From: Acidobacteriaceae bacterium
GTDB lineage: Bacteria; Acidobacteriota; Terriglobia; Terriglobales; Acidobacteriaceae
Length of the DNA: 64,000 nucleotides
Assembly: GCA_025462735.1 (NCBI GenBank)
Contig: JAOAPC010000021.1
Location: 1-64,000, forward strand
Direction: 5' to 3'
Shown: piece by piece, positions 1-64,000 of the stretch
Layout: each line of letters begins with the position of its first letter
Numbering within the stretch: position 1 is the first letter of the stretch
Position numbers and translations under genes: made by a program
Notes under the pieces: model-generated
Seen by the model: the letters and a program-made list of their open reading frames with translations, nothing else
Told to the model about the DNA's origin: nothing
Database searches by the model: none

Positions 1-156
1 ATCAATGTGGTGAATCCTACGATCCTAAAAGAATCCGAAGCTCATATGGGTTCGTTCTTTCCCGGCGTGATTCCGGTCGAAGGATGGAAAGTTGGACAAG
101 CCTACAAACGCGCCATCTTGGGGGCGCAAACCGGCCTCGTCTACAAAGTTGATTGA
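1..156 (+). CDS. Short-chain dehydrogenase, C-terminal fragment (5' end outside window)
   Basis: An open frame runs from base 1 to a TGA at 154-156 and gives 51 residues. The pattern INVVNPTILKES, then FFPGVIPVEGWKV, then GAQTGLVYKVD resembles the C-terminus of the small (about 200 aa) NAD(P)-binding short-chain dehydrogenases. That family usually ends with a PGF.PV..ARVA.AY.RS..GAQTG.V pattern. The Rossmann fold and the Tyr-Lys catalytic pair would lie upstream of the window and cannot be checked. The next gene is on the opposite strand, so this gene is the last of its unit. The substrate cannot be inferred from this fragment. Family assignment is from memory of the terminal motif and is moderately sure. 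Confidence 0.6.
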   Translation: MNVVNPTILKESEAHMGSFFPGVIPVEGWKVGQAYKRAILGAQTGLVYKVD

Positions 157-330
157 GCTTACCCATCGTTTATTCGCCCCCCGGCTACATCACAAGAATC
201 CGTTGCCAAGAGAATCGATCTGTTTCGCTTTGACACTAGTCAGGTGACTGACTGATACCCGCAGTCATTGGCCGCCGAGTAATTTGCGACACAACAAGCC
301 CCAAGCAGGCATACTTGCGCCGCCTCCAGA

Positions 331-1338
331 TTAGAAGGGGCTCGACGGGGAACCAAATTGAGGCGCTGGCGCATTCGGAATTGGAGTCACTGGAGGCGGG
401 GTCGAGGTGCCCCTCCCAGAATCGGTGCTAGGCGCTTCTTCTCCAGGACGGCGCAAAGTTGGCGCCTTCACGGGTTTGTTTTCTTTTTGAGCTGCGCTGG
501 CAACCGCGGGGCCTCCTAACTCAACCTCTTTCGATGTGCGGAGGACCTTTTCGCCATTAACCTTCATGGTTTCGACGCGAACGACTTCGTCGCCGACGAC
601 TCGAATGAAATCGACATCGTGTGGCGGCTCGCCGTAGATCCAATCTTCGTATTCAGCCCCGCCGTCTTTTTCACGGACTTTTTTCTCGGGACGGCCTTTG
701 GAATAAATCACCATTTCGCGGTTCATGCCAACTAGCACCTGATGATTCTTGATTGCTTCCTTCACCTTCGGCGGCACGGACTCCAGATAAGCTTCCACCG
801 GAGACTTAGAGTCAAAATCGAAGACCGGCCACAGTATCTGCTTGACTTGTTCCACGGTGAGATCGGGGAGGTGGTGGTCAAAAAGAACATCAACGTACGA
901 CCCGCGAGGATTGTTGATCGGATCTGGCGTGGGACCACCAGGCGTCCCTCCGGCGCCATTGACCCCGACCTGGACATGCTGGTACCACTTGGTTTTTTTG
1001 ACCGGACCGCCATTGATTTCAAAGTGCATCCGATCGGGCTTGAGATCGAACCGCGTAATGATCGCGCGATCGCCGGGCTTCACCGATGGTCCCCAGATCG
1101 CCAGCAGCTCATTCAACTTCTGAGCATCAGGTGAAATTTTGCCATTCTTAATGGTGAGTCCAACTTTGCCCATGGGAAACTGAGTGCGAATGAAGACAAA
1201 ATCGGAGTTAAAAGTGCGAATCAAGTCCATCCGGTGTTGTTCGGTGAGTTGGGAGGAGGATGTGCTGTCGGCGCTGCACAGCGCGCTCAACGAGCAAAAC
1301 GCAAAGACAAAGACGGGTAAAACCAGGCGCGGCCGCAT
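331..1338 (-). CDS. Secreted protein of unknown function with Pro-rich C-terminus
   Basis: The 335-residue protein starts MRPRLVLPVFVFAFCSLSALCSA, a clear Sec signal peptide, so I place the start at ATG 1336-1338. The frame extends upstream to 1443, but that part would overlap the terminator of the next gene and put 35 residues before the signal peptide. The mature part is mixed alpha/beta with no motif I recognise. A Gly/Pro-rich linker (GGTPGGPTPDP) sits near the middle, and the last 50 residues are low-complexity Pro/Ser/Thr-rich. It is probably periplasmic or surface-exposed. It lies tail-to-tail with the dehydrogenase fragment. Acidobacterial genomes carry many such lineage-specific secreted proteins; no function is proposed. 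Confidence 0.75.
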   Translation of the reverse strand: MRPRLVLPVFVFAFCSLSALCSADSTSSSQLTEQHRMDLIRTFNSDFVFIRTQFPMGKVGLTIKNGKISPDAQKLNELLAIWGPSVKPGDRAIITRFDLKPDRMHFEINGGPVKKTKWYQHVQVGVNGAGGTPGGPTPDPINNPRGSYVDVLFDHHLPDLTVEQVKQILWPVFDFDSKSPVEAYLESVPPKVKEAIKNHQVLVGMNREMVIYSKGRPEKKVREKDGGAEYEDWIYGEPPHDVDFIRVVGDEVVRVETMKVNGEKVLRTSKEVELGGPAVASAAQKENKPVKAPTLRRPGEEAPSTDSGRGTSTPPPVTPIPNAPAPQFGSPSSPF

Positions 1339-1401
1339 ACAAGTACCCACCCTAATTATATTCTTGGATGGCAAGCCCAATCCCCTCGCTGCCTCTGCCG
1401 C

Positions 1402-1437
1402 CAAAACAAAAGGCACGTCCGGGGGCGGACGTGCCTT
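1402..1437 (-). terminator. Rho-independent terminator of the 351-aa secreted protein gene
   Basis: A perfect inverted repeat, AAGGCACGTCCG (1410-1421) and CGGACGTGCCTT (1426-1437), leaves a 4-nt loop. Read on the minus strand it is followed by TTTTGTTTT (complement of 1402-1410). It lies 21 bp past the stop of the minus-strand gene ending at 1458. This is a textbook intrinsic terminator, and it argues against the 335-aa gene starting as far upstream as 1443. Confidence 0.85.
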
Positions 1438-1457
1438 ATTCAAAGCGTAGAAGAGGA

Positions 1458-2513
1458 TTACTGAGCTGTAAACGTGAATTTGTCGATATACACCGAATAC
1501 GGCGTCTTGTTGACGTTACTGTCGATCTGGTAGTTGACGGTAATTCCGTACCAGTTCGTGGCCGTCGGCGTGTCGTAGCGGTTCAGGGTGGCGGTTTGAC
1601 CGTTGAGCGTGATGGTGTGGAACAACAGATGGTTATCAGAGGTACGCTGGACGTTGATGGTCAAGTGGTTCCATGCATTGCTGATCGGATTGCAGGGAAT
1701 GCCACTCACCACCCAATGCTGGCCAGGATTGCTCCAAGTGTCCCACATGGCTCCCGCCCGCCCAATTCGGCATTCGTGACCCCAAATGTAAGACTTTCCG
1801 TTTACGAACTGGTTAATATCAAATTCAAGAGCTTGGGAGTCGTTGACGTTTCCGACCCAGAAGTAAACGTCGTAGGTGAAATTGCGTAGCGAGGGCGCCA
1901 AGGTCTTGCTGAAGTCAGGAAGTCCTTGGGATGAAAAATCGCCGATCAGGTGGTTATTCCAGAGAATGTCCGCCCACTGGGTTGTCCCGCCGTTGTAGCT
2001 GGATTTGGTTGAGATGCCGTCCATAGACGGCGAGCTGACATTCTGAGTCCATGACCATTTCACATTGGAACCGGTCGGCGTGCAGCCGGAGCAGATACCG
2101 AAGCCCGGAGGCAGCAGGGCGTAGCCCGTCCAGCCGCCACCCTTCTGCAAGTTTGAGAACACTTTTCCGCTTCCGCCACCCGTAGATCCGCCAACGGTCA
2201 GGGTAAGCGGCGCGGTTGTAGACGAATTGCAGTTGTCCCACTCCTGGACAACGACGTTATAGGTGCCATTTCCCATGTTGAGGTAAGTATCCATTTTGGC
2301 CCCGTTCACCGTGTAGGCTAATTTGCCCGGAGCGGTGTAGATGCCCATTGCGGAGACACCCTTGGCACAACTGGACGAAGCGCTTGCTACAAAATGAACC
2401 GGCGAACCGGATGTACTGCCACTGGTTGGCATGCTAACGGAGACACCCGCGACTGCGGGCAGCGCAAACATTGCGCACAGACACACTGCGACTAAGACTT
2501 TCCCAACATTCAT
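1458..2513 (-). CDS. Secreted protein with Ig-like N-terminal and lectin-like C-terminal domains
   Basis: The 351-aa protein begins with a Sec signal peptide (MNVGKVLVAVCLCAMFALPAVAG). Residues about 24-107 look like a bacterial Ig-like domain of the type with 'SPVHFVASASSSC' and 'GTYNVVVQEWD'. A Ser/Gly linker follows, and then about 230 residues rich in Trp, Tyr, Asn and Gly that resemble a concanavalin A-like (jelly-roll) glycan-binding or glycanase-like fold. No catalytic Glu pair can be assigned. The gene stands alone, ends in a strong terminator at 1402-1437, and is divergent from lysS. It is probably extracellular. The domain reading is inference from composition and spacing; a carbohydrate-related role is plausible but unproven. 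Confidence 0.7.
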   Translation of the reverse strand: MNVGKVLVAVCLCAMFALPAVAGVSVSMPTSGSTSGSPVHFVASASSSCAKGVSAMGIYTAPGKLAYTVNGAKMDTYLNMGNGTYNVVVQEWDNCNSSTTAPLTLTVGGSTGGGSGKVFSNLQKGGGWTGYALLPPGFGICSGCTPTGSNVKWSWTQNVSSPSMDGISTKSSYNGGTTQWADILWNNHLIGDFSSQGLPDFSKTLAPSLRNFTYDVYFWVGNVNDSQALEFDINQFVNGKSYIWGHECRIGRAGAMWDTWSNPGQHWVVSGIPCNPISNAWNHLTINVQRTSDNHLLFHTITLNGQTATLNRYDTPTATNWYGITVNYQIDSNVNKTPYSVYIDKFTFTAQ

Positions 2514-2906
2514 TACAAAATCTCCAGCAATTCTTTTTTAAAGTGGCTGCGAAGAGCAGCTAAGTTGTCTTGGATAGTAGGGACGCTACTACTTACGTTC
2601 AACAACAATCGCCATAAAGGTCAATAATTAGTTCATTACTATCGGTTTTTGTAAGGGGAAAGACTTAACGCTGGAGCGTGTTTTCCCTGTCCCATAGGAG
2701 GAACAACTTAGAACGCCGATTGGCAAGGAAGTTGAACCGGCGTGTGAATTCTTGGAGGCACAGGTGATTCCCGGCGCTTGGAACCGACGACGGAGGAATG
2801 TGCATTCGTCGCGGACTGTATGTGCGCGGTTATAATCGGCTTTCACTTTCAGTGATGGGTCGGCCGCAATTGCTTAATCTCGATTCCATCGAGCCTTAGG
2901 AAGCCC
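2514..2906. promoter_or_regulatory. 393-bp divergent intergenic region
   Basis: This region separates the minus-strand secreted protein gene from lysS. It holds a perfect TATAAT at 2831-2836 that fits a lysS promoter, with an unconvincing -35 element around 2808-2813. A 72-codon minus-strand frame (2628-2846) has no ribosome binding site, no recognisable domain and odd composition, so I treat it as non-coding. No repeat or structured RNA was recognised. Confidence 0.4.
2831..2836 (+). promoter_or_regulatory. -10 box (TATAAT) of the likely lysS promoter
   Basis: This is a perfect TATAAT hexamer with G+C-rich flanks, 70 bp before the lysS start. No good TTGACA lies 17 bp upstream, so the assignment rests on the -10 match and its location alone. 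Confidence 0.4.
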
Positions 2907-4460
2907 TTGGCACTCGACGAAAACATCTACAAACTACGCCTGGACAAGCTCAAGCAGATTGAGGCTCTAGGCCAGCGCGTCTATCCGACGAAGTATGAAT
3001 TCACTCGAACCATCCAACAGGTGCTGGCGGAGCATTCACAAAAAACCGCCGAACAGTTGGAAGCATCACGGGTCAACGTTCGCATGGCTGGCCGGATCAT
3101 GGCCATCCGCCTGATGGGCAAGGCCGGATTTGCCCATCTGCAGCAGGACGGGCAACGGCTACAGATTTACGTCAAGAAAGATGCGGTCGGCGAGAAGGGA
3201 TTCGAGCTGTACAAGTTGCTCGACCTCGGCGATCACATAGGAGTCAGCGGATATCTCTTCCGCACCCGGACGGGGGAACTGACAGTGCACGTGGAGGAGA
3301 TCACATTCCTCTCGAAAGGCCTGCTGCCGCTTCCCGAGAAATGGCACGGGTTGACGGACGTCGAACTGCGCTACCGGCAGCGCTACGTCGACCTATTCAT
3401 GAATCCCGAAGTGCGCGAAGTTTTCCTAAAACGCGCCAAGCTGGTGCAGTCGATGCGTAATTTTCTCGACGGGCGGGGATTTGTGGAAGTTGAAACGCCA
3501 ATGATGCAGCCGATCGCCGGCGGTGCGGTGGCAAAGCCTTTCATCACTCATCACAACACACTAGATATCGATCTCTATCTTCGCATAGCGCCGGAGCTTT
3601 ATCTCAAGCGGCTTACCGTCGGCGGGTTTGACCGGGTGTACGAAATCAACCGCAACTTTCGCAATGAAGGCATTTCCACGCGGCACAATCCCGAATTCAC
3701 AATGCTGGAGTTTTATCAGGCATACACCGATTACCGGGGGGTGATGGACCTGACGCAGGCGCTGATTATTCAGGCCGCACAGGACGTGACCGGCGGCATG
3801 AAAACGAAATGGGGAGAGCAGGAGATCGACTGGTCAGACGCCAATTGGCGGCGCATGACCATGCGTGAGGCCATTATCGAATATTGGCCGGACAGCGCTG
3901 GAGCAAAGCCGAGTCTTGCGGACTTCGCCTCCCACGATTCGGTGAAGGCGCTGGTGCAGCAGTTCAACTCGGCACACTCCCACATGGCATACGATCCGAA
4001 TGAGCCAGCCGGGAGAACCATCGCGAGCCTGTTCGAAGCAGTTGCTGAAGAGCATCTGACGCAGCCAACGATCATTTACGAGTTCCCTACTGCCGTATCT
4101 CCTCTGTCAAAGCAAAAAGCAGACGAGCCGGATTGGACCGAGCGCTGGGAAATCTATATCGGGCAGATGGAAATCTCGAACGGCTTTAGCGAGCTCAATG
4201 ATCCCGAGGACCAGCGGCGGCGCTTCGAGCAACAACTTAAGGAACGCGAGCGCGGAGACGAAGAAGCCCACCAGATGGATGAAGATTACATTCGTGCGCT
4301 TTCGTATGGCATGCCCCCCGCCGGCGGCGTAGGCGTAGGGATTGACCGCCTGACTATGCTGCTCACAAATTCGCAGTCTATTCGCGACGTGATTCTGTTC
4401 CCGCTGTTAAGGCCGGAGAAAAGGAGCGATAATGACGAAACATCCAAGGAAAATCGATAA
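2907..4460 (+). CDS. lysS: Lysyl-tRNA synthetase, class II
   Basis: This 517-aa cytoplasmic enzyme charges tRNA-Lys with lysine using ATP. The N-terminal OB-fold anticodon-binding domain covers about residues 55-150 (VRMAGRIMAIRLMGKAGF). The class II catalytic core shows motif 2 near residue 243 (RVYEINRNFRNEG) and motif 3 near residue 473 (GVGVGIDRLTMLL). Length matches the bacterial family (about 500 aa). The start is TTG at 2907, preceded by TAGGAAG; no in-frame ATG lies nearby and the N-terminus aligns with family expectation. The 3' end overlaps a 64-aa gene by 29 nt, so the two are probably co-transcribed. Confidence 0.97.
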   Translation: MALDENIYKLRLDKLKQIEALGQRVYPTKYEFTRTIQQVLAEHSQKTAEQLEASRVNVRMAGRIMAIRLMGKAGFAHLQQDGQRLQIYVKKDAVGEKGFELYKLLDLGDHIGVSGYLFRTRTGELTVHVEEITFLSKGLLPLPEKWHGLTDVELRYRQRYVDLFMNPEVREVFLKRAKLVQSMRNFLDGRGFVEVETPMMQPIAGGAVAKPFITHHNTLDIDLYLRIAPELYLKRLTVGGFDRVYEINRNFRNEGISTRHNPEFTMLEFYQAYTDYRGVMDLTQALIIQAAQDVTGGMKTKWGEQEIDWSDANWRRMTMREAIIEYWPDSAGAKPSLADFASHDSVKALVQQFNSAHSHMAYDPNEPAGRTIASLFEAVAEEHLTQPTIIYEFPTAVSPLSKQKADEPDWTERWEIYIGQMEISNGFSELNDPEDQRRRFEQQLKERERGDEEAHQMDEDYIRALSYGMPPAGGVGVGIDRLTMLLTNSQSIRDVILFPLLRPEKRSDNDETSKENR

Positions 4461-4626
4461 ATCAGCCTCTTCGGGGAAACTGCATCGAAAGGAAGACCGT
4501 CGCCGATTTACGGAAGCCCCGATCAAGTATTTCAAATCACTCTCACCGGAAGAGTTGGTCGAAGAACGTTTAATTGCGGAATCGATGTGTCATGCGGCGA
4601 ACCAGGCGAATTTCGACGCTGCCTGA
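4432..4626 (+). CDS. Small basic protein of unknown function overlapping lysS
   Basis: A 64-codon frame begins at ATG 4432 inside the lysS 3' end (29-nt overlap, different frame). It has a good ribosome binding site (AAAAGGAGCGATA) just before the start, and that is the main reason to believe it is translated. The first half is basic (MTKHPRKIDKSASSGKLHRK). The second half is acidic-amphipathic (SLSPEELVEERLIAESMCHA). It has no signal peptide and no known domain. It is followed 18 bp later by the YjbQ-family gene, so it looks like a translationally coupled member of the lysS unit. The function is unknown. Confidence 0.55.
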   Translation: MTKHPRKIDKSASSGKLHRKEDRRRFTEAPIKYFKSLSPEELVEERLIAESMCHAANQANFDAA

Positions 4627-4644
4627 TCTCGACAACTATCAGCG

Positions 4645-5058
4645 ATGAAATTCCACACTGAATATCTAAAGTTTCACACTCGCAAACACCGCGAGTACAT
4701 CCACATCACGCCGCAGATAGAAATGATTCTGAAGAAGAGCGGCATACGCGAAGGCATGGTGCTGGTTTCGGCTATGCACATTACCGCCGGAGTTTATGTC
4801 AATGACAATGAATCGGGGCTCATCGAAGACATCGACCAATGGCTCGAGAAGCTTGCTCCATTTCGCGAAGATTATAGGCACCACGATACCGGTGAGACCA
4901 ACGGTGATTCACACCTGAAGGCGCTGCTTATCCATCACGAGGTCATTGTGCCGATTACCGCAGGGCGGCTCGACTTCGGTCCCTGGCAGCGGATTTTCTA
5001 TGCCGAGTTCGATGGCCAGAGGGACAAGCGCCTCATTGTCAAGGTAATGGGAGAGTAA
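4645..5058 (+). CDS. YjbQ-family (UPF0047) protein
   Basis: This 137-aa protein has the hallmark pattern of the YjbQ/UPF0047 family. [15 protein letters not shown] is followed by the invariant [17 protein letters not shown], then the C-terminal [18 protein letters not shown] and a KVMGE ending. The conserved His and Asp/Glu residues form the presumed metal or active site. Some members have reported secondary thiamine-phosphate synthase activity, but the physiological role is unsettled. The length is typical (about 135-140 aa). It lies in the lysS-led cluster, 18 bp after the 64-aa gene and 9 bp before the DUF4337 gene. Confidence 0.9.
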
Positions 5059-5067
5059 GCACAAAAC

Positions 5068-5613
5068 ATGAGCACAGACGAACTTCAGGAATTGCAGGAG
5101 CACGCCGAACACGCGGCGCACAACCCATCCATGGCGCCGGTCTCACTGACAATGGCGATCTTGGCGGTACTGGTGGCTGTGGCTTCGCTCTTAGGTCATC
5201 GCGCGCATACAGAAGAAGTGGTTCTGCAAACCAAAGCGACTGACCAGTGGGCCTATTACCAGGCGAAGAACATTCGCCGCCATACCGACGAAATATTTGC
5301 CGACTTCGCCTCAGTAATGGCTACAACCGATCCGAAAAAATTGGCCCAGCTTCGAGAGAAGTACCAGGCGGAAGCAAATACCTTTCGCGACCAGCAAAAA
5401 GATATCGATGGGGAGGCGAGAAAGCTTGAACAGGAGACCACCCACGAACGCGCCCGCGCCGATCGCTACGACCTGGCAGAGGTCTTTCTGGAGATCGGGC
5501 TGGTGGTGACGTCTATCACACTCTTGTCCGGCCGGCGCATCTTCTGGCAGCTCGGCATTGTGGTCGCAATTATTGGCCTGGTGGTCGCCGGTACCGCACC
5601 ATTCGTCAAATAG
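5068..5613 (+). CDS. DUF4337-family membrane protein
   Basis: The 181-aa protein has one transmembrane helix near residues 25-45 (SLTMAILAVLVAVASLLG). A long charged helical stretch with coiled-coil character follows (about 70-130, including KLAQLREKYQAEANTFRDQQ). Two hydrophobic helices lie at about 135-180. This arrangement and the WAYYQAKNIRRHTDEI motif are typical of DUF4337, an inner-membrane family of unknown function. The start is ATG 5068, 9 bp after the YjbQ-family stop, so it is probably the last gene of that unit. Confidence 0.85.
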   Translation: MSTDELQELQEHAEHAAHNPSMAPVSLTMAILAVLVAVASLLGHRAHTEEVVLQTKATDQWAYYQAKNIRRHTDEIFADFASVMATTDPKKLAQLREKYQAEANTFRDQQKDIDGEARKLEQETTHERARADRYDLAEVFLEIGLVVTSITLLSGRRIFWQLGIVVAIIGLVVAGTAPFVK

Positions 5614-5638
5614 TCGCCGGTCAGAACCCCTGTCAAAT

Positions 5639-5685
5639 ACCCGGTTCTACTCTGCAAAATCCCACATAAACGGGTGAAACCGGGT
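5639..5685. promoter_or_regulatory. 8-bp inverted repeat at the promoter of the 90-aa gene
   Basis: ACCCGGTT (5639-5646) and AACCGGGT (5678-5685) form a perfect inverted repeat with a 31-bp spacer. The repeat ends just before the TATAAT at 5687, where a regulator could compete with RNA polymerase. No regulator is suggested by position. Confidence 0.3.
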
Positions 5686-5686
5686 C

Positions 5687-5692
5687 TATAAT
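5687..5692 (+). promoter_or_regulatory. -10 box (TATAAT) upstream of the small membrane protein gene
   Basis: This is a perfect TATAAT hexamer with no convincing -35. It predicts a transcript start near 5699 and so a leader of about 105 nt before the ATG at 5805. The leader contains a perfect 7-bp hairpin, CCAACGT/ACGTTGG, at 5729-5745. Confidence 0.45.
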
Positions 5693-5804
5693 CTGAGGTA
5701 ACAACTCTGCCCGGAGCCGACTACCATCCCAACGTTCCACGTTGGATCCACGGTGAACGGCCCCAGACGGAGGCAAGGACAGCTCGCCTGTAACGAGGTG
5801 GTCT

Positions 5805-6077
5805 ATGTCGACTCTGTTCGAGCTTCTGGTCGCTTGGGGAGTGCTTACAGTTGCCCTGATTGTCCTGCTAATTTATCGCGGCACCCTCACAATGCGAGAG
5901 GATGATCAGCTCTTCCTGGGTGAATCTGAATCCCACATGGCGCGGGAACAAATGGAAATCATGAACCGGGTGAATAAACTGGCCCCTTTTGTGAAGATCC
6001 TGGGCACGGCTTCAGCTGTGCTGATCCTGACCATTGCTGGGGTCGCGATTTACCAGGGACTGCAGCAGGCGCAATAA
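5805..6077 (+). CDS. Small two-helix membrane protein of unknown function
   Basis: The 90-aa protein has a transmembrane helix at about residues 5-25 (LLVAWGVLTVALIVLLIY). A short acidic cytoplasmic or periplasmic segment with MREDDQLFLGESES follows, then a second helix at about 65-85. The start is ATG 5805 with GAGGTGG upstream. It stands alone behind its own TATAAT promoter and a long, structured leader. No family is recognised with certainty, though similar short membrane proteins occur in acidobacterial genomes. Confidence 0.65.
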   Translation: MSTLFELLVAWGVLTVALIVLLIYRGTLTMREDDQLFLGESESHMAREQMEIMNRVNKLAPFVKILGTASAVLILTIAGVAIYQGLQQAQ

Positions 6078-6177
6078 CTCGCGGCCGCGTGTCGCGCGGG
6101 ATAACAGTGAGGTGGTTGTGTGTTCTCAGCCACTCCGGTAGCATCGGACACAAAACGCAGTGTTTTGCGTCTGAATC

Positions 6178-7404
6178 ATGCCTGCTCTCGAGCGCATTGC
6201 GGTCATAGGCGGCGGACCCGCCGGGGCATTTGCCGCGTCGGAGCTTGCCCGCGCCGGACGTGAAGTTCTTCTCTTCGATGAAAAACTAGCCTGGGAGAAA
6301 CCCTGTGGCGGCGGCCTGACTGACAAGGCCCTGGCTCAGTGGCCATTTCTCCGCGATGCGCCAGTCGAGCGTAACTGGGTCAGCGACTGCGAACTCATCG
6401 CTCCATCGGGACGGCAGGTCCGGTTCCGGCTGGAGCGGCACATCGCGATCTTTTCCCGATTGACGTTGAATGGGCTGCTACTCGAACGCGCGCGGCAGGT
6501 GGGAGCACAACTACGTCGCGAACGAGTTCTCCAGATTGACAAAAGCGATGGCGGTTGGGCCATTCGGACTGCCAGCGGGGGTTACACCGCGGATTTCGTG
6601 GTGATCGCTGCCGGTGCTCGCAATTCCCTTCGCAATGGATTTGCCGCGCCGCTCGGCCCGGAGAACTTCATGGTTGCGGCGGGATACTACATTCCCGGCA
6701 ACCACCATACGGTTCAAATCAAGTTCCTGAAGGGCTTACACGGATACATCTGGATTTTTTCCCGCGCCGATCATTTTTCAGCAGGAATCTGCGGTCGCAT
6801 GCAAGGAAAAAGCACAGCGGAACTACGACGCCTGCTGGAAAATTCGCTGCCTGAGTTCGGGCTGAACCTCGATGGCGCGAGTTTTTATGCGCACATTATT
6901 CCGTCGCTCACACCCGACGCGCTTCGCAACAGTTCATTCGCGGGAGAGGGATGGGCCATGGTCGGCGATGCCGCTGGATTCGTAGATGCGATTACCGGCG
7001 AAGGCCTTTACTATGCGCTCCGCTCGGCAGAACTCCTGACCGAGGCGCTGCTTGCGAATGCGCCGGAAAAATACCCCGCGCTCGCGAAAAGCGATTTTCT
7101 TCCCGAGCTCGAACGCGCCGCGCGAATCGCCGACCGCTTCTATGGGGGTGAGTGGATGGCCGGCCCGGTAGTCGAGCGCATGATTCAATTGACAGAGTGC
7201 AGTCCGCGATTTCGCGACATAATGCGCGATCTTTTTGTTGGGGCGCAGGAGTACTCGGACTTACGCGAAAGGGTTTACCAGGGGCTACCGCGCATTGCGG
7301 CGGAGACGGTGGTAAGTGGGTTGCGGAATCCGTTTGGAACGGGGCAGACGACACAGCAGGGTAAAGCTGGAAGATTGGCCGGTGTCGAGAATAGGACGCA
7401 ATGA
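6178..7404 (+). CDS. Geranylgeranyl reductase-family FAD-dependent oxidoreductase
   Basis: This 408-aa flavoprotein has an N-terminal dinucleotide-binding motif (VIGGGPAGAFAASELA, residues 9-24). The family's substrate-side motif KPCGGGLTDKAL lies near 41-52. The second FAD motif, GDAAGFVDAITGEGLYYAL, lies near 263. These features match the geranylgeranyl reductase / menaquinone-side-chain and archaeal-lipid-type reductase family, which reduces isoprenoid double bonds. The exact substrate is unclear and could be polyprenyl or quinone side chains. It is a single-gene unit; the next features are a dispersed repeat and a tRNA on the other strand. Confidence 0.85.
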   Translation: MPALERIAVIGGGPAGAFAASELARAGREVLLFDEKLAWEKPCGGGLTDKALAQWPFLRDAPVERNWVSDCELIAPSGRQVRFRLERHIAIFSRLTLNGLLLERARQVGAQLRRERVLQIDKSDGGWAIRTASGGYTADFVVIAAGARNSLRNGFAAPLGPENFMVAAGYYIPGNHHTVQIKFLKGLHGYIWIFSRADHFSAGICGRMQGKSTAELRRLLENSLPEFGLNLDGASFYAHIIPSLTPDALRNSSFAGEGWAMVGDAAGFVDAITGEGLYYALRSAELLTEALLANAPEKYPALAKSDFLPELERAARIADRFYGGEWMAGPVVERMIQLTECSPRFRDIMRDLFVGAQEYSDLRERVYQGLPRIAAETVVSGLRNPFGTGQTTQQGKAGRLAGVENRTQ

Positions 7405-7424
7405 GTTTAGCCAACCATATTGCA

Positions 7425-7561
7425 TGGGTGGAGCAGCGCTTTAGCGGTGCAACAAGTATAGGATTTTGGGCAGGCGGGCTCCAGCCCGGTGTAACCCCAG
7501 CGGCTAAAGCCGATCTCAAATCGGGAATTCAAAACGCAGCGCTGAAGCGCTGCTCCACCCA
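7425..7561. repeat. Composite inverted-repeat element (REP/BIME-like), copy 1
   Basis: The outer arms TGGGTGGAGCAGCGCTTTAGCG (7425 onward) and its near-perfect complement ending at 7561 form a 22-bp terminal inverted repeat with one C/T difference. The interior holds smaller palindromes, GGGCTCCAGCCC and CGGCTAAAGCCG. A closely similar element lies at 61514-61666. It is entirely intergenic, between the flavoprotein gene and tRNA-Leu. Confidence 0.8.
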
Positions 7562-7616
7562 CGAAAGACCCGCATGAGTAACGGCAAAGTGGGTGGGCGA
7601 GAAGAGAATGATTTGC

Positions 7617-7702
7617 TGGTGCCGGGAACAGGACTTGAACCTGCACGCCTTTACGGCACTGGATCCTAAGTCCAGCGCGTCTGCCAATTCCGCCATCCCG
7701 GC
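7617..7702 (-). tRNA. tRNA-Leu (anticodon TAG), CCA encoded
   Basis: Read on the minus strand it begins GCCGGGATGGCGGAATTGG. The acceptor stem GCCGGGA pairs with TCCCGGC. It has a D-arm, the anticodon stem-loop CTGGACTTAGGATCCAG with anticodon TAG, a class II long variable arm, the T-loop GTTCAAGTC, discriminator A, and an encoded CCA at 7617-7619. Length is 86 nt including CCA. It decodes CUA and, by wobble, other CUN Leu codons. Confidence 0.95.
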
Positions 7703-7900
7703 CTGTGCTCATTTTAAATCACGCGTAAAGATGGGCCCAAGCGAATGTTCCGGCTTGCATCAGGACAACCTTTCATTCTCCCGCGCACATCCATCAGCTT
7801 AGTTGACCCGACCAAACCAGATTCCAATAATTTCCAGTAAACTTGCTTAACCAACCAGTGCACCTGCTGACAGGTATTTGTTACCTCAGGAACCAGTCCT

Positions 7901-9328
7901 ATGCGTCGTTTTCTTGTTCTCTCTGTCTTTATTCTTCTTTTGCTTCTCGTTGCCGCAATCGGCGTGTGCGCTCAAACTCTCAAGCATCGTCCGGAGAAGC
8001 CGGCGGAGACGCCAGTTCCCGCGCAAGCCGAGCCTCCTACCATTTCTCTCACGGTGCCGACTGGCACGCCATTGAAGGTGGCACTCGACAAGGAAGTGCG
8101 GATTCGCCGGGTCGGCCAGCCGGTCCGGGGCAAGACCACCGAACCCATCTATGCGTTCGACAAGCTGCTGGTTCCGGTGGGCACTGAAGTTACCGGCAAG
8201 ATCGCCGAGATTGACGACGTTTCGACCGGCATGCGAACTCTCTCGGCGCTGAACGCGGACTTCTCGCCGGAGCGCAAAGTGCGCGTCGAGTTCGATCAGT
8301 TACTGATGCCGGATGGGCGAAAGCTGCCAATCCACACGATGGTTACACCGGGAGCGGGGGTGTTGCAGCTCGTCACCGCGACAGAAACCAAACAGAGCAA
8401 GGTTGCAGAAGGCAAAGCAGCAGCGAAAGGAAAACTGAGCCAGGCACGGCAAGGCATAAAGCAACAGATCGCAGACATGAAGAAACAAGTCTCCGGACCG
8501 AACAAGGTACGCCGTTTGGAAAGGTTCGCGCTGACACAGTCGCCGTACCGCCCGCAATACATGGATTCGGGGACCAGCTTCAATGCCGACGTGCAGGAAG
8601 ATTTGGCTTTCGGATCGGAGCAGCTAAGACCGGAGACGCTGTCGGAGATCGGGACGCTGCCACCAGCCGGGGGCGTGGTCCACGCCTGGCTGACTACGCC
8701 GCTCGATTCCGCAACCACTAAGAAAGGCGATCCTGTTGACGCGATCGTCAGTCAGCCTCTGGTCATTGCGAACAAACTTTATCTCCCCGAAGGAAGTGAA
8801 CTCAAAGGCACCGTGCTACAAGTCAGGCCTGCGCGCCGGTTCGCCCGCAACGGGCAGTTACGTATTGCCTTTCATGAAGTCGTCCCCCCGAATGGAATTG
8901 AGCAGAAGATTGACGCCACCCTCCAGGGCCTGGAGGTTGCGCAAGGCGAAAACCTGGCTCTCGACTCGGAGGGCGGTGCGCAAGTGAAGGCTCCGAAGAC
9001 GCGATATTTGACGACAGGAATCGCGGTGATGCTGGCTGCTGGTTCCTCCAGGCCGGATGAAGATCACGGCGGTGTACGCGGCGGCGCGGCTGGTGGAGGG
9101 GGTGGAGGCGCACTCAATGGCGCTTCGGGATTCAAGCTGGTTGGCATGCTCGTAGCAGCGTTTGCACATTCCCAACCCTTGACCGCGGGTTTCGGCGCCT
9201 ACGGCGCCGCCCGGTCGGTTTATGGGAACTTCCTGGCACGTGGACGCAATGTGGTTTATCCGAAAGATATGTCAATGGTCCTGGCGCTTACCAGCAGCGA
9301 AAAGACCGCTGCGTCCGTAACGCGCTGA
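7901..9328 (+). CDS. Secreted protein with two related beta-rich halves (TrbI/VirB10-like character)
   Basis: The 475-aa protein has a long signal peptide (MRRFLVLSVFILLLLLVAAIGVCAQ). Two segments follow the same plan: about 45-150 (VPTGTPLKVALDKEV, LLVPVGTEVTGKI, RVEFDQLLMPDG) and about 255-345 (LTTPLDSATTKKGD, LYLPEGSELKGTVLQV, LRIAFHEVVPPNG). The pattern 'low-solubility limit, then pGt.l.G.v, then l.f..l..pdG' recalls the beta-barrel core of TrbI/VirB10-like proteins, though no secretion-system genes are nearby. A Gly-rich stretch (GGAAGGGGGGALNG) lies near residue 395, and a final hydrophobic helix may follow. It is probably periplasmic; the function is unknown. Confidence 0.7.
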   Translation: MRRFLVLSVFILLLLLVAAIGVCAQTLKHRPEKPAETPVPAQAEPPTISLTVPTGTPLKVALDKEVRIRRVGQPVRGKTTEPIYAFDKLLVPVGTEVTGKIAEIDDVSTGMRTLSALNADFSPERKVRVEFDQLLMPDGRKLPIHTMVTPGAGVLQLVTATETKQSKVAEGKAAAKGKLSQARQGIKQQIADMKKQVSGPNKVRRLERFALTQSPYRPQYMDSGTSFNADVQEDLAFGSEQLRPETLSEIGTLPPAGGVVHAWLTTPLDSATTKKGDPVDAIVSQPLVIANKLYLPEGSELKGTVLQVRPARRFARNGQLRIAFHEVVPPNGIEQKIDATLQGLEVAQGENLALDSEGGAQVKAPKTRYLTTGIAVMLAAGSSRPDEDHGGVRGGAAGGGGGGALNGASGFKLVGMLVAAFAHSQPLTAGFGAYGAARSVYGNFLARGRNVVYPKDMSMVLALTSSEKTAASVTR

Positions 9329-9391
9329 GCGGAGCAGTTCCGTCCCGAACCAACCAGGTTCTGGCTTGGGACCTCTGCTAAAATCCGCGTC

Positions 9392-10018
9392 ATGCCAGAC
9401 AGCAAGTCGCGAGCAAAAAAAATAAAGCTGCTTCTTTTCGACGTTGACGGCGTTCTGACCGACGGGAAACTCTTTTTCTTCCCTTCCCCTCCTGGAGTAC
9501 AACAGAGTATTCAAGAGCAAGCGGCAAAACATGGAGGCCAAGGTGGATTCGGGCTCCACAGCCAGAGCTTTATCGAAGCCAAGGGCTATCATGCTCACGA
9601 CGGCGCAGGAATTTCGCTGGCGCGGCTTGGCGGAATCAAAACCGGCCTCATCACGAAACGAATCTCAGAAACCGTGGCCCTACGCGCACGCGACCTTAAG
9701 CTCGATCACGTGCACCAGGGAATTAACGACAAACTCGGCGTTTTTAAAGAAATTTTGAAACAGGAGCAGATAAGCCCTGCCGAGGCTTGTTTTGTTGGTG
9801 ACGATGTAATTGATCTGCCGGTGATGTGGAATTGTGGATTAGCAGTCGCCGTGGCCAATGCCCGTGACGAAGTGAAACGTGACGCCCATTACGTGACCAA
9901 GCACGGCGGCGGAGATGGAGCGTTGCGAGACGTGATCGAGTTCATCCTAAAAGCTCAGGGCAAGTGGAAGAAGGTCGTCGAGCAGTATATTGGGGAGCGC
10001 AGCCCGGGAAGCCAGTGA
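9392..10018 (+). CDS. kdsC: KdsC-like HAD phosphatase (3-deoxy-manno-octulosonate-8-P phosphatase family)
   Basis: This 208-aa HAD-superfamily hydrolase has motif I FDVDGVLTDG (residues 16-25, nucleophile D17 and acid D19) and motif IV GDDVIDLPVM near 137. It also has the KdsC-type YHAHDGAGI and DKLGVF segments. KdsC removes the phosphate from KDO-8-P during synthesis of the LPS inner core. Usual members are 170-190 aa; here about 25 extra residues (PSPPGVQQSIQEQAAKHGGQ) follow motif I. The usual TGR after the HDG element is TKR here. No other KDO gene is adjacent, so a related sugar-phosphate phosphatase is the alternative. Confidence 0.8.
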   Translation: MPDSKSRAKKIKLLLFDVDGVLTDGKLFFFPSPPGVQQSIQEQAAKHGGQGGFGLHSQSFIEAKGYHAHDGAGISLARLGGIKTGLITKRISETVALRARDLKLDHVHQGINDKLGVFKEILKQEQISPAEACFVGDDVIDLPVMWNCGLAVAVANARDEVKRDAHYVTKHGGGDGALRDVIEFILKAQGKWKKVVEQYIGERSPGSQ

Positions 10019-10168
10019 TTAGCACGTTGCGACAGAAGTCTTAAAGAGCGCTGGATCAATGGGTCTCGGAGCTATAGCTTAGGTCGGATAAGAGGCTGCT
10101 TCGAATTTTGTTCCGATTGGGGCACTCCTAGGAGCGGCGAAGAACAGAAACAAACTCCTAACGTAGCC

Positions 10169-10516
10169 ATGTCATCCTCCCATCAAGATCGCCGAAAGCA
10201 TGCGCGTTTCAAGATCAAAGTGCCAATTGAGTTCCACCCAGAGGGCAGCAGAAGGCTACGCAGTGCGACTGCCGATCTGAGCCTTGGTGGGTGCTACTTA
10301 GAAATGATGTTTACGTTTCCCATCGGTGCAGTATTGGAGCTTAGCCTTCAGGTTGGGCATACAGTGCATGCAAAGGCTATCGTCGTCTCGAGGGAACTTC
10401 AGGTCGGGAATGGAATCCAGTTTATCGACATGGCTCCCACGGATCGGGACACGATTCGAAACTATATAGATAATGCCGTCAAAGAGAACCTCTCCAGCAA
10501 AAAGCGCCCAGAGTAA
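10169..10516 (+). CDS. PilZ-domain protein (candidate c-di-GMP receptor)
   Basis: The 115-aa single-domain protein carries both halves of the c-di-GMP-binding signature. RRKHAR at residues 8-13 gives the RxxxR motif. DLSLGGCYLE at 36-45 matches (D/N)xSxxG. The rest is the beta-barrel expected for PilZ (AVLELSLQVGH, AIVVSREL, NGIQFIDM). It is cytoplasmic with no fused output domain, so it would act by protein contact. It lies just before the RND efflux operon, but 127 bp and a signal-rich gap separate them, so co-transcription is uncertain. Confidence 0.9.
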   Translation: MSSSHQDRRKHARFKIKVPIEFHPEGSRRLRSATADLSLGGCYLEMMFTFPIGAVLELSLQVGHTVHAKAIVVSRELQVGNGIQFIDMAPTDRDTIRNYIDNAVKENLSSKKRPE

Positions 10517-10643
10517 TTGGAGTGAAGACTGGCTACCGTTTCTCCTCTTTCAGGCCCTCTGACTCTGGCCGCGCCCGAAACATTAATACGATTTAATTTT
10601 GGCTTAAGGCCTTTATTCATACGATCAGTTATAGTGCGGAGTC

Positions 10644-12080
10644 GTGGGAGCGTGCATTGCTTTGTCACTAAATTCCTGCTCTCAAGCGACCTCTGTGACT
10701 CCTTATTGGACAAATCTCATAAACGGTGCGCGGCGCGGATTTAAGGCGGTCCTGCTATGCGGAATAGCGAGTAATGCGCTTTCGCTGGCGTCGGCGCAGG
10801 AGGCTAACCAGGTTCAGCCTGCAGCGAGCTCCGCAGGACCGCTGACCATCACGCTGCAAGATGCAGTTGCACGCGCGCGGGCCAATGAGCCGCAATACCG
10901 CGCGGCACTCACTCAGTATGGAGTGGCGAGGGGAAACACGGTGCAGACCCGCGCTGCGATGCTGCCGAACGTGAATTACACCACCTCCTATATCTACACC
11001 CAGGGAAATGGCACGGGCGGTCCCCGCTTCATTGCAAATAACGGCGTACATGAGTATTTGAGCCAAGGCAATGCGCACGAGGTTCTCTCGCTGCAGAACG
11101 TTGCGGACTACCGCCGGGCGCGTGCCGAGGAAGCACTCGCAAAGGCCAGGTCGGAGATTGCCACGCGAGGTCTGGTCGTAACCGTAGTGCAGGCCTATTA
11201 CGGATCGGTTATCGCGCAGCGCAAGTACTCGACCACACAGCGCGCGGCGGCAGAGGCGAAGCATTTCTTTGACATCACTCAGAAATTGGAGCGTGGAGGA
11301 GAGGTCGCGCACTCCGACACCATTAAGGCCCAGCTGCAGCTTCAGCAACAACAGCGCACGCTGCAGGATACGGAGTTGGAGATGGAGCGCACCCGCCTCG
11401 AATTGGCGGTGATCATTTTCCCGAATTTTAATGAGAACTTCACGACCGTGGACGACTTAGAGAACATCTTGCCGTTGCCGTCGTTCCAGGAAGTCGAGGC
11501 ACAAGCCGGAAACAACAATCCACAGTTGCGGGCAGCGACAGCAGCTTTGCGGTCGGCAAACCAGGAAGTAGCGGTAGCTTGGAGCAGCTTTCTGCCTGCG
11601 CTGACCATGGATTACTTTTACGGCATTGATGCCAGCCATTTTGCGGTGAAGGAATTCGATCGAACTTTAATACCTGCCAGGAACGTGCACAACCTGGGCT
11701 ATGCCGCAACGGCAACCCTGGAGATTCCGATTTGGAATTGGGGATCAAGCCGCAGCAAAGTGAAGAGCGCGGGCCTGCAACGGAATCAGGCAAGAATTGA
11801 ATTGAGCTTTGCACAGCGCAAGATGGTGGCGGATTTGAAAACTCTATATACCGAAAGTCAGGTTGCGCGAGCGGCACTGGAGTCCCTGCGGCAGTCTGCT
11901 GATCTGGCGGCAGAAAGTTTGCGGCTTACAACCTTGCGTTACCAGGCCGGCGACGCCACGGTGCTGGAAGTGGTAGATGCGCAGAATACGCTTACGTCGT
12001 CGCAGAACGCGCTGGGCGATGGTCAGTTGCGCTTCCGGACCGCGGTGGCGAATCTTCAGACCCTTACAGGTACATTCTAA
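10644..12080 (+). CDS. TolC-family outer-membrane efflux protein
   Basis: The 478-aa protein starts at GTG 10644 in the best frame, though the true start could be slightly downstream. A signal-peptide-like stretch, RRGFKAVLLCGIASNALSLASAQ, follows about 30 residues in. The mature protein has two repeated alpha-hairpin/beta halves typical of TolC/OEP proteins: ITLQDAVARARANEPQYRAAL early, and LRLTTLRYQAGDATVLEVVDAQNTL near the end. It forms the outer-membrane exit duct of a tripartite pump. The stop is immediately followed by the adaptor gene's GTG start, so the three genes form an operon. Confidence 0.93.
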   Translation: MGACIALSLNSCSQATSVTPYWTNLINGARRGFKAVLLCGIASNALSLASAQEANQVQPAASSAGPLTITLQDAVARARANEPQYRAALTQYGVARGNTVQTRAAMLPNVNYTTSYIYTQGNGTGGPRFIANNGVHEYLSQGNAHEVLSLQNVADYRRARAEEALAKARSEIATRGLVVTVVQAYYGSVIAQRKYSTTQRAAAEAKHFFDITQKLERGGEVAHSDTIKAQLQLQQQQRTLQDTELEMERTRLELAVIIFPNFNENFTTVDDLENILPLPSFQEVEAQAGNNNPQLRAATAALRSANQEVAVAWSSFLPALTMDYFYGIDASHFAVKEFDRTLIPARNVHNLGYAATATLEIPIWNWGSSRSKVKSAGLQRNQARIELSFAQRKMVADLKTLYTESQVARAALESLRQSADLAAESLRLTTLRYQAGDATVLEVVDAQNTLTSSQNALGDGQLRFRTAVANLQTLTGTF

Positions 12081-13412
12081 GTGGAAACTTCATCGTTATT
12101 TAAGACTCATAGCTTGGACCGCCCGCGCCGCCGGGGTATGGCGGCCATTCTTCGTCTCCTTCTCATTCTCACGCTCATGGCCATCGCGCTAGCCCTGATG
12201 ACGGCGTGCTCCGCAAAAGAGAAAGAAGCGGAGCCGGTGGTTCCAGTGCAGATCGTTGCCGTAGAAAAGGGGGTTGTGGAGCAGAAGGTCACCGCGGACG
12301 CGGTACTGTTTCCCGTCGCGCAATCTGCGATTGTTCCGAAGATTAGCGCCCCAGTAAAGAACTTTCTGGTCAATCGCGGAAGCCGGGTGCATGCCGGGCA
12401 ATTGCTGGCGGTGCTTGAAAATCGTGACCTGGCGGCTGCCGCGCAAGAGAACAAAGGCGCCTATGACCAAGCCGAGGCCACGTACACGGCCACCACCGCC
12501 TCCGATCTTCCGCAAGAAATGCAGAAGGCGCAACTGGACGCACAGGCAGCCAAGCAGGCGGCCGAGGCGCAAGAGAAGATTTACGCCAGCCGTAAAGATC
12601 TGTTTGAGCAGGGGGCGCTTCCCCGCAAGGAACTGGACCAGGCGGGCGTAGATGTGACCAACGCACGCAATCAATATGAGTTGGCCACCAAGCATCTGGA
12701 AGCCCTGAACGCGGTAGGCAAGCAACAGATGCTGAAGTCAGCTCGGGGGCAGCTGGAATCTGCTCAGGGAAAATATTCAGGAGCCACGGCGCAGTTCAGC
12801 TACTCCGAGATCCGAAGCCCAATTAGTGGCGTGGTGACCGAGCGCCCGCTCTATCCCGGTGAAATGGCCGCCGCAGGCACGCCGCTGCTAACCGTGATGG
12901 ATATATCGCAAGTGGTCGCCCGCGCCCACATCCCGCAGCAAAGTGCGGCTCTGCTGAAAGTAGGGGACAAGGCAGAAGTTTCCGTAGCTGGCATGGAAAA
13001 ACCATTTCCGGCAAAGGTTACAGTAGTGAGCCCGGCCCTCGATCCCAACAGCACAACTGTAGAAGTTTGGGTGCAGGCCAAGAATACTGGCGCACAACTC
13101 AAGCCTGGTACCAGCGTGCAGGTTTCGATGGTCGCGCGTTCAGTCCCGGACGCCCTGACAATTCCGGCAGCGGCTCTGCTGACCGACCAAGGCATAACTT
13201 CGGTGATGGTGGCGGGGGCTGACGGCCACGCGCACAAGAAACCAGTTAAGGTCGGAATACGCGACAACGACCGCGTGCAGATCGTAGAAGGCCTTCAACT
13301 CGAGGACAAGGTCGTCGCTTTGGGCACTTACGGACTGCCCGACAACACCAAAATCACCGCCGCCGAAGCCGCACCCGAAGGCAAATCCGAAGCGAAAGAT
13401 GAAAAGGATTAG
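12081..13412 (+). CDS. RND efflux periplasmic adaptor (HlyD/AcrA family), probable lipoprotein
   Basis: The 443-aa membrane-fusion protein starts at GTG 12081, directly after the TolC-like stop. The N-terminal hydrophobic segment LILTLMAIALALMTACS ends in a lipobox-like MTAC, suggesting lipid anchoring in the inner membrane. A lipoyl/barrel-sandwich hybrid domain (VPKISAPVKNFLVNRGSRVH) flanks a long coiled-coil hairpin (about 130-220, rich in Ala/Glu/Gln). Beta-barrel and membrane-proximal domains follow (GEMAAAGTPLLTVMDIS). It bridges pump and outer-membrane channel. Its end overlaps the pump gene start by 14 nt. Confidence 0.94.
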   Translation: METSSLFKTHSLDRPRRRGMAAILRLLLILTLMAIALALMTACSAKEKEAEPVVPVQIVAVEKGVVEQKVTADAVLFPVAQSAIVPKISAPVKNFLVNRGSRVHAGQLLAVLENRDLAAAAQENKGAYDQAEATYTATTASDLPQEMQKAQLDAQAAKQAAEAQEKIYASRKDLFEQGALPRKELDQAGVDVTNARNQYELATKHLEALNAVGKQQMLKSARGQLESAQGKYSGATAQFSYSEIRSPISGVVTERPLYPGEMAAAGTPLLTVMDISQVVARAHIPQQSAALLKVGDKAEVSVAGMEKPFPAKVTVVSPALDPNSTTVEVWVQAKNTGAQLKPGTSVQVSMVARSVPDALTIPAAALLTDQGITSVMVAGADGHAHKKPVKVGIRDNDRVQIVEGLQLEDKVVALGTYGLPDNTKITAAEAAPEGKSEAKDEKD

Positions 13413-16400
13413 CGTGAACCGGCCGGAATCCTCTTATTGGTTTGCGCGCCACTCGAAGCCGCTGATCTTTCTGATCCTCACCATAGCGGCGATGGGCGGA
13501 TATCTGGCGTTCAATATCCCAGTTGCAGTCTTCCCCACCACCAATTTTCCGCGACTCGTTCTCGCTGTCGATAACGGCGTCATGCCAATCGATCAAATGA
13601 TGGTCACTGTCACGCGTCCAGTCGAAGAGGCAGTGAACAGCGTGCCTGGGCTAGAAGAGGTCCGGTCCACCACGAGCCGCGGTTCGGCTGAAATAGATCT
13701 CTTCTTTAACTGGAACGTGGACATGTTCCAGACGCTGCAGTATGTGAATGGGGCTATTTCACGCGTTCAGCCTGAACTTCCTTCGACCGCAACTATTGAC
13801 ACGCGTCGCATGACGTTCGCCAGCTTCCCGATCATTGGTTACAGCCTCACGTCCGACACGGTGCCGCAAACACAACTGTGGGAATTGGCGACCTACGACC
13901 TGAAACCGCGCCTGAACCGGCTAAACGGCGTTGCCACCGTTACCGTTCAGGGCGGGCAGGAGCCGGAGTTTCACATCGAGCCCGATCCCGCGAGGCTGCT
14001 GAACGCAGGCGTAACTGTCACCGACATTCTGGATGCGATCAAGCGTACCAACCTGATTGATTCGCCCGGACTGTTCGAGCAGAACCACCAGTTGGTGCTG
14101 GGCTTGATAAGTGGACAGGTGCGGACTCCAGAGCAGCTTGCCAGTGTGGTTGTAAAAACCACGCCGACCGGCATTCCGGTGCGAATTGGCGATCTCGCCA
14201 ATGTGGTCTCCGGGGTGAAGCCGGTTTACACGATCGTCACTGCCAATGGGAAGCCGGCGGTTTTGCTCAACATCAATCGCCAGCCAGACAGCAACACCAA
14301 AGAGGTGGCCGATGAGGCCCATCGGGAAGTCGAAAATATCCGCGGCTCCCTTCCTTCCGGAGTCAAGATCGAGCCTTTCTACGACCAGTCCCAAATTGTG
14401 ACGGATTCAATCAAGAGCGTGCGCGATGCGATCTTGCTGGGGGTGATTCTCGCTTCCATCATCCTGGTTGTGTTCCTGCACGATTGGGGCACTTCGATTG
14501 TAGCCGGCCTGGTGATTCCTGTAACCATTCTGGTCACGTTCGTCGTTTTGAAACTCTTGGGAGAAAGCTTCGACCTGATGACGCTGGGTGGCCTGGCGGC
14601 GGCCGTCGGCTTGGTGATTGATGATGCCATCGTGGTGGTCGAAAACATTGTGCTGCATCGTGACGCCGGGCAAGGACGGCTGCAGGCGATTCGTGCCGCA
14701 TTGCGCGAGATCACAGTTCCTTTGATCGGTTCGACGGTAACTCCGGTAGTCGTGTTCCTTCCGCTGATCTCAATAACCGGCGTTACTGGAACGTTTTTTC
14801 GTGCTCTGGCCATAACCCTGGGCGTGTCTCTTTTCACCTCGTTGGCCCTGGCTTTGACCTGGACCCCTACTCTCAGCAGTTACTTTATCCGGAAGCACAA
14901 GGACGACCTGGGATCAGACGGTGATGCTGACGAGGAAGAGTCCTTTGCCCAGTTGCTAGCAGCGGAAGAAGCTTCGCTCGGCCCGCGCTTCCGCAAGATT
15001 ATTGATTTTCATCAGCGCTGGTTGCGTCTCGCTCTCGCTAAGCGTTGGTGGCTGGTGGGCCTGAGCGCTGTGCTGATTGTCAGCTCATATGTTTGCTATC
15101 GGTTCTCGGGAAACGACCTCTTGCCGGAGATGGACGAAGGCGATTTCACGGTCGATTACTTGACCCCAGCAGGGAGCGCGCTTTCAGAAACTAACCGCAT
15201 GGTGTTGCATCTCGAGCAGATCATTCAGACGATTCCTGAAGTGGAGAGCAGTTCGCGGCGCACTGGCGCGGAACTCGGCCCAGCGGCTGTAACTGAGGCG
15301 AACCGGGGCGACATTCTGGTCAAATTGAAGAAAGACCGCAAGCGTGGTATTGACGAAATCATCGAGGAAGTCCGAGGCAAGATAGTTGAACAGGAGCCTG
15401 CTGTCCAAGTCGAGTTCGTACAACTTTTGCAGGACATGATCGGCGACCTGGTCGGCGAGCGCGAGCCAATTCAGATCAAGCTGTTCTCGAAGAATCCAGC
15501 AGAAACCGAACAATGGGCTCCCAAGGTAGCCGAAGCGATCCGCAAGATCCCCGGAGTGGTGGATGTGTTTGATGGGATCGAAAACACCATCAGCGGTCCG
15601 GCGCTTTCCTTCCAAATTGATCCCGCGGTGGCTTCGCGCGCAGGCTTTACTCCTGAGGAAATTGCTACCGATGTGTCGGCCCTGGTGCAGGGAGAGCCGG
15701 CCACCACCCCCGTAATCTCGAATGACCGGGTGTACACGATACGCATCCGTTTTCCTCAGAAGAACCGGGTTTCGGTGGACAACGTCCGAGACACCGTGCT
15801 CGCGAGCAGCAGCGGGCGCACTGCCACACTGGGATCGCTGGCAACGATCACCGCGCTTCCCGGGCAAACAGAAATCCATCGCGAGAATCTATTGCGCGTG
15901 GTGATGGTTACCGGGAGGCTCGAAGGGACAGATCTGGGAAGCGCAGTAAGCGCGGTGCAAAAAACTGTGAGCGATCTTCATTTGCCGCCCGGAATTCGCG
16001 TGGATTACGGCGGAACTTACAAAGAAGAACAGAAATCATTCCGCGATCTCGTCTTCGTTCTGATGCTCGCGATCGTGCTTGTCTTCATCGTTCTCCTGTT
16101 TGAATTCCGAACGTTCGCTGCACCGCTTGCCATTCTGGCGTCCGCGTTGCTTTCGACCTCCGGAGTCTTTATTGCATTACTTATCACGCGAACCACGTTC
16201 AACGTTTCCTCCTTCATGGGAATGATCATGGTGGTGGGCATTGTCGCGAAAAACGGCATTTTGCTGCTCGACGCCGACCAGAGAATTCGTGCCGCTGGAG
16301 CCTCGGCAGAAGAAGCTATGCTTCAGGCCAGCCGGCGCCGTCTCCGCCCGATCGTGATGACCGCGCTCGCCACCATGGCTGGGATGCTGCCCTTGGCATT

Positions 16401-16569
16401 CGCTATCGGCGCGGGTTCGCAGATGCTTCAACCACTCGCCATTGCTGTAATCGGCGGAATTTTGATTTCGATGGTGCTGTCGCTGATTATTACTCCCGCC
16501 GTTCACTTTTATCTCAGCCACGAAGAGGAGAGTCTTTCACCCGAGCGCGAAGAAATGCGTGTGGCATAG
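13399..16569 (+). CDS. RND-family efflux pump (AcrB/CzcA-like inner-membrane transporter)
   Basis: This 1056-aa proton-driven transporter has the usual RND layout of 12 helices with two large periplasmic loops. The TM4 proton-relay pair is seen in GLVIDDAIVVVENI near residue 404. The TM10 lysine is in GIVAKNGILLLDAD near residue 950. The sequence VFPTTNFPRLVLAV replaces the FPTD.P of classical HAE pumps, and this branch is neither a clear heavy-metal CzcA nor a classical AcrB. Substrates could be drugs, metabolites or metals. It is translationally coupled to the adaptor (14-nt overlap). It ends 72 bp before the convergent MHS symporter gene. Confidence 0.95.
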   Translation: MKRISVNRPESSYWFARHSKPLIFLILTIAAMGGYLAFNIPVAVFPTTNFPRLVLAVDNGVMPIDQMMVTVTRPVEEAVNSVPGLEEVRSTTSRGSAEIDLFFNWNVDMFQTLQYVNGAISRVQPELPSTATIDTRRMTFASFPIIGYSLTSDTVPQTQLWELATYDLKPRLNRLNGVATVTVQGGQEPEFHIEPDPARLLNAGVTVTDILDAIKRTNLIDSPGLFEQNHQLVLGLISGQVRTPEQLASVVVKTTPTGIPVRIGDLANVVSGVKPVYTIVTANGKPAVLLNINRQPDSNTKEVADEAHREVENIRGSLPSGVKIEPFYDQSQIVTDSIKSVRDAILLGVILASIILVVFLHDWGTSIVAGLVIPVTILVTFVVLKLLGESFDLMTLGGLAAAVGLVIDDAIVVVENIVLHRDAGQGRLQAIRAALREITVPLIGSTVTPVVVFLPLISITGVTGTFFRALAITLGVSLFTSLALALTWTPTLSSYFIRKHKDDLGSDGDADEEESFAQLLAAEEASLGPRFRKIIDFHQRWLRLALAKRWWLVGLSAVLIVSSYVCYRFSGNDLLPEMDEGDFTVDYLTPAGSALSETNRMVLHLEQIIQTIPEVESSSRRTGAELGPAAVTEANRGDILVKLKKDRKRGIDEIIEEVRGKIVEQEPAVQVEFVQLLQDMIGDLVGEREPIQIKLFSKNPAETEQWAPKVAEAIRKIPGVVDVFDGIENTISGPALSFQIDPAVASRAGFTPEEIATDVSALVQGEPATTPVISNDRVYTIRIRFPQKNRVSVDNVRDTVLASSSGRTATLGSLATITALPGQTEIHRENLLRVVMVTGRLEGTDLGSAVSAVQKTVSDLHLPPGIRVDYGGTYKEEQKSFRDLVFVLMLAIVLVFIVLLFEFRTFAAPLAILASALLSTSGVFIALLITRTTFNVSSFMGMIMVVGIVAKNGILLLDADQRIRAAGASAEEAMLQASRRRLRPIVMTALATMAGMLPLAFAIGAGSQMLQPLAIAVIGGILISMVLSLIITPAVHFYLSHEEESLSPEREEMRVA

Positions 16570-16641
16570 CTGGCTTATTGGCTGCGGAAAGATCGAAAGA
16601 TCATCCGGCCGGAAAAGATTAACTCGACTCAAGAGTGCATG

Positions 16642-17949
16642 CTACGTAACGGCTTCGGTCACACTTTGTTGAGGCTTGGCCAAGAGCGAAGCCACCAGAC
16701 CGCACGCGGCAGCCAGCGATAACCACAAACCGGGAACCGCCCGATTCCCGGTGAGGTGAATCAAATAAGTGCTGATCGCCGGAGTAAATCCACCGAAGAC
16801 GGCCGTTGCCAGACTATATGCAAGAGCAAAACCTGTAGTCCGCACGTTGACCGGCATGATCTCTGTCAGGAAAACGACCATGGCTCCGTTGTAACTCCCA
16901 AAGATGAAAGACAGCCAGAGCTCGACGAGGAGCAATCTGGAGAAGGACGGTGCAGCGACGAGCCATAACATCACGGGATAGGCTGTGATCAGCATCAGTG
17001 TGGTGCACACGAGTAAGAGAGGTCGGCGGCCTATCCGGTCGGACAGAGCTCCCATTATCGGGAGCCAGAACAGATTGGACGCTCCAACGCATAAGGTGAC
17101 GATCAGACTGTCGATGCTCGCTAGATGAAGCACGGAACTACCGAAGGTCGGCGTATAAGCGGTGATCATGTAGAAGGACACTGTCGTCATGGTCACCATC
17201 ATGGTTCCAATGAGCACAATCCCCCAGTTTGCAGTCAGCGAGCGAAGTATTTCCGACGTACTTGGCCGCTGCTTGCGGGCGGCAAATTCGTCAGTCTCCT
17301 GAAGCGAGCGTCTGAGCCTGAATAAGAACGGAATAATGGCGCAGCCGAGAAGCAGCGGAATGCGCCACCCCCACGCCATCATTTTTTGCGGTGGAAGGGT
17401 GGAACTCAAAAGCACCCCGATCAACGCCGCGAACATCACGGCCACTTGCTGGCTTGCCGACTGCCAACTGACATAAAACCCCTTGTGCCCTGGCGTCGCG
17501 ATTTCCGACAAATAAACCGAGACGCCGCCAAGTTCCATGCCCGCTGAAAATCCTTGAAGCAGGCGTCCGGTCAATACAAGGAGCGGAGCCAAGAGGCCTA
17601 TTGTTTGATATCCGGGCATGAACGCGATGGAAATAATGCCGATGGACATCAATCCCAACGTAAGAATTAGCCCCGCGCGCCGTCCATGGTGATCGGTGTA
17701 CGCGCCTAGGACAATGGCTCCGAGGGGCCGCATCAGAAAACCGGCACCGAAAGTCATCAGGGACAACATCAACGACAGGAAGGGATTTCCGCTGGGAAAA
17801 AAGGCATTGCCGATGGCGGATGCGTAATAACCGAACACCATGAAGTCATACATCTCCAGAAAATTACCGCTGGAGACGCGCACCACCGACCATATTTTCG
17901 ATTCCCGATCAGTCGACGGTGCCACGGTTTGATAAGCCACAATTATCAA
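16642..17949 (-). CDS. MHS-family MFS symporter, citrate/tricarboxylate-type
   Basis: This 435-aa carrier has 12 predicted helices. The N-terminal half closely follows the metabolite:H+ symporter pattern of CitA-like citrate carriers: [20 protein letters not shown], then [28 protein letters not shown], then [20 protein letters not shown]. The conserved loop 2-3 motif ([11 protein letters not shown]) is present. The likely substrate is citrate or another di/tricarboxylate taken up with protons. It is the last gene of a minus-strand six-gene run and directly follows the tartrate dehydrogenase-like gene. That arrangement supports an organic-acid role. Substrate identity is inference. Confidence 0.88.
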
Positions 17950-18001
17950 TTCCCGGCGTGAAGGAAGGATTGAAATTATATCTGCGCTGAGTCCAAGTGA
18001 T

Positions 18002-18057
18002 GATCATTGAACAACGATCATTGAACGACGATCAGTGTACGAAGATCAGTGCACGAT
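18002..18057. repeat. Tandem repeat, four 14-bp units
   Basis: Four head-to-tail 14-bp copies are present: GATCATTGAACAAC, GATCATTGAACGAC, GATCAGTGTACGAA and GATCAGTGCACGAT. Copies 1-2 differ at one position, while copies 3-4 have drifted. The array fills the gap between the stop of the tartrate dehydrogenase-like gene (TGA 18057-18059) and the leader of the symporter gene. It could be a regulator-binding array or simple slippage product. Confidence 0.85.
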
Positions 18058-19139
18058 CACCGGCTCACAGAGTGACTAACTTCGACCACCTGCGATGCGA
18101 TGGCCTCGCCCAAATCCTTGGTCGTCGCGGTGCCTCCAATGTCGGGAGTGCGAACGTTTGATCGTGCCAGTGTCTCAGCAATCGCGCTCTCGACTGCATC
18201 GGCGGCGTCGGCAGCACCGAGATGCCTTAGCATCATAGCGCCCGACCAGATCTGGCCAATAGGATTCGCTATTCCCTTCCCAGCAATGTCTGGGGCAGAG
18301 CCATGGACGGGCTCGAACATCGACGGATATTCTTTTTCTGGGTTGAGATTGGCAGACGGGGCAATGCCAATCGATCCCACGACCGCGGGACCGAGATCGG
18401 AAAGTATGTCCCCGAAAAGATTAGAACCCACGACAACATCAAACCAGTCAGGATGCCGCACAAAATGGGCGGTTAAGATATCGATGTGATATTGATCGGT
18501 GCGGATTTCCGGATACTCCGCCGCCATCGCGTGAAAACATTCATCCCAGAACGGCATGGTGTGGATGATCCCATTAGATTTCGTAGCCGAGGTCAGGTGT
18601 TTTTTTCTGCTCCGGGCCAAATCAAACGCGAATCTTAAGACTCGGTTTACTCCCTTTCGCGTAAAAACGGTCTGTTGGATCGCCATTTCCTCATCGGTTC
18701 CCTCATAAAGGCGGCCGCCGATGTTTGAATACTCACCTTCGTTATTCTCCCGAACGATACAGAAATCAATTTGACCCGGCTTCCAATTCTTGAGTGGGGT
18801 TTCGATCCCTTCAAACAAGCGTACTGGCCGTAAATTAACGTATTGCCGAAAATGGCGGCGGATTGGAATTAAGAGTCCCCACAACGAGACATGATCGGGA
18901 ACGCTCGGATGTCCAACCGCGCCCAGGAAGATTGAATCGAACGGCCGCAGTTGTTGAATGCCGTCTGCGGGCATCATCTTTCCGGTTTTAACGTAAGTTT
19001 CGCAACTCCAGTCGAACGCATGCCAACTGAGCCGGAATCCGAAACGCTGTCCTGCCGCTTCCAGCACTCGAATGCCTTCAGGCACCACTTCTTTCCCGAT
19101 GCCATCGCCTGCGATAACCGCTATGTTGAAAGTTTTCAT
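18057..19139 (-). CDS. Tartrate dehydrogenase / D-malate dehydrogenase-like decarboxylating enzyme
   Basis: This 360-aa enzyme belongs to the isocitrate/isopropylmalate dehydrogenase family, which oxidises and decarboxylates beta-hydroxyacids with NAD. The N-terminus IAVIAGDGIGKEV and VRENNEGEYSNIGGR are present. So are the subfamily-specific SATKSNGI and the metal/NAD segment GSNLFGDILSDLGP, followed by FEPVHGSAPDIAGKG. The ATKSNG element is characteristic of tartrate/D-malate dehydrogenases rather than LeuB. Length fits (about 355-365 aa). It sits between an MmgE/PrpD gene (10 bp away) and a citrate-type symporter, supporting hydroxyacid catabolism. D-malate, tartrate or a related acid are all possible. 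Confidence 0.88.
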   Translation of the reverse strand: MKTFNIAVIAGDGIGKEVVPEGIRVLEAAGQRFGFRLSWHAFDWSCETYVKTGKMMPADGIQQLRPFDSIFLGAVGHPSVPDHVSLWGLLIPIRRHFRQYVNLRPVRLFEGIETPLKNWKPGQIDFCIVRENNEGEYSNIGGRLYEGTDEEMAIQQTVFTRKGVNRVLRFAFDLARSRKKHLTSATKSNGIIHTMPFWDECFHAMAAEYPEIRTDQYHIDILTAHFVRHPDWFDVVVGSNLFGDILSDLGPAVVGSIGIAPSANLNPEKEYPSMFEPVHGSAPDIAGKGIANPIGQIWSGAMMLRHLGAADAADAVESAIAETLARSNVRTPDIGGTATTKDLGEAIASQVVEVSHSVSR

Positions 19140-19149
19140 AAGGCCACGT

Positions 19150-20655
19150 CTATCCCTTCTCAGCTGACAACAACGGCGAAAGCGCGCTCACATCCGAAGC
19201 CGAGTCTAAAGCTCTGACAAAAGCGATAATTTTTTCGGCCTTGGCCTTTGGCCACTCTGCGTATTCAGCACATCCCCGGAATTTTGTAGCTGCTTCTTCA
19301 AAAGTCATCGGATCTGCGGGACTGCCTTTGGCGAAATCAGCGCGGCCTGTGATAACTCTGCCGTCCTTCAAATGGATTTTCAGGATCGATGTCATCTTGT
19401 CGAAACCGGCGCTCTCGGCCTCTGGGTCCACATAAAAGTTGATTCTTTTGACCATCTCCTGCACGTCAGCTCGCTGAGCTGCCTTGTCGGAAAACTCGCC
19501 CAAGCCAGCCTTTCGCTCTAACAGCAAAATTGCCAGACAGTATTCCATGCTGAACTTGGATTCAAGCCCAGTCTTCGGCTGGTGATGGAGAAGCGTTGTC
19601 GTCATGTTGTGATTAGCGCCGACATCCACTTTCTCCACTTGATCGGCTCGGATATTGTTGAGCTCAATCAGTCGCGCCAGTTCGGTCATCGCGGGATGAG
19701 AGAGGGAACCCGAGGGATAAGGCTTCAAGGAAACTCCTGGGGACGAGAATGTCCAGGGCTTTCCCAAACAATCCATGAGTGCAGATGAATCGTAAGATCC
19801 TCCGAAGGCATGGAAGAATCCGCGATCCGCCTCCAGAATTTGCTCGGCTGCGGTCCAGCCCAGAGCAACCAGATTCGCGGAAACAACGCCGCTTTCGGCT
19901 GCGTGCCCCGCCTGAAACGGCTTCGTCATGGTCCCGAAATTTTCTCTCAGACCGCCCGACTGACTGGCAGCCAGACCAAGAGCATTCTGAACCTTCGGTT
20001 GATCAAAGTGAAGCAGCTTTGCAGACGCCACGGCCGAACCCAGTGCTCCGCATGTTCCGGTCGAGTGGAATCCATCCTGATAATGACGCGGCGAAATTGC
20101 CTCCGCGATTTTGCATTCCACTTCGACTCCGACGAGATAGGAGAGCATCAACTCCTTCCCGGAAATATTTCGCCCTTGTGAAAGCGCAAGGACAGCTGGA
20201 AGGACGGGCACGGTTGGATGGACGAGCAAGCCGTATACACGATCTTTCGCCGAAGAAAGTTGCGTGTCGTCGAAATCATCGGCGTGAATAGAAACTCCAT
20301 TTACAAACGCGGCGAAGCGCGGGGAGGTCTTGAGCTCCGATCCGATAACGATGGCTTGCCCGCTGCAAACCCCAAGCTGCTGAAGATACCGGCGGCATAT
20401 GGTTCCTGTCTGCGCACGAGAGCCAGCTAAGGCCAGGCCTAATCCGTCAAGAATTGATTTTTTGCCGAGTTCGACGACGTCTGGCGGAATATCTTCGTAG
20501 GTTGTGTTTACAACAAATCTTCCAACATAGTCGGTTAGGCCGGGAGTCTTGGAAAACGCAGTAACAGGCGTAACGTCCGCGGCTTTTGCGGATCGAAGGA
20601 GCGCGCTTGAGGCGAGTGTCCCGATAGCTACTTTTCCGAAGTCACGCCTTAACAT
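19150..20655 (-). CDS. MmgE/PrpD-family protein with Tat signal (copy 1)
   Basis: The 501-aa protein belongs to the family of 2-methylcitrate dehydratase (PrpD), cis-aconitate decarboxylase and related lyases. The usual markers are present: VVNTTYEDIPPDVVELGKK, FVNGVSIHADDFDDTQ, HPTVPVLPAVLAL, and GAFGSAVASAKLL-like text near residue 205. The family is normally cytosolic. Here the N-terminus MLRRDFGKVAIGTLASSALLRSAKA has a twin-arginine motif (RRDFGK), a hydrophobic stretch and an AxA-like cleavage site, which predicts export. A second, diverged Tat-bearing copy lies at 31630-33123. Its substrate is probably a hydroxy or tricarboxylic acid, by family and context only. Confidence 0.88.
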   Translation of the reverse strand: MLRRDFGKVAIGTLASSALLRSAKAADVTPVTAFSKTPGLTDYVGRFVVNTTYEDIPPDVVELGKKSILDGLGLALAGSRAQTGTICRRYLQQLGVCSGQAIVIGSELKTSPRFAAFVNGVSIHADDFDDTQLSSAKDRVYGLLVHPTVPVLPAVLALSQGRNISGKELMLSYLVGVEVECKIAEAISPRHYQDGFHSTGTCGALGSAVASAKLLHFDQPKVQNALGLAASQSGGLRENFGTMTKPFQAGHAAESGVVSANLVALGWTAAEQILEADRGFFHAFGGSYDSSALMDCLGKPWTFSSPGVSLKPYPSGSLSHPAMTELARLIELNNIRADQVEKVDVGANHNMTTTLLHHQPKTGLESKFSMEYCLAILLLERKAGLGEFSDKAAQRADVQEMVKRINFYVDPEAESAGFDKMTSILKIHLKDGRVITGRADFAKGSPADPMTFEEAATKFRGCAEYAEWPKAKAEKIIAFVRALDSASDVSALSPLLSAEKG

Positions 20656-20680
20656 TTTTCAGCCCCAATATTCTTCGGAT

Positions 20681-22075
20681 TCATTTCTGATTGCATCCCT
20701 TAGCGCCCGGAGAGTTCAGATCATTGCGCAATAGCTGGCCGCCCTTCATCACAAATTTCACGCGCTCGAGTTCTGTAATATCAGCCAGCGGGTCCCCACA
20801 CACAGCGACGAAATCCGCGAATTTCCCGCGCTCGATGGAGCCGATATCGGCGCTCCACCCCATCATTTGCGCATCCACGATGGTCGCGGCCCGAATTACC
20901 TGCGCCGGAGTCATTCCAAATTTCACCATGTATTCGAATTCCTTGGTCTGGATACCATGCGGAAAAGGTCCGACGCCGGTCCCAAAGGCAATCTTTACTC
21001 CGGCGGCGACGGCACGCCGGAAATTTGGTTCCGATACTTCGGCCACCATATGACCACCGTATTTCCTGGCGTCGTGCTCCCGCTCTAGCTGGTAATGATA
21101 AAGAGTCGGGATAAGGTAGATGCCCTTTGCCTTGAATTGCCGGATGTCGTCATCAGAGAGCTGCACTGCATGTTCGATCGTGTCTACCCCGGCAGTGAGG
21201 CAGTTGTGCAGTCCCTTTCCTCCAAACGCATGGCAGGAGACTTTGTGACCCTTGTCGTGCGCTTCATCCACAAAAGCCTGAACTTCTTCCAGCGTGAACG
21301 TTGGCGGTATGACCAGCGTTCCGTCCGGAGCAAAGGTGAAATCATAGTTGGCGTAAAACTTTATCCAGTCGGCGCCATTTATCAGTTGTTCGCGAACCCC
21401 TTTTCGCGCCTCCCACGGGTTATCGACTGTTTGCAACATTGAAGGCAGTGGAATATCGCGTGAGTATCCTTTGGGACGAAAGCCTCCTGTCGTCTGGAAA
21501 CCGCGTCCAGAAACCTGCAAGCGAGGGCCTTGCACCAACCCGTTGTTGATGGCCGTCCTTAGGTCGACGTCTCCGTACATTCCTCCCAGAGTCTTCAGAT
21601 CGCGAAGAGTCGTGAAGCCGATGTAAAGGTCACGTTGAGCATTGACCAGCGCTTCCAACTCGCGGTACTGCAACGACTCTTTCAACATCTGCGCATCGAG
21701 GTCCGGACCGCTCGCGAAGATGTGGGTGTGCCCGTCGATTAGGCCGGGTAGGACGGTCGCGTTGGTCAGATCGAGCACCTCGGTGCCGGCCGGGATGGAC
21801 ACTTCACTCGCAAGTCCCACCTGGACGATGCGGGTGCCTTCAACCAGGATGACTTGCTGTTTAGCGAGAGCATCCGACCTTCCGTCAAACATGCGTCCGG
21901 CGCGAATCGCCAATCGCTCGTGCGTTCGGACCTGTGGAGGAGGAAGCGGGGGAGGTGGCGGAGTCTCGGGTTCTTTTTCTTGCGCAAACAAGGAACCCAG
22001 AGACAGGCACAAGAACAGACTGAGCATTCCTGAACGAATTAAATTCCGCGACAGCCGATTTGCATCAGGCCACAT
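20681..22075 (-). CDS. Secreted amidohydrolase-family protein lacking the usual catalytic Asp
   Basis: The 464-aa protein has an N-terminal signal peptide (LIRSGMLSLFLCLSLGSLFAQ) and a Pro-rich linker. The metal-dependent amidohydrolase barrel follows: LPGLIDGHTHIFA near 110, a Lys in GADWIKFYANY, and the metal-site His pair in VSCHAFGGKGLHNC and DTIEHAVQL. In this group the last metal/general-base residue lies in an FGTDAG motif. Here the codon at 20975-20977 reads Gly (FGTGVGPFPHG, residue 367). The C-terminal composite beta-domain (GSIERGKFADFVAV) is intact. The family includes Xaa-Pro dipeptidases and imidazolonepropionases. Activity is doubtful without the Asp. Confidence 0.85.
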   Translation of the reverse strand: MWPDANRLSRNLIRSGMLSLFLCLSLGSLFAQEKEPETPPPPPLPPPQVRTHERLAIRAGRMFDGRSDALAKQQVILVEGTRIVQVGLASEVSIPAGTEVLDLTNATVLPGLIDGHTHIFASGPDLDAQMLKESLQYRELEALVNAQRDLYIGFTTLRDLKTLGGMYGDVDLRTAINNGLVQGPRLQVSGRGFQTTGGFRPKGYSRDIPLPSMLQTVDNPWEARKGVREQLINGADWIKFYANYDFTFAPDGTLVIPPTFTLEEVQAFVDEAHDKGHKVSCHAFGGKGLHNCLTAGVDTIEHAVQLSDDDIRQFKAKGIYLIPTLYHYQLEREHDARKYGGHMVAEVSEPNFRRAVAAGVKIAFGTGVGPFPHGIQTKEFEYMVKFGMTPAQVIRAATIVDAQMMGWSADIGSIERGKFADFVAVCGDPLADITELERVKFVMKGGQLLRNDLNSPGAKGCNQK

Positions 22076-22083
22076 CGTTCCTC

Positions 22084-23385
22084 CTACGATCCGGCTTCCG
22101 CATGAGTGGGTGCCGTCTTAACCAGCATGGTGAGTCCAGCTGCAACTAATGTAATGACGCCAAGATAAGTAAATCCTGCCAGGAAACTACCAGTCCTCTT
22201 GTTGAGATACCCGACGATGAGCGGAGCGAAGTATGCCCCGAGATTGCCGATGGCGTTTACAAAACCCATTACCGAGCCCACAATTTTTGGCGATAGTGTT
22301 TCCGTCGGGATAGCCCAGAATGCGCCCATCGGACCGTAGGCTCCTACGCCGCTCAGTGCGATGAATGCAAAAGCGATCAGCAGTGAATGAGGAATGATGG
22401 CAACTGCGAGCAAAATGCAAGTTCCTCCAAACAACATAGCTCCAGCAGCGTGAAAGCGGCGCTCGTGCATTTTGTCTGAATGACGAGAGACAAGCAGCAC
22501 CGAGATCGCTCCCACAATGAAAGGCAACGTGTACAGCATTCCCGTGGAAAGGCTGCTTAGCCTCCTGAATTTGTCCATGGCGCTGGGCAGCCAAAACAGC
22601 AGCCCCATCTGTCCGCTTACGAAGCAAAAATAGATGGCTGCCAGAAGAAACACCTGCGGACGCAGCAGCGCTCGAAGGTACGGGACCTTTTCCGATCCCT
22701 CGAGCTCGGAAGACTCGCGACGCAAGGTCTCCACCAGAAGAGCGCGCTCGCCTTCTGGAAGCCAGGACGCCTGCGACGGATGATCCTGAATAAATAAGAG
22801 CCAAATCGCCAGCCACAGGAAAGGTAATGAGCCTTCCGCGACCAGCATCACGCGCCAGTTCCAGTGATCCAAAATCCATCCAGAAAAGGGCGATGCCAGT
22901 ATCACGGCTCCCGGCAAGCAGAGCAGCCAGAATGCGTTCGCGCGCGCGCGCTCGCTACGGCTAAACCAGTGTGAGAGCAGTATCAACGTGGCCGGATAGA
23001 CTCCGCTCTCCGCCACTCCCAGAAGCAACCGGAGTAACAAGAGTTCGTGATAAGTACGAGCCAGGCCGCAGCCCACCGCGAAGACGGCCCAAACAACCAA
23101 TAGAACACTAATGAATTTCTTCGCACTCCAGTTTTTAGCTAGATGTCCTCCTGGAATCTGCAAGGCCAGGTAGCCCCAGAAGAAGATGCCCGCGACTGTT
23201 CCAGCTTGTTGCGGATCCAAATGCAGGTCCCGGCTGATATGCGGCAAGGCAAGAGAAATGTTTGTGCGATCGATAAACGCGATCGTGTACATGATTAGAG
23301 CAACAGGGATGACGCGGATCCAGCGAAGTGAAATTCCGGATCGAGAGGCTTCGATTTTCGCGGCACCCTGTTCGGCGGTTGTCAT
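22084..23385 (-). CDS. ACS-family MFS transporter (anion:cation symporter)
   Basis: This carrier has about 12 helices and shows ACS-type signatures: AFIDRTNISLALPHISRDL in helix 1, IFFWGYLALQIPGG in helix 2, and LLLGVAESGVYPATLILLS. ACS members take up organic anions such as hexuronates, tartrate, galactonate and phthalate. I choose ATG 23383-23385 (433 aa). An upstream in-frame ATG at 23424 would add 13 residues but has no ribosome binding site. The gene lies 8 bp upstream of the amidohydrolase gene in the same minus-strand run, so the two are very probably co-transcribed. Confidence 0.88.
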   Translation of the reverse strand: MTTAEQGAAKIEASRSGISLRWIRVIPVALIMYTIAFIDRTNISLALPHISRDLHLDPQQAGTVAGIFFWGYLALQIPGGHLAKNWSAKKFISVLLVVWAVFAVGCGLARTYHELLLLRLLLGVAESGVYPATLILLSHWFSRSERARANAFWLLCLPGAVILASPFSGWILDHWNWRVMLVAEGSLPFLWLAIWLLFIQDHPSQASWLPEGERALLVETLRRESSELEGSEKVPYLRALLRPQVFLLAAIYFCFVSGQMGLLFWLPSAMDKFRRLSSLSTGMLYTLPFIVGAISVLLVSRHSDKMHERRFHAAGAMLFGGTCILLAVAIIPHSLLIAFAFIALSGVGAYGPMGAFWAIPTETLSPKIVGSVMGFVNAIGNLGAYFAPLIVGYLNKRTGSFLAGFTYLGVITLVAAGLTMLVKTAPTHAEAGS

Positions 23386-23455
23386 TGAGATGACTGAGCC
23401 TCGCGAATGTTGAAGGTTCCACATTGCAGGTTCAGCAAAGTGACTCGGATATTCG

Positions 23456-24481
23456 CTAAGGCTGCACCTCGTATACCCGAACCTCGGCCTCTTGATTCTC
23501 GTGATGAGGAACGGCGAGATAGTAGCGATTCAGTTCCGGCACTAGAGTGCCCGTCTTTGCACGGAACGCTCCCGGCACCTTCGCCAGCAAAGCGTAGTGG
23601 TCGGCATCTTTCTGTTCGAAAACGTCCAAAGCTCCGTCCCCGGCTAGATAAAGGCGCTTATGTTTGGCGTCGTAACTCATATCATCGACCATTCCCACCG
23701 CAGGCAGGCTGGTTACCACTTTACCGTTGTCCGAGTTCAGAACAATTAGCTTTCCGGGCTTTCTGGTTACGACGAACAAACGGTGATCCGGCTCGTCAAA
23801 GGCCATCGCAACATTCGCCGTGTCGCCTGCCGGCAAAGGCCAAGTAGCCAGTATCGCAGAGGTTTTCCGGTTGACGACTGCGACCGCACTCTTACCTGTG
23901 ACGTTGCAAAACATGCGCGGTCCAGACTTCTCAGGCACGATGGCTTCGACGTGGTCGTTATCGATTTTGATATCGCGCAACTTCTTTGACTTGTCGGTAT
24001 CAATAACGCTGATCAACGAGTACGGCGTATGAGCCTCTCGGCCTCCGTTGACGACATAAAGGTAATGAGTGGCGGGATCGTAGGCGATAGAATCCGCATC
24101 GATCGCGACTTTGATCTCTTCAAGTAACTTGTAACTATCGCTGTCGTACACCTGCACTGCGGAAGCGTCACCAGCCACAACGAAAAGCTTCTTCAAGTCT
24201 TTGCGAAAAAGAATTGCGTGCGGCGCTTTCACGTCATCAATGGTGTGAATGAGTTGGTTTGTGCTGGTGTCTAACACCAGAACCTTTTCATTTTCTTCCC
24301 CGGTCAAGAACAGCCTGTGTCCATCGACGTCTGGAGCGAAATGATCAAAGTCGCCATCGTGGAGGCCCGGCAAAGGGATGGTCGCCACCAGTTTCAAAGG
24401 TGCGTGGTCTTCAGCATTAGCCTTGCAGCCAACAGCCAGCGCGATTGACAGCGCAAGAACGACAAAATGCGTTCGCTTCAT
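23456..24481 (-). CDS. Exported YncE-like beta-propeller protein (copy 1)
   Basis: The 341-aa protein begins with a signal sequence ending LAVGCKANA, which could be a Sec or, less surely, a lipoprotein signal. The rest consists of repeated blades of about 42-45 residues with DTSTNQLIHTIDDVKAPHAI and LFVVAGDASAVQVYDSDSYK-type units. These are typical of YncE/YVTN seven-bladed propellers that bind ligands or partner proteins in the periplasm. It is the first gene of the minus-strand operon. It is a divergent paralogue of the protein at 24804-25814, sharing the PLKLV..I.LP start and the LVPELNRY..AVP.HE ending. The ligand is unknown. Confidence 0.85.
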   Translation of the reverse strand: MKRTHFVVLALSIALAVGCKANAEDHAPLKLVATIPLPGLHDGDFDHFAPDVDGHRLFLTGEENEKVLVLDTSTNQLIHTIDDVKAPHAILFRKDLKKLFVVAGDASAVQVYDSDSYKLLEEIKVAIDADSIAYDPATHYLYVVNGGREAHTPYSLISVIDTDKSKKLRDIKIDNDHVEAIVPEKSGPRMFCNVTGKSAVAVVNRKTSAILATWPLPAGDTANVAMAFDEPDHRLFVVTRKPGKLIVLNSDNGKVVTSLPAVGMVDDMSYDAKHKRLYLAGDGALDVFEQKDADHYALLAKVPGAFRAKTGTLVPELNRYYLAVPHHENQEAEVRVYEVQP

Positions 24482-24803
24482 AATTTCTCCAAGAGTGCCG
24501 TGCAGCAGTCCATAAAAAGTGGGACACTCGACGGCGGATGCTATCCCACCGTAGGAGCCGAGTCAACGTATCTTCTTACTGGTGAATAACGAACAAGCCT
24601 CGCATTACTTCAAAGTAGCGTGTTTTCAAGGAAAAAGTATCGTGCCTTGGATCTTCAGCTAAACGGAAATTAATTTTGGTTTCAGTTCGCGCGCCGGTGA
24701 ATGAATTATGCTGTCTGCGCTGGTTCTGGTGCGGTCTGCGGGCCGCACGAGATCGAACAATTTTTAAATTTGTTCCACACTAGAACACAGCTACGGAGAA
24801 AAA
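24482..24803. promoter_or_regulatory. Divergent control region between the two operons of the catabolic locus
   Basis: This 322-bp region separates two divergent paralogous propeller genes and should hold both operon promoters. Near its left end GTGGGA (24519-24524) and TCCCAC (24544-24549) form an inverted pair. GTGCGG (24729-24734) and CCGCAC (24743-24748) form a small hairpin. Close to the right-hand start lie alternating half-sites GAACA (24755), TGTTC (24771) and GAACA (24783). No perfect -10/-35 was identified for either direction. Confidence 0.5.
24755..24787. promoter_or_regulatory. Candidate operator: GAACA/TGTTC alternating half-sites
   Basis: GAACAA (24755-24760) faces TTTGTTC (24769-24775) across an A/T-only core. 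A third half-site, TAGAACA (24781-24787), follows. The sites lie 17-49 bp upstream of the propeller ATG at 24804, in the position of an activator or repressor site for the plus operon. The OmpR-type regulator encoded at 25903 is an obvious candidate binder, but this is inference. Confidence 0.35.
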
Positions 24804-25814
24804 ATGAAAAAGTATTTCTTAGTTGCCATTACGGTTTTCATTGCCTTAGGCATAAAAGTCCAGGCCGAAGAAACTGCGCCGCTCAAACTTGTCCAGACCA
24901 TCACACTGCCTGCTGCCGTTAAAGGGCATTTCGATCATTTCGAGGTTGATCTGAAAGGTGGCCGGCTGTTTGCGACTCCCGAGGGGTACAAATCCGTCCT
25001 CGTTTTCGACCTAAAGACCGGAAAACTCATTCACACTATCGGCGGGATCGAGAAGTCGCATGCCGTGCTCTATCGCGAAGACCTCGACCGCATATACGTG
25101 ACCGATGGCGAGGCTGGCGACGTCAAGATATTCGACGGCAAAACCTACAAATTGCTTTCGACGGTGAAGCTATTGGAAGACGCTGATTCCATCGGATACG
25201 ATCCGGCAACCAAATACCTATACATCGACAATGGTGGTGGCGATGTCCATCAGACGTATTCCATGATCAGCGTTGTCGACACCACAGCTGGTAAGAAGCT
25301 AGCCGATATCAAAGTCGACGGAGACACGCTTGAGGCCATGGCTCTGGAGACATCGAGCCCGAAAATTTACGTCAACAACAAAGCAAAGAACCAGGTTGAC
25401 GTTGTTGACCGAGAAAAACATGAGGTCGTTGCGAGCTGGCCGGTTACCAAGTGCAAGCCAAACGTCGCCATAGGATTGGATGAAGCAGACCATCGATTAT
25501 TTGTGGCTTGCCGCGACGGACAGATTTCCGTACTGGACACTCAGACCGGAAAGGAAATCACCACTCTGCCAATCACGAAGGGTGTCGACGACATGAAGTA
25601 CGACGCCGGCAGTAAGCGTATTTATGCCGCTGGCGACGGAAGCGTCGATGTGTATGAACAGACCGACCCAGACAACTACAAGCTGCTGGGAAAGGTTCCC
25701 ACCGGACCGCTTGGGAAAACTGCGCGCCTGGTTCCAGAACTGAATCGTTACTTCGTGGCCGTACCGCAGCACGAAACTGAAAGCGCGAAGATTCTAGTAT
25801 TCGAGGTGCACTGA
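24804..25814 (+). CDS. Exported YncE-like beta-propeller protein (copy 2)
   Basis: The 336-aa protein has a Sec signal (MKKYFLVAITVFIALGIKVQAEE) and seven-bladed propeller repeats such as FDLKTGKLIHTIGGIEKSHA and IYVTDGEAGDVKIFDGKTYK. It is a paralogue of the minus-strand protein at 23456-24481; the pair lie head-to-head. GGAG lies 8-12 nt before the ATG. A strong hairpin follows the stop, so this gene may be expressed in excess of the downstream regulator genes. It is periplasmic. The ligand or partner is unknown. Confidence 0.86.
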   Translation: MKKYFLVAITVFIALGIKVQAEETAPLKLVQTITLPAAVKGHFDHFEVDLKGGRLFATPEGYKSVLVFDLKTGKLIHTIGGIEKSHAVLYREDLDRIYVTDGEAGDVKIFDGKTYKLLSTVKLLEDADSIGYDPATKYLYIDNGGGDVHQTYSMISVVDTTAGKKLADIKVDGDTLEAMALETSSPKIYVNNKAKNQVDVVDREKHEVVASWPVTKCKPNVAIGLDEADHRLFVACRDGQISVLDTQTGKEITTLPITKGVDDMKYDAGSKRIYAAGDGSVDVYEQTDPDNYKLLGKVPTGPLGKTARLVPELNRYFVAVPQHETESAKILVFEVH

Positions 25815-25859
25815 GCGAAGCTCCCGCAGGGTACCTCCCGGGTGCCTTGCGGGATTCGC
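25815..25859 (+). terminator. Strong hairpin after the propeller gene, no U-tract
   Basis: CCCGCAGGGTACC (25823-25835) pairs with GGTGCCTTGCGGG (25841-25853) over 13 bp, with two G-T wobbles and a 5-nt loop. An outer GCGAA/TTCGC pair extends it. It begins directly after the stop codon. There is no T-run, so it is a stabiliser or partial terminator rather than a canonical intrinsic terminator. Confidence 0.5.
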
Positions 25860-25902
25860 GCTGTTTGGTTACTCCGTGTGCGATGATATTTGTAAGGCTC
25901 GT

Positions 25903-26577
25903 ATGCGCATACTCTTAGTTGAAGACGAACGCAAGGTTGCGAGCTTTATTGCCCGCGCACTAAGAGAAAATACCTACGCAGTGGATGTAGCTGAGACGGG
26001 CGAGAAGGCACTAGAAATGGCGGCCGACGTCCACTACGACGCCATCTTACTCGACGTCCGACTACCCCGCATGAATGGTCTTGAGGTGTGCCGCGAGCTG
26101 CGGCAGCGCGGAATCGAGTCGCCCGTTCTGGTTCTTACGGCGCGAGGGCTGACCGAGCAAAAAGTGGAAGGACTCGACTCCGGTGCGGATGACTATCTAA
26201 CCAAACCCTTTGTCTTGGCGGAACTTCTCGCGCGCGTCCGCGCCCTGGTTCGACGAGGCTTCCACAGTGGTAACGCCAAATTAAGCTACGCAGATCTTTC
26301 GCTGGACCGTCACCGCCGGCGCGCAACCCTTGGCCGCGAGGTGATTCCTCTTACCAGCAAGGAATTCGCACTGCTCGAGCTGTTCTTGCTTCGCGCCCCT
26401 GAACTGATCACCCGCAGCGAAATTGTCGAGCATGTTTGGGATTGCCACTTCGACAGCGAGACCAATCTGGTCGAAGTCTATATCAACCGCTTGCGCAAGA
26501 AGCTCGAAGAAGGTCAATCGGTAAAGATGATCCACACCGTTCGCGGCGTAGGCTACCGACTGGGAATGCCCGAATGA
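25903..26577 (+). CDS. OmpR/PhoB-type response regulator
   Basis: This 224-aa two-domain regulator has an N-terminal receiver with acidic E7/D8, phosphoacceptor D51 in AILLDVRLPRMNG, the Thr of VLTARG and K101 in LTKPF. The C-terminal winged-helix domain has LTSKEFALLELFLLRAPELI and the NLVEVYINRLRKKL recognition-helix region. I place the start at ATG 25903 (MRILLVEDE); the frame stays open to GTG 25876 but family members begin at MRILLVED. Its stop overlaps the kinase start in ATGA. It probably controls the flanking operons. Confidence 0.95.
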   Translation: MRILLVEDERKVASFIARALRENTYAVDVAETGEKALEMAADVHYDAILLDVRLPRMNGLEVCRELRQRGIESPVLVLTARGLTEQKVEGLDSGADDYLTKPFVLAELLARVRALVRRGFHSGNAKLSYADLSLDRHRRRATLGREVIPLTSKEFALLELFLLRAPELITRSEIVEHVWDCHFDSETNLVEVYINRLRKKLEEGQSVKMIHTVRGVGYRLGMPE

Positions 26578-27995
26578 TAGCGAAGACGCTTCGCTTTCGA
26601 ATGATGTTGTTGTTCACCACAGTGGTTGGGGTTCTCCTTGCCGCGTCCTATCTTGCGTTCTTTGGCCTCCTGTCCCACGCCGTTCGTACCCAACTGAACC
26701 GTCAGTTGCTGGAGACCGCTCGGCCGGTCATTGCTGACATCATTACGGAACCCGACGCACAGGACGTAAACCGATTGGACATTCCCGGGGAGTTTTTTGA
26801 ACTGCTGGACCCTGCCGGACAGGTCCTTCAACGTTCCAAAAATGTTACGGCGCCTATCGAGCTGAACGGAATTAACCCTGCAATTTCACATCCGACGTTT
26901 GGCAGTGCAACCATCGGTCATGAATCAATCCGCGTTGCACTGGTGCCTTTTCAACAAGGGAAACGAACGCGTGTTTTGTTGGTGGCTATCCCCACACTGG
27001 GTACCAATAGTGTGCTCGACGGGTTTGGCAAGGTCGCCCTACTGCTATTTCCTCTGAGCCTGGCGCTTACGGCCAGCATTTCGGCCTTTTATGTAGGAAG
27101 AAGTCTGGCCCCGATCAAAGCCCTGACGCGGCACGCCGCTCTGATGGCGAGAAGGGTTACCAATCAGAATGGGTTCTGGTCACCGCTACCCGTCTCCTCA
27201 CCCTATGACGAACTGAGTCGCCTAGCCGAGACCTTTAACCACCTGTTCCAGGGCATCGATTCAGCAGTCCGTCAGTTGCGCCAGTTTGTGACTGACGCTT
27301 CGCACGAACTGCGCACACCGCTCTCAGTTCTGCACGGTGAGACCGAATTGCTGCTGTCCAAACCTCGGAATGCTGAAGAATATCGAAAGACTCTGTCCGA
27401 CTTTGGTGACGAGTTCAAGAAGCTGACGCGGATCGTGGAAGGATTGTTTACGCTTTCCATGGCTGACGCTGGGCAGCTTCAGTTGATGTCTGAGCCTCTT
27501 TACATTAACGAGGTCCTAGAAGAGGCGTGCGCTCTGGTCACGTCACGCGCACTCGCAAAGAAGATTGCAATCGTTCGAGAGCTAAACGAGGAGCTTCCCT
27601 ACTCCGGGGACGAGGCTTTTCTGCACCAACTGTTCCTGATTTTTCTCGACAATGCGATCAAGTATTCTCCCGAGGCCACCCAAGTCCGCGTAACTCTAGA
27701 GCAAGAGGCGGGTAAGATTCGAGTTCATTTCGAAGACCAGGGCATCGGGATCTCAAGCGCGCACTTGCCCTTCATATTCGAGCGCTTCTATCGTGCCGAC
27801 CCGCACAACAGTGGGGAAACGCATAGCGGGGGGCTGGGCTTGGCCATCGCTCAGGCCATTGTTCGTGCCCAGGGCGGCGTCATTGAGTGCCGGAGCGCGT
27901 CCGGCGCAGGCTCAACGTTCACAGTGGTTTTGCCCGCAACTCATGCCGCAAGCAACCTCAAAAGTAAACCTGAACAGAAATTAATCTTGGGTTAA
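26574..27995 (+). CDS. Membrane sensor histidine kinase
   Basis: This 473-aa kinase starts at ATG 26574, overlapping the regulator stop by 4 nt (ATGA). Helix 1 (MMLLFTTVVGVLLAASYLAF) and helix 2 (VALLLFPLSLALTASISAFY) bracket a periplasmic sensor of about 130 residues with no named fold. A HAMP-like linker (SLAPIKALTRHAALMARR) follows. The HisKA H-box is SHELRTPLSVLHGE near 242. The HATPase_c boxes are DNAIKYS near 359, GIGISSAHLPFIFERFYR and GLGLAIAQAIV. It phosphorylates the adjacent regulator. Confidence 0.95.
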   Translation: MIAKTLRFRMMLLFTTVVGVLLAASYLAFFGLLSHAVRTQLNRQLLETARPVIADIITEPDAQDVNRLDIPGEFFELLDPAGQVLQRSKNVTAPIELNGINPAISHPTFGSATIGHESIRVALVPFQQGKRTRVLLVAIPTLGTNSVLDGFGKVALLLFPLSLALTASISAFYVGRSLAPIKALTRHAALMARRVTNQNGFWSPLPVSSPYDELSRLAETFNHLFQGIDSAVRQLRQFVTDASHELRTPLSVLHGETELLLSKPRNAEEYRKTLSDFGDEFKKLTRIVEGLFTLSMADAGQLQLMSEPLYINEVLEEACALVTSRALAKKIAIVRELNEELPYSGDEAFLHQLFLIFLDNAIKYSPEATQVRVTLEQEAGKIRVHFEDQGIGISSAHLPFIFERFYRADPHNSGETHSGGLGLAIAQAIVRAQGGVIECRSASGAGSTFTVVLPATHAASNLKSKPEQKLILG

Positions 27996-28017
27996 CGGCT
28001 CAACAGGCGTACAGTGG

Positions 28018-28045
28018 CCTCCGCACATGTGGAGGTGATCCGGTG
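28018..28045 (+). promoter_or_regulatory. Extended Shine-Dalgarno inside a hairpin, TonB-receptor start
   Basis: GGAGGTGATCC (28031-28041) is an 11-nt perfect complement to the usual 16S rRNA 3' end, one base before the GTG start at 28043. CCTCCGC (28018-28024) can pair with GTGGAGG (28029-28035) around the loop ACAT, seven pairs with one G-T wobble, masking the ribosome binding site. This looks like a built-in translational switch or a co-translationally opened site. Confidence 0.6.
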
Positions 28046-31000
28046 TCCTTTGGAAGATCGATTGGCCTAGCGGCAGCGACGTTGTTTCTCGGAATTCTAG
28101 CTTCAATCCCGGCCGACGCGCAGGTCGCGGGAGCAACACTTTCCGGCACGATCACAGACTCCTCCGGTGGGGTTGTTCCCGGCGCGCGGGTCATCATTAA
28201 GAATGTAGCCACCGGGGTAACCACAGAGGTTACGACGAATTCGGACGGCTTTTACAATGCGGCCAACCTCCTGCCTGGAGAGTACTCGGTCACCGTATCG
28301 TCAAAGGGCTACACCATTGAGGAAAGAACCGGGATTTCACTCACGGTCGGTGCGCAGCAAGTTTTCGATCTCACTCTGCGCGTTGGAAGCACCAAAGAAG
28401 TATTGGTGGTCACCGCTGAAGCGCCTTCCATACAACTCAACAGTTCGGACATTAGCGCGGTAGTAAATGAGACCACGGTGCGGGAGTTGCCGCTTAACGG
28501 CCGCAGTTGGACCGACCTGGCAGAATTGCAGCCGGGAGTAAATGCGATTCATACGCAGCCTGATTTTTCAGCAGGCACCGATCGAGGCAATCGCGGTTTC
28601 GGTCAGCAGCTGACTATTTCTGGGGCGCGGCCGCAGCAAAACAATTATCGTCTCGACGGGGTCAGCCTCAACGATTACGCCAATGGAGCCCCCGGCAGCG
28701 TATTAGGTGGAAACCTCGGGGTGGATGCCATCCAGGAGTTCTCCGTGTTGACCAGTAACTACTCGGCGGAGTACGGCAAGACTTCCGGCGGAGTAGTCAA
28801 TGCCATTACCCGATCAGGGACAAATCGGTTTCACGGCAGCGTGTACGAGTTTCTTCGCAACAGCGCACTCGACGCCAGAAACTATTTCGACGGGGCAAAA
28901 ATTCCGCCGTTCAAGAGGAACCAGTTTGGCGGAGCCATCGGCGGCCCTATTTTGAAGGACCATACCTTCTTCTTCGCTGACTACGAAGGCATTCGGCAGT
29001 CGAAAGGCATATCAACGTTTACCACGGTGCCTTCTCAGGAGGCACGGAACGGGCAGATGTGTCATCTGGGGAATCCTACGGATCCTACGGACACTACTTG
29101 CCCGCATTCAATCACTGTTGATCCATTCGCAGCTAAATATCTCACTTTTTACCATCTACCCGATCCCGGTACGGTCTTTGGGAATGGCGATCTCGGGCAC
29201 TACACCTTCGTCGGCCAGCAGATAGTGAACGAAAATTTCTTCACTGGACGCGTTGACCACAAAATCTCCAACAGCGACAGCCTGTTCGGGACGTATATGT
29301 ACGACAAGACTCCTTATTCGGCGCCCGACGGGCTGAACAATGTGGAGTTCGACACTTTGACCTCGCGGCAGTTCCTTTCCGTAGAAGAGACCCATCTCTT
29401 CAACTCTCGCTTTGCCAATTCCATTCGCGTTGGAGGAAACCACGAAGCAGTTGCAAATAATCAGAGCCTCAAGGCGATCAATCCGGCTGCGGCCGATGCA
29501 TCTTTAGGAGTCGGGGGATCGGCGTTTGCAGGCCGCGATGCGACCCAGGTCCTGATGGGTGGTGGAGTCACGGACTTTACAGGTGGGGTGGGTGGAAGCC
29601 CCACTTACTTCTACCATTGGAATTCCGCCCAGGTTTACGACGATGCCTTTCTCACCAGAGGCACGCACTCCCTACGCTTCGGCGTCGCTATCGAACGTGA
29701 GATGCTCAACTTGCTTGCCGACACCGATCCCAACGGAATCTGGAACTTTGACAATCTTCAAGGATTTCTCACCAACCAGCCATCAAGATTTCAAGGTGGA
29801 ATTGCCAGCACGCTTTCCCCACGCAATCTGCGGCAGACTATCTTCGGGGTATACCTTCAAGACGACTGGCGCGCCAGACCAAACCTGACGCTCAATTTGG
29901 GCCTGCGCTACGAAATGTCAACTGTGATTTCGGAAACTGCCGGCAAGCTGGCGAATTTGCGGAACATCTCCGACGCCACCGCTCACTTGGGTAATCCTTT
30001 CTTCAGCAATCCAACCCTAAAAGATTTTGAACCGCGTTTTGGCTTTGCTTGGGACCCCTTGCGCAATGGGAAGACCGCAGTCCGCGGAGGAATTGGGATG
30101 TTCGATGTGCAGCCGCTGCCATACCAGTTTCCGCTTCTGACCAGCCAGGCGGTTCCTTTCTTTTCCTATACCGTGGTAAAGGATCCCACAGCAGTATGCG
30201 CTACCGCCTGTCCGAATCCTTTCCCCAACTTCGGCGGCCAAAATATTTCATTTCCGGTGAATAGATTGCGCAGTACTTATCTGGAACCGAACCCCAAGCG
30301 CAACTATGTGATGCAGTGGAATCTCAATGTCCAGCAGCAGCTTGCTCCCAGCCTCACCGGGATGCTTGCCTATGTGGGGTCGCGCGGCGTGCATCAGCCA
30401 TTCCGGGTAGATGACGCCAATCTTGTGATTCCGACGAAGACCTCGGCCGGGTACGTCTGGCCCTTTGCACCAGGTGGTGGCCCTCTCGATCCGATCAATC
30501 CAAACTTTGGCTCGATCAAAGGAATGTTCTATACGGGGCACTCCCAATATGACGCCATGGAAGCGCAGTTGATGAAGCGCATGAGCCACGGCTTTCAGGT
30601 GCAAGGCACTTTCACCTGGAGTAAGAGCATTGATAGCAGCTCGGCCTCCGTTGCAGGCGATTCGTTCGGCAATTCAATCTCCAGCCTTGACTGGTTCGAC
30701 CTAAGATTGACCCGGGGCCCATCGGACTTCAACGTCGGGCGCACCGTGGTGATAAACGGTGTATGGGACGTCCCCACTCCGAAGTCCTTTGCGGGACCAG
30801 CGCAAGCGGTCTTAGGGGGATGGGAACTGGGGCTTATCTTTACCGCCAGCGATGGAGTTCCGTTCACTCCCAGTTGGGGAACAGGCTCGGATCCGGCAAA
30901 TACCAACAGCGGTGATGATTGGGCATTTCCAAATCGACTTGGCGGATCAGGTTGCAGTAAGCTGACGAACCCTGGGAATCCCAACCAGTACATTAAAACA

Positions 31001-31456
31001 GGGTGTTTCTCAGTTCCCACCGCTCCAAATTTAGCGTTCTGGAACGCGAACTGCAATCCCTCGCCGGCGAGCTTGGTGGACGCGAACGGGAACCAAATTA
31101 CCATTAGCCACCCGCTGACTCCAATCACAGACGGAGCGGGTTGGCTTCCAGCTCTGCCATGCTTTAATCTCCGCGGCAACGCCGGACGAAATACTATCAC
31201 CGGGCCGGGCGTAACCGAGCTCGACTTCTCTCTATTTAAGAACAACTACATTCCGAGAATCTCGGAAAGATTCAATGTGCAGTTCCGCGCGGAACTCTTC
31301 AATATTCTCAATCATGCCAACTTTGCTCCACCCTCGACCCCAACCAATACAGACATTTTCGATGGGACAGGACTTCTGAACTCCGGGGCTGGTCAAGTGA
31401 CGCGGACCACCACTACGGCGCGAGAGATTCAGCTCGCCGTCAAAGTGATCTTCTAG
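28043..31456 (+). CDS. TonB-dependent receptor with N-terminal carboxypeptidase-regulatory domain
   Basis: This 1137-aa outer-membrane importer has a signal peptide (LAAATLFLGILASIPADAQ). A CarboxypepD_reg-like beta-sandwich follows (residues about 30-110, GTITDSSGGVVPGARVIIKN). The plug domain shows VRELPLNGRSWTDLAELQPG and YRLDGVSLNDYANG. The 22-strand barrel ends in the aromatic-terminated VKVIF. This is the giant Oar-like type common in Acidobacteriota. The start is GTG 28043. It is downstream of the two-component pair and upstream of an MmgE/PrpD gene. The ligand is unknown, but context suggests the locus substrate. Confidence 0.93.
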   Translation: MSFGRSIGLAAATLFLGILASIPADAQVAGATLSGTITDSSGGVVPGARVIIKNVATGVTTEVTTNSDGFYNAANLLPGEYSVTVSSKGYTIEERTGISLTVGAQQVFDLTLRVGSTKEVLVVTAEAPSIQLNSSDISAVVNETTVRELPLNGRSWTDLAELQPGVNAIHTQPDFSAGTDRGNRGFGQQLTISGARPQQNNYRLDGVSLNDYANGAPGSVLGGNLGVDAIQEFSVLTSNYSAEYGKTSGGVVNAITRSGTNRFHGSVYEFLRNSALDARNYFDGAKIPPFKRNQFGGAIGGPILKDHTFFFADYEGIRQSKGISTFTTVPSQEARNGQMCHLGNPTDPTDTTCPHSITVDPFAAKYLTFYHLPDPGTVFGNGDLGHYTFVGQQIVNENFFTGRVDHKISNSDSLFGTYMYDKTPYSAPDGLNNVEFDTLTSRQFLSVEETHLFNSRFANSIRVGGNHEAVANNQSLKAINPAAADASLGVGGSAFAGRDATQVLMGGGVTDFTGGVGGSPTYFYHWNSAQVYDDAFLTRGTHSLRFGVAIEREMLNLLADTDPNGIWNFDNLQGFLTNQPSRFQGGIASTLSPRNLRQTIFGVYLQDDWRARPNLTLNLGLRYEMSTVISETAGKLANLRNISDATAHLGNPFFSNPTLKDFEPRFGFAWDPLRNGKTAVRGGIGMFDVQPLPYQFPLLTSQAVPFFSYTVVKDPTAVCATACPNPFPNFGGQNISFPVNRLRSTYLEPNPKRNYVMQWNLNVQQQLAPSLTGMLAYVGSRGVHQPFRVDDANLVIPTKTSAGYVWPFAPGGGPLDPINPNFGSIKGMFYTGHSQYDAMEAQLMKRMSHGFQVQGTFTWSKSIDSSSASVAGDSFGNSISSLDWFDLRLTRGPSDFNVGRTVVINGVWDVPTPKSFAGPAQAVLGGWELGLIFTASDGVPFTPSWGTGSDPANTNSGDDWAFPNRLGGSGCSKLTNPGNPNQYIKTGCFSVPTAPNLAFWNANCNPSPASLVDANGNQITISHPLTPITDGAGWLPALPCFNLRGNAGRNTITGPGVTELDFSLFKNNYIPRISERFNVQFRAELFNILNHANFAPPSTPTNTDIFDGTGLLNSGAGQVTRTTTTAREIQLAVKVIF

Positions 31457-31507
31457 TTTGTGGAGCACCGAGCCGTAATTGCCGCGGCAGTGCTCGGCAG
31501 CAAAAGT

Positions 31508-31544
31508 CCGCGGGTTGTCATTAGCCCTGCCCCGCAACCCGCGG
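31508..31544. terminator. GC-rich hairpin after the TonB-receptor gene
   Basis: CCGCGGGTTG (31508-31517) and CAACCCGCGG (31535-31544) form a perfect 10-bp stem with a 17-nt loop, about 50 bp past the receptor stop. There is no T-run. It could stabilise the receptor message or partly attenuate the downstream MmgE/PrpD gene. Confidence 0.4.
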
Positions 31545-31629
31545 GCGCCTTGAGCGTCATTCGTAACCGCTACTCGTGACCGTTATTAGGATGAATCTCG
31601 CAAGATGATCTTCTTACCCAAGGTGAAAT

Positions 31630-33123
31630 GTGAATTCCGAAGACCGCTATGCAGAACCGCAGCCTGAATCTCGCCCGCTAAACCTCACCCGGCGCAGTCT
31701 GTTGCAGAACTCTGTTTGGATTGCCGCTGCGTCAATGCTTCCACGCTTAGCCGCAGCGGCCGCACATGAAATTAGTCCGGTCATGGAGAAGCTCAGCTCG
31801 TATATGGCCGAGGCCCGCAATCGCGCGCTACCCGACAAGGTGGTTCAGGAAACAGAGCACCACATCCTGGACACAATGGCTGCGATGGTCTCAGGGTCCG
31901 AACTGCCTCCCGGCCACATGGCTATCGACTTCGCTCGCTCGTACGGTGGAGAGAAAGTCGCCACTGTAGTCGCCTCTCAAATCCTGTGTGGACCCATCGA
32001 AGCGGCATTTGCGAACGGCGAACTCGCGCATTCCGATGAAACCGACGACGACTTCACTACCGGAGGAGCGCATCCTGGATGCGCCCTCGTCCCCGCAGCG
32101 CTGGCTGCAGGAGAGCACTTCGGCGTCAGTGGCACGCATTTCTTGCGGGCCGTTACACTCGGCTACGACATAGCCCTGAGGGCCATGAAGACGGTCGGTG
32201 TTGCAATGAAAGAAACACACAATTTGGTGGGGACCATGGGGGCAACGGCGGCGGCGGGGTGCACTGCAAGTCTCAATGCGCAACAGATGCGCTGGCTGGT
32301 TGATTATGCGGCGCAACAGGCTGGCGCTGGCATCGGCGCATGGCGGCGCGACACTGAACATATTGAGAAAGCGTTTTTGTTTGGCGCTATGGGGGCACGC
32401 AATGGAGTCAACGCTGCCCTGGTGGTTCATTCCGGCTGGACTGGAGTTGACGACGTTCTTTCCGGTCCGAACAACTTTGTGGAGTCATACAATCCCAAAG
32501 CCGATGCCGCAGGCATGGTCGATCAACTGGGCGAGGTCTATGGGGTAACACTGACGACGCTCAAGAAGTGGACGACCGGAGGTCCCATTCAAGCTCCACT
32601 GGACGCACTGGAGAACTTGCAGAAACGCCGGCCCTTCCAGGCGGATCAAGTAAAAGACGTGGTGGTACGTGTCGCTACCAGCGCGGCCTATACCGTCAAC
32701 AACCGCGATATGCCGGATATCTGTCTGCAGCACTTGGTCGCAATAATGCTGCTCGACAAGACGGTTTCCTTCCACGCAGCCCACGATAAGGCACGCATGC
32801 AAGACCCGTCTGTTCTTCGTGAGCGCGCTAAGGTGCAACTCGTACCTGATGCAGACTTGGAGAAGCTGATACCGGTGCGGGTGGCGGTGGTTGAAGTAAC
32901 GCTGTCCGACGGCACGCGCCTTAGCGAGCGGGTTGAGCACGTGCGCGGCACTCCTGAAAATCCAATGACTCGGGATGAAGTGGTAGCAAAAGCGCGCGAG
33001 TTGATGACGCCGGTCCTCGGTTCGGACAAGTGTTCGAAGCTGATTGAGCGCGTGCTTGCACTCGACACGGTGAAAGACATCCGAGAACTTCGGCCGCTAC
33101 TTCAGGTGCCTGATCGGAAATAA
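31630..33123 (+). CDS. MmgE/PrpD-family protein with Tat signal (copy 2)
   Basis: The 497-aa protein starts at GTG 31630 (GGTGA upstream) and carries a twin-arginine signal, LTRRSLLQNSVWIAAASMLPRLAAAAA (R21-R22). The MmgE/PrpD body follows: KLSSYMAEARNRALPDKVVQ, FANGELAHSDETDDDFTTGG, HPGCALVPAALAAGEHFGVSG and a C-terminal KARELMTPVLG. The family includes methylcitrate dehydratase and cis-aconitate decarboxylase-type lyases, usually cytosolic. It is clearly diverged from the copy at 19150-20655. Export of both makes a periplasmic acid-transforming step plausible; activity is unproven. Confidence 0.88.
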   Translation: MNSEDRYAEPQPESRPLNLTRRSLLQNSVWIAAASMLPRLAAAAAHEISPVMEKLSSYMAEARNRALPDKVVQETEHHILDTMAAMVSGSELPPGHMAIDFARSYGGEKVATVVASQILCGPIEAAFANGELAHSDETDDDFTTGGAHPGCALVPAALAAGEHFGVSGTHFLRAVTLGYDIALRAMKTVGVAMKETHNLVGTMGATAAAGCTASLNAQQMRWLVDYAAQQAGAGIGAWRRDTEHIEKAFLFGAMGARNGVNAALVVHSGWTGVDDVLSGPNNFVESYNPKADAAGMVDQLGEVYGVTLTTLKKWTTGGPIQAPLDALENLQKRRPFQADQVKDVVVRVATSAAYTVNNRDMPDICLQHLVAIMLLDKTVSFHAAHDKARMQDPSVLRERAKVQLVPDADLEKLIPVRVAVVEVTLSDGTRLSERVEHVRGTPENPMTRDEVVAKARELMTPVLGSDKCSKLIERVLALDTVKDIRELRPLLQVPDRK

Positions 33124-33150
33124 GCGGGAGCCGGGCTGCCGACAAACCTC

Positions 33151-34659
33151 ATGAAGCCGTCAACAAGAGCTACGGTAGTGCTATTGGGTGTCGCTGTCTG
33201 CGGATTGTTCCTCGGAGTGGCAGCCAAGGCGCAACAAGCGGCGGTCGCGGCATCATCAGAGGCTCCGCCAGCGGCTAGAACAGCTTCACATTCTGCCGCT
33301 ACCGATGCTCTTGATTTCGAAGTTTTTAAAATGAAGGTCGAGCCGATTTTTTTGAAGCAGCGCCCGGGACACGCCCGCTGCTATGGTTGCCACATCCTTC
33401 CCAACAGAGGTTTCCATCTCGAGCCGCTATCACCGGGGACCGCGGCGTGGAACGACGACCAATCGCAGCTTAACTTCCAGCACGTCCTGCAGCATGTCGT
33501 TCCCGGAGATCCCGCGTCCAGCAGGCTCTTGCTTCATCCGCTTGCACCTGAGGCCGGAGGGGATTCGTTTCACTCAGGTGGCAGGCAGTTCGCATCGCAG
33601 AACGACCCTGACTGGTTAGTCATCGCCGCATGGGTACGAAGCGCCCGGACTGAAGCTGTTTCTGAGTCATCAGCGACGGGGAAAGTGCGGATTTATGTCA
33701 CGAACAGCGCCAGCGACACAATTGATGTGATTGATCCCGCGACGAATAAGGTCGTGCAGGTAATTAATGGCATAGAGTTGCCGCATGGCATCGTGTTTTC
33801 TCCTGATGGAGCGCGCATTTACGTGAGCAATGAATTTGAGAGCGTGCTCGACGTAGTCGATCGGCAGAGCGGAGAAATTCTCCAGAAAGTCTCTCTTAGT
33901 GCTCGGCCTAACAATCTCACCATTACCAAGGATGGTAGCCGGGTGCTGGTGGGTATCCGCACGGAACCGGGAATCATTGATGTGATCGACACGACTTCCC
34001 TTACCCGGGTCAAGAGCATTCCCGTAGATGGCGGCGTACATAATGTGTTCGTCACACCCGATGGCAGGTACGCGGTCAGCGGTTCTATAGAAAAGAAGAC
34101 CGCCACAATCGTCGACCTCAATACGGACAAGGCGATTTGGGTAGTCAAATTCGATCGAGCAGTCCGACCCATGGCCTTCGAAACGAATCGTGATGGTTCG
34201 ACCAGCCGCATCTTCGTGCAGCTCTCGGGCTTTAACGGATTTGCGGTCGTGGATTTCGCGAAGCGTGCCGAGGTGGCGAGAATCAAACTGCCTGACAAAC
34301 CCAGCGGATTCGGAATATTCGAGGGCCGTACCGGAGTTCCCTCTCACGGAATTGCGACCGCGCCGGACGGGAAATCGCTCTGGATCAACAGCACTCTGGC
34401 GAATGCTGTCTTCAAATACTCTCTCCCTGATCTAGAGTTGATGGGATATGCAGCTCTGCCCGAAGTTCAGCCACTGGGGCGTCCGCCAAGTGGCTCCGTG
34501 CCTGAGTGGATTACGTTTACGCCAGACAGTAAAGTTGTATATGTTTCGAACTCAGGAGCGGAATCGGTGTCTGCCATAGACGCGAATACGCTGAAACAAA
34601 TAGCGGTCATACCAGTAGGAGAAGTACCTAAACGGATCAATACGTTGATCCTTCACTGA
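33151..34659 (+). CDS. Exported cytochrome c / YVTN beta-propeller fusion
   Basis: The 502-aa protein has a signal peptide (VVLLGVAVCGLFLGVAAKAQ). A cytochrome-type module at about 50-160 has one heme c site, C77-Y-G-C80-H81, inside FKMKVEPIFLKQRPGHA and VVPGDPASSRLLLHPLAPEA. This resembles the c-type cytochrome cassette common in Acidobacteriota and Planctomycetes. From about 175 a YVTN/YncE-like seven-bladed propeller follows (TNSASDTIDVIDPATNKVVQ, LPHGIVFSPDGARIYVSN). An electron-transfer or sensing role in the periplasm is likely; a quinoprotein partner is possible. It lies 27 bp after the MmgE/PrpD gene, so the two form one unit. Confidence 0.86.
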   Translation: MKPSTRATVVLLGVAVCGLFLGVAAKAQQAAVAASSEAPPAARTASHSAATDALDFEVFKMKVEPIFLKQRPGHARCYGCHILPNRGFHLEPLSPGTAAWNDDQSQLNFQHVLQHVVPGDPASSRLLLHPLAPEAGGDSFHSGGRQFASQNDPDWLVIAAWVRSARTEAVSESSATGKVRIYVTNSASDTIDVIDPATNKVVQVINGIELPHGIVFSPDGARIYVSNEFESVLDVVDRQSGEILQKVSLSARPNNLTITKDGSRVLVGIRTEPGIIDVIDTTSLTRVKSIPVDGGVHNVFVTPDGRYAVSGSIEKKTATIVDLNTDKAIWVVKFDRAVRPMAFETNRDGSTSRIFVQLSGFNGFAVVDFAKRAEVARIKLPDKPSGFGIFEGRTGVPSHGIATAPDGKSLWINSTLANAVFKYSLPDLELMGYAALPEVQPLGRPPSGSVPEWITFTPDSKVVYVSNSGAESVSAIDANTLKQIAVIPVGEVPKRINTLILH

Positions 34660-34725
34660 TCTTCTGATTGACGATCTTCGACCCTCGGGTGTGGACGAAT
34701 TAAAATTGGCTGAGCCGCAGTTCTG

Positions 34726-35943
34726 ATGAACTTGAAGAACACAATCCGGGAAGCGACCGCCGCGCTAACGCGTAACTGGGTGAGAAGCGTGCTCACCATT
34801 TTGGGTATCTCGGTGGGGGTGGGCGCGTTCATCTGCGTGGTGGCGATTGGAAATGCCGGCAGCAGCAGCATCGAGAGCCAGCTTCAGAGTCTGGGAGACA
34901 ACTTTATTTGGATTGAGGCTGGAAGCCGCGCCAGAAACGGCGTCCGCTACGGGGCGCGTGGTGATCGCACTTTGATTCTCGGCGACGCTACTGCGATCGC
35001 GGAGCAGATCCCTCTCGTTAAGAGTATGTCCCCCAATGCGGATGGAAGTCTTCAGGTCATCTACGAGGGAGAAAACTGGTCTACGCGTTTTCGAGGCGTC
35101 ACTCCAGTCTTTCTGCAAATTCGAAGATGGAACATGAGATTGGGTACTTTCTTCACCGATGCCGACGTGGAAGCAGCCGCGCCGGTTTGCGTTCTGGGGC
35201 AGACGGTGGTGGACAACCTCTTCGGCACCGATGATCCCGTCGGCAAGTCCGTACGCGTGCAGAGCATGCCTTGCAAGGTGGTTGGTGTGTTGCAGGCCAA
35301 AGGGTTTTCCGCGACCGGCCAAGACCAGGACGATTTTATTGTGATGCCCTTCACCACCGCCCAAAAAAGGATCACCGGAACGTTCTGGCTTGACGACATC
35401 TTCTGTTCGGCTGTCTCACGCGAAGCCATGCCTGAAGCCACAAAGCAGATCGTGGCCCTGCTGCGTGAGCGCCACCATCTCAATCCGGCGGAAGATGACG
35501 ATTTTAACGTCCGCCGTCCGGAAGACGTAGTACAAGCTCAGCTTGCCACCAGCCGAATTATGACCATACTTCTGGCGAGCGTCGCTTCCTTGTCCTTGCT
35601 CGTGGGCGGCATCGGCATCATGAACATCATGCTGGTATCTGTCACTCAACGCACGCGAGAGATTGGACTGCGGCTGGCTGTAGGCGCGACCGAATCTGAT
35701 GTCCAACTGCAATTCCTAAGCGAAGCCATCGCGCTAAGCCTTCTGGGTGGATTGCTAGGCCTGTTGGCGGGGTTCCTTTCGTCCGCGTTGGTTGAGAACC
35801 TGTTTCAAATGCCCACGAAGCTTTCTCCTGAGATTTTTGCCATCGGTGGCATATTCTCCGCCAGCATCGGAATTCTTTTCGGCTACTACCCTGCCCACAA
35901 AGCGTCTCAGCTCGACCCGATCCAGGGTCTTCGCTACGAATAG
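34726..35943 (+). CDS. MacB/FtsX-like ABC transporter permease (lone copy)
   Basis: The 405-aa permease has an N-terminal helix (VRSVLTILGISVGVGAFICVVAIG), a large periplasmic MacB core domain, and three C-terminal FtsX-type helices. These include SLLVGGIGIMNIMLVSVTQRTREIGLRLAVGA and an ending in ASQLDPIQGLRYE. It closely parallels the permease encoded convergently at 36001-37221 and shares the motif GIGIMNIMLVSVT.RTREIGLR. It has no ATPase of its own, so it may use the ATPase at 37244-38029. It is 66 bp after the propeller-fusion gene, with co-transcription uncertain. Confidence 0.92.
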   Translation: MNLKNTIREATAALTRNWVRSVLTILGISVGVGAFICVVAIGNAGSSSIESQLQSLGDNFIWIEAGSRARNGVRYGARGDRTLILGDATAIAEQIPLVKSMSPNADGSLQVIYEGENWSTRFRGVTPVFLQIRRWNMRLGTFFTDADVEAAAPVCVLGQTVVDNLFGTDDPVGKSVRVQSMPCKVVGVLQAKGFSATGQDQDDFIVMPFTTAQKRITGTFWLDDIFCSAVSREAMPEATKQIVALLRERHHLNPAEDDDFNVRRPEDVVQAQLATSRIMTILLASVASLSLLVGGIGIMNIMLVSVTQRTREIGLRLAVGATESDVQLQFLSEAIALSLLGGLLGLLAGFLSSALVENLFQMPTKLSPEIFAIGGIFSASIGILFGYYPAHKASQLDPIQGLRYE

Positions 35944-36000
35944 TTCAGATTTTCCGTTAGGCCTTGTCGACGCATTCCCCGACTATCGAAACTCATCCCA

Positions 36001-37221
36001 TCATTCGTAGCGAAGAGCCTCAATCGGATCCAATTGGGCGGCCTTGCGAGCGGGATAGAAGCCGAAGAACACTCCGACCGCCATGGAAAATAACACTGCA
36101 ATCACGATTACGATTGGAGAAACTAGAACCGGCCAGCCAAGGGTTTGGGTAATCACGTAAGACGCACCCAGCCCGAAGAGGATTCCAATCGTTCCTCCCA
36201 TCAAGCTGAGGACCACAGCCTCAATCAGGAACTGCTGCTGGACATTGGCTTCAGTTGCTCCAATCGCCATTCGCAGACCGATTTCGCGGGTACGCTCGGT
36301 TACTGATACCAGCATGATATTCATGATGCCGATACCGCCCACGATCAGTGAAACGCTGGCAATTGAAGCCAGCAATAAGGTCATAACCCTGCCCGCTTCG
36401 TCGGCAACGTCGGCCATATCGGCCAGATTGCGCACGAAGAAATCGTCGTCGGCGCCGGGTCGGATATGGTGACGATCGCGAAGCAGCAATGTAATCTGCT
36501 TCTGCGCCGCGTAGCTCGCCTCCCGCGAAATCGCCGACACCATGATCCAACGCAACCAGGGTTGGCCGGTAACTTTTTTCTGAAGCGTGGTCAGGGGAAT
36601 CAGAATGATGTCATCCTGATCGTCGCTCATGGCGGCGGATGTTCCTTTGGGAGCCAGCACACCCGTCACACGAAATGGCAAGTTGTTAATGCGGAGAGTC
36701 TGGCCGATGGGATCAGTCGCGCCGAAAAGGTTCTTGCGGACAGTCTCCCCGATCGCAGCCACATTGGCCGCCATGATCACATCATCTTGCGTAAACCCGG
36801 ATCCTTCCTGAAACGGCCAATTGCGGATATCAAAGTATTGCGGCTCGGTGCCGTTGAGCCGTGTAGCCCAATTGTCATTGCCAAAGACTACCTGACCGTT
36901 TGAGCTGCTGCCCGGTGCTGCCGCATGGGCGGCTGGGCACTCACGCAATATTGCCAGCATGTCGTCGTAGACCAGGCTCTTGGTGGATCCCCAGCCCATG
37001 TGCATTCCGCTGCGCGTAACAGTTCCCGCGCCAACAAATAACATGTTCGAACCCATGGCCTGAATCTGCTCCTGCATGGTTTGTCGCGCACCCTGGCCGA
37101 CCCCAAGCATAGCGATGACGGCTCCGACGCCGATGATGATGCCCAGCATGGTCAGGATCGAGCGCATCTTGTTGCGGGACAAAGCCCGCATTGCGATGCG
37201 GATGATTGCAAGCAGATCCAT
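36001..37221 (-). CDS. MacB/FtsX-like ABC transporter permease (operon copy)
   Basis: This 406-aa permease has an N-terminal helix (MRSILTMLGIIIGVGAVIAMLGVG), the MacB periplasmic core, and a C-terminal block GIGIMNIMLVSVTERTREIGLRMAIGAT. It ends AAQLDPIEALRYE. It is the third gene of a minus-strand macA-ATPase-permease unit and a paralogue of the convergent 34726-35943 permease. In such systems the permease and adaptor drive efflux of macrolides, peptides, lipids or signalling compounds through an outer-membrane channel. The substrate is unknown. Confidence 0.93.
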   Translation of the reverse strand: MDLLAIIRIAMRALSRNKMRSILTMLGIIIGVGAVIAMLGVGQGARQTMQEQIQAMGSNMLFVGAGTVTRSGMHMGWGSTKSLVYDDMLAILRECPAAHAAAPGSSSNGQVVFGNDNWATRLNGTEPQYFDIRNWPFQEGSGFTQDDVIMAANVAAIGETVRKNLFGATDPIGQTLRINNLPFRVTGVLAPKGTSAAMSDDQDDIILIPLTTLQKKVTGQPWLRWIMVSAISREASYAAQKQITLLLRDRHHIRPGADDDFFVRNLADMADVADEAGRVMTLLLASIASVSLIVGGIGIMNIMLVSVTERTREIGLRMAIGATEANVQQQFLIEAVVLSLMGGTIGILFGLGASYVITQTLGWPVLVSPIVIVIAVLFSMAVGVFFGFYPARKAAQLDPIEALRYE

Positions 37222-37243
37222 GTTCGTTCAATGCTCGTTTCGT

Positions 37244-38029
37244 TCAATCCTCGAGCGTCGGCAGCGTCTTGATTACTTCTGCGGCCCGCGGTCGGTTCTG
37301 GACTGCCTCGTCCCGGCGGATCTTGCCGTCGCGGAATTGAATGCTGCGTTTCGCGAAATTTGCTATGTCAGGCTCGTGGGTCACGAGCACGATCGTCAGT
37401 CCCTCATCATTCAATTTCTGGAAAATGTCCATGATCTCGACTGATGTGCGGCTATCCAGATTCCCGGTAGGTTCGTCGGCCAGAAGAATCGAGGGCCGGT
37501 TCACTAAAGCGCGGGCAATAGCCACCCGCTGCTGTTGACCTCCGGAGAGCTGCGAAGGGAAATGTTCCATGCGGTCTGCAAGGCCGACAAGGGCGAGCGC
37601 CTCACGCGACCGCTTTTCGCCTTCCGACTTATTGATGCGCGCATACAGTGTCGGCAATTCCACGTTCTCAAGCGCGGTAGTTCGCGAAAGCAGGTTGAAT
37701 CCTTGAAAGACAAATCCTATTTTGTGGTTGCGAATAGTGGCGAGTTCTTTCTTGGTAAGTTTAGAAACTTCGACACCTTCCAAGAGGTAGCGGCCCGCGC
37801 TTGGCTTGTCGAGGCAACCCAGAATATTCATGAACGTCGACTTGCCGCTGCCGCTGGAACCCATGATGGCTACGAATTCCGCTCGCGCGATGCTGACGCT
37901 CACGCCCCGCAGGGCGTGCACCCGAGTCTCTCCCAGCTCGTAATACTTATGGACATCCTGGATCTCGATCACGGTTTCGTGGTTCTGCTTTGCTGCGAGA
38001 CTTGCCGCGGATTGGGCAGTGGTGGCCAT
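37244..38029 (-). CDS. ABC transporter ATP-binding protein (MacB/LolD type)
   Basis: This 261-aa nucleotide-binding subunit has Walker A GSSGSGKST (57-65), the Q-loop region FVFQGFNLLSRTTALENVELP, the signature LSGGQQQRVAIARAL (near 163), Walker B ILLADEPTGNLDS, and the H-loop LVTHEPDIA. The sequence follows the LolD/MacB ATPase subgroup, which energises exporters without a channel of their own. It is 22 bp upstream of the permease and 27 bp after the adaptor gene. About 30 residues after the core are unusually charged. Confidence 0.94.
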   Translation of the reverse strand: MATTAQSAASLAAKQNHETVIEIQDVHKYYELGETRVHALRGVSVSIARAEFVAIMGSSGSGKSTFMNILGCLDKPSAGRYLLEGVEVSKLTKKELATIRNHKIGFVFQGFNLLSRTTALENVELPTLYARINKSEGEKRSREALALVGLADRMEHFPSQLSGGQQQRVAIARALVNRPSILLADEPTGNLDSRTSVEIMDIFQKLNDEGLTIVLVTHEPDIANFAKRSIQFRDGKIRRDEAVQNRPRAAEVIKTLPTLED

Positions 38030-38056
38030 GTCGAATGTTTCTGGTCCGCAGAGATT

Positions 38057-39430
38057 CTAGCGGCGTTGAGCAGCGCCCATCCCAGGAGCGGAGGCCTTGC
38101 TGGCAGTCATTGAACCGGTGACCAGTTCTTCTCCCTGCTTCAACTCGCCTTTCACAACCTCGGCGACCTCAGTAACGGTGTGGTCCGTTATCCCGGTGCG
38201 TATCTTCACTGGCTCAATCGTTTGGTCGGGATGCATCTTCCATACCACTGCAATGTCAAAACGCGGAGTTCGTACCTGTTCCGCATCATTTCCGCTCGTC
38301 TGTGGGACCGCCGCATGCGCACGATCTCTCTTACCGGCTACGCCGCTGCCAGAGCTGTCGCTGGCAATTGATGTAGTGGCGTTATCGTCCAGTCCATATT
38401 TTTGATAGAGCGCGCGAATTTCTTCTATCTTAAGATCGGGTTTATAACGCAGCGCTCCGTTCGGAACCCGTAGTGCATTGCTGGCCGACGCAACCGGAAT
38501 CGTGATGTATGCCGTCATGCCAGGAAAGAGCTTCAATTCCGGATTATCGAAATCAATCACAGTGTTGTAGGTCACAACGTTCTGCACCGTGGTCGCATTC
38601 ATCCTGATTTGCGAGACGCGCCCGGTAAAGGTGTCACGTGGAAACGCATCCACTTTGAAAGTGACCACTTGCCCCTTCTTGATCATGCCCACATCTGACT
38701 CATCTGTGCTGGCATACACTTGCATCTTGGTAAGGTCCTGCGCAATGGTGAAGAGCGTAGGCGCCTGCAACGATGCCGCCACCGTCTGACCGACATCCAC
38801 GTTCCGGGCAATGACCGTGCCGTCAATTGGCGCCCGGATCGTGGTGTAGTCGAGGTTGGTTTGTGACACCGTCAACGCAGCTCGTTTCTGTTGTTCCTGG
38901 GCGGCGGCTTGCGTCACTTGAGCGTCCGCAGCAGAAACGGCCGCAACGGCGGAATCGTGGCCGGCTTTCGCCAGATCAAGTTGCTGCTGGCTCATTACCT
39001 TTTGGCTGGTGAGCCTGACCGCACGTTCGTAATCAGCCTTGGCTTGAATATCGGCTGCCTTCGCCTTCTGCAAGTTGGCCTTGGCGGACGCAACATTGGC
39101 TTCCGCATTCGCCAAGTCAGCTCTGGCCTGGAGCAGGGCGCCTTTAAACAGTGGAGGATCAATCTGTGCGACCACCTGCCCCTTCTTCACGCGGGAATTG
39201 AAATCAACATAGAGATGGGAAATGGTCCCGGAAACCTGCGATCCTACTTGCACCGTGATGACGGCATTGATAGTGCCGGTCGCTTCCACTACCTCGCGAA
39301 TATCTCCGCGATCAGCCTTGGTCGTAAAGTATTGCGGCTTGTCCTGCCCTTTGAACTCAAAGGCAGCGAAGACGCCGATTGCGATGATCGTGCCTGTTGC
39401 AATCAGCCAATAACGCTTGAGCACTTGCAC
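38057..39430 (-). CDS. macA: MacA-like periplasmic adaptor (HlyD family)
   Basis: This 457-aa adaptor starts at GTG 39430 with GAGGAAA upstream. An N-terminal anchor helix (KRYWLIATGTIIAIGVFAAF) is followed by the membrane-fusion lipoyl half QVSGTISHLYVDFNSRVKKG. A long coiled-coil hairpin, very rich in Ala/Lys/Gln, spans about 100-190. The second lipoyl half is LDYTTIRAPIDGTVIARNVDVG, followed by the beta-barrel. The C-terminal third carries a Ser/Ala-rich linker with DSSGSGVAGKRDRAH. It is the first gene of the MacAB-like unit and probably works with a TolC-like channel such as the one at 10644. Confidence 0.9.
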   Translation of the reverse strand: MQVLKRYWLIATGTIIAIGVFAAFEFKGQDKPQYFTTKADRGDIREVVEATGTINAVITVQVGSQVSGTISHLYVDFNSRVKKGQVVAQIDPPLFKGALLQARADLANAEANVASAKANLQKAKAADIQAKADYERAVRLTSQKVMSQQQLDLAKAGHDSAVAAVSAADAQVTQAAAQEQQKRAALTVSQTNLDYTTIRAPIDGTVIARNVDVGQTVAASLQAPTLFTIAQDLTKMQVYASTDESDVGMIKKGQVVTFKVDAFPRDTFTGRVSQIRMNATTVQNVVTYNTVIDFDNPELKLFPGMTAYITIPVASASNALRVPNGALRYKPDLKIEEIRALYQKYGLDDNATTSIASDSSGSGVAGKRDRAHAAVPQTSGNDAEQVRTPRFDIAVVWKMHPDQTIEPVKIRTGITDHTVTEVAEVVKGELKQGEELVTGSMTASKASAPGMGAAQRR

Positions 39431-39776
39431 CGGATTTCCTCATCCTTCGAACTGAGCATTTTTTATCCGCACTCCCGATCAGGTACACGAAGGAGCCTAA
39501 CTGCGGTTTGTGTTTACTTGTTGCATCCACTGCACCTGGAGCATCTCGCTATTCTACCTATGAATACTGATTATCTTGCACTAAGGGCACGCACACATGA
39601 ACTCAACATTAAAAGTTCTCCATCATGCATGATGTGTTCACCAAGGAAAACTCGTTGAAGATACGCCAAAAATTAGCGGGTCCAATTGTGCGTAGGATGC
39701 TACCGTGCGCTGCCGTCATTCCAACATTCAAGGATAAAGGGAGCATTGCATGACTACCTTCGTTCACGCAGCACGG
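39431..39776. promoter_or_regulatory. 346-bp intergenic region upstream of macA-like gene
   Basis: This region contains the macA-side promoter on the minus strand. Its right part is the 3' flank of the frameshifted lipoprotein/HHH gene. A short palindrome-like CATCATGCATGATG lies near 39622. No coding frame with a start and known domain was found, and no strong -10/-35 pair was recognised. Confidence 0.3.
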
Positions 39777-40138
39777 TCATTTCTTGACCGTCACCAGGTC
39801 TGCGATTTTGTCATACTGAGCCTTACGGATGATCCGCCGCGTCAGTAGGTCATCGGGTTTGTTGTAGGGACGGCCCGCCATCACTCGCTCTGCCTCCGCC
39901 GAGGTCACGCCCGGGAGGCTCAGCAACTGCTCTTTCGTGGCAGCATTCAAATCTAGCGGCTTTCGCGGCTCCAGCCCTCGCGTATCCCTGCTGCCACAGC
40001 TTTGGCATCTCTCTTTACTTCCGCTGTTGCCCGTGCGGTTTTCTCTTTAAGGTCCTGCGGGTTTTGTTGTTGCGTGCAGCCCGCGAGCGCGCCCAGCAGG
40101 AAAAGTGTGGGAACGTGGCGATATCTTGGGATGTTCAT
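39777..40138 (-). pseudogene. Lipoprotein plus helix-hairpin-helix (ComEA-like) gene broken by a frameshift
   Basis: From ATG 40138 the first frame gives a lipoprotein start MNIPRYRHVPTLFLLGALAGC and an Ala/Lys-rich helix ending AAGIREGWSRESR, with a stop at 39953. In the frame shifted by one base the sequence continues LDLNAATKEQLLSLPGVTSA, then GRPYNKPDDLLTRR and YDKIADLVTVKK, stopping at 39777. That second part is a helix-hairpin-helix repeat of the ComEA type. Related acidobacterial proteins join the two as WSRDKPLDLN, and one extra base near GAAAG would restore this. It could be a real pseudogene, a sequencing error, or a slip site. Confidence 0.7.
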
Positions 40139-40260
40139 TTGATTTCGATTAAGATGCCGCACACTTTCCGAGTAGTTGTTCGCGGGGATTTGACGATGGG
40201 AAAGTCCAAGCGATAACGCCAGGAGCACGCGAACGTTGTCGCTCCCGGGCCGAGGGACGA

Positions 40261-40860
40261 TCACATAATTTGGACAATCGCTGGGTGGATCTCCCAAACA
40301 GTTGCGACCTGCCGGCTCCCTCGCCCGTGCTCGAAGTCTTCGAATGGCAATCCGAGCACGCTCACGGGTAATGGCTGGGGCAAGTCCCCGCCGTGCTGCA
40401 GGTCAAGTTGAAACCCATGTTGCTTCAGTTTCGATTGGAGATTCATCCGGGCCGTACAGTATTCGCTATCCACTGGTGTTTCCACGACCACGCGTGAGGC
40501 GTTCTTGTCCGGAGTTTGGGAGATCTCCATGTGAATATCGCAGTCGCCCTGATTTACGCTGGCATTCTCCAGATATGCCAGGGCCACATGCATCAACTGA
40601 AGCTCCCGGCCGGTGCGAGGCTGAGTTGGGGGAAGAGGAATTGAATCTTGCGGCCAGGACAATATGGTGTTGACGTTTATCTCTAGCGGCGTTCCACTCG
40701 GAATGGGCACATGCTTGGCGTTGTGGCGATAATCTGCCGCATCAGGTAGGACAGAGAGGCAGTCGCAAATACCCTTTTGAATGCGGCTAATTGTGCCGCA
40801 GGACGCAGAGAAAAGGCCGAGCAGGATCATGCCGCTAAGAGCTACAGTTTGGGGTCTCAC
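40261..40860 (-). CDS. Putative lipoprotein of unknown function
   Basis: The 199-aa protein starts at GTG 40860 with only a weak ribosome binding site. The N-terminus MRPQTVALSGMILLGLFSASC fits a lipoprotein signal with a SASC lipobox. The mature part has a low-similarity beta-rich fold with VVVETPVDSEYCTARMNLQS and ends VATVWEIHPAIVQIM. Acidobacterial secreted proteins often end in a WEIHP-type motif, but no function is known. The next downstream gene is the frameshifted lipoprotein/HHH gene; the two might be transcribed together. Confidence 0.65.
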   Translation of the reverse strand: MRPQTVALSGMILLGLFSASCGTISRIQKGICDCLSVLPDAADYRHNAKHVPIPSGTPLEINVNTILSWPQDSIPLPPTQPRTGRELQLMHVALAYLENASVNQGDCDIHMEISQTPDKNASRVVVETPVDSEYCTARMNLQSKLKQHGFQLDLQHGGDLPQPLPVSVLGLPFEDFEHGRGSRQVATVWEIHPAIVQIM

Positions 40861-40932
40861 GCGGTACTTTGATGCAAACTAAGGAAGTCTGTGTGCCCCC
40901 GGTGCCGGGAATACCCTGCAAAATCCAGACCG

Positions 40933-41682
40933 TTAGATTTGACCGTAGCCGCCGTCTACATTGATTTCGACGCCGGTTACATAGGAGGCGTCTTGCGAGG
41001 CCAGGAATGCCACCACGCCTGCGACTTCCTCGGGCTGTCCGAACCGCTTCATCGGAATCCTCGTCAGTACGTCTCTCGCGAACTCATCAAAGGCCTCCTT
41101 GGGCAAACCGGTTCTGCCAAAGATCGGAGTAACGATCGGCCCCGGCGCAACTGTGTTCACGCGGATGCCGCGCCCGACCAGTTCCGCGGCTGCCGTTCGC
41201 GCTAAAGAGCGCATTGCTGCTTTGGTTGCCGCATACGCGCTGGCCCCGATGGAACCTTTGCTGTCCGCCACGCTGGTATTCAGGATGATCGACGCGCCGT
41301 CATTCAGAAAGGGCAGCGCTTTCTGGATGGTGAAATATGCTCCCTTCATGTTGATGTCGAACTGCTCGTCGAACAATTCTTCCGAGGTGTCGGCAAACGG
41401 CGCGAACTTCGCAACACCTGCGTTCACAAACAGCACATCAATTTTGCCCAGCTTCTGCGAAACCTCCTTATATAGCTTGTCGGTGTCCGCGAAATTGGCT
41501 ACGTCCGCCTGCACTGCTACGAGGCCATTGCCAATTGTTTTGACTGCCTCATCGAGCGTTTTCTTGCTTCGACCTGAGATGGCGACTTTCGCGCCTTCGT
41601 CCTGAAGACGCTTTGCGGTTGCGAGCCCAATGCCGCTGTTTCCGCCCGTCACTACTGCTACCTTTCCCTCTAATCTCTTCAT
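40933..41682 (-). CDS. Short-chain dehydrogenase/reductase
   Basis: This 249-aa NAD(P)-dependent oxidoreductase has the Rossmann motif VVTGGNSGIGLATAKRL (residues 10-26) and NAGVAKFAPF. The catalytic SxxYxxxK is seen as GASAYAATKAAMRSLARTAA with an upstream Ser in NTSVADSKG. GAGGAG precedes the ATG. It lies divergently from an ArsR-family regulator, with an inverted-repeat operator candidate between them. This arrangement is typical of a repressor-controlled SDR. The substrate is unknown. Confidence 0.92.
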   Translation of the reverse strand: MKRLEGKVAVVTGGNSGIGLATAKRLQDEGAKVAISGRSKKTLDEAVKTIGNGLVAVQADVANFADTDKLYKEVSQKLGKIDVLFVNAGVAKFAPFADTSEELFDEQFDINMKGAYFTIQKALPFLNDGASIILNTSVADSKGSIGASAYAATKAAMRSLARTAAAELVGRGIRVNTVAPGPIVTPIFGRTGLPKEAFDEFARDVLTRIPMKRFGQPEEVAGVVAFLASQDASYVTGVEINVDGGYGQI

Positions 41683-41760
41683 GTTAGTCTCCTCTATTCT
41701 CCCGAGAATGCTTTGCGCGGCCCGCGCCGGATTTCCGTCGCGCTGCGGGTGTTTTTACCA

Positions 41761-41788
41761 AGTTAGACATTTAGATGACTATCTAACT
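41761..41788. promoter_or_regulatory. Palindromic operator candidate between SDR and ArsR genes
   Basis: AGTTAGA (41761-41767) and TCTAACT (41782-41788) form the outer inverted pair. TTAGAT (41771-41776) and ATCTAA (41781-41786) form an inner one. The three TTAGA-type half-sites lie in the 196-bp divergent gap, about 90 bp before the ArsR gene start. This is the expected binding layout for an ArsR dimer. Confidence 0.5.
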
Positions 41789-41878
41789 GTTCGGTTACAA
41801 TTAATCGAAAGACTTGGAAGAAGGAGATGAGATTTCTCGCGGGAGTGTTGGCGAGGTCTCGCTACACTGTAGGGGAAC

Positions 41879-42196
41879 ATGAACTATTCTGAAGTTGAAA
41901 AAATATCGAAGGCCCTGGCGGACGAAACCCGGCTCAGGATCTTTGAGGCCATCTCTGCAACCGAACGCATAAAGTGTGGCGATATCGTCTCGATGCGCGG
42001 CGTGACTCCGGCAACCGTTTCCCATCACTTGAAGATTTTGAGTGAGGCGAGGCTGATCACCTGCCGCCGAGAAGGGCAGTTTGTTTATAGCCAGGCTGTT
42101 CCCGCCACTATTGCAGCCTACAGTCGCGCGCTCGCGAAAATGGCAGGTCGCATCAAAGCAAAGCGCCGCGCGGCGAAGGAAAACACCTCTGACTGA
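41879..42196 (+). CDS. ArsR-family winged-helix transcriptional regulator
   Basis: The 105-aa repressor has a helix-turn-helix with LADETRLRIFEAI (residues about 13-25), KCGDIVSMRGVTPATVSHHL (36-57) and ILSEARLITCRREGQFVYS (the beta-wing). ArsR members usually sense metals or small molecules. Metal-type ELCVCDL sites are not visible here, so a metabolite sensor is likely. It is divergent from the SDR gene and probably represses it, as judged from the palindromic site at 41761-41788. Confidence 0.9.
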   Translation: MNYSEVEKISKALADETRLRIFEAISATERIKCGDIVSMRGVTPATVSHHLKILSEARLITCRREGQFVYSQAVPATIAAYSRALAKMAGRIKAKRRAAKENTSD

Positions 42197-42256
42197 TCAG
42201 AGGGAGGCAATAGTTGCTTCTTTTGAAGTATTCCGGAACATGACCCAGCTTGGGGC

Positions 42257-42344
42257 TGGTGCCGGGAGGGGGAGTTGAACCCCCAAGGTGCTAAGCACCG
42301 GCGGATTTTGAGTCCGCTGCGTCTGCCAGTTCCGCCATCCCGGC
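42257..42344 (-). tRNA. tRNA-Leu (anticodon CAA), CCA encoded
   Basis: The minus-strand sequence starts GCCGGGATGGCGGAACTGG. The acceptor pairs with TCCCGGC. The anticodon stem-loop GCGGACTCAAAATCCGC gives anticodon CAA. The variable arm is long (class II), the T-arm contains GTTCAACTC, and CCA is encoded at 42257-42259. Length is 88 nt. The acceptor is the same as in the tRNA-Leu at 7617-7702, but the anticodon and variable arm differ. Confidence 0.95.
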
Positions 42345-42534
42345 CAAGGAAGGCATTTTTAGGTTAGCACAAGCCCTAAAGCCGCCCAAGCCACTCAGCC
42401 TTATTAACTTGCATGCGATGTCGCCTAAATACGCGCAGCTTGCCATGGTCCAGCCTTGACCGTGGCCACAAGGAATCCTGTTCGTCAATTCACCCCTCCT
42501 CGACGCTCTCGTTCAGCATCTAAAATCCGCTGTT

Positions 42535-42798
42535 GTGCCGCTGAAGCTTTCGGTGGAGGCCCGCTCCATGATGGAATTTTTCTGTGAGACCTGTCGCACG
42601 CGGAAGAGGGTAGGCGAGAACTGGATCCTAGGGTTTGCATCCGAAGCTTCCGGTGCACAGCCTGGCGACCGCGAGATCAGCATTCTTCCCAGTTGGGCCG
42701 ACGCACACGCGGTTCATCCCTCGGCGGTGCATTTCTGCTCCGAACGATGCAAAGAAAAGTACATGACTTGGCTATTCAGCTACCAAATCGCCTCTTGA
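42535..42798 (+). CDS. Small zinc-ribbon-like protein of unknown function
   Basis: An 87-aa protein with GTG start at 42535 or possibly ATG at 42568. Two cysteine pairs, FCETCRTRKRV and HFCSERCKEKY, are separated by about 50 residues and could bind one zinc. The intervening part is predicted to be loop-rich. It is cytoplasmic, with no signal peptide. It is unlinked to an operon; the downstream gene is on the opposite strand. Homologous domain names are not recalled. Confidence 0.5.
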   Translation: MPLKLSVEARSMMEFFCETCRTRKRVGENWILGFASEASGAQPGDREISILPSWADAHAVHPSAVHFCSERCKEKYMTWLFSYQIAS

Positions 42799-42870
42799 AT
42801 GGCGTTTGAGTCACGTTCCTAAGAAGGCGGGCATGTGTGGACGCATGAGGCTTCGGACTAGCTGGTATCT

Positions 42871-43536
42871 TTAGAACCTAAATACAAGTCCGCCAGCTCC
42901 CCGGAGATTGTTTTGCGTGTCATTGAAAAATGGCGTCCTGATGCCGTCAGCCGATAAGCGCAAACCTACTCTCTTAGAAAAGAAGAAGTCGATTCCGCCC
43001 CCTCCTCCATAGGCAAACCCCTCATCTCTAGCTTTTACTTCCGCAAACTGAGGCACGTTATTCTCTAATACGTTTGCAGAGATTCGCTCCCACGCCCCGC
43101 CGATCAAAACGCGTATAAAGGGCTGCACTCTACCGCTCATGCGCAACGTGAACTGCGGACCGATTGTAGCGGTGTACATTCGCATTCTGGTACGTGCCTG
43201 TACTGAAACAGAGCCAGTGGTGCCTAGATTAAGTTTGTTAGTTCCGTAGCCTCCGCCAATGTCCACCACGAGTCCGAACCATTTGGCATATGTATCTTCC
43301 TCCACGCCAAGATTCCAGCCGCTTAGGTTCTTGTGATTACCAAAATTGAGGAGCGGAAATGTGGGATCAAGTGCGTGCTGCAAGTTCAATTGATCTTGGG
43401 CCGCATGAGTATCGAGTTGCGTGTACTGATATCCGCCGTATACCTTCAGCTCGTGGAAGTCGGATGAGCCGGTTATTTGAGCAGCACTCACAATGCTCAG
43501 AGACACCAGCACCATCAGAGCGCAAATTTGCTTCAT
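42871..43536 (-). CDS. Outer-membrane beta-barrel protein
   Basis: The 221-aa protein has a signal peptide (MKQICALMVLVSLSIVSAAQ). It is followed by strands with alternating hydrophobics: HELKVYGGYQYTQLD, GLVVDIGGGYGTNK, ATIGPQFTLRM and VGLRLSADGIRTPFF. It ends AGGLVFRF, with a C-terminal Phe as required for outer-membrane barrel assembly. The layout matches small OmpW/opacity-like eight-stranded barrels. The function is unknown. It is a single-gene unit. Confidence 0.82.
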   Translation of the reverse strand: MKQICALMVLVSLSIVSAAQITGSSDFHELKVYGGYQYTQLDTHAAQDQLNLQHALDPTFPLLNFGNHKNLSGWNLGVEEDTYAKWFGLVVDIGGGYGTNKLNLGTTGSVSVQARTRMRMYTATIGPQFTLRMSGRVQPFIRVLIGGAWERISANVLENNVPQFAEVKARDEGFAYGGGGGIDFFFSKRVGLRLSADGIRTPFFNDTQNNLRGAGGLVFRF

Positions 43537-43888
43537 TTAATAACTCCTGGGAATCATGTTGAGGAAGGTACTCGGCATTCTACAAGGAAAACTGCCACCA
43601 CAAAAGCCTTTTTGCGGCTTATCCGTTCGACTGAAAGGCCAGCAGAGCCGGCGTTCTGGCTGGAGAAGGCGACGGCTTTTCGATTCGTACTCTAAAAGTG
43701 TATGAACATATCGCCATCGACTGGAAGATGATTAAACAAAATTACCGGGCGAGAACTGGGCACCTCACCAGCTCCGGCAATAAAATCATCGTGAACAGCA
43801 GAGTCGTAGCAGCAGCAAATCTCACATTTATTAATTGATTAATAGGGTGTGTCACTTTGACTGTGCTATCTCCTAACCCGCTTCCGGT
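43537..43888. other. Intergenic region, 352 bp, nothing convincing
   Basis: This lies between the outer-membrane barrel gene and the HxxxH/TPR gene. It is more A/T-rich toward its right half. A plus-strand frame of about 65 codons (around 43642-43841) has no start codon with a ribosome binding site. No promoter, repeat or RNA structure was recognised with confidence. Confidence 0.3.
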
Positions 43889-45595
43889 TTGACCCCCGCC
43901 ATTGAACCTCTTAAACTTTTGTCAGGGCTTGTTCTAGTAACCATCGTTCTAAAAACCATTTGTTTTCGGGGCCATGGTTTCATTGCGCCGCGCAATTCGC
44001 CGCGCCGGAGGGTTTCCCTGAGTTCTGCTTTCTCGACTTTCAAAAAAACGATTCTACTGGCCGTCCTCGCCACGCTGAGTTCTCGCATTAGCCTTGCGCA
44101 AAGCCCAGTTACGCTTGATACCAGCGAAGCCTTATTCACCGTCTTAAGCGCGATCAATATTTGTGGCTACGACGCTGAACTTGCGCCCGCAGACCCTGTT
44201 CGGATGGCTATTCGCGGCGAAATTGGTCACAACATTGAGACTTCCGAAGGTGCAAAAACCGCCGCCGACGCAGTGTGCTCGTTCTACCATGATCATCAAC
44301 AGAGAAATGACGCCCTCACCCTCTCGGAATACATCTCGCTTGGTCTTTATTTAAACCCGCCGCCGGCACTCTCGTTAAAAGCTAAGGAAGCGGACCTCCC
44401 GCCGGACGCAAGTGCGGTGCTTGGTCTGGTTCCGCTGCTGGGCAAGTTCTACACGGAAGTTGGAATTCACGATCTGTGGCAGCGCCATGCGGCGGCTTAC
44501 GCTGACCTGACCGACCGCTATCGCGCTGCGCTGTCGAAGATGATTTTCGATACAGAGTTGTATCTCAAGCTACCTTCGAACAGCTATCTGGGAAGGACGT
44601 TCACCATCTACGTTGAGCCCATGGGCGCGTCCTCGCAGACTAATGCTCGCAATTACAGTCTTGAGTATTACGTTGTCATAACTCCCGGCACAAACGTCGC
44701 ATTAAAGATGGCCCAGATTCGGCATGCGTATCTGCATTATTTGCTGGATCCGATGGTCGGAAAATTCGCCGGCAATTTTGTTTCGCTCGCTCCTTTAATG
44801 GATGCACTGAGGCTGGCGCCGATGGACGAAGCGTTCAAAGACGATGCCTCGTTGCTTGTGACTGAATGCGTGATCCGCGCAGTCGAGGCACGCACTCTCG
44901 CGGGTAGAAAAGCCAGCCAGCCCGAGCAGGATCAGGCTGTCGAACAGTCCATGTCTCAGGGCTTCGTGCTCACCCGGTACTTTTACGAAAAGCTGATTCC
45001 TTTTGAGAAGGACAATATTGGATTCCGGAATGCCTTGCCAGCGATGATCGGCGGCATTGATGTTCGCAAGCAGGTCAAGGAAACTTCACAGATCCAATTC
45101 GCCAGCGTGTCCGATCCGGAAGTTCTGCACCTCGCACGCCCCAAGGAAGGCAAGCTCCTGAGCACCGCAGAGGAGCGCCTGTCCGCCGGGGATTCGGCGA
45201 CCGCCGAAAGACTTGCCAAACAGGCGCTAGCGGAAAAAACCGAAGATCCCGGTCGTGCACTTTTTATTCTGGCGCAGATTTCTTTAAACAAAAATATTGA
45301 CGGCGCACGCAATTACTTTGAACAGGCATTGCAGGCCACCAGCGAGCCTACAGTTGTGGCCTGGTCACATATTTATCTCGGACGAATTTTTGATCTTCAA
45401 GACGATGAGGCGGGCGGCCCGCTGCGCGCGCAAGCCGTAGCACATTACAAAGCTGCCGAGGGCGCCAGCGAGTCATTGCCCGCAGCCAAAGCGGCCGCCG
45501 AACAAGGATTGCAAAAGCCTTACGAGCCGCCCGACAATGCCAAAGACAAAGATACAGAAGATAAAAACTCGAACCCGGACGGCCAGAGCAAGTGA
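43889..45595 (+). CDS. Secreted protein with HxxxH motif and C-terminal TPR-like repeats
   Basis: The frame of up to 568 aa opens at TTG 43889. An in-frame CTG at 44018 has a better ribosome binding site (GGAGGG, spacing 5 nt) and gives a clean signal peptide SAFSTFKKTILLAVLATLSS, so the protein may be 525 aa. Near residue 290 there is RHAYLHYLLDP, an HxxxH metal-site-like motif. The final third has TPR-like helices (ERLSAGDSATAERLAKQALA) and an acidic tail. It may be a peptidase-like protein, but no catalytic Glu adjoins the motif. It is followed 46 bp later by the next secreted TPR gene. Confidence 0.65.
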   Translation: MTPAIEPLKLLSGLVLVTIVLKTICFRGHGFIAPRNSPRRRVSLSSAFSTFKKTILLAVLATLSSRISLAQSPVTLDTSEALFTVLSAINICGYDAELAPADPVRMAIRGEIGHNIETSEGAKTAADAVCSFYHDHQQRNDALTLSEYISLGLYLNPPPALSLKAKEADLPPDASAVLGLVPLLGKFYTEVGIHDLWQRHAAAYADLTDRYRAALSKMIFDTELYLKLPSNSYLGRTFTIYVEPMGASSQTNARNYSLEYYVVITPGTNVALKMAQIRHAYLHYLLDPMVGKFAGNFVSLAPLMDALRLAPMDEAFKDDASLLVTECVIRAVEARTLAGRKASQPEQDQAVEQSMSQGFVLTRYFYEKLIPFEKDNIGFRNALPAMIGGIDVRKQVKETSQIQFASVSDPEVLHLARPKEGKLLSTAEERLSAGDSATAERLAKQALAEKTEDPGRALFILAQISLNKNIDGARNYFEQALQATSEPTVVAWSHIYLGRIFDLQDDEAGGPLRAQAVAHYKAAEGASESLPAAKAAAEQGLQKPYEPPDNAKDKDTEDKNSNPDGQSK

Positions 45596-45641
45596 TCTCG
45601 AATTTGGATACCGGCCTCGCTTGCAATCTTAGGAGAGTGGA

Positions 45642-46553
45642 GTGAAGACAGCGGCAGTGCTGTTTACAGTGCTGGCGGCGACCGTCCTGGCTGCACAATC
45701 GCAGTCTCAGCCGCCAGCGCAATCCAACCCGCCGCAAGCAGGGACCCCGAGTAGCGGCAGGCCTCCAGTTCATACAAAAACGAGAGAAGAATACAAGGCA
45801 TATCAGGCCGCCGTCGCCAACGAGCAAAATGCTGGCGCGATGGAAAAGGCTGCTGATGATTTCGCGGCGAAATTCCCCGACAGTGAAGTGCGCGTCCTTC
45901 TTTACCGAACGGCGATGAGCAGCTATCAAAACGCCGGCAACCCGCAAAAGATGATGGACGTGGGACTAAAAGTTTTGGCTATCGATAAAGACGATCCTGA
46001 GGCTCTGGTCGGCATTGCGGAAGTCCTCGAAGAGCGCACCGGGCCTACAGACCTGGATCGCCAGCAGCGCTCAGAGCAAGTGGTCGATTATGCGACGCAC
46101 GCCCTCAAAACTCTAGACACCGATTTAGTCGTCCCCGCTGGAACTTCGCCCGACAGAGTTGATGCTTATAAGAAATATCTTCGCTCGACGGCGCTCGCAA
46201 TCGTTGGAACCATCTATTACAAGCAGGAGCACTATCCTGAGGCGGAAGCCAAGCTGCGTAATGCCATTGATGCCGACGCTGCGAATCCAGACCCGGTGGT
46301 TGTTTTGCGTCTTGCGCTTGCGCTCGATCAACAAAAGAAATACACCGACGCCCTGGAGCAGGCGAACCATGCCGTTGAATTAACGCAAGAAGGCACGGAT
46401 CTGGGCAGGATGGCGAGGAACGAGCGTGACCGGTTAATAGGGCAAATAGGCGGCGCGACGCCCGCAGTCCCCCCAGCGAGTCCGAATCAGGCCGCTCCTA
46501 AAACCAGTGTACCGCCCAATCAAGGCGCTCCTGTTTTCGTACCCAGCCACTGA
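45642..46553 (+). CDS. Secreted TPR-repeat protein
   Basis: The 303-aa protein starts at GTG 45642 (AGGAGAG upstream). A signal peptide VLFTVLAATVLAAQ is followed by a Pro/Gln-rich stretch. About five helical hairpins of TPR type follow (AMEKAADDFAAKFPDSEVRV, AIVGTIYYKQEHYPEAEAKL, ALALDQQKKYTDALEQANHA). The tail is Pro-rich and disordered. It would act as a periplasmic scaffold. It is 46 bp after the preceding secreted TPR gene and 18 bp before rnc, so these may be one transcript. Confidence 0.78.
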   Translation: MKTAAVLFTVLAATVLAAQSQSQPPAQSNPPQAGTPSSGRPPVHTKTREEYKAYQAAVANEQNAGAMEKAADDFAAKFPDSEVRVLLYRTAMSSYQNAGNPQKMMDVGLKVLAIDKDDPEALVGIAEVLEERTGPTDLDRQQRSEQVVDYATHALKTLDTDLVVPAGTSPDRVDAYKKYLRSTALAIVGTIYYKQEHYPEAEAKLRNAIDADAANPDPVVVLRLALALDQQKKYTDALEQANHAVELTQEGTDLGRMARNERDRLIGQIGGATPAVPPASPNQAAPKTSVPPNQGAPVFVPSH

Positions 46554-46571
46554 CGCGGAAAGTCTTTTGCA

Positions 46572-47351
46572 ATGTTGACCTCAAACATCAGAGAATTGGC
46601 GAGCCTGGAAGAATCCATCGGTCACGTGTTTTCTTCGCCCGAATTGCTCGAACGCGCCCTGACTCACAGCTCCCAAGCCAGAGAAGCGGAAATGCTACGT
46701 CCCGGGTCAGGCGAGCGCACCCGCGACAATGAGCAACTGGAATTTTTGGGCGATGCGGTGCTGGGGCTGGTGACCACTGAGGAACTGTTCCGCCGCTTTC
46801 CAGAATTCAGCGAGGGGCAGCTCTCAAAATTACGCGCACACCTTGTTAGCAAGAACCATTTGATCCGCGTAGCCGAACAACTCCAACTAGGAAAGTATCT
46901 GCGACTTGGGCGCGGCGAGGAAAAAAGTGGAGGCCGCAACAAGGCGGCGCTGTTGGTCGACGCTCTGGAGGCGGTCCTCGGCGCCGTTTTTATGGATGCA
47001 GGGCTCGAACCCGCCCGCGCACTTATACTGCGGCGCATTGTTTTACCGGAGCTTGAAGAATTCGTTTCCACTGGCAGAGCGGCGAAGGTCACAGATTACA
47101 AATCGGCGCTGCAGGAGACGCTGCAAGCGACGGCGCGGCCCCAGCCAGCTTACGTCCTCGTGAAGGAGTCTGGCCCGGAGCACCAGAAAACATTCACCAT
47201 CGAAGCGCGATTGCTGGCGCTTGGAAGCGGCCAAGTTGAATTCGTTGGACGTGCAGAAGGCCCCACCAAGAAAAACGCCGAGCAGGAAGCCGCACGACAA
47301 GTGCTGGAGCATCTCGCTTCACTGCCATCCGGCAATGGAGTCCCCCGTTGA
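46572..47351 (+). CDS. rnc: Ribonuclease III
   Basis: This 259-aa endonuclease cleaves double-stranded RNA, maturing rRNA precursors. The nuclease domain has the signature NEQLEFLGDAVLGLVTTEEL (about 54-73) and the conserved EAVLGAVFMDAG second acidic site. The C-terminal dsRNA-binding domain runs from DYKSALQETLQATARP to KKNAEQEAARQVLEHL. Length is as usual (220-260 aa). The last codons overlap the next gene's TTG start, and the rnc-lepB order is a well-known bacterial arrangement. Confidence 0.96.
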   Translation: MLTSNIRELASLEESIGHVFSSPELLERALTHSSQAREAEMLRPGSGERTRDNEQLEFLGDAVLGLVTTEELFRRFPEFSEGQLSKLRAHLVSKNHLIRVAEQLQLGKYLRLGRGEEKSGGRNKAALLVDALEAVLGAVFMDAGLEPARALILRRIVLPELEEFVSTGRAAKVTDYKSALQETLQATARPQPAYVLVKESGPEHQKTFTIEARLLALGSGQVEFVGRAEGPTKKNAEQEAARQVLEHLASLPSGNGVPR

Positions 47352-48106
47352 ACCTGGTTCGCAAGCACGCAGAACGTCGCTCCGGCTGGCCAGAGTCGTT
47401 GCAGTCCCTCCTGGGGACGGTTGTGATCGCAGTGTTTGTGGTGAGTTTCATCGTGCAGGCGTTCCAAATTCCTTCAGAGTCGATGGAGAACACTCTGCTG
47501 ACAGGCGATTACCTGCTGGTGGACAAATTGCACTTCGGAGACGACGGTTTCTGGAGCCATTTTCTGCCGTACCGGAAGGTTGAACGCGGCGACATTGTGG
47601 TATTCCATTACCCGGTGCATCCCAGCGAGCATTTCGTGAAGCGAGTCATCGGAATTCCCGGCGACCGCATCCGCTTGATTAATCGCCAAGTGTACGTGAA
47701 CGGGTCCCCTATGGTGGAACCCTACGCCCGTTATTCGCGGCCGCATGATGGCGGTCCCGAATCCATGTTCCGCGACGATTTTCCGCGCGTCGATCTCCCG
47801 GTTGCCGGATTGAACGGAGGCTGGTGGCTGGAGATGAGAAAGCTGGTAGACAACGGCCAGTTGATAGTGCCGGAAGACAGCTATTTCGTGATGGGCGACA
47901 ATCGCGACGATTCCCTGGACAGCCGCTATTGGGGATTCGTGCCCAAAGAAAATATCGTTGGACGGCCGCTGGTAATCTACTGGTCCATGCGCAGTCAGGA
48001 AGCAGTTGACTCGTCCGACGGCAACAAACTGGCCCGCTTCGTCTATGCTATGAGTCACTTGGTGCAGATCACCCGCTGGGACCGTGCTTTGCGGCTGGTT
48101 CGGTAA
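47348..48106 (+). CDS. lepB: Signal peptidase I (copy 1)
   Basis: This 252-aa inner-membrane protease removes Sec and Tat signal peptides. One N-terminal helix (LLGTVVIAVFVVSFIVQAF) leads into the catalytic motif IPSESMENTL, with nucleophile S45 and general base K98 in EHFVKRVIGIPGD. The C-terminal box MGDNRDDSLDSRYWGF is intact. The start is TTG 47348, overlapping the rnc stop. It is an active-site-complete paralogue of the next gene, and the pair is tandem. Confidence 0.95.
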   Translation: MNLVRKHAERRSGWPESLQSLLGTVVIAVFVVSFIVQAFQIPSESMENTLLTGDYLLVDKLHFGDDGFWSHFLPYRKVERGDIVVFHYPVHPSEHFVKRVIGIPGDRIRLINRQVYVNGSPMVEPYARYSRPHDGGPESMFRDDFPRVDLPVAGLNGGWWLEMRKLVDNGQLIVPEDSYFVMGDNRDDSLDSRYWGFVPKENIVGRPLVIYWSMRSQEAVDSSDGNKLARFVYAMSHLVQITRWDRALRLVR

Positions 48107-48128
48107 ACATTCAGAAAAGAGGACGAGA

Positions 48129-48893
48129 TTGGCGACGAAAGAGAACAAGGAAGAAAAACCGCGCGAGACTACGGTCGAATTCTTAGCGTCACTTGCGGGA
48201 GTGCTGGTCACTGGCCTCTTCATTATTACTTTCATCTTGCAGGCTTTTGAGATTCCGTCCGCGTCGATGGAGAACACCCTACTGATCGGTGATCACGTGT
48301 TCGTCAATCGCGTTCAATTTGCGCCAGCAAGCCATTGGATCCAACCGATCGTTCCTTACACGCAAATCCACCACGGCGATATTGTCGTCTTTCTTTCCCC
48401 GGCCGAATCGGACCTCTACGTGGTAAAGCGAATCATCGGAGTTCCCGGTGATCGAATTCACCTGCGCGACGGCGTGGTTTATCGCAATGGGCAAAAACTG
48501 GACGAACCATATGTCCTGAATACTGGATTTAACCCGTATGATCCGTATCGCGATAATTTTCCCAACGTGCCGCCTTCGGACTACAGCAATGTGACTTCGG
48601 AATGGAAACTAATTATGCCGCAGCACATTGACAACGCCGATCTTGTCGTTCCACCCGACAGCTACTTCGCCATGGGCGACCACCGCGATGTCAGCTACGA
48701 CAGTCGGTACTGGGGTTTTATTCCCAAGGACAACGTCATTGGGCGGCCCATGTTCATTTATTGGTCCTTTCAAACGCCACCTGATCAATATCTTCAGAAA
48801 AGCATGGGCGACCGGGTTGGGTTCCTGGGGCACGTGGTGCTGCACTTTTTTGACATGACACGCTGGAAACGCACTTTCAAGGTAGTTCGTTGA
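48129..48893 (+). CDS. lepB: Signal peptidase I (copy 2)
   Basis: This 254-aa paralogue of the preceding gene has a helix LAGVLVTGLFIITFILQAF, IPSASMENTL with nucleophile S46, and K100 in YVVKRIIGVPGD. The C-terminal box is MGDHRDVSYDSRYWGF. I place the start at TTG 48129 with AGAGGACGAG upstream; an in-frame TTG at 48084 would overlap the first copy. The two enzymes have different periplasmic loops, so they may have different substrates. The gene ends overlapping the AsmA-like gene. Confidence 0.94.
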   Translation: MATKENKEEKPRETTVEFLASLAGVLVTGLFIITFILQAFEIPSASMENTLLIGDHVFVNRVQFAPASHWIQPIVPYTQIHHGDIVVFLSPAESDLYVVKRIIGVPGDRIHLRDGVVYRNGQKLDEPYVLNTGFNPYDPYRDNFPNVPPSDYSNVTSEWKLIMPQHIDNADLVVPPDSYFAMGDHRDVSYDSRYWGFIPKDNVIGRPMFIYWSFQTPPDQYLQKSMGDRVGFLGHVVLHFFDMTRWKRTFKVVR

Positions 48894-51400
48894 AGAAGTT
48901 CCGCTCCAAACCCGTAATCGGTCTAACGCTGCTGCTTTTGCTGGCGCTATTTGTCGTGCGACCGCAAGTGGGGCTTCTGCACCGAAAAGTGGCGGAGTCC
49001 CTCAGCATAGAACTTGGCCGGCGGGTTGAGATAGCCGCAGTTCACATCCGCTTCCTGCCTCGGCCCGGGCTGAAACTTAAAAACCTGACAATTCACGACA
49101 ACTCTGAATTCGGCGCCGAGCCGCTTGTTCGCTCCACCGATGTAGCGGCATGGCTTCGTGTGAGTTCGCTGCTTCGCGGACGAATCGAGATTTCCAGCCT
49201 GAACTTGAGCGATGCCAGCCTCAATTTGAGCCGCAACTCCGAAGGCAAGTGGAATTTCGAGGAACTGGTCGAGCGCGCTTCAAAGAGTTCCGCTGCACCC
49301 ACTACGGCCGGCAAAACCGAACCGCGCCGGAAATTTCCTTATATCGAGGCAGGGCGCGCTCGGATCAACTTCAAAAACGGCATGGAAAAAACTCACTTCG
49401 CTCTCACCAATGCCGATTTCGCGCTGTGGCAGGAATCAGAGAACCAGTGGGGCATGCGCCTGCGGGCCAGTCCAATCCGAACCGATGCCAATCTGACTGA
49501 CACCGGCGTTATCACTGTCAACGGAATTTGGCAGAGATCGGCTGTGCTTAACGACACTCCGCTCCAATTTTCGCTGCAGTGGAAACAGGCGCAGATCGGG
49601 CAGGTTTCCATACTGGTTTTGGGAACTGACCAGGAATGGCGTGGCAGCGTGACCCTTTCGAGCACTTTGGCCGGGACACTAGGACACTTAAAGATTACGA
49701 GTAACGCATCTATTGATCAGCTCCGCCGGCAAAATATCCCCGCCGACAGAGATTTCAACGTCGCCGCTCAATGCGCAGCGGAATACAACTCCGATCGGCG
49801 AGCTCTGCGGAATTTGGATTGCACCGCCCCCTCGGGCAATGGAACCTTGGAGATGAAGGGCAGCGCTGTCGGTATTCCGTTCTCATCTTACGAGCTGAAG
49901 CTTCTTGCAAAAGATGTGCCTGTGCAGTCTGCTCTGGAATTGATCCGCCACGTGAATCAAACGGTTCCCAGGGACTTGAGTGCTACTGGCATCATGGACT
50001 TTGCATTTTCATTGGGGCGAAGCGGTCCTTCCGTAGCGCCACAGTTAAAAGGGCAAGGCGAAGCCAACAAAGTACGTCTACGCTCTCAGGTTGGAACTGA
50101 ATTGCTGCTGGGCCGAGTTCCTTTCGCACTGCTCACGTCCGCTTCAACTATCAGGGATTCAACATCGCAAGGGATCTCAGCGCTGCCGGATTTTCCCAAG
50201 TTAGAGATTGGCCAAATTGATGTTCCCCTGGGTAGGCCTACTCCGGTTCAGGCTCAGATCTCCATTTCTCGTTCCGGTTACACTGCTTCCCTGCACGGTG
50301 AAGCTGGGCTCAAGCGCTTGCTGCAAGCCGCTCAGATGTTAAGGATTCCGGCGCCGCTGGTCGTCGCCGAGGGAAGTTCGAACTTCGATTTCAATTTGAG
50401 GGGAGCATGGGATCTGGCGACCCCAAGTCTCAGCGGCACCGCACAACTTCATTCTGTTCATGCTCAGGTGCGCGGGCTCAATTCGCCACTTCAGATCCGC
50501 CGCGCAGATCTGGTAATCGACGCAGACTCGGTGCGCGTAAAAAATTTGGAAGCCATGGCCGGGGAGTCAACCTGGCATGGCTCTGTGCTGATTCCGCGTC
50601 CCTGCGCGGCCCCGGAATCATGTCAGTTCCAATTCCATCTGAGGTCACCCGAAGCCAGCGCCGTGGTTTTGAACCGTTTATTCAATCCCCTGGCAGTGAA
50701 GCGCCCCTGGTACCGGCTCCTGGGGCTTGGCAGCTCTTCTAATTCGTTCTTTTTAAAAACGATCGCTGCTGGATCAATCGCGATCGACAAGTTGCATTTG
50801 GGAAACGCGGTGTGCACTCGATTCTCCACCGATGTAGATTTAGAGAAAGGTAAAGTCTCGCTCGCAAACGTCCGCGGCAGCCTGTTTGGCGGGCAAATCG
50901 CAGCAATCTGGAAAGCTGATTTCTCAGTGCGCCCGCCGACGTACTCCGGCAGTGGCAGCTTAGACGATATATCGCTCGCGTCCGTTGCCGGCCTTATGCG
51001 AAGCGAGTGGATCGATGGTTCGGGCTCCGCGAACTACCGCTTCAAAGCAGCAGGTTGGAACATTCAGGAGTTGCTGGATGAAGCCGAATTGAACGCTAGC
51101 TTCAATATTAAGGACGGCGTCTTTCCGCACGTTGTGCTCACCGAAAATGCCGAACCGCTTAGCGCAAGCGTTTTTTCCGGACAACTCGATCTTCATCAAG
51201 GCAATTTTTCTTTGGACGACACGGAACTCGTTACCGCGGACGGGGTTTTCAATGTCAGCGGCACAGCTTCTCTTGCAGGCGCCTTGGATTTAAAAATGAC
51301 TCGAGAAAATTCCACTGGGTACAATGTTTCCGGCACGCTGGATCAGACTCGCGTCTCACCCATCACAAACCCACCGACCCAGGCCGCGCTGAAACCGTGA
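48890..51400 (+). CDS. AsmA-family protein
   Basis: This 836-aa protein has an N-terminal transmembrane helix (VIGLTLLLLLALFVVRP). The AsmA-type start ALSIELGRRVEIAAVHIRF-like and LKNLTIHDNSEF regions follow, then a very long beta-rich domain. AsmA-like proteins bridge the inner membrane and periplasm and are linked to lipid transport to the outer membrane. The start is TTG 48890, overlapping the signal peptidase stop. The final region (GTASLAGALDLKMTRENSTG) fits the AsmA_2 C-terminal domain. The next gene starts 4 nt before this stop, so coupling is tight. Confidence 0.85.
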   Translation: MKKFRSKPVIGLTLLLLLALFVVRPQVGLLHRKVAESLSIELGRRVEIAAVHIRFLPRPGLKLKNLTIHDNSEFGAEPLVRSTDVAAWLRVSSLLRGRIEISSLNLSDASLNLSRNSEGKWNFEELVERASKSSAAPTTAGKTEPRRKFPYIEAGRARINFKNGMEKTHFALTNADFALWQESENQWGMRLRASPIRTDANLTDTGVITVNGIWQRSAVLNDTPLQFSLQWKQAQIGQVSILVLGTDQEWRGSVTLSSTLAGTLGHLKITSNASIDQLRRQNIPADRDFNVAAQCAAEYNSDRRALRNLDCTAPSGNGTLEMKGSAVGIPFSSYELKLLAKDVPVQSALELIRHVNQTVPRDLSATGIMDFAFSLGRSGPSVAPQLKGQGEANKVRLRSQVGTELLLGRVPFALLTSASTIRDSTSQGISALPDFPKLEIGQIDVPLGRPTPVQAQISISRSGYTASLHGEAGLKRLLQAAQMLRIPAPLVVAEGSSNFDFNLRGAWDLATPSLSGTAQLHSVHAQVRGLNSPLQIRRADLVIDADSVRVKNLEAMAGESTWHGSVLIPRPCAAPESCQFQFHLRSPEASAVVLNRLFNPLAVKRPWYRLLGLGSSSNSFFLKTIAAGSIAIDKLHLGNAVCTRFSTDVDLEKGKVSLANVRGSLFGGQIAAIWKADFSVRPPTYSGSGSLDDISLASVAGLMRSEWIDGSGSANYRFKAAGWNIQELLDEAELNASFNIKDGVFPHVVLTENAEPLSASVFSGQLDLHQGNFSLDDTELVTADGVFNVSGTASLAGALDLKMTRENSTGYNVSGTLDQTRVSPITNPPTQAALKP

Positions 51401-51972
51401 GAAAACAATTCTTTGCGTTTTGCATGTTGCTGTCCTGCCTAACGTTTGCTGTGGCCGGCGAGTCCAACTCTCACGACCTTGCGTCAATGGAGCGAAAGCT
51501 CAACCACATCGAAGCCAACGGACGCTCACCACACCCGGACGCGACCCCAACAGTCTTCACCGAACCGGAAGTGAATGCCTATCTCGGATCTGATAACGTT
51601 CGCCTGCCCGCGGGAGTGCAGTCGGTAAAACTGGAAGGCGAAGCCGGAATCATAACCGGAAAATCCCGCGTGGATTTCGACCGCATTCGCGAGGGATCGC
51701 ACTCGTCAAACCCGCTCCTTTCCGTTTTCAGCGGTGTTCATGATGTCGTGGTCGTGGCACATGCTCATGGGGCAGGCGGAATCGGCTACGTGCAGGTCGA
51801 TTCGGTGTCGATCGATAACATTGAAGTCCCGCGTTTCGTGCTCCAGTTGTTCGTTGACAAGTTTCTGAAGCCCAAATATCCGGAATTAGGTTTGGATTCG
51901 CAATTCAAGCTTCCCAATCATATCGACACCGCGACCGTGGGCCACCGCGAGCTCACCGTCACGCAGAAGTAA
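51397..51972 (+). CDS. Secreted protein of unknown function
   Basis: The 191-aa protein starts at GTG 51397, overlapping the AsmA-like stop by 4 nt. It has a signal peptide (MRKQFFAFCMLLSCLTFAVAG). The body has a beta-rich pattern with VKLEGEAGIITGKSRVDFD and VVVVAHAHGAGGIGYVQVD. These alternating strand patterns recall SMP/DUF2993-like lipid-binding domains, but this is inference only. Coupling with an AsmA-like gene supports an outer-membrane or lipid-related role. Confidence 0.65.
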   Translation: MRKQFFAFCMLLSCLTFAVAGESNSHDLASMERKLNHIEANGRSPHPDATPTVFTEPEVNAYLGSDNVRLPAGVQSVKLEGEAGIITGKSRVDFDRIREGSHSSNPLLSVFSGVHDVVVVAHAHGAGGIGYVQVDSVSIDNIEVPRFVLQLFVDKFLKPKYPELGLDSQFKLPNHIDTATVGHRELTVTQK

Positions 51973-52016
51973 GCGCTGAAATCGAAGCCGAGAAAACAAT
52001 AGTTTAAGAGCAGTCG

Positions 52017-52054
52017 TCCTCTTACTTCGTGTACCTTAGTCTCCTTAGTGGTTA
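52017..52054. repeat. Degenerate CCTCNGTG-type repeat unit, copy 1
   Basis: GTGTACCTTAGTCTCCTTAG at 52029-52048, followed by TGGTTAAC, matches the pattern of the repeat near 56501 (GTGTACCTCAGTGCCCTCTG then TGGTTAA). Period is about 10 bp (CTC.GTG-like words). It lies in the gap before the LbetaH acyltransferase gene and has decayed at several positions. Confidence 0.55.
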
Positions 52055-52086
52055 ACGCCTTCCGTTCGAACCGTCGAGGCCTAACG

Positions 52087-52878
52087 ATGTCGAAATACGA
52101 ATATCGCAACCTTCAGCCCACGCCCGAAGCTCAGAAAGATTTCCTCCAATGGATTGAGCGCCTGTATTCCGAATTCGCGAACAAAGATCCGGAGCACCGC
52201 AGCGATGTAGTTCGCGATACATTGCATGAAATTTATCTCGGACGGCCATACGCGCATCCAGAGGGCGGTTTGGCGCAGCGCTCCCTCGTACATGGTTTCG
52301 ATCCCCGCAACTCCACGCTGGAACCGGAGTATTACGGCGATATCGATGCCGCCAAGTACGCGGAGCGCAAACCGCTGATCTGGTTTTGGATGATGTACGA
52401 CCGCTCGCCGCTAGGCTTGAACCATTGGCTCGGATTCAGAATGCGGGCCATGTTGGCGCGTCATGTTTTTAAATACTGCGGCAAGAACGTCAAGATTTTT
52501 CACGGCGTAGAAATTTCGTTCGGCTACAACCTAACGGTGGAAGACAATTGCACCATTCACAAGTATGTTCTGCTCGACGACCGAGGTGAACTCATCATTC
52601 ACGAGGGCAGTTCAATTTCTGATTACGCGAACGTCTATACCCATTCTCACGATTTGAATGATGGCATGATCATCTCCAACCACAAGACGGAGATTGGGCC
52701 TCGCGCCCGCGTGACTTACCATGCGACTGTGCTGAGCGGCGTGAGTGTCGGCGAGCACGGAATGGTCGGCTCGATCGGCGTGGCATCGAAGGACGTTCCG
52801 CCGTATCACGTCGTGGCGGGCGTGCCGGCAAAAACCATCAAGGTAAAGACCATCGCTCCGCCCCAAAAACCCGAGTAG
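52087..52878 (+). CDS. LbetaH (hexapeptide-repeat) acyltransferase
   Basis: The 263-aa protein starts at ATG 52087 (MSKYEYRN); an in-frame GTG or ATG-like start 39 nt upstream lies within a dispersed repeat and is not used. The N-terminal half is helical and hydrophilic (about 1-100). The C-terminal half has hexapeptide-repeat beta-helix text: VEISFGYNLTVEDNCTIHKY, GELIIHEGSSISDYANVYTH and TVLSGVSVGEHGMVGSIGVA. The VAGVPAKTIKVK ending is standard for CoA-dependent O-acetyltransferases. It may modify a glycan or lipid headgroup. No neighbour names the substrate. Confidence 0.85.
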   Translation: MSKYEYRNLQPTPEAQKDFLQWIERLYSEFANKDPEHRSDVVRDTLHEIYLGRPYAHPEGGLAQRSLVHGFDPRNSTLEPEYYGDIDAAKYAERKPLIWFWMMYDRSPLGLNHWLGFRMRAMLARHVFKYCGKNVKIFHGVEISFGYNLTVEDNCTIHKYVLLDDRGELIIHEGSSISDYANVYTHSHDLNDGMIISNHKTEIGPRARVTYHATVLSGVSVGEHGMVGSIGVASKDVPPYHVVAGVPAKTIKVKTIAPPQKPE

Positions 52879-53009
52879 AGGCAGAATACCTAGTCGCCGC
52901 GAGTACAGGTTCGCGGCACCAGTCTTGCATGTTAGTATCGAGTTCTAGCAACATCCTGCGGTTTCTCGAGCAGCCCAGTGCGCTGACCAGACCGCTTATT
53001 AAATCAGGA

Positions 53010-53690
53010 ATGACCCTCCAACACGTTGACATCCTGTTCCAGATTATTGCGTTTGTGTTCGCCATCAGCGTTCACGAATCCGCACATGCATGGATGGCAA
53101 ACTTACGCGGCGATCCCACCGCACGAATGCTGGGCAGGATCACATTAAATCCGATCAAGCACATTGATCCCGTCGGCACCGTGTTACTGCCATTGGTCGC
53201 GGTGTTTGCTCATATCCCAATGCTTGGTTGGGCAAAGCCAACGCCAGTCGATCCCAGGAACTTTCGCAATCCGGTGTTGGATGACATTTTGACGTCCATA
53301 GTCGGGCCTATCAGCAACTTCGCCGTGGCCATTGTCGCGACCGTATTCTTGCTGCTCATAAAGCTGACCTCCTCGACAGGAAGACTCGTGGTTGAGCAAA
53401 TTGTCGGCCCTTTTCCGCTGCACTCGCAGTCGGTTCTGGTCCCATTTTGCGTGCTGCTTTATGAGCTGATGGTCATTAACATAGTGCTCGCGGTTTTCAA
53501 TCTGATTCCGGTCCCGCCGCTCGACGGCAGTCACGTGTTGCGCCATTTCCTGCCCGATCCAGTTCGACGTGTTTATGACATGATGGGACTTTTCGGATTA
53601 CTGCTTCTGGTCTATTTTGGCGGGAGATTTTTGGGTGCAGTTCTTAATCCAGTGCTGGGTGTATTTGATGTGGTCCTTTTAAAGGCATGA
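53010..53690 (+). CDS. Site-2 protease (M50 family) metalloprotease
   Basis: This 226-aa integral-membrane zinc protease has the active-site motif HESAH (residues 22-26) in helix 1, and NLIPVPPLDGSHVLR in the last third, the second metal-ligand region. It has about six helices. The short form, close to YwhC-like S2Ps, lacks a PDZ domain. I place the start at ATG 53010 (MTLQHVDILF); an earlier ATG at 52929 would add 27 polar residues. It overlaps trpS by 4 nt. Substrates are unknown; this family cleaves membrane-tethered regulators or signal peptides. Confidence 0.9.
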   Translation: MTLQHVDILFQIIAFVFAISVHESAHAWMANLRGDPTARMLGRITLNPIKHIDPVGTVLLPLVAVFAHIPMLGWAKPTPVDPRNFRNPVLDDILTSIVGPISNFAVAIVATVFLLLIKLTSSTGRLVVEQIVGPFPLHSQSVLVPFCVLLYELMVINIVLAVFNLIPVPPLDGSHVLRHFLPDPVRRVYDMMGLFGLLLLVYFGGRFLGAVLNPVLGVFDVVLLKA

Positions 53691-54739
53691 TGGCCTCGCG
53701 AACTCAACCAAAACGGGTTTTGAGCGGCATGCGCTCCACCGGCAAGCTGCACCTGGGAAACTTCGTGGGTGCCCTCGACAATTGGGTGCGCATGCAAGAC
53801 CAGTTCGACTGCTTCTTCTTTATTGCTGATTGGCACGCCCTCACCACTGACTACGCCGATACCTCACAAGTGAAGCAGAACTCGCTCGAAGTGCTTTTGG
53901 ATTGGCTCGCGGCCGGCCTCGATCCCGACCGCTGCACCATGTTCATCCAATCACATGTACCGCAACATGCTGAGCTTCATCTTCTGCTTTCCATGATCAC
54001 GCCCCTGGGCTGGCTCGAGCGCGTGCCAACTTACAAAGAACAGCGCGAGAACATTAAAGAAAAAGATCTGGGCACCTACGGCTTCCTCGGATACCCCGTG
54101 CTGCAGGCTGCCGATATCATGATTTACAAAGGCGACTTCGTTCCCGTCGGCGAGGACCAGGTCCCACACGTGGAGCTCACTCGGGAAATCGCGCGGCGCT
54201 TCAACATGTTCTATTCTCTGCGCGGAGTGTCCGTGTTTCCTGAGCCGCAGCCGCTGCTCACCCCAGCAGCTAAGCTTCCCGGAACTGACGGCCGCAAAAT
54301 GTCGAAATCATACGGGAACACAATCCTGCTCACCGACCCTGAGCCGGTAGTCCGGCAAAAACTCAAGACCATGGTGACCGACCCCGCGCGGGTGCGCCGG
54401 ACCGATCCTGGCAATCCAGACGTTTGCCCGGTCGGAGATTTGCACAAGATATTCAGTGATCGTGAAACTAACGCTAAAGTCGATGCCGGGTGCCGGTCTG
54501 CGGGGATCGGCTGCATTGAATGCAAAGGCTGGGCTGCTGACTCGTTAGTACAGATTCTCAAGCCTATGCAGGAAAGGCGAAAAAAATACGAGGACAATCC
54601 ACGGCTGGCCTGGGATATCCTTGAAGCGGGTTCGGAGCGCGCGCGTAGAGTCGCTTCAGCCACAATGAACGAAGTACGCGAAGCCATGAAAATGTCGCTG
54701 GATTACGAAGCGCCCACCAACGCCCAAGGAGCAAAGTAA
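53687..54739 (+). CDS. trpS: Tryptophanyl-tRNA synthetase
   Basis: This 350-aa class Ic enzyme charges tRNA-Trp. It has the HIGH-like element GKLHLGNFVGALDNW (about 20-34) and KMSKS within GRKMSKSYGNTI (around 203-212). The catalytic-domain text VPVGEDQVPHVELTREIARR is also present. A bacterial insert, DAGCRSAGIGCIECKGWAAD, lies in the C-terminal part. Length fits the usual 330-360 aa. The start at 53687 (MMASRTQPK) overlaps the S2P stop by 4 nt, indicating coupling. Confidence 0.97.
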   Translation: MMASRTQPKRVLSGMRSTGKLHLGNFVGALDNWVRMQDQFDCFFFIADWHALTTDYADTSQVKQNSLEVLLDWLAAGLDPDRCTMFIQSHVPQHAELHLLLSMITPLGWLERVPTYKEQRENIKEKDLGTYGFLGYPVLQAADIMIYKGDFVPVGEDQVPHVELTREIARRFNMFYSLRGVSVFPEPQPLLTPAAKLPGTDGRKMSKSYGNTILLTDPEPVVRQKLKTMVTDPARVRRTDPGNPDVCPVGDLHKIFSDRETNAKVDAGCRSAGIGCIECKGWAADSLVQILKPMQERRKKYEDNPRLAWDILEAGSERARRVASATMNEVREAMKMSLDYEAPTNAQGAK

Positions 54740-54745
54740 CCCGCA

Positions 54746-55609
54746 GTGCCGGAACACGCCAAAGTCGTTCACGATTTTCCCTCGGCTCCTGCCCCCGTTT
54801 CGGGGGACGTACCCACAGCTACAAAAAGAGAAGCCAATGACTTCCCTTTTTCGGTTGCAGTCACCAGCGTATATGAAGGCCCGCTCGATCTGTTGTTGGA
54901 CCTGGTCCGCAAGCAGGACATCGACATCTACGACATTCCCATCGCCAAGATCACTGCCCAATATCTCGCGTACGTGGAGAAGCTTCGCGAACTGGATGTA
55001 AACGTTGCCGCGGACTTCATTTACATGGCAGCGGTGCTGATTCACATCAAGTCGAAGATGCTTTTGCCGCGCGATCCGGCCGCTGCGTCCGAAGAACAGG
55101 AAGACCCGCGCGCCGAATTGGTGAACCGGCTGATCGAGCACGAGAAGTTCAAATCAGCGGCCCAAATGCTGATGCAAAAGCAGCAAATTGAAGACGCGGT
55201 GCGCTCGAATCCCGCGATCCGGGAGTTCATCGACGCCGAAGGGACCGAGCCGGAAATTGCCGCCGATGTCATCGACCTGGTGAAAACCTTTCAGCAGGTT
55301 TTGGAACGCGCGCGCTCCCGCCCAATGATTCAGGTGGACGAAGACACCGTCACCGTGAGCCAGATGATCGAGTACTTGCGCCGGCGGCTTTCGCTGGAAG
55401 ACCGTCCACTTCGGTTGAAAGAATTTTTGCGAAACGTCCAATCGCGCCAGGCTCTGGTATGCATGTTTTTGGCATTACTGGAATTGGTCCGGCTGCAGGC
55501 GATCCAGCTCCGCCAAGACAAGCTATTCGGAGAAATCCTGGTAAGAAAGCATGATGGCTTCGACGCCATCATGGCAGAACAGACAGCAGTTAGGGACGAT
55601 TGGAAATGA
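54746..55609 (+). CDS. scpA: Segregation and condensation protein A
   Basis: The 287-aa kleisin component of the SMC-ScpAB complex starts at GTG 54746, 6 bp after trpS. The N-terminal SMC-binding part has VYEGPLDLLLDLVRKQDIDI (about 34-53) and the C-terminal winged-helix has FLALLELVRLQAIQLRQDKL. About 30 extra residues precede the family's usual start. It binds SMC and ScpB to compact the chromosome. scpB lies 150 bp downstream, with a dispersed repeat in between. Confidence 0.93.
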   Translation: MPEHAKVVHDFPSAPAPVSGDVPTATKREANDFPFSVAVTSVYEGPLDLLLDLVRKQDIDIYDIPIAKITAQYLAYVEKLRELDVNVAADFIYMAAVLIHIKSKMLLPRDPAAASEEQEDPRAELVNRLIEHEKFKSAAQMLMQKQQIEDAVRSNPAIREFIDAEGTEPEIAADVIDLVKTFQQVLERARSRPMIQVDEDTVTVSQMIEYLRRRLSLEDRPLRLKEFLRNVQSRQALVCMFLALLELVRLQAIQLRQDKLFGEILVRKHDGFDAIMAEQTAVRDDWK

Positions 55610-55640
55610 TTGGAAGCTGTTTTAAAGTGGGTTTGGGAAG

Positions 55641-55697
55641 GGCACGGCTTTAGCCGTGCCGATCAACCGGACCAACGGCGGGCTTTAGCCCCTGAGG
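55641..55697. repeat. Dispersed palindromic repeat (GGCTTTAGCC type) between scpA and scpB
   Basis: GGCACGGCTTTAGCCGTGCC at 55641-55660 is a perfect 9-bp-stem hairpin with a TT centre. A second module, GGCGGGCTTTAGCCCC, follows at 55678-55693. The same GGCTAAAGCC core occurs inside the larger elements at 7425 and 61514. It is not followed by a T-run. Confidence 0.7.
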
Positions 55698-55759
55698 GAG
55701 CATCCTGAGCCACAATTCGAATACTCGCCACTGCGCGCTAACCACTGACCACTTTTCTT

Positions 55760-56422
55760 ATGAGCCTTAAACCCAAAATCGAAGCGATCATTTACGCGGC
55801 AGAAACGCCGATCACCCTCGACCAGATCGTTAATCTGCTGAAGGACTCCGAGGGCGCCACCGATGATGTCGACCTTAAATCTGAAGCCCGCGCTGCCATC
55901 GAGGAACTAACCGCCGATTATTCCTCCGAGAACCACGGCATCGAACTCCGCCAGATTGCCGGCGGATACCGCATGTCCACCAAGCCCGAGCAGCACGATC
56001 TGGTGCGATCATTCGCAAAGAGTTTGAAGCCGCCGATTCGACTCTCTCTGCAGGCGCTTGAGACCCTCGCAGTCATCGCCTACAAGCAACCGGTCACAGT
56101 TCCGGAAATCAGCGAAATTCGTGGCGTCGATTCAAGCGGCGTAATTGCCACACTGCTCGACCGCAAGCTGATCACGACCTCCGGCCGAAAGGACGTAATC
56201 GGCCGCCCTATCCTCTACAAGACCACGAAAGAATTCCTTCTCCGCTTCGGATTGAAGGACGTTCACGAACTTCCCAGCATGGAGGAATTCGAAAAGCTCG
56301 TCTCTGAATCGTTCCAAAGTGATCTGCTGCCGGTGGAGACGCAACAACCGCAAGAAGGACATTCAGAAGCCGCAGGCGATCAGGCAGAACCAGGGCAGGT
56401 CGAGAGCAGTAAGACCGCATAA
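55760..56422 (+). CDS. scpB: Segregation and condensation protein B
   Basis: The 220-aa protein has tandem winged-helix folds: PKIEAIIYAAETPITLDQIV at the start, SLQALETLAVIAYKQPVTVP near 92-112, and EIRGVDSSGVIATLLDRKLI. These are the standard ScpB signatures. The C-terminal 30 residues are disordered and acidic/Gln-rich. It dimerises and binds ScpA to regulate SMC. The gene order scpA, scpB, pseudouridine synthase is widespread among bacteria. Confidence 0.95.
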   Translation: MSLKPKIEAIIYAAETPITLDQIVNLLKDSEGATDDVDLKSEARAAIEELTADYSSENHGIELRQIAGGYRMSTKPEQHDLVRSFAKSLKPPIRLSLQALETLAVIAYKQPVTVPEISEIRGVDSSGVIATLLDRKLITTSGRKDVIGRPILYKTTKEFLLRFGLKDVHELPSMEEFEKLVSESFQSDLLPVETQQPQEGHSEAAGDQAEPGQVESSKTA

Positions 56423-56500
56423 ACGTTGCAGCGCTTTGTTTCTGCAGAACCCGCTCACGCAGTCAGCCAGCCCCACAACATGCCATTTAGAGATCGCTGA

Positions 56501-56578
56501 GGTCCTCCGTGTACCTCAGTGCCCTCTGTGGTTAAAAAAGAAAAGCGTACCACAGAGAACACAGAGTTCCACAGAGGA
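56501..56578. repeat. Inverted CCTCTGTG-type repeat pair, copy 2
   Basis: Arm 1 (56501-56534) reads GTGTACCTCAGTGCCCTCTG with TGGTTAA. Arm 2 (56549-56578) is its approximate reverse complement, with CCACAGAGAACACAGAG and CCACAGAGG. Both have a 10-bp period of CTCNGTG words. Arm 1 matches the decayed copy at 52017-52054. The A-rich loop in between is 14 bp. Confidence 0.65.
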
Positions 56579-56613
56579 AAGTCCCTCAGTCCTTTCTGAT
56601 AACCTTTTGATAC

Positions 56614-57528
56614 ATGCCTTCTGAGCGTCTTCAAAAAATCATTGCCGCTGCCGGAATCACCTCGCGCCGCAGTGCCGAGAAATTGATCTCCTCTGGCGCG
56701 GTTTCCGTGAACGGCAAGATGGTCACCGAGCTGGGAACCAAAGCCGATCCCGAGCACGATCACATCCGTGTAAACGGAAAACTGCTGCACGGCGCCGAGC
56801 GCCCGATTTATCTGCTAATGAACAAGCCCAAAGGATACGTCACTACCGTGAGCGATCCCGAGCGGCGGCCTACGGTGATGGACCTCCTGCGTGGAATTCG
56901 CGTTCGGGTCTATCCTGTCGGCCGCCTCGACTACGCGAGTGAGGGTTTATTATTGCTGAGTAACGACGGCGAGCTTGCCAACAAGCTGATGAAAGCCGCC
57001 TCGCACGTGCCAAAGGTTTATGTGGTCAAGGTTGCGGGCACGCCCAATGAGGCAGGATTAGAAAAGCTTCGGCGCGGATTGTCGATCCCTGTTGAACGCA
57101 GATTCATCCCCAAAGGCCATCGCGATGACAGCCGCGACAGAGAGGAACAGGGGACTGATGATCGGCCAATACGTTCACATCGCGAAAAAGGCACAGGCGA
57201 TGAAAGGCGCAGTCTCCCAAAATATCGAAATGCGAAGCGTGAACAACGAGTGAAGACCGGACCCGCAAAGGTTCGACTGATTCGCGAAGCCGATAATCCG
57301 TGGTATGAGCTCACTCTGACCGAGGGCAGGAACCGCCAGATCCGGCGCATGTTCGAGGAGATAGGTCACCACGTGGAAAAAATCAAGCGCGTCCGATACG
57401 GACCGCTGAGCTTGGACGTGCCTCCCGGAGAATTCCGGCGGCTCAGCATGGGCGAGATCGAAAAGCTGAAAGCCGCGGCCGGGTTCCCCAAGAAACCTAA
57501 TCGAGAAAAGCCGCGCCAAAAACGCTGA
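56614..57528 (+). CDS. rluB: 23S rRNA pseudouridine synthase (RluB/RsuA family)
   Basis: The 304-aa enzyme has an N-terminal S4 RNA-binding domain (LQKIIAAAGITSRRSAEKLI, about 4-24). The synthase core shows NKPKGYVTTVSDPE and catalytic Asp in GRLDYASEGLLLLSNDGEL. It also has PWYELTLTEGRNRQIRRMFE. It isomerises a uridine in rRNA; the position is probably that of RluB, judged by its place after scpB. A highly charged insert of about 50 residues (RDDSRDREEQGTDDRPIRSH) splits the C-terminal part. Confidence 0.93.
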   Translation: MPSERLQKIIAAAGITSRRSAEKLISSGAVSVNGKMVTELGTKADPEHDHIRVNGKLLHGAERPIYLLMNKPKGYVTTVSDPERRPTVMDLLRGIRVRVYPVGRLDYASEGLLLLSNDGELANKLMKAASHVPKVYVVKVAGTPNEAGLEKLRRGLSIPVERRFIPKGHRDDSRDREEQGTDDRPIRSHREKGTGDERRSLPKYRNAKREQRVKTGPAKVRLIREADNPWYELTLTEGRNRQIRRMFEEIGHHVEKIKRVRYGPLSLDVPPGEFRRLSMGEIEKLKAAAGFPKKPNREKPRQKR

Positions 57529-57587
57529 CCTTTGCTGATCGCCGAATCAACAGGCCAATATCACCGCCCTGTAAAATCACAAAACCC

Positions 57588-58979
57588 ATGCCCGCTGAGA
57601 CTCAACAAACTTCTGCTACGCCACTGGGCAGCGATTTCCGCCAGACTCTGCGCCTGGCGCTTCCGCTCATCATGGCCGAGGTCGGCTGGATGAGCATGGG
57701 CGTGGTGGACACAATCATGGTCGGCCGCTTGCCCGACAGCGCCATCGCGATTGGAGCTACCGGCCTGGGGCAAAGCCTTTATCACGCGGTAGCGATTTTC
57801 GGTGGCGGCTTGCTGCTGGGCATGGATACCTTCGTCGCCCACGCTTATGGGCGCGACGACCTGCACGACGCGCGAAATACGCTGCTGAACGGAATGGTGC
57901 TTGCGATCCTGCTGACGCCGATACTGATGATCGCCGTCTCTTTTTGGCCCGCACTGATGCGGCGTTTCGGAATCAGCGTGGACCTGGTTGGGCCGATGCA
58001 GCCATTCTTGTCGGCGCTGAATTGGGGGACGCTACCGTTGCTCGGATACTTTGCATTGCGGCGTTATCTGCAAGCGGTGAACGTAGCGGTCCCGATCATG
58101 TTCGCACTGGTTTCCGCGAATATCGTGAACGCGGTCGGCGACTGGGCGCTGATTTATGGACATCTAGGATTTCGCGCCGAGGGTATTACAGGCTCCGGAT
58201 GGTCCACATGTTTCGCTCGCATCTATATGGTGCTGGTGCTGGCGATGACGCTGGCGTGGGTGGAATCCAAACGAGGGTCGTCGTCAACGTTTTCGCAGGG
58301 GACGACCGAGTTGAAAGTCGATGCCGCGAGAATTTGGGCGCTACTGAAACTCGGGGCGCCTGCCGCCGGACAAATCCTGGTGGAAATCGGCGCATTTTCC
58401 GGCGCGACGGCGATCTGCGCGAAGCTTGGTCCCGTGCCACTTTCCGGACACGAGATCGCATTGAACTGCGCTGCTTTCACATTCATGGTGCCTTACGGGA
58501 TCAGTTCGGCTGCCGCAGTCCGGGTGGGACAACAATTGGGTCGCGGCGATCCCGCGGGTGCGCGCCGTGCCGGATGGTCGGCCATTATTCTCGGAGCGGG
58601 ATTCATGGCTTGCGCGGGGCTGGTTTTCGTATCCATCCCCAGAGTGATCGCGCGCGTATTCTCACCCGATCCAGCCGTGGTTCGTGTTGGAGCCACTTTG
58701 CTGCTGGTTGCCGCCGCGTTTCAATTGTTTGACGGTGTGCAGGTGGTGACCACGGGCGCTCTGCGCGGCGCGGGAGACACAAAGACTCCCATGCTCGCAA
58801 ACTTTGTGGCTTACTGGTTTATTGGAATTCCACTCGGCTACTTCTTATGTTTTCGGCTGGGATGGGGCGCACTCGGCGTTTGGATCGGGCTGTGTACTGG
58901 GCTGATGATCGTCGGGTCGGCGCTGCTGACCTCGTGGCACAAAAGACCTTTTTCCGGCGACCGATTTCGACCAGTTTAG
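57588..58979 (+). CDS. MATE-family efflux transporter
   Basis: This 463-aa, 12-helix antiporter shows typical MATE features: LPLIMAEVGWMSMGVVDTIM in helix 1-2, VAIFGGGLLLGMDTFVAHAY, and GAPAAGQILVEIGAF at the start of the second half. The internal repeat structure is visible. Such transporters use a sodium or proton gradient to extrude cationic compounds, drugs or metabolites. Its last codon is directly followed by the pyrR-side region, but pyrR's own start lies 64 bp later. Substrate is unknown. Confidence 0.92.
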   Translation: MPAETQQTSATPLGSDFRQTLRLALPLIMAEVGWMSMGVVDTIMVGRLPDSAIAIGATGLGQSLYHAVAIFGGGLLLGMDTFVAHAYGRDDLHDARNTLLNGMVLAILLTPILMIAVSFWPALMRRFGISVDLVGPMQPFLSALNWGTLPLLGYFALRRYLQAVNVAVPIMFALVSANIVNAVGDWALIYGHLGFRAEGITGSGWSTCFARIYMVLVLAMTLAWVESKRGSSSTFSQGTTELKVDAARIWALLKLGAPAAGQILVEIGAFSGATAICAKLGPVPLSGHEIALNCAAFTFMVPYGISSAAAVRVGQQLGRGDPAGARRAGWSAIILGAGFMACAGLVFVSIPRVIARVFSPDPAVVRVGATLLLVAAAFQLFDGVQVVTTGALRGAGDTKTPMLANFVAYWFIGIPLGYFLCFRLGWGALGVWIGLCTGLMIVGSALLTSWHKRPFSGDRFRPV

Positions 58980-59042
58980 GTGAAAACGGCAGAGGCACGT
59001 AGGCCTTGCAGCCCGCCTCCAGCCTGCGTATCATCCAACCTC

Positions 59043-59612
59043 ATGGCAACCGAGAGCACCTTGCATAACTTCGGTCTTCGAGAAAAAGCACAGCTGATGT
59101 CGGCGTCAGAAATGGAGCGCACGCTTCTGCGCCTTGCCCATGAAATCGTTGAGAAAAGCAGCGGCGTCGACGACTTGGGGCTAGTCGGAATCCGCCGCCG
59201 GGGCGTACCTCTGGCCGAACGCCTTGGCAAGCTGATGAGCCGAATCGAGAGCACCACAATTCCCGTCGGCTCGCTCGACATTACTTTTTACCGCGACGAT
59301 CTCTCTACGCTTGGCCCCAAACCCGTGGTGCAGAAGTCCGACATTGGCTTCGACATTCAAGACAAGCGCATCATCCTGGTCGATGATGTCCTGTTCACTG
59401 GGCGCACGATTCGCGCCGCATTGGACGCGTTGTTTTCTCATGGGCGCCCGCGCCGGGTGCAGCTTTGCGTGTTAATTGACCGCGGACATCGCGAGTTGCC
59501 CATCGAAGCCGCATTCGTAGGACGCGCAGTGCCCACAACTATGCGGGAAGTGATCGAGGTCAAGTTGCATGAGATCGATGGGATGGAAAAAGTCCTGCTG
59601 GTGGAGAAGTAG
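59043..59612 (+). CDS. pyrR: PyrR, pyrimidine-operon regulator / uracil phosphoribosyltransferase
   Basis: The 189-aa protein has the PRPP-binding loop ILVDDVLFTGRTIRAALDAL (around 111-130) and GLVGIRRRGVPLAERL. It has the PyrR-type ending VEVKLHEIDGMEKV preceded by GRAVPTTMREVI. PyrR binds UMP/UTP to control pyr mRNA and can convert uracil to UMP. I use ATG 59043; an upstream GTG at 58980 would give 21 extra residues directly abutting the MATE stop. It starts a pyrimidine/nucleoside gene cluster. Confidence 0.9.
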   Translation: MATESTLHNFGLREKAQLMSASEMERTLLRLAHEIVEKSSGVDDLGLVGIRRRGVPLAERLGKLMSRIESTTIPVGSLDITFYRDDLSTLGPKPVVQKSDIGFDIQDKRIILVDDVLFTGRTIRAALDALFSHGRPRRVQLCVLIDRGHRELPIEAAFVGRAVPTTMREVIEVKLHEIDGMEKVLLVEK

Positions 59613-59627
59613 GTAGCAGCACAAACC

Positions 59628-59717
59628 GTGTGGGTCGGACATTCCTGTCCGACCAGAAGTTGATGAGCACACAGCGTTGAAGCAAACATGCTCGGACAAG
59701 AATGTCCGAGCCACATG
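59628..59717. repeat. Inverted pair of TCGGACATTCNTGTCCGA repeats
   Basis: Unit 1 (59628-59655) contains GGGTCGGACATTCCTGTCCG. Unit 2 (59689-59717) is the inverse, with CTCGGACAAGAATGTCCGAG. Each is itself palindromic (TCGGACA/TGTCCGA). They flank about 33 bp and lie wholly between pyrR and cdd. The type matches small palindromic repeats I associate with acidobacterial genomes. Confidence 0.75.
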
Positions 59718-59724
59718 TGCCATT

Positions 59725-60132
59725 GTGACCCGAACACTTTCCGATGTGCAGCGAGACCAGTTGCTCCAAGCCGCACGCGCGGCCATGCAGCACGCCTACG
59801 CGCCTTATTCTCACTTCAAAGTCGGGGCCGCACTGCTCACTGCAAAAGACGAGATAATCTCCGGCTGCAACGTGGAGAACGCATCCTACGGATTGTCGAA
59901 CTGCGCCGAGCGTACCGCGATCTTCTCGGCGATGGCGCAATCGGGGCCAGGGTTAGTCATTAAAGCCATCGCAGTTGTGAACGATCAAGGCGTGCCGTGC
60001 TCACCCTGCGGAGCCTGCCGTCAGGTAATCTACGAATGTGGTCCGGAAGCAATTGTCATTTTCCAGAGCGCGAACGGCTGGAAAGAAAGTCCGATCACGG
60101 AACTTCTGCCCGAAGGGTTCCGTCTCCAGTGA
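59725..60132 (+). CDS. cdd: Cytidine deaminase
   Basis: This 135-aa zinc enzyme deaminates cytidine and deoxycytidine to the uridine forms. Zinc ligands and catalytic Glu are seen as C60-A-E62 in LSNCAERTAIFSAM and C92-S-P-C95 in GVPCSPCGACRQVI. The N-terminus RAAMQHAYAPYSHFKVGAAL is typical. I place the start at GTG 59725 because the longer frame back to 59677 reads through the dispersed repeat. The stop overlaps the next gene's GTG start in GTGA. Confidence 0.92.
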   Translation: MTRTLSDVQRDQLLQAARAAMQHAYAPYSHFKVGAALLTAKDEIISGCNVENASYGLSNCAERTAIFSAMAQSGPGLVIKAIAVVNDQGVPCSPCGACRQVIYECGPEAIVIFQSANGWKESPITELLPEGFRLQ

Positions 60133-61493
60133 CCTCGACTTTCCGTTCGCGTCCTGCCGCGTCCCCGATTCGTGCTATTGATGTAATCACGAAGAAACGC
60201 GATGGGCACGAACTCTCGGCCGCCGAAATCGAATCGTTCATCGCGGCATACACAACCGGCGGCATCCCTGACTACCAGGCTTCGGCGTGGCTTATGGCCG
60301 TGGTTCTGCGCGGCATGTCGCGGACTGAAACTGCAGCCCTGACGAACGCGATGCTGCATTCTGGCGAGGTCCTCGACCTTTCGGAATTTCCCGCCGCCAA
60401 AGTCGACAAGCATTCAACTGGCGGGGTTGGCGATAAAACCTCGCTCGTCCTTGCGCCACTTGCGGCCGCAGGAGGACTGGTCGTACCCATGATCAGCGGC
60501 CGCGGCCTCGGTCATACCGGCGGCACGCTCGATAAGCTGGAATCGATTCCCGGGTTCAAGGTCAATTTGAGCGTCGCGGAATTCCGTCGCGTTCTGAGCG
60601 CATGCGGCTGCGCCATGATCGGCCAGACTGCGGAAATTGCGCCGGCGGATCGCAAGCTATACGCACTGCGCGATGTCACCGCAACGGTCGAGAGCCCTTA
60701 TCTGATTTGCGCTTCCATCATGAGCAAGAAGCTCGCAGAAGGAATCGATGCGCTGGTGCTCGATGTGAAAACCGGCTCAGGCGCCTTCATGAAGAAAGAA
60801 GAAGACGCGATCTTCCTCGCGGAGTTAATGGTTGAGACCGGCGAACGTGTCGGCAAGAAAATGGTCGCATTAATCACCGACATGAACCAACCTCTTGGCA
60901 CACACATTGGAAACTCGCTTGAGGTCATCGAAGCGCTCGATGTGCTGCGTGGTAGCGGCCCCGAAGATCTTCGGCAATTGTGCCTGGAACTCGCCGGCTG
61001 GATGTTTTACCTCGGGGGCATCGAAAGCACTACCGAACTCGGCAAGCTGAAAGCAGAAAGACTAATCCGATCAGGCGCGGCTCTCGAAACATTCCGAACA
61101 ATGCTTAAGCTGCAGGGCGGAGATGAGCACGTCATCGACGACGCTTCCCTGCTGCCACGCTCGAAGCACGCTATGCAGATTCCCAGTCCGAAGACCGGGT
61201 TCATCAGCGAGATTGACTGCCAAGCCATCGGCACCGCGTCAGTGATTCTCGGCGGCGGACGCGCGAAGAAGGAAGACTCTGTGGATCCATCGGTGGGAAT
61301 TATTCTGCACCGAAAACTCGGCGATGCAGTTTCCGCCGGCGAGCCGCTTTGCACTATCCATTACAATTCTGAGACTCAGGCTGATGAGGCCGCGGCGCTG
61401 CTGCAGAAAAGCTTTCGCATTGCAGAAGCCGCGCCAGCAAAGAAGAAGTCATTAGTGCATCGTGTGATCGGCGGCGACATCACCTCGCGTTGA
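60129..61493 (+). CDS. pdp: Pyrimidine-nucleoside phosphorylase
   Basis: This 454-aa dimeric enzyme converts thymidine or uridine plus phosphate to base and (deoxy)ribose-1-phosphate. It shows the family signature SGRGLGHTGGTLDKLESIPG and KVDKHSTGGVGDKTSLVLAP. It also has the N-terminal MTKK-like AIDVITKKRDGHELSAAEIE. I place the start at GTG 60129, overlapping the cdd stop; the frame is open 132 nt further upstream but within cdd. The gene order cdd-pdp supports nucleoside salvage. Confidence 0.94.
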   Translation: MTSTFRSRPAASPIRAIDVITKKRDGHELSAAEIESFIAAYTTGGIPDYQASAWLMAVVLRGMSRTETAALTNAMLHSGEVLDLSEFPAAKVDKHSTGGVGDKTSLVLAPLAAAGGLVVPMISGRGLGHTGGTLDKLESIPGFKVNLSVAEFRRVLSACGCAMIGQTAEIAPADRKLYALRDVTATVESPYLICASIMSKKLAEGIDALVLDVKTGSGAFMKKEEDAIFLAELMVETGERVGKKMVALITDMNQPLGTHIGNSLEVIEALDVLRGSGPEDLRQLCLELAGWMFYLGGIESTTELGKLKAERLIRSGAALETFRTMLKLQGGDEHVIDDASLLPRSKHAMQIPSPKTGFISEIDCQAIGTASVILGGGRAKKEDSVDPSVGIILHRKLGDAVSAGEPLCTIHYNSETQADEAAALLQKSFRIAEAAPAKKKSLVHRVIGGDITSR

Positions 61494-61513
61494 TTTTGGC
61501 GGGATGGGAGTTC

Positions 61514-61666
61514 GGGTGGAGCAGGGCTTCCAGCCCTGCATTGAGGCAGATAGAGCGGCCCGGCTTCTAGCCGCTGAGGTAAATTCGCGAGGAACAAACG
61601 TACCTCAGGGGCTAAAGCCCAGGCGGAGGCAGCTTTCTAATGCAGGACTGAAGTCCTGCTCCACCC
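61514..61666. repeat. Composite inverted-repeat element (REP/BIME-like), copy 2
   Basis: The outer arms GGGTGGAGCAGGGCTTCCAG (61514 onward) and AAGTCCTGCTCCACCC (ending 61666) are inverted. The inner part has GGCTTCTAGCC, GCTGAGGTA and TACCTCAGGGGCTAAAGCCC, which pair in nested fashion. The layout and arms match the element at 7425-7561. It lies between the phosphorylase and nucleoside-transporter genes. Confidence 0.8.
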
Positions 61667-61702
61667 AAATAATGGGTGAGTGCAGGATTAGGGGGAGAAT
61701 CA

Positions 61703-62926
61703 ATGGGGCGATTCACCGGCTTGTTAGGCTTGCTCACCATGCTGGCCTTGGCCTTTGCCTTTTCAACCAACCGCCGCGCCATCCGCATAAAGACCGTTGC
61801 CTGGGGACTGGGCCTGCAGTTCGTGCTGGCCGTCTTCGTGCTGCGTGTTCAAGCCGGGGAGTGGTTGTTTGCCAAGGCCGGTTATGGCGCCAAGCATCTT
61901 CTCGACTTTTCCTACTACGGTTCGTCTTTCATTTTTGGTGAGCTGGGAAAACAGAACTCATCGTTAGGCCTGATCTTCGCCTTCCAGGTGCTGCCAACCA
62001 TCATCTTCATCGCCGCTTTTTTTGCCGTACTCTATCACCTCGGGATTATGCAGTTGATCGTCCGCGCGGGCGCCTGGGTCATGACAACAGTCATGGGCGC
62101 GAGTGGCGCCGAGTCGCTTAACCTGGCAGCCAGCATTTTCATGGGACAGACAGAGGCCCCGCTCACCATCCGGCCGTTTCTTCCTGAGCTGACTCAGTCC
62201 GAACTTATGACCGTGATGACCAGCGGCATGGCCCACATCTCCGGAGGCATGATGGCGGCGTACATCGCTGTAGGCGGCGCGGATGCAAAACACCTGCTGA
62301 CCGCGGTGATCATGACCGCCCCCGGAACTCTACTGATTGCGAAAATGCTGGTTCCCGAGACTGAAAAGCCCCTGACCGCGGGCCGCGTTCAAATGCCGCA
62401 GATGGAAAAAGAATCGAACATCCTGGGCGCAATCGCACGTGGCACCATCGATGGCCTGCATCTGGCCTTGAATGTCGCAGCCATGCTGATCACATTTCTC
62501 GCGCTGCTGGCGCTGGTCAACGCCATGATGGGATGGGTCCACATTCACATTTCCTGGTTTCCCTACAGTCTGGAAGAAGTGTTTGGCTGGGTGTTTGCGC
62601 CGGTAGCATGGCTGATCGGAATCCATTGGCACGACGCCGCAGCCATCGGAAACCTCTTGGGTACGCGCATGGTGCTCAATGAATTTGTCGCCTTCGCCAA
62701 ACTCGGAACTATCAAGAGCACGCTCGACCCGCGCTCTTTCACCATTGCAACCTTCGCGCTATGCGGCTTCGCCAACTTCAGTTCGATCGGAATTCAGATC
62801 GGCGGCATCGGCGCGCTCGCGCCCAATCGCCGTGGAGACCTGGCCCGCCTGGGCTTACGCGCAATGCTGGCAGGCACAATGGCCAATCTGATGTCTGCTT
62901 CGATTGCCGGAATGCTGATTTCGTAA
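61703..62926 (+). CDS. nupC: NupC/CNT-family concentrative nucleoside transporter
   Basis: The 407-aa carrier takes up nucleosides with a cation. CNT motifs include ASIFMGQTEAPLTIRPFLPE and MTSGMAHISGGMMAAYIAVG, the nucleoside-binding repeats, and GTRMVLNEFVAFAKL. I place the start at ATG 61703, with GGGGGAGA just upstream; a GTG at 61676 is also open. It follows pdp in the same direction, so imported pyrimidine nucleosides can be cleaved and deaminated by its neighbours. Confidence 0.93.
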   Translation: MGRFTGLLGLLTMLALAFAFSTNRRAIRIKTVAWGLGLQFVLAVFVLRVQAGEWLFAKAGYGAKHLLDFSYYGSSFIFGELGKQNSSLGLIFAFQVLPTIIFIAAFFAVLYHLGIMQLIVRAGAWVMTTVMGASGAESLNLAASIFMGQTEAPLTIRPFLPELTQSELMTVMTSGMAHISGGMMAAYIAVGGADAKHLLTAVIMTAPGTLLIAKMLVPETEKPLTAGRVQMPQMEKESNILGAIARGTIDGLHLALNVAAMLITFLALLALVNAMMGWVHIHISWFPYSLEEVFGWVFAPVAWLIGIHWHDAAAIGNLLGTRMVLNEFVAFAKLGTIKSTLDPRSFTIATFALCGFANFSSIGIQIGGIGALAPNRRGDLARLGLRAMLAGTMANLMSASIAGMLIS

Positions 62927-62953
62927 AGATTGTTGGCAATCAAGCGTCGAAAA

Positions 62954-64000
62954 TCAGTATCTCTCCACCCCACGCTCCGCCTTCAATTGCTCCCGAGCCT
63001 TCGCGTACCCCGGCTTCAACACTTCATAAATGAATTTACAGCGCTGATCATACGGTAGGAATGCGCTTTTCATGGCATTGATGGTAAGAATTTCGAAGTC
63101 ATTGAGGGTCAGGTCAAAAGTTTCCGCGGCGACTTCGAATTCGCGACTCAGCGTGGTGTTGCTCATCAGCCGGTTGTCGGTGTTGAGAAAGACCCGGAAT
63201 TTTTGCTGATAGAAAATTCTGAACGGATGCTCGACCACGCTCGGAGTCGCGCCAGTATGCACGTTGCTGAGAAGACAAATCTCGAGCGGAATTCTTTTGT
63301 CGAGAACGTATTGCGCCAGGTCGCCCAGCTTCACCACTTTGCCGTCGGCGATTGTCATGTCGTCGATAAGCCGCGTGGCATGTCCGATGCGGTGCGCGCC
63401 GCAATATTGAATCGCCTGCCAAATCGATTCCTTACCATAACCTTCCCCAGCGTGGACCGTGATATTGAAGTTTTCGCGCTGGATAAAATGAAACGCGTCC
63501 ACGTGCTTTTTGGGAGGATATCCGCCTTCCTCACCCGCCAGGTCGAAGCCAACGACGCCACGCTCGCGAAAGTCTACCGCCAGTTCTGCCATTTCGAGCG
63601 ACACATTCATGTTGCGCATGGCGCAAATGATCAGTCCTGGCTGGATGCCGAAATCCTGCCGGCCGCGTTCGAGGCCCTTGAGCACCGCCGCGATCACCTG
63701 CTGGTGCGTCAATCCCTTTCGCGTGTGAAAAATGGGTGCAAAGCGGGTTTCAAAATAAACAACTCCATCGCGGCTGAGGTCTTCGGCCTGCTCGTACGCA
63801 ACTCGCTCCAGCGCATCTTCGGTTTGCAGGACAGCAATGGTATGCGCGAAACCCAGCAGATATTCGGGAAGGCTTCCTTTGTTTGCGCCTTGGTGGAACC
63901 AGACGGCCAATTCTTCAGGATTGTCAGTCGGAAGTTCGGCGTATCCGACCTCTCGTGCGAGCTCGATTACAGTTTGCGGACGCAGTACACCATCCAGGTG
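62954..64000 (-). CDS. add: Adenosine deaminase (5' end outside window)
   Basis: The minus-strand frame remains open past the internal ATG at 63910 to the window edge at 64000, giving 348 residues. The first visible residues are HLDGVLRPQTVIELAREVGY, part of the family's N-terminal HxHLDG metal site, so only a short N-terminus is missing. Other active-site elements are HAGEGYGKESIWQAI, SNVHTGATP and LNTDNRLMSNTTLSRE. It converts adenosine to inosine. It converges on the nucleoside transporter gene, 27 bp apart. Confidence 0.93.
   Translation of the reverse strand, partial: HLDGVLRPQTVIELAREVGYAELPTDNPEELAVWFHQGANKGSLPEYLLGFAHTIAVLQTEDALERVAYEQAEDLSRDGVVYFETRFAPIFHTRKGLTHQQVIAAVLKGLERGRQDFGIQPGLIICAMRNMNVSLEMAELAVDFRERGVVGFDLAGEEGGYPPKKHVDAFHFIQRENFNITVHAGEGYGKESIWQAIQYCGAHRIGHATRLIDDMTIADGKVVKLGDLAQYVLDKRIPLEICLLSNVHTGATPSVVEHPFRIFYQQKFRVFLNTDNRLMSNTTLSREFEVAAETFDLTLNDFEILTINAMKSAFLPYDQRCKFIYEVLKPGYAKAREQLKAERGVERY

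Follow-up and report, generated by a model that had tools for sequence, protein, structure and literature searches.

An exceptional ribosome-binding site within a conserved pair of predicted two-component promoters at a TonB-dependent receptor locus of an Acidobacteriaceae bacterium

The DNA analysed here (the window) is a stretch of 64,000 nucleotides from an Acidobacteriaceae bacterium, whose genome assembly comprises 4.36 Mb in 24 contigs. All features described lie on the forward (+) strand, and three co-directional genes precede that of a TonB-dependent receptor. The first gene of the operon (24804-25814) encodes a beta-propeller (YncE-like) protein, scoring below the YncE equivalog cut-off. 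It is followed by the gene for an OmpR/PhoB-type response regulator (25876-26577) with the Pfam domains Response_reg and Trans_reg_C, and by that for a histidine kinase (26574-27995, with the start picked by eye in the open reading frame 26436-27995), whose ATG overlaps the regulator's stop codon as ATGA. After a gap of 47 bp, the receptor gene (28043-31456) begins with GTG and encodes 1137 amino acids with a carboxypeptidase-regulatory-like N-terminal domain. Its CarboxypepD_reg, Plug and beta-barrel domains (PF13620, PF07715, PF25183) all exceed their cut-offs, and its nearest named relatives are found in acidobacterial metagenome-assembled genomes. The initial annotation had called the receptor giant, a description we cannot uphold, since the open frames of 13 paralogues from this genome (E up to 1e-50) span 1083-1311 aa, and the receptor's own open frame in this comparison of frame lengths is 1160 aa. 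The best NCBIfam model for the response regulator was the heavy-metal regulator TIGR01387 (cztR/silR/copR), and this assignment was rejected because the score of 238.2 bits falls below the curated cut-off of 279.2 bits.

Besides the window, 16 distinct loci of relatives have a histidine kinase gene next to a receptor gene (loci are given below by L numbers). The response regulator was seen ahead of the kinase in L003, L014, L016 and L033. One relative carries a second copy of the locus (L121/L193), in which the kinase frame holds a TGA stop, and leader and operator are present. A terminator scan found no terminator-like site in the gap between kinase and receptor, which makes transcriptional read-through from the operon into the receptor gene plausible.

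A putative operator occurs twice at this locus. Copy 1, AACGGAAATTAATTTTGGTTTCA (24662-24684), heads the propeller-regulator-kinase operon, and copy 2 (27968-27996) lies ahead of the receptor gene, with a direct repeat of TTAAT (27981-27985) and TTAAC (27992-27996) spaced 11 bp apart. The second half-site of copy 2 contains the stop codon of the histidine kinase (27993-27995), a layout shared by all aligned relatives other than L121, where the kinase frame is broken earlier. All 15 aligned leaders share the operator CCTRAACRGAAATTAATNNTNNNTTAA, which is nearly invariant, with few changes. To search genomes, a pattern was written to fit both copies. In the source genome, it matched with zero mismatches only at 27973-27995 and 24662-24684; a third place appeared with one mismatch, and allowing up to two mismatches gave 3 places, equal to the 3 of the reversed control. 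When 89 genomes of the related family were searched with at most one mismatch, the pattern was found at 32 places in 19 genomes, and the reversed pattern at 0. This comparison with the reversed control is the stronger test of the predicted operator than the search of the source genome. Thirty operator loci were fetched, and within 1.5 kb there was a receptor in 13, a propeller homologue in 14 (on the opposite strand in L187, L188 and L189), and neither in 3; the C-terminal end of a response regulator was present in 12 of the 30. An operator at both the operon head and the receptor gene suggests a two-target circuit that is probably autoregulated. Among the titles listed from a partial literature collection, none dealt with this operator or receptor in Acidobacteria.

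Several receptors that are not linked to a regulator (L004, L009-L013, L017, L025, L027, L034 and L041) also carry AAATTAAT upstream, as read by eye. In several of these the second half-site lies 10 rather than 11 bp away, with TAAGCT about 25 nt further on, and L017 has two copies of AAATTAAT 34 bp apart. L200 (1499 to 1850) combines this operator with a hairpin over the ribosome site of an unlinked receptor, which faces a divergent propeller gene.

Distances measured from AAATTAAT also point to a -10 element at each copy. At the operon head, the predicted -10 is TATGCT (24707-24712), 32 nt after AAATTAAT, and at the receptor gene it is TACAGT (28010-28015), 24 nt after it, for which a transcription start is expected at ∼28020-28024. 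In group-2-type receptor leaders, TANNCT stands exactly 32 nt after AAATTAAT in all 13. Of the 19 operator sites that do not serve a receptor (17 from the 89-genome search plus L171, counted as the window's operon head, and L149), 12 have TANNCT at +32 and 3 have it at +33 or +34; the other 4, which include L174 as read by eye, lack it. The window, L003 and L071 have TACAGT, TACAGT and TACATT at +24, +24 and +23, respectively. Compared over the two copies in the window (27978-28015 and 24667-24712), the distance from operator to -10 is 24 versus 32 nt, which differ by something other than a full turn of the helix. Judged from these alignments, the transcriptional elements, namely the predicted operator and its -10 spacing, are what is firmly conserved at the locus.

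Between this predicted promoter and the receptor's GTG (28043-28045) stands the Shine-Dalgarno sequence GGAGGTGATCC (28031-28041), one base ahead of the start codon. The initial annotation had described it as unusually long, and both its sequence and its placement proved correct. The source genome gave no 16S match. The duplex was calculated with a tail from the same order, where two 16S genes end in GGATCACCTCCTTTC, complementary to all 11 bases; if this species is alike, all 11 could pair with the anti-Shine-Dalgarno. Calculated in this way, the duplex of -23.4 kcal/mol is the strongest of 48 putative genes in the window, this gene included and starts chosen automatically, the next best having -14.9 kcal/mol. 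Over an identical 22-nt stretch, the 13 paralogues, each with its best start, gave -7.9 to -13.1 kcal/mol, and when the stretch was shortened to -20 to -4, this gene gave -15.9 and the paralogues -7.3 to -11.7. Two copies of the 11-mer are present in the genome of 4.36 Mb, close to the chance expectation. The other copy is apparently coding, in the frame ATG GAG GTG ATC as read by eye, and only the receptor's copy stands in the position of a ribosome site. Among relatives, the complete 11-mer is present in the leaders of L016 and L099, and the median duplex was -17.8 kcal/mol in regulator-linked loci (n = 17) versus -10.75 kcal/mol in unlinked ones (n = 28). The ribosome site is exceptional.

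Part of this site can also be paired. The 5′ arm CCTCCGC (28018-28024) lies where the predicted promoter would start transcription, and the 3′ arm GTGGAGG (28029-28035) includes the Shine-Dalgarno core. As had been proposed from the sequence, the arms form seven pairs, one of them G-U, around the loop ACAT, and an eighth pair (G28017-U28036) appears in the predicted fold. The local minimum-energy fold includes this stem, with z = -1.99 over 50 nt, where 7 of 200 shuffled sequences folded as well. The corresponding number was 13 of 200 for 46 nt, and 80, 134 and 118 of 200 for 85, 111 and 150 nt; in the longer contexts the stem itself persists, but overall folding is unremarkable. With the Shine-Dalgarno part kept as it is and shuffling confined to the 5′ part, 2.2% of 500 sequences folded as well. 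The hairpin is thus strong locally, yet only modestly better than shuffled sequences. A riboswitch or RNA thermometer of a described family was considered and rejected, as a search of 24400-28600 against Rfam, with E up to 1, gave no match.

Whether the hairpin could act in the receptor's mRNA depends on where that RNA begins, and the predicted promoter bears directly on this. With a start ∼7 nt past the -10, all or nearly all of the arm would precede +1 in the 13 group-2-type leaders, and TACAGT at 28010-28015 would place the start in the window near 28022, within the 5′ arm. Folding predictions were made for RNAs with a series of 5′ ends. For 5′ ends between 27900 and 28018, the probability that GGAGG is unpaired was 0.00-0.08, so that the site can indeed be folded away, as the initial annotation had it, in RNA that starts at 28018 or further upstream. 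The probability was 0.02-0.04 at 28020, 0.03-0.22 at 28021, and 0.33-0.45 at 28022, with 0.33-0.58 across 28022-28027. The accessibility of the entire 11-mer shifts less, from 0.16-0.34 to 0.41-0.47. The cost of opening GGAGG fell from 10.0 kcal/mol, with 80 nt of upstream RNA, to 5.7 kcal/mol for RNA starting at 28022, in which the site is about half open in silico, not fully. The prediction is sensitive to the exact start, since with a 5′ end at 28018-28020, 2-4 nt upstream of the predicted one, the hairpin would stay in the normal mRNA.

The explanation that we favor, and consider probable, is that a receptor promoter activated by the response regulator overlaps the 5′ arm, and that the complete hairpin exists only in read-through RNA. 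In this scheme, the OmpR/PhoB-type regulator encoded upstream would bind the direct-repeat operator at 27968-27996 and activate transcription from the -10 at 28010-28015, yielding receptor RNA that would start at ∼28022, inside the would-be 5′ arm. The normal mRNA would then have a leader of ∼20 nt with a very strong Shine-Dalgarno, about half open by prediction, whose strength may offset the GTG start. RNA reading through from the propeller-regulator-kinase operon, if formed, would contain the complete hairpin, and its translation of the receptor would be muted, as in phage T4 gene e. The receptor's start region is packed into 47 bp. Against this explanation, a generic sigma-70 scan finds no promoter at the receptor start, although such a miss may be expected if the promoter is activator-dependent, as proposed. 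In addition, the window's -10 lies at 24 nt, whereas its own operon head and the group-2-type relatives use 32.

If the promoter overlaps the arm, the arm could be conserved without any selection for RNA structure. The CTC of the hairpin arm is made up, in receptor leaders, of the hexamer's final two bases and the one that follows, and many operon heads show CTC, CTG or CTT at this position with no adjoining ribosome site. It looks, from these comparisons, as though the 5′ arm is conserved since it is part of the promoter, and we lean towards viewing the hairpin as mostly a by-product of a CTC-ending -10 placed beside GGAG. The conservation of the stem was evaluated in an unfitted MAFFT alignment of 15 leaders, those of the window and 14 relatives, with identical leaders counted once (L074, L072/L103, L104/L123 and others). 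L033, L079, L109 and L111, in which a kinase is followed by a receptor homologue and the leader is different or distant, were omitted; L121 was retained despite the TGA stop in its kinase frame, and L200 was added for folding the arms of 16 leaders and for comparing the -10 distances. The initial annotation had looked to relatives for conservation of the pairing, and the outcome is mixed. Pairing is kept in many of them, yet stem columns were paired in 77.2% of cells versus 77.8% when partners were shuffled (48-56% in slid versions), and there were no changes on both sides of the stem; pairing therefore appears to be kept through conservation of the columns, not through covariation. A mid-stem A-G mismatch is present in 5 of the 15 leaders, and when the arms were folded alone, 9 of 16 reached -8 kcal/mol or better, the window's stem being the strongest (-13.7 kcal/mol), whereas L099 (-2.7 kcal/mol) and L101 (-2.5 kcal/mol) barely fold. 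An RNAalifold consensus did not choose this stem. It instead gave a weak pairing (-1.79 kcal/mol) of GGAGG (28031-28035) with codons 2-4, whose DNA is well conserved among linked relatives.

The best-surviving rival holds that the hairpin is maintained by selection as an insulator that blocks translation of the receptor from operon read-through RNA, so that only the regulator-activated promoter would yield receptor, an arrangement like that of T4 gene e. This fits with the hairpin's place beyond the kinase stop codon in a gap that has no terminator-like site, and with the number of leaders that fold well, the window's best of all. Some divergent arms also still pair, which speaks against a mere by-product: the inner pairing bases are exchanged in L071 and L200, and a matched insertion occurs in L121, observations made by eye on a fitted alignment and to be taken as a hint. 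Likewise, the window's own arm gives -13.7 kcal/mol, compared to -1.0 for its operon-head sequence in the same place. Across relatives, replacing the 5′ arm by operon-head sequence gave a mean of -5.5 versus -7.9 kcal/mol in 9 pairs, a low-power comparison in which the replacement was not significantly worse (p = 0.25). Swapping arms among leaders cost little (p = 0.09, 0.08 and 0.09 for 16, 10 and 5 leaders, again with low power), and this, together with the lack of covariation in the unfitted alignment, counts against selection on the pairing. The cost of opening the Shine-Dalgarno was higher in regulator-linked loci than in unlinked ones (medians of 7.7, n = 17, and 5.3 kcal/mol, n = 28; p = 0.004), as an insulator would have it, but the linked loci are kin, which makes such p-values optimistic. 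The linked set here includes L033 and L079; loci with a truncated leader, an unclear start or a distant relationship were dropped. Compared to the 11 unlinked members that carry the operator, the difference was not significant (7.7 versus 6.5 kcal/mol, p = 0.42). Furthermore, L200 has the hairpin although its upstream neighbor is divergent, so that read-through of this kind is not evident there. We regard a selected insulator as a tentative possibility, and a by-product as the more likely origin of the hairpin. The fuller proposal, in which one stretch of DNA would act both as the -10 and start of the regulator's promoter and as the anti-Shine-Dalgarno arm that silences an upstream-started message, leaving the receptor to be translated only from the activated promoter's RNA, seems to us rather doubtful.

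The initial annotation had gone further and read the folded site as translational control of the receptor. This would apply if the hairpin were part of the ordinary receptor mRNA and gated its translation as a thermosensor or as a ligand or protein switch. The stable local stem and the strong Shine-Dalgarno, with an opening cost of 13.1 kcal/mol that ranks third of the 48 putative genes in the window, speak for such a gate. However, the promoter evidence places the 5′ arm at or upstream of +1, coinciding with the predicted -10 and start region, and RNA from the predicted start would be without most of it. The absence of covariation and of any Rfam match, the mid-stem mismatch in a third of the leaders and the two that barely fold also argue against it, and translational control of the normal mRNA is unlikely. 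That the imperfect inverted repeat spanning the start region instead acts as DNA, with a repressor binding the dyad there, is highly improbable, because the palindrome's sequence is not conserved (CTCAACC/GGTGGAG types with varying loop lengths occur), in contrast to the nearly invariant direct-repeat operator upstream.

The favored explanation, that of a promoter overlapping the 5′ arm, has counterparts in known systems. The T4 genes e (lysozyme), soc, 49 and I-TevI have a hairpin over the Shine-Dalgarno on long transcripts, and a late promoter that overlaps or adjoins the 5′ arm, whose RNA is predicted to free the site (PMC3014915, PMC2988022). The receptor gene resembles gene e in that the Shine-Dalgarno would be paired in upstream-started RNA and that a nearer promoter is predicted within or after the 5′ arm. 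Unlike gene e, this is a bacterial receptor gene with a response-regulator promoter instead of a phage late promoter, its folding and start site are predictions, and conservation of the structure is weak in the receptor leaders. The transposase genes of IS10 and IS50 are protected from outside read-through by an arm that comes from the terminal repeat of the element. Similarly, read-through RNA at the receptor gene would fold over the ribosome site and the gene's own transcript would not, but the receptor's arm comes from the -10 and start region.

The predicted promoters themselves resemble those of the OmpR/PhoB family. In PhoB-type operators, half-sites are usually repeated in the same orientation at intervals of roughly one turn of the helix, and the -10 follows at a fixed spacing. 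An adjacent regulator with Trans_reg_C, direct repeats spaced 11 bp apart and a -10 at a set distance are consistent with this pattern, as is a regulator that may control its own operon and a neighboring membrane-protein gene. Unlike the named OmpR/PhoB regulators, this one has an operator and a signal not assigned to a named member, and it scores below the heavy-metal regulator cut-off. For the ribosome site, a study of Staphylococcus aureus describes extended Shine-Dalgarno motifs at about 30% of initiation sites (PMC13009471). As in those motifs, pairing here could run past GGAGG toward the start codon, in GGAGGUGAUCC; unlike in S. aureus, it concerns one exceptional site, and use of the extra pairs is putative.

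The firm result of this analysis is an exceptional ribosome site set within a conserved pair of predicted two-component promoters. If the hairpin does act as an insulator, a form of regulation known from phage T4, and from transposons, would extend to a bacterial receptor gene. It would also be a warning that hairpins masking a Shine-Dalgarno, when read from DNA, may span a promoter and be missing from the mRNA that is actually made. Whether or not the insulator reading holds, the conserved operator provides a regulon that can be tested, that of a two-component system and its receptor in acidobacteria.
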